NCBI GenBank assembly: GCA_024405255.1
Contig: JAKSOY010000279.1
Span: 1-5,391, forward strand
Direction: 5' to 3'
DNA: 5,391 nucleotides
From: Kiritimatiellia bacterium
GTDB lineage: Bacteria > Verrucomicrobiota > Kiritimatiellia > RFP12 > UBA1067
Positions within the stretch are counted from its first letter, which is position 1; each line of letters begins with the position of its first letter. A program made the translations under genes and the position numbers. Below are positions 1 to 5,391 of this stretch, piece by piece. Under the pieces are notes generated by a model. It worked only from the letters and a program-made list of their open reading frames with translations, made no database searches and had not been told where the DNA came from.

Positions 1-2149
1 CGCCCTTCACGATATCCTCGTGACGAATCTTCCAGTCCGTGATCGGCTTGCCGTTGAGTGTCACCGACTTCACGTACTTGTTCTCCTTTGAAAGTCCTTT
101 AGCCAAGACTGTAAAAGAGGTGTAGGTCGAAGGTGTAGGTCTACAGTGGAGTGTCACCTTCTCTATTTGCGGTGCGCCGAGGACGTATTCGCCGCCGCAG
201 GGGTTGAACGGATAGAAGCCCATTGCGGAGAAGAGATACCACGCGCTCATCTGTCCGCAGTCGTCGTTGCCGCAGAGTCCGTCCGGCTTCGGCAGGTAAA
301 ACTTGTCGAAAACCTCACGAATCCGCTCCGCCGCCTTTTCGGGATGTCCGACCTGCGGATAGAAATAAATGACATGATGGCTCGGCTCGTTGCCGTGGAC
401 GTACTGTCCGATGAGCCCCGTGACATCCACAAGCTCCCCCATCCCCTCTGTCTTGGACGGGGCCTTGAAAAGCGAATCAAGCTTTGCGACGAATTTCTCC
501 CTGCCGCCCATTGCCGCCACGATTCCCGGCACATCCTGCATCACATGCCATGAATACTGGAACGCATTGCCTTCCGTAAAGTCATTGGCGCGGTCGGCAC
601 CGTGGCCAAGCGCATATGGATCGAACGGTTCGCGCCAGTTGCCCTTCGTGTCCTTGCCGCGCACAAGTCCAAGCGACGGATCGAAGACATTCTTCCAATA
701 CGCCGAGCGCTTGAAGAAAAACGCAGCATCTTCCTTGTGCCCGAGCTTCTCCGCCATCTGCGCCGCGCACCAGTCGTCATAAGCGCACTCCATCGTCCGC
801 GAAACGGACTCGCCCTTGATAAGATCAAACGGATAGTAGCCGTATTGGTCGTAAAGGTCCCAATTCTCTTTCTCCCGCCCTTCGTGCTTCTTCGTCAGCG
901 TCTCCTTAATCTGCGCATAGCATTGTTCGATTGTTCGATTGTTCGGATTGTTCGATTGCGGCCAGATGCCCTTCAACCACGCGTCCACGATCATCGGCAC
1001 CGAATGCGTTCCGATCATACACTGGTTGTCCCGTCCCCACAGCGTCCAAATCGGCAGATACCCCGTCTTCTTCCCCTGCTCCAGCATCGAGTCCACGAAC
1101 TCCGCCGCCTTTTCGGGATAGAGAATCGTGTACATCGGCCCCGCCGCGCGAAACGTGTCCCAGCACGAGAACGTCGAATAGAACGGCTTCTCGCCGACAT
1201 CTGCAATGTTATTCGGCTGAATGCACAGATGGTAGAGCGACGTGTACCAGTTTTTCTTCTGATCATCCGTTCCTTCAATGACCGCCGTGCCGAGAACTTT
1301 ATTCCACTTCTGCCGCGCCGCGTTTCTCACCGCATCAAAGTCCCAGCCCGGGATTTCCGCCTCCAAATTCGCCTTCGCACCTTTTCCCGCCGCCAGCCCG
1401 ACTTTCACCATCAGCGTCTCGCCGTCCTTGAGGTCGAAGTCAAAGACATACCGCTCGCCCTTCTCCTTCGCGTCCGACTTGAGAAGCTTCCGATAGGTCT
1501 TGAGTGGATGGTCGAACTCCACGACAAATCCTGTCTCGCGAAGATTCCAGTTATGCGTCCGTTTCCAGCCCACAACCCGCGTCCGTCCCTCGACCGTCAG
1601 GGAGCTCTCCAAGACATACTTCGCAAGGTTGCCGCCGTTGACAATCCCCCATTGGGTGTCGAGGAGAAGGTGCGCTCCGGCTCCTTTTTCGAAGGTGAAG
1701 CGGTAGATCGCCGCCCGCTCGCTGGCCGTCACCTCGACCCGCACGGAAGAGTCCGTCAGTGTCACCGCATAATAGCCCGGTTTCGCCCGTTCGGATGACT
1801 TGTCAATTCGTGCCGAGAAGTCGGTAGGGCGCGTCGCTCCGCGACCGCCGCAACCAAGGGGGAGGATCCGCACGTCGCCCAGTTCGCAACCTCCCGTGCC
1901 GTTCAAGTGCGTCTGCGAGAAGCCCTTGATTTCCCTGTCCTCGTAGCGGTAGCCGCTGCAATAGTGCCACGATTCCGTGCCGCCATCCGGCGACGCCTGC
2001 ACCATCCCGAACGGCACGCACGCCCCCGGAAACGTATGTCCCGTCGCCGACGTCCCCACGAACGGATCGACATAGTCCGTCAAATCCCCAAACGCCGCGG
2101 ACGCGCACAGCGTCCCGACGGCCACCAGCCCTATCTTCTTTCTGTTCAT
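1..2149 (-). CDS. GH92 family alpha-mannosidase, secreted; 3' end cut by window
   Basis: Exo-acting, calcium-dependent alpha-mannosidase that trims alpha-linked mannose from N-glycans or mannans. The frame is open from ATG 2149 to the window edge (716 codons); family members are usually about 720-780 residues, so only a short C-terminal piece is missing. Residues 1-21 form a signal peptide (MNRKK, then a hydrophobic stretch), so export is likely. The mature start has the family signature YVDPFVGT (26-33) and PFGMVQASPDGG (46-57), followed by FSQTHLNGTG (77-86). The C-terminal catalytic barrel contains EGNAFQYSW (E526), HGNEPSHH (585-592) and GNDDCGQMSAWY (627-638). By analogy with characterised GH92 enzymes, E526 is the candidate acid and D630 the candidate base (inference). 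The start is supported by AAAGGA four bases upstream. An octanucleotide repeat lies inside the gene at residues 398-410. The linkage cleaved (1,2, 1,3 or other) cannot be assigned from sequence alone. Confidence 0.96.
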   Translation of the reverse strand, partial: MNRKKIGLVAVGTLCASAAFGDLTDYVDPFVGTSATGHTFPGACVPFGMVQASPDGGTESWHYCSGYRYEDREIKGFSQTHLNGTGGCELGDVRILPLGCGGRGATRPTDFSARIDKSSERAKPGYYAVTLTDSSVRVEVTASERAAIYRFTFEKGAGAHLLLDTQWGIVNGGNLAKYVLESSLTVEGRTRVVGWKRTHNWNLRETGFVVEFDHPLKTYRKLLKSDAKEKGERYVFDFDLKDGETLMVKVGLAAGKGAKANLEAEIPGWDFDAVRNAARQKWNKVLGTAVIEGTDDQKKNWYTSLYHLCIQPNNIADVGEKPFYSTFSCWDTFRAAGPMYTILYPEKAAEFVDSMLEQGKKTGYLPIWTLWGRDNQCMIGTHSVPMIVDAWLKGIWPQSNNPNNRTIEQCYAQIKETLTKKHEGREKENWDLYDQYGYYPFDLIKGESVSRTMECAYDDWCAAQMAEKLGHKEDAAFFFKRSAYWKNVFDPSLGLVRGKDTKGNWREPFDPYALGHGADRANDFTEGNAFQYSWHVMQDVPGIVAAMGGREKFVAKLDSLFKAPSKTEGMGELVDVTGLIGQYVHGNEPSHHVIYFYPQVGHPEKAAERIREVFDKFYLPKPDGLCGNDDCGQMSAWYLFSAMGFYPFNPCGGEYVLGAPQIEKVTLHCRPTPSTYTSFTVLAKGLSKENKYVKSVTLNGKPITDWKIRHEDIVKG
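922..958. repeat. Octanucleotide tandem repeat (ATTGTTCG) inside GH92
   Basis: Three perfect ATTGTTCG units (922-929, 930-937, 938-945) are followed by one extra G (946), a fourth unit (947-954) and a half unit (955-958). Four 8-bp units plus the extra G make 33 bp, a multiple of three, so the GH92 frame survives. On the coding strand it encodes residues 398-410, QSNNPNNRTIEQC, a polar segment just after the WLKGI motif. Confidence 0.9.
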
Positions 2150-2153
2150 CTGT

Positions 2154-2200
2154 TCCTTTCGTTCACACAAATTGTATTTACGACCAAGACAGACTGACGA
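2154..2200 (-). promoter_or_regulatory. Probable sigma70-type promoter and RBS of the GH92 gene
   Basis: On the minus strand TCGTCA (2200-2195, four of six matches to TTGACA) is followed after 18 bp by TACAAT (2176-2171, five of six matches to TATAAT). Transcription would start near 2164, leaving a leader of about 15 nt that contains GAAAGGA (2160-2154), four bases before the ATG. A second AT-rich box, TATAAA (2211-2206), lies upstream but has no recognisable -35 partner. The assignment is by eye. Confidence 0.4.
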
Positions 2201-2218
2201 CGGATTTTATAGGAAATG

Positions 2219-2246
2219 AAAAACGCGCGGGGGAACCCCGTGCGCG
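2219..2246 (-). terminator. Rho-independent terminator after the three-gene cassette
   Basis: Read on the minus strand, a GC-rich hairpin (2246-2224) is followed directly by TTTTT (2223-2219). The outer stem is CGCGC/GCGCG (2242-2246 with 2224-2228). A small internal loop separates it from a GGGG/CCCC inner stem. It lies 31 bp after the last cassette gene and 69 bp before the GH92 start, so it should separate the two transcription units. Confidence 0.85.
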
Positions 2247-2277
2247 ACTGCCTTAAGCGCTTATTCGCATTCGCTAA

Positions 2278-2499
2278 TCAAGAGGGCCTTGGGAAACCCT
2301 TTTCTTCTGCAATCATATCATAGAGATAAAGCGGTCCTTCTCGATAAAGGCCTGTCTCAGGATCCTGCAGCTTCTTGTATAGCTCAGATTCATAGACAAT
2401 CCGCATCGCTTCCTTGACGTCCAGCGAACGTTCGCGTGCAACCCATTCTACGAGTTCGGAAGTTGCCGCACGGAAAATACTGTCCTGAAGATCAGACAT
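2278..2499 (-). CDS. Uncharacterised 73-residue acidic protein, third gene of the cassette
   Basis: I do not recognise a named family with confidence. The protein is 73 residues, mildly acidic (15 Asp/Glu against 10 Lys/Arg), with no signal peptide or membrane segment, so it is cytoplasmic. Residues 3-44 look like two or three amphipathic helices, for example SELVEWVARERS (14-25) and VKEAMRIVYESELYKKL (28-44). These are followed by a DPETGLY turn (46-52) and a final helix PLYLYDMIAEE (56-66). The ATG overlaps the end of the DUF3990-like gene by 8 bp and has a GGAGG site six bases upstream, so its translation is probably coupled to that gene. The position and acidic character fit an antitoxin, partner or immunity protein for the ART-like protein, but that is inference. 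A terminator follows it. Confidence 0.8.
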   Translation of the reverse strand: MSDLQDSIFRAATSELVEWVARERSLDVKEAMRIVYESELYKKLQDPETGLYREGPLYLYDMIAEEKGFPRPS

Positions 2500-3004
2500 G
2501 AATGGCCTCCACGAATTTCAAAAACTTGTTGGCGACATCTTGCGAATGAATCGAATATTGCATCGTTTGATGTTCGACCTCCTGCAATCTCTTGAGGACA
2601 TATTCCTCCGACATCGTTCCTCGGCGCAATTCATGCAAAAGGTTAACGAGTTTGTCATCCGCCACATATCCATGGACAAGATCATAGCGCCGATCAAGAT
2701 TATGATCCGTAGCTGACCAGACACTGTCTCGATTTGCAACGATAAAGTGCATCCAGTCGAGATCGATACGCGAAAACATCTTCGCTCGGATTCCTGCTTC
2801 TGCAGCAGCCCTCTCGTCAAACGCAAACTTTAGGACAATCTCTTCGCCCACGGCCCTCAACCGTTTGACGCGCTTGGCCATGAACTTTGCGGACTCTAAA
2901 TTCGGCGTCAGGTAAAACCCCTTGCCAAAATCCATGCCACTACGCCCCGCATCCACGTCGGGGGTGTGAAATTCGACATTCGTCCCATGATAAAGGACAA
3001 TCAT
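2492..3004 (-). CDS. DUF3990-like protein with ADP-ribosyltransferase-type motifs
   Basis: A 170-residue cytoplasmic protein without signal peptide or membrane segments. The N-terminus has LYHGTN (4-9) followed by a glycine-containing stretch and GKGFYLTPN (27-35). This is the His...Tyr arrangement of H-Y-E-type ADP-ribosyltransferase folds, in which H6 and Y31 would contact NAD. The later part, YDLVHGYVADD (107-117) then RRGTMSEEYVLKRL (127-140) and QTMQYSIHS (146-154), matches my memory of the DUF3990 family; Q146 or Q149 may replace the usual third Glu. DUF3990 proteins commonly sit beside DUF3791 proteins, as here. Start ATG 3004 is set by the ATGA overlap with the upstream gene and by GGAGG nine bases upstream. 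Modifying a target with NAD as a toxin or effector is a plausible role, but neither activity nor target is shown. An ART-like fold without catalysis is the alternative. Confidence 0.85.
   Translation of the reverse strand: MIVLYHGTNVEFHTPDVDAGRSGMDFGKGFYLTPNLESAKFMAKRVKRLRAVGEEIVLKFAFDERAAAEAGIRAKMFSRIDLDWMHFIVANRDSVWSATDHNLDRRYDLVHGYVADDKLVNLLHELRRGTMSEEYVLKRLQEVEHQTMQYSIHSQDVANKFLKFVEAIHV
2506..2510 (-). promoter_or_regulatory. GGAGG ribosome binding site of the 73-residue protein
   Basis: GGAGG on the minus strand lies six bases before ATG 2499, inside the last codons of the DUF3990-like gene. It fixes the start and indicates independent or coupled translation. Confidence 0.8.
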
Positions 3005-3225
3005 GCGAGCACACCTCCGTTATTGGCACACACCGTTTTGAGGTCGTCCAATGCAACCTGCAGGGAAAGTGTGGATTCCTGCGGGAAGAAATCCATCAGG
3101 AATTCAAGCCCCTTGTTCTTGTACAGGTAACCGAATGAATCACGGTATGCAAGACCATGTGCCTTTGCGAACTCATTGACGCAAAGCACGGCATAATCTA
3201 TCATGTCCACGGTCTTCCCATTCAT
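3001..3225 (-). CDS. DUF3791-like small protein, first gene of the cassette
   Basis: A 74-residue cytoplasmic protein if started at ATG 3225, or 67 residues if started at ATG 3204. The core, from MIDYAVLCVNEFAKAHGL through YLYKNKGLEFLMDFF to STLSLQVALDDLKTVC and NNGG, resembles the small helical DUF3791 family often found next to DUF3990 genes. Its role in such pairs is usually taken as partner or antitoxin; this is inference here. The frame extends upstream to a GTG at 3276, but that lies in a tandem repeat and upstream of a strong -10 box, so I reject it. ATG 3225 coincides with the predicted transcription start and would be leaderless. ATG 3204 has a weak GGGAAG site nine bases upstream. 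The stop overlaps the next gene's ATG by 4 bp (ATGA), so the two are translationally linked. Confidence 0.72.
   Translation of the reverse strand: MNGKTVDMIDYAVLCVNEFAKAHGLAYRDSFGYLYKNKGLEFLMDFFPQESTLSLQVALDDLKTVCANNGGVLA
3014..3018 (-). promoter_or_regulatory. GGAGG ribosome binding site of the DUF3990-like gene
   Basis: GGAGG on the minus strand lies nine bases before ATG 3004, within the final codons of the DUF3791-like gene. It supports the chosen start. Confidence 0.8.
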
Positions 3226-3232
3226 GCCCGTT

Positions 3233-3241
3233 ATTATACCA
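3233..3241 (-). promoter_or_regulatory. Extended -10 promoter of the three-gene cassette
   Basis: The minus strand reads TGGTATAAT (3241-3233): a perfect TATAAT preceded by the extended -10 element TGn. No good -35 box stands 16-18 bp upstream, which is usual for extended -10 promoters. Transcription would start at about 3227-3225, at or next to ATG 3225 of the DUF3791-like gene. Confidence 0.65.
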
Positions 3242-3272
3242 CAATCTCCCCAGGCTAAGCCAGCGGCATTCC

Positions 3273-3300
3273 GCACTAAGCACTAGGCACCAAGCACTGC
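3273..3300. repeat. Four tandem 7-bp repeats (GCACTAA type)
   Basis: GCACTAA, GCACTAG, GCACCAA and GCACTGC follow each other without gaps at 3273, 3280, 3287 and 3294. The shared pattern is GCACYNN. The last unit overlaps the left arm of the neighbouring hairpin by two bases. Confidence 0.8.
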
Positions 3301-3317
3301 GCGACCTCCGGTCGCGC
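3299..3317. repeat. Perfect inverted repeat, 8-bp arms, 3-base loop
   Basis: GCGCGACC (3299-3306) and GGTCGCGC (3310-3317) are exact reverse complements around TCC. The hairpin is GC-rich, but no T-tract follows on either strand, so it is not an obvious intrinsic terminator. It resembles an interspersed repeat element more than a gene-specific signal. Confidence 0.8.
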
Positions 3318-3359
3318 CCATCCGTCGTCAGTTGTCAAAGATCAATCAACGCGCCGCTG

Positions 3360-3415
3360 TCCTCCGTCCTGTCCACCGTAGCATTTGCGCAGGTGGAAGC
3401 CTCGGCGAAGGAGGA
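3360..3415. repeat. Nested imperfect inverted repeat
   Basis: The outer arms TCCTCC (3360-3365) and GGAGGA (3410-3415) enclose the inner arms TCCACC (3372-3377) and GGTGGA (3392-3397), with unequal spacers of 6 and 12 bases. The inner loop is 14 bases. The whole could fold into a branched hairpin or be part of an interspersed element. The arms are short, so chance is possible. Confidence 0.45.
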
Positions 3416-3497
3416 TCGTCGCGCCACAGTCACATTCCCTTTTCGTCCACCATCTTCTCCTTCATTTCATGCCATCACTTATCTACATTTTCCGTCC

Positions 3498-3514
3498 ATG
3501 GGGTCAGACCCCAT
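3498..3514. repeat. Perfect palindrome ATGGGGTCAGACCCCAT
   Basis: Two 8-bp arms (3498-3505 and 3507-3514) are exact reverse complements around a single A. It lies 32 bp after the fucosidase stop. From memory, the core GGGGTCAGACCCC recurs in many bacterial genomes as an interspersed REP-like motif. It could be a mobile repeat or a protein-binding site; there is no T-tract to make it a terminator. Confidence 0.8.
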
Positions 3515-3545
3515 CGCGGCCCGGCCCCTTCTACTTTATCGGCTC

Positions 3546-4919
3546 TCAACGCTCTTCAACAACAAACACATCCGCATTCTTATCACGCAGAAAGCCCGCC
3601 GGCAAGTCAAACGCCATGCCGAATTCGCCCAGCGCCGGATTGTCGATCTGACGCAACGGGAAGCTTTCACCCGTCGTCAGGTGACGCAGGGTCTTCGCCT
3701 TGTCCGTCAGCGCATTGCGCCCGATGAACACCGTCGTTGCGGGAGTGTTCTCGCCCCACATCCGAATCGCATACACCGTTCCGTCCTTGCCCTGCGTAAA
3801 CGCCCAGTCACCGAAACGGCAGGGCGCGATGGGACGCGTCCCGTAAATCGCCGCGCCGAAGCGGTTGAGCCACGCGCCCATCTCTCGCATCCGCTCCACG
3901 GCAGGACGCGGCAGGCGTCCGTCCGGCATCGGACCCACGTTGAGCGCGAGGTTGCCGCCCTTCGCGACGACGTCGATCAACATGTGGATGAGCTGCCGCG
4001 ACGGCTTGTAGAAATCATCGTAGTGATAGCCCCAGTTGTCTGTCATCGTCATGCAGCTTTCCCAGGCGTTTGAACTCGCCGCCCCCGGCACGAACTGCTC
4101 CGGCGTTCGCACGTCCTCGCACGCGCTCCCGCCCTCGCGGTCAACGGCGATAAGCCCGGGCGTCGTCTTCCGCGCCTCGACGATGACGCTCTCGATGTCG
4201 AGGTCCATGTTGCCGCCCTTCTTCATCCATCCGCCGTCCAGCCAGACAATGTCCAGAGGACCGTACCCGCTCACGAGTTCCAAGAGCTGATTGCGGAAGA
4301 ACGCCTTGAACTGGTTCCATTTCTCCGGATGTGCCTTCGTGTCGTAGGTGACGCCGCGATCCGTCACATGCCCGATGCCGCGATTTTCCCAGTAGTCATC
4401 GTGATGCCAGTCGGCCTTTGAGAAATACGCGCCAATGCCAAGTCCACGCTTGCGGCAGGCGTCAAAATACACCTTCACAATGTCCGCGTTCGGATTCGTC
4501 GAGAACGGGCACGCCTTGTCCGTCGTCTTGTAATCCGTGTACTTCGTATCGTAGAGGCAGAAGCCGTCATGGTGCTTCGTCGTGAAGATGACGTACTTGA
4601 ACCCGCCGCGCACCGCCTCGTCCGCCCACTCGTCGGGACGGAAACGCACGGGATTGAAACTGCGATTCAGCGCATAGTACGCCTCCTTGAAGCCATTCGT
4701 CGCCACATCCCGCTCGACCTCGACCCTCGACCAGTGGGCGTCCCTGTCCGACAGCGGCCACGACTCGATGATCCCCGGCTGCGAGTACAGCCCGAAGTGC
4801 ATCATCAGCGCAAGCTTCTGGTCCTTGAACCACTCCATCCGCTCCGGCGAAACACCCGCGCACACGGCCCCGCATATCAGCGAAGCCGCACAACCGATTA
4901 GCATCTTCTTCATTTTCAT
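3546..4919 (-). CDS. GH29 alpha-L-fucosidase, secreted
   Basis: Retaining exo-fucosidase that removes terminal alpha-L-fucose from glycans. The 457 residues are full length for the family. A signal peptide (MKMKK, hydrophobic core, likely cleavage after VCA at 19-21) points to export. The (beta/alpha)8 catalytic barrel starts at LMMHFGLYS (38-46) and includes YVIFTTKHHDGF (109-120), GIGAYFSKADWHH (161-173) and DIVWLDGGW (223-231), in which D228 is the expected nucleophile. E287 in WESC (286-289) is the candidate acid/base by family analogy. GGNLALNVGPMPDG (321-334) closes the barrel, and a small beta-rich C-terminal domain follows from about residue 360. ATG 4919 has AAAGGA three bases upstream; M3 at 4913 would have a more normal nine-base spacing and is an alternative. 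The gene begins 17 bp after the esterase gene, so the two probably form an operon. Linkage preference is not readable from the sequence. Confidence 0.96.
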   Translation of the reverse strand: MKMKKMLIGCAASLICGAVCAGVSPERMEWFKDQKLALMMHFGLYSQPGIIESWPLSDRDAHWSRVEVERDVATNGFKEAYYALNRSFNPVRFRPDEWADEAVRGGFKYVIFTTKHHDGFCLYDTKYTDYKTTDKACPFSTNPNADIVKVYFDACRKRGLGIGAYFSKADWHHDDYWENRGIGHVTDRGVTYDTKAHPEKWNQFKAFFRNQLLELVSGYGPLDIVWLDGGWMKKGGNMDLDIESVIVEARKTTPGLIAVDREGGSACEDVRTPEQFVPGAASSNAWESCMTMTDNWGYHYDDFYKPSRQLIHMLIDVVAKGGNLALNVGPMPDGRLPRPAVERMREMGAWLNRFGAAIYGTRPIAPCRFGDWAFTQGKDGTVYAIRMWGENTPATTVFIGRNALTDKAKTLRHLTTGESFPLRQIDNPALGEFGMAFDLPAGFLRDKNADVFVVEER

Positions 4920-4936
4920 TCGTCCTTTCTCAATAG

Positions 4937-5391
4937 TTACTTGTCAGTTCTGAAAGGCGAAGCCGGAAGCCCTTCCTTATTGTAAAGGTTGCAGTCACCC
5001 ATTGGATTGTCGCGGAACGCGTAGCGGACGGCGACCGGCGCGGGAACGTCTTTCGACGAAACGACAACATCATTGCCGTCAATGGCCGCCTCGGCCCAGA
5101 ACCACTTCTTGTCCGCCCCAGCGATTGCGAAACCGCGAAGCTTGCCGTCAGACTCCGCAGTCGGCATCACGCCGGGCGTGTTCGGACCCTTCTTGCCTGC
5201 GAAGAGTCCGGACCCGACGTGATCGAAGACAATGCGGGCCTTGTCGCCCTCGACCTTCAATTCCCGGAAGATCGGACCCGAGACGACAAGATCCTTTTCT
5301 CCGTAAACGTCACGCCGCGCCCAGAGGGACAGCCTGTAGCCGACGTCATACTTGTTTTTCGGATGAATGTCCTTGGCGTTGCCGATGTCGA
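4937..5391 (-). CDS. Sialate O-acetylesterase-like protein, C-terminal part only
   Basis: The last 150 codons of a SASA-type SGNH-family carbohydrate esterase; the 5' part, including the catalytic Ser block, lies beyond the window. The family removes O-acetyl groups from sialic acids or, in some members, from other acetylated sugars. The visible part begins DIGNAKDIHPKNKYDVG, where DIHPKNK contains the conserved catalytic His (codon 5365-5363). It continues through LSLWARRDVYGEKDLVVSGP and ends RYAFRDNPMGDCNLYNKEG followed by LPASPFRTDK, the typical family terminus. A TTG codon at 5260 could be mistaken for a start, but the family match runs unbroken upstream of it. The gene is followed after 17 bp by the fucosidase. 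Removing acetyl groups before fucose release would make functional sense, although the true substrate is inferred. Confidence 0.94.
   Translation of the reverse strand, partial: DIGNAKDIHPKNKYDVGYRLSLWARRDVYGEKDLVVSGPIFRELKVEGDKARIVFDHVGSGLFAGKKGPNTPGVMPTAESDGKLRGFAIAGADKKWFWAEAAIDGNDVVVSSKDVPAPVAVRYAFRDNPMGDCNLYNKEGLPASPFRTDK

Follow-up and report, generated by a model that had tools for sequence, protein, structure and literature searches.

The window, by which we mean the whole stretch of 5,391 nucleotides that was analysed, carries on its minus strand three short genes, here called A, B and C, with the following features:

3001..3225, minus strand: gene A, 74 aa, DUF3791; start chosen from relatives
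2492..3004, minus strand: gene B, 170 aa, DUF3990; predicted ADP-ribosyltransferase-fold toxin
2278..2499, minus strand: gene C, 73 aa, no Pfam family; motif DPETGLYREG
3233..3241, minus strand: extended -10 element TGGTATAAT, from a pattern search; 7 nt upstream of A's ATG
2228..2240, minus strand: possible weak terminator hairpin with U-run, 3' of C; fold no better than chance

In agreement with a preliminary description of this DNA, A and B overlap by 4 bp (3001-3004) and B and C by 8 bp (2492-2499). The likely start of A is the ATG at 3225, which matches the starts of its near relatives. The extended -10 element reported ahead of the trio is present at 3241-3233, the single match of a search with 0.04 expected; 8 of 200 shuffled sequences also contain one. 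With just 7 nt between element and ATG, the A transcript would have no leader or almost none. A strong terminator, also proposed, is not supported: a GC hairpin with a U-run does follow C (2240-2228), yet its fold z-score is -0.96, 36 of 200 shuffles are equally stable, and the window contains 3 sites of this kind where shuffled sequence has 5.5 on average. The flanking genes, GH92 and GH29, bear out a position among glycan-degradation genes. An insertion at this place, also proposed, found no support: in the short stretches available around 8 of the nearest GH92 relatives, those fetched, no empty site without the cassette was found, and neither the trio nor a GH29 gene lay beside GH92. Two further features were seen by eye, a short tandem repeat with a ttgttcgat-like unit within the GH92 gene (window 923-957) and the palindrome atggggtcagaccccat (window 3498-3514), which lies in the spacer separating the trio from GH29; palindromes of this kind can be remnants of mobile repeats.

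Searches with Pfam profiles assigned A to DUF3791 (PF12668, E 4.7e-12, above the cut-off), as had been described, and B to DUF3990 (PF13151, E 1.2e-35), while C matched no Pfam family. The DUF3990 assignment had been anticipated for the C-terminal half of B only, a restriction that is ruled out since the family covers the protein (residues 3-159). All three proteins match the PADLOC models of one system (A to PDC-M13A, E 1.5e-23; B to PDC-M13B, E 3.8e-34; C to PDC-M13C, E 1.7e-19), and the C motif DPETGLYREG is kept in 11 of 11 aligned relatives. Judged by these profile matches, the window trio is a member of the phage-defence candidate PDC-M13, which has the same three genes; letters in the PADLOC names denote gene position, so the list under each letter contains members from both gene orders. 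The view that this composition had not been described before is therefore rejected: PADLOC contains it, and a rumen survey counted PDC-M13 3324 times across 6530 genomes (PMC13356809). According to the description of the resource, PDCs enter PADLOC through their embedding in defence loci and most await validation (PMC12988326). PADLOC gives no mechanism for PDC-M13, and the literature searched yielded neither a mechanism nor a functional study of the trio; the roles of A, B and C given below are our proposal.

The structure model of B (pLDDT 95.5) most closely resembles ParT and MbcT, two toxins of toxin-antitoxin (TA) systems. By title, 48 of the 50 structural matches listed are known ADP-ribosyltransferases (ARTs); the other two titles are uninformative. 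An ART fold, which the preliminary description had suggested looking for, is thus predicted for B with high confidence, and DUF3990 is placed in Pfam's ART clan (PMC7955679). Residues H6, Y31, R92, D117 and Q149 are conserved, the first two at the positions originally named. Assignment to the H-Y-E active-site class did not survive: Q149 is nearly invariant, occurring in 147 of 149 sequences with none carrying E, and the triad-like residues would read H-Y-Q. As Q149 sits on a late strand of the model, it is probably equivalent to the catalytic E. A DUF3990 domain also forms the C-terminus of Serratia Rhs5 (PMC4524185), and B could by analogy be a secreted effector accompanied by immunity proteins. 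The Serratia domain, however, belongs to a large Rhs protein of a T6SS, and the small immunity gene that goes with it is a different one. B consists of the 170-residue domain alone: its first strand starts at residue 2, it has no leader or carrier, and its gene overlaps both neighbours. We regard this explanation as highly improbable.

We next consider the partnership of the three genes. At least 365 relatives of B were found, and the best 80 were kept as loci. With the starting profiles, matches to A, B and C occurred together in 73 of these 80, a set chosen by likeness to the window's B and hence biased toward the A-B-C order. Among the matches listed, the closest relatives of B in named genomes are from Lentisphaerae (48% identity) and Verrucomicrobia (44%), and the window may derive from a gut or rumen member of that group. 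After the profiles had been improved, 175 fetched loci yielded 148 distinct full-length DUF3990 domains, in the arrangements A-B-C (104), B-C-A (16), C~A-B (2) and A-B~C (1), the tilde marking a fusion, with B-M10B (7), B-M42B (10) and 8 others making up the remainder. Separately recognised A and C therefore stand beside B in 123 of the 148, in 125 after neighbouring stretches were read, and 7 more have M10B. The two gained by this reading (L140 and L141, continued in L237 and L252; genomes G322 and G324) are A-B-C trios, each of which adjoins a B-M10B pair in opposite orientation. Four of the remaining others (L017, L110, L153, L162) stop at a contig edge, in one (L117) a transposase-like frame breaks the locus, and C and A follow on its far side, as seen in L128, and one (L125) has no partner recognised by any profile. 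Genomes of two phyla, with up to 30 loci taken per phylum in order of match quality, contained 42 distinct B, distributed as 13 A-B-C, 11 B-C-A, 4 B-M10B, 8 B-M42B and 6 others, the latter again including L140 and L141. The co-occurrence of the trio in other genomes, which the preliminary description had proposed to survey, is thus confirmed; the partnership is steady and its order movable. In addition, the distances between A, B and C proteins correlate (0.73 for A-B, 0.77 for B-C and 0.71 for A-C) over 71 loci left after a 90% filter (78 before), with none of 2000 permutations as high for any pair, although these values include shared host ancestry. The overlaps and the conserved partnership are in keeping with the adjacent toxin and antitoxin genes of type II TA systems, and the trio is presumably co-transcribed.

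The two partners of B may be distant relatives of each other. Direct comparison of A and C gave Prob 58 and Prob 80 in two comparisons, with 0.2 for B against C as control. DUF3791 is matched at E <=0.01 by 4 of 100 C proteins, the window's C not among them, and two C genes (in G417 and G449) exceed the DUF3791 cut-off; three C proteins match DUF2059 at E <=0.01, which counts against kinship of A and C. C~A fusions were found in L012 and L080, with the DUF3791 half above the cut-off, and a model of the L012 fusion (pLDDT 94.2, pTM 0.63, 18 sequences) displays helices in the order long, short, short, long, twice over. PDC-M10 shares with PDC-M42 a DUF3990-type toxin as first gene and has a single partner of about 150 aa, with a C-like end and a less surely A-like start. 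The end of M10B matches C with Prob 96.7 (0.2 for the B control), so that the C half of M10B is firm; its start matches A with Prob 74.6, but with 10.7 when other alignments are used, and an A half is likely. PDC-M42, in contrast, pairs its toxin with an unrelated partner of about 215 aa that has a C-terminal HTH and neither A nor C (L146, L144, L156, L092, L154, L122, L123, L160, L106 and L129).

Taken together, we consider it fairly probable that the trio is a TA module in which an ART toxin, B, is held by a two-part antitoxin, A plus C. A different division of labour is known from CmdTAC, a three-gene ART defence system with an HY-[E,D,Q] triad, whose third protein is reported to stabilise the antitoxin and to sense a capsid protein (PMC11618068). 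By analogy, one of A and C would neutralise B and the other, as sensor, chaperone or stability factor, could be captured by a phage product, so that infection would free the toxin; the match of all three window genes to a phage-defence candidate speaks for this. However, the third CmdTAC protein is SecB-like, and neither A nor C matched a SecB-like family in Pfam at E 1, and the PADLOC matches of the three proteins included no CmdTAC model. A and C look alike, moreover, and occur fused in both orders or nearly so, which suggests equal parts. A CmdTAC-like arrangement therefore seems unlikely to us.

TA biology predicts that the toxin is lost before the antitoxin. We surveyed decay in 83 loci from genome searches with DUF3990 and DUF3791, several of which show one and the same place; three loci (L120, L121, L163) with only partial B-like matches were dropped. 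B was broken, cut or missing next to at least one open partner frame at 11 places: in G021, G287, G131, G449, G413, G436 and G422 (A only), twice in G005 (M42 type), and in G484 and G416, both with A and C in one frame. Outside these 11, four DUF3791 matches have no intact DUF3990 listed in their vicinity: two are in G436, a third lies at a contig edge in G484, and the fourth, in G001, adjoins a short fragment. The reverse, B intact and not at a contig edge but lacking any recognised partner, was seen in L125 alone and is doubtful, and in L133 both B and the partner side have decayed. Assembly errors may account for some of the decayed-B cases. Partners thus outlive the toxin in decayed loci, which fits the TA expectation with B as the toxin. 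Individual loci show further detail. Four loci, L232, L235, L236 and L238, retain A and C although B is a remnant or absent; the two share one frame in L236 and L238, the latter with an extra C-terminal stretch resembling C proteins fused to an HTH-like domain, and a frame next to the decayed cassette in L236 (1067-2074) resembles a REP-associated transposase.

B might alternatively be an active ART that is no toxin, such as a signalling enzyme modifying its partners or a housekeeping protein, and no toxicity test of B was found in the literature searched. Its nearest solved folds include TA toxins, however, and a wanted enzyme with accessories would show the opposite pattern of decay; we judge this very unlikely. 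Returning to the TA module with a split antitoxin, the reading draws on the ART fold, the triad-like residues, the partnership, its permutations and fusions, the co-variation and the survival of the partners. B would be a small NAD-dependent ADP-ribosyltransferase toxin, and A and C two small helical proteins, perhaps ancient relatives, jointly forming one split antitoxin that holds it. The balance could break when the module is lost, when A or C is turned over or when a phage acts as the trigger; B would then be released, and the freed enzyme would modify an essential target and stop growth. In the preliminary description the trio was a TA-like, phage-defence or effector module; a three-part TA-like module is well supported, and phage defence has the standing of a catalogued candidate. 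An anti-phage role of the cassette is plausible.

Some relatives of A and C carry additional domains. An Xre repressor-type HTH precedes DUF3791 in the A proteins of L020, L041 and L165 (HTH_3, E 2e-11, 4.4e-12 and 2e-11), the last from Phocaeicola vulgatus ATCC 8482, the same organism as L022. These fused A proteins of 142-155 aa head A-B-C operons (L165:4414-5536, likewise L020 and L041). In five C proteins the C-terminus is extended; the extension matches an HTH below the curated cut-off in L140 and L155 and gave no HTH match in the other three. With regard to the DNA-binding, autoregulating antitoxin of type II TA systems, the Pfam search gave no HTH for A or C of the window, and many TA antitoxins are without one. 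In a single case, L164 (8420-10786, minus strand; genome G222, contig C296), a single 788-residue frame encodes both C and Cas3c (PDC-M13C at 7-70, E 8.5e-23; Cas3c at 76-777, E 5.6e-215) within a type I-C CRISPR operon, with A and B just upstream of C~Cas3 and Cas5c, Cas8c and Cas7c downstream. Because C can move and be joined to other proteins, we tentatively raise the idea, which we think has a rather small chance of being right, that the split antitoxin is a plug-in guard with C placed on watched proteins such as Cas3. If true, loss or disabling of Cas3 would free the ART toxin and arrest the cell, and the toxin would guard CRISPR immunity.

The spread of the module is patchy, resembling that of TA and defence genes; it moves, and lies here mostly on chromosomal contigs. 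Relatives of B occur in 6 of 50,697 phage records and at 11 IMG/VR loci, the viral loci holding 7 distinct B (3 A-B-C, 3 B-C-A and 1 B-M10B). A purely selfish or addiction module, with its ART toxin and split antitoxin maintained by post-segregational killing and without a phage role, would be consistent with the presence of B relatives on 71 of 72,556 plasmid records, with the patchy occurrence of DUF3990 in genomes (30 of 194 in one phylum, 12 of 299 in another) and with sampled cassette neighbours that are mostly ordinary genes. The position of one relative inside a Cas operon and the PADLOC listing, made through embedding in defence loci (PMC12988326), argue against it, and we see it as a possible, though less likely, explanation.

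As a TA module with a two-part antitoxin, the trio would join ParT/ParS, MbcT/MbcA and RES-Xre, in which an ART-fold toxin lies beside its antitoxin and which gave B its highest structural matches. These systems have one antitoxin protein each, and B differs from their toxins in being DUF3990 by sequence, with no RES domain among its Pfam matches at E 1. To our knowledge, the known ART TA systems have one antitoxin, or an antitoxin and a chaperone, and none with two half-antitoxins has been characterised. Two alike half-antitoxins that can be split, permuted or fused would be a new layout, of which no example was found in the literature searched. The composition of the cassette was already known from PADLOC; the anatomy of its parts is new here. 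It gives proposed roles to DUF3990, DUF3791 and the unnamed C family, presents PDC-M13 and PDC-M10 as one design, split in the former and probably fused in the latter, and, with an ART toxin and two half-antitoxins as its proposed parts, makes PDC-M13 directly testable.
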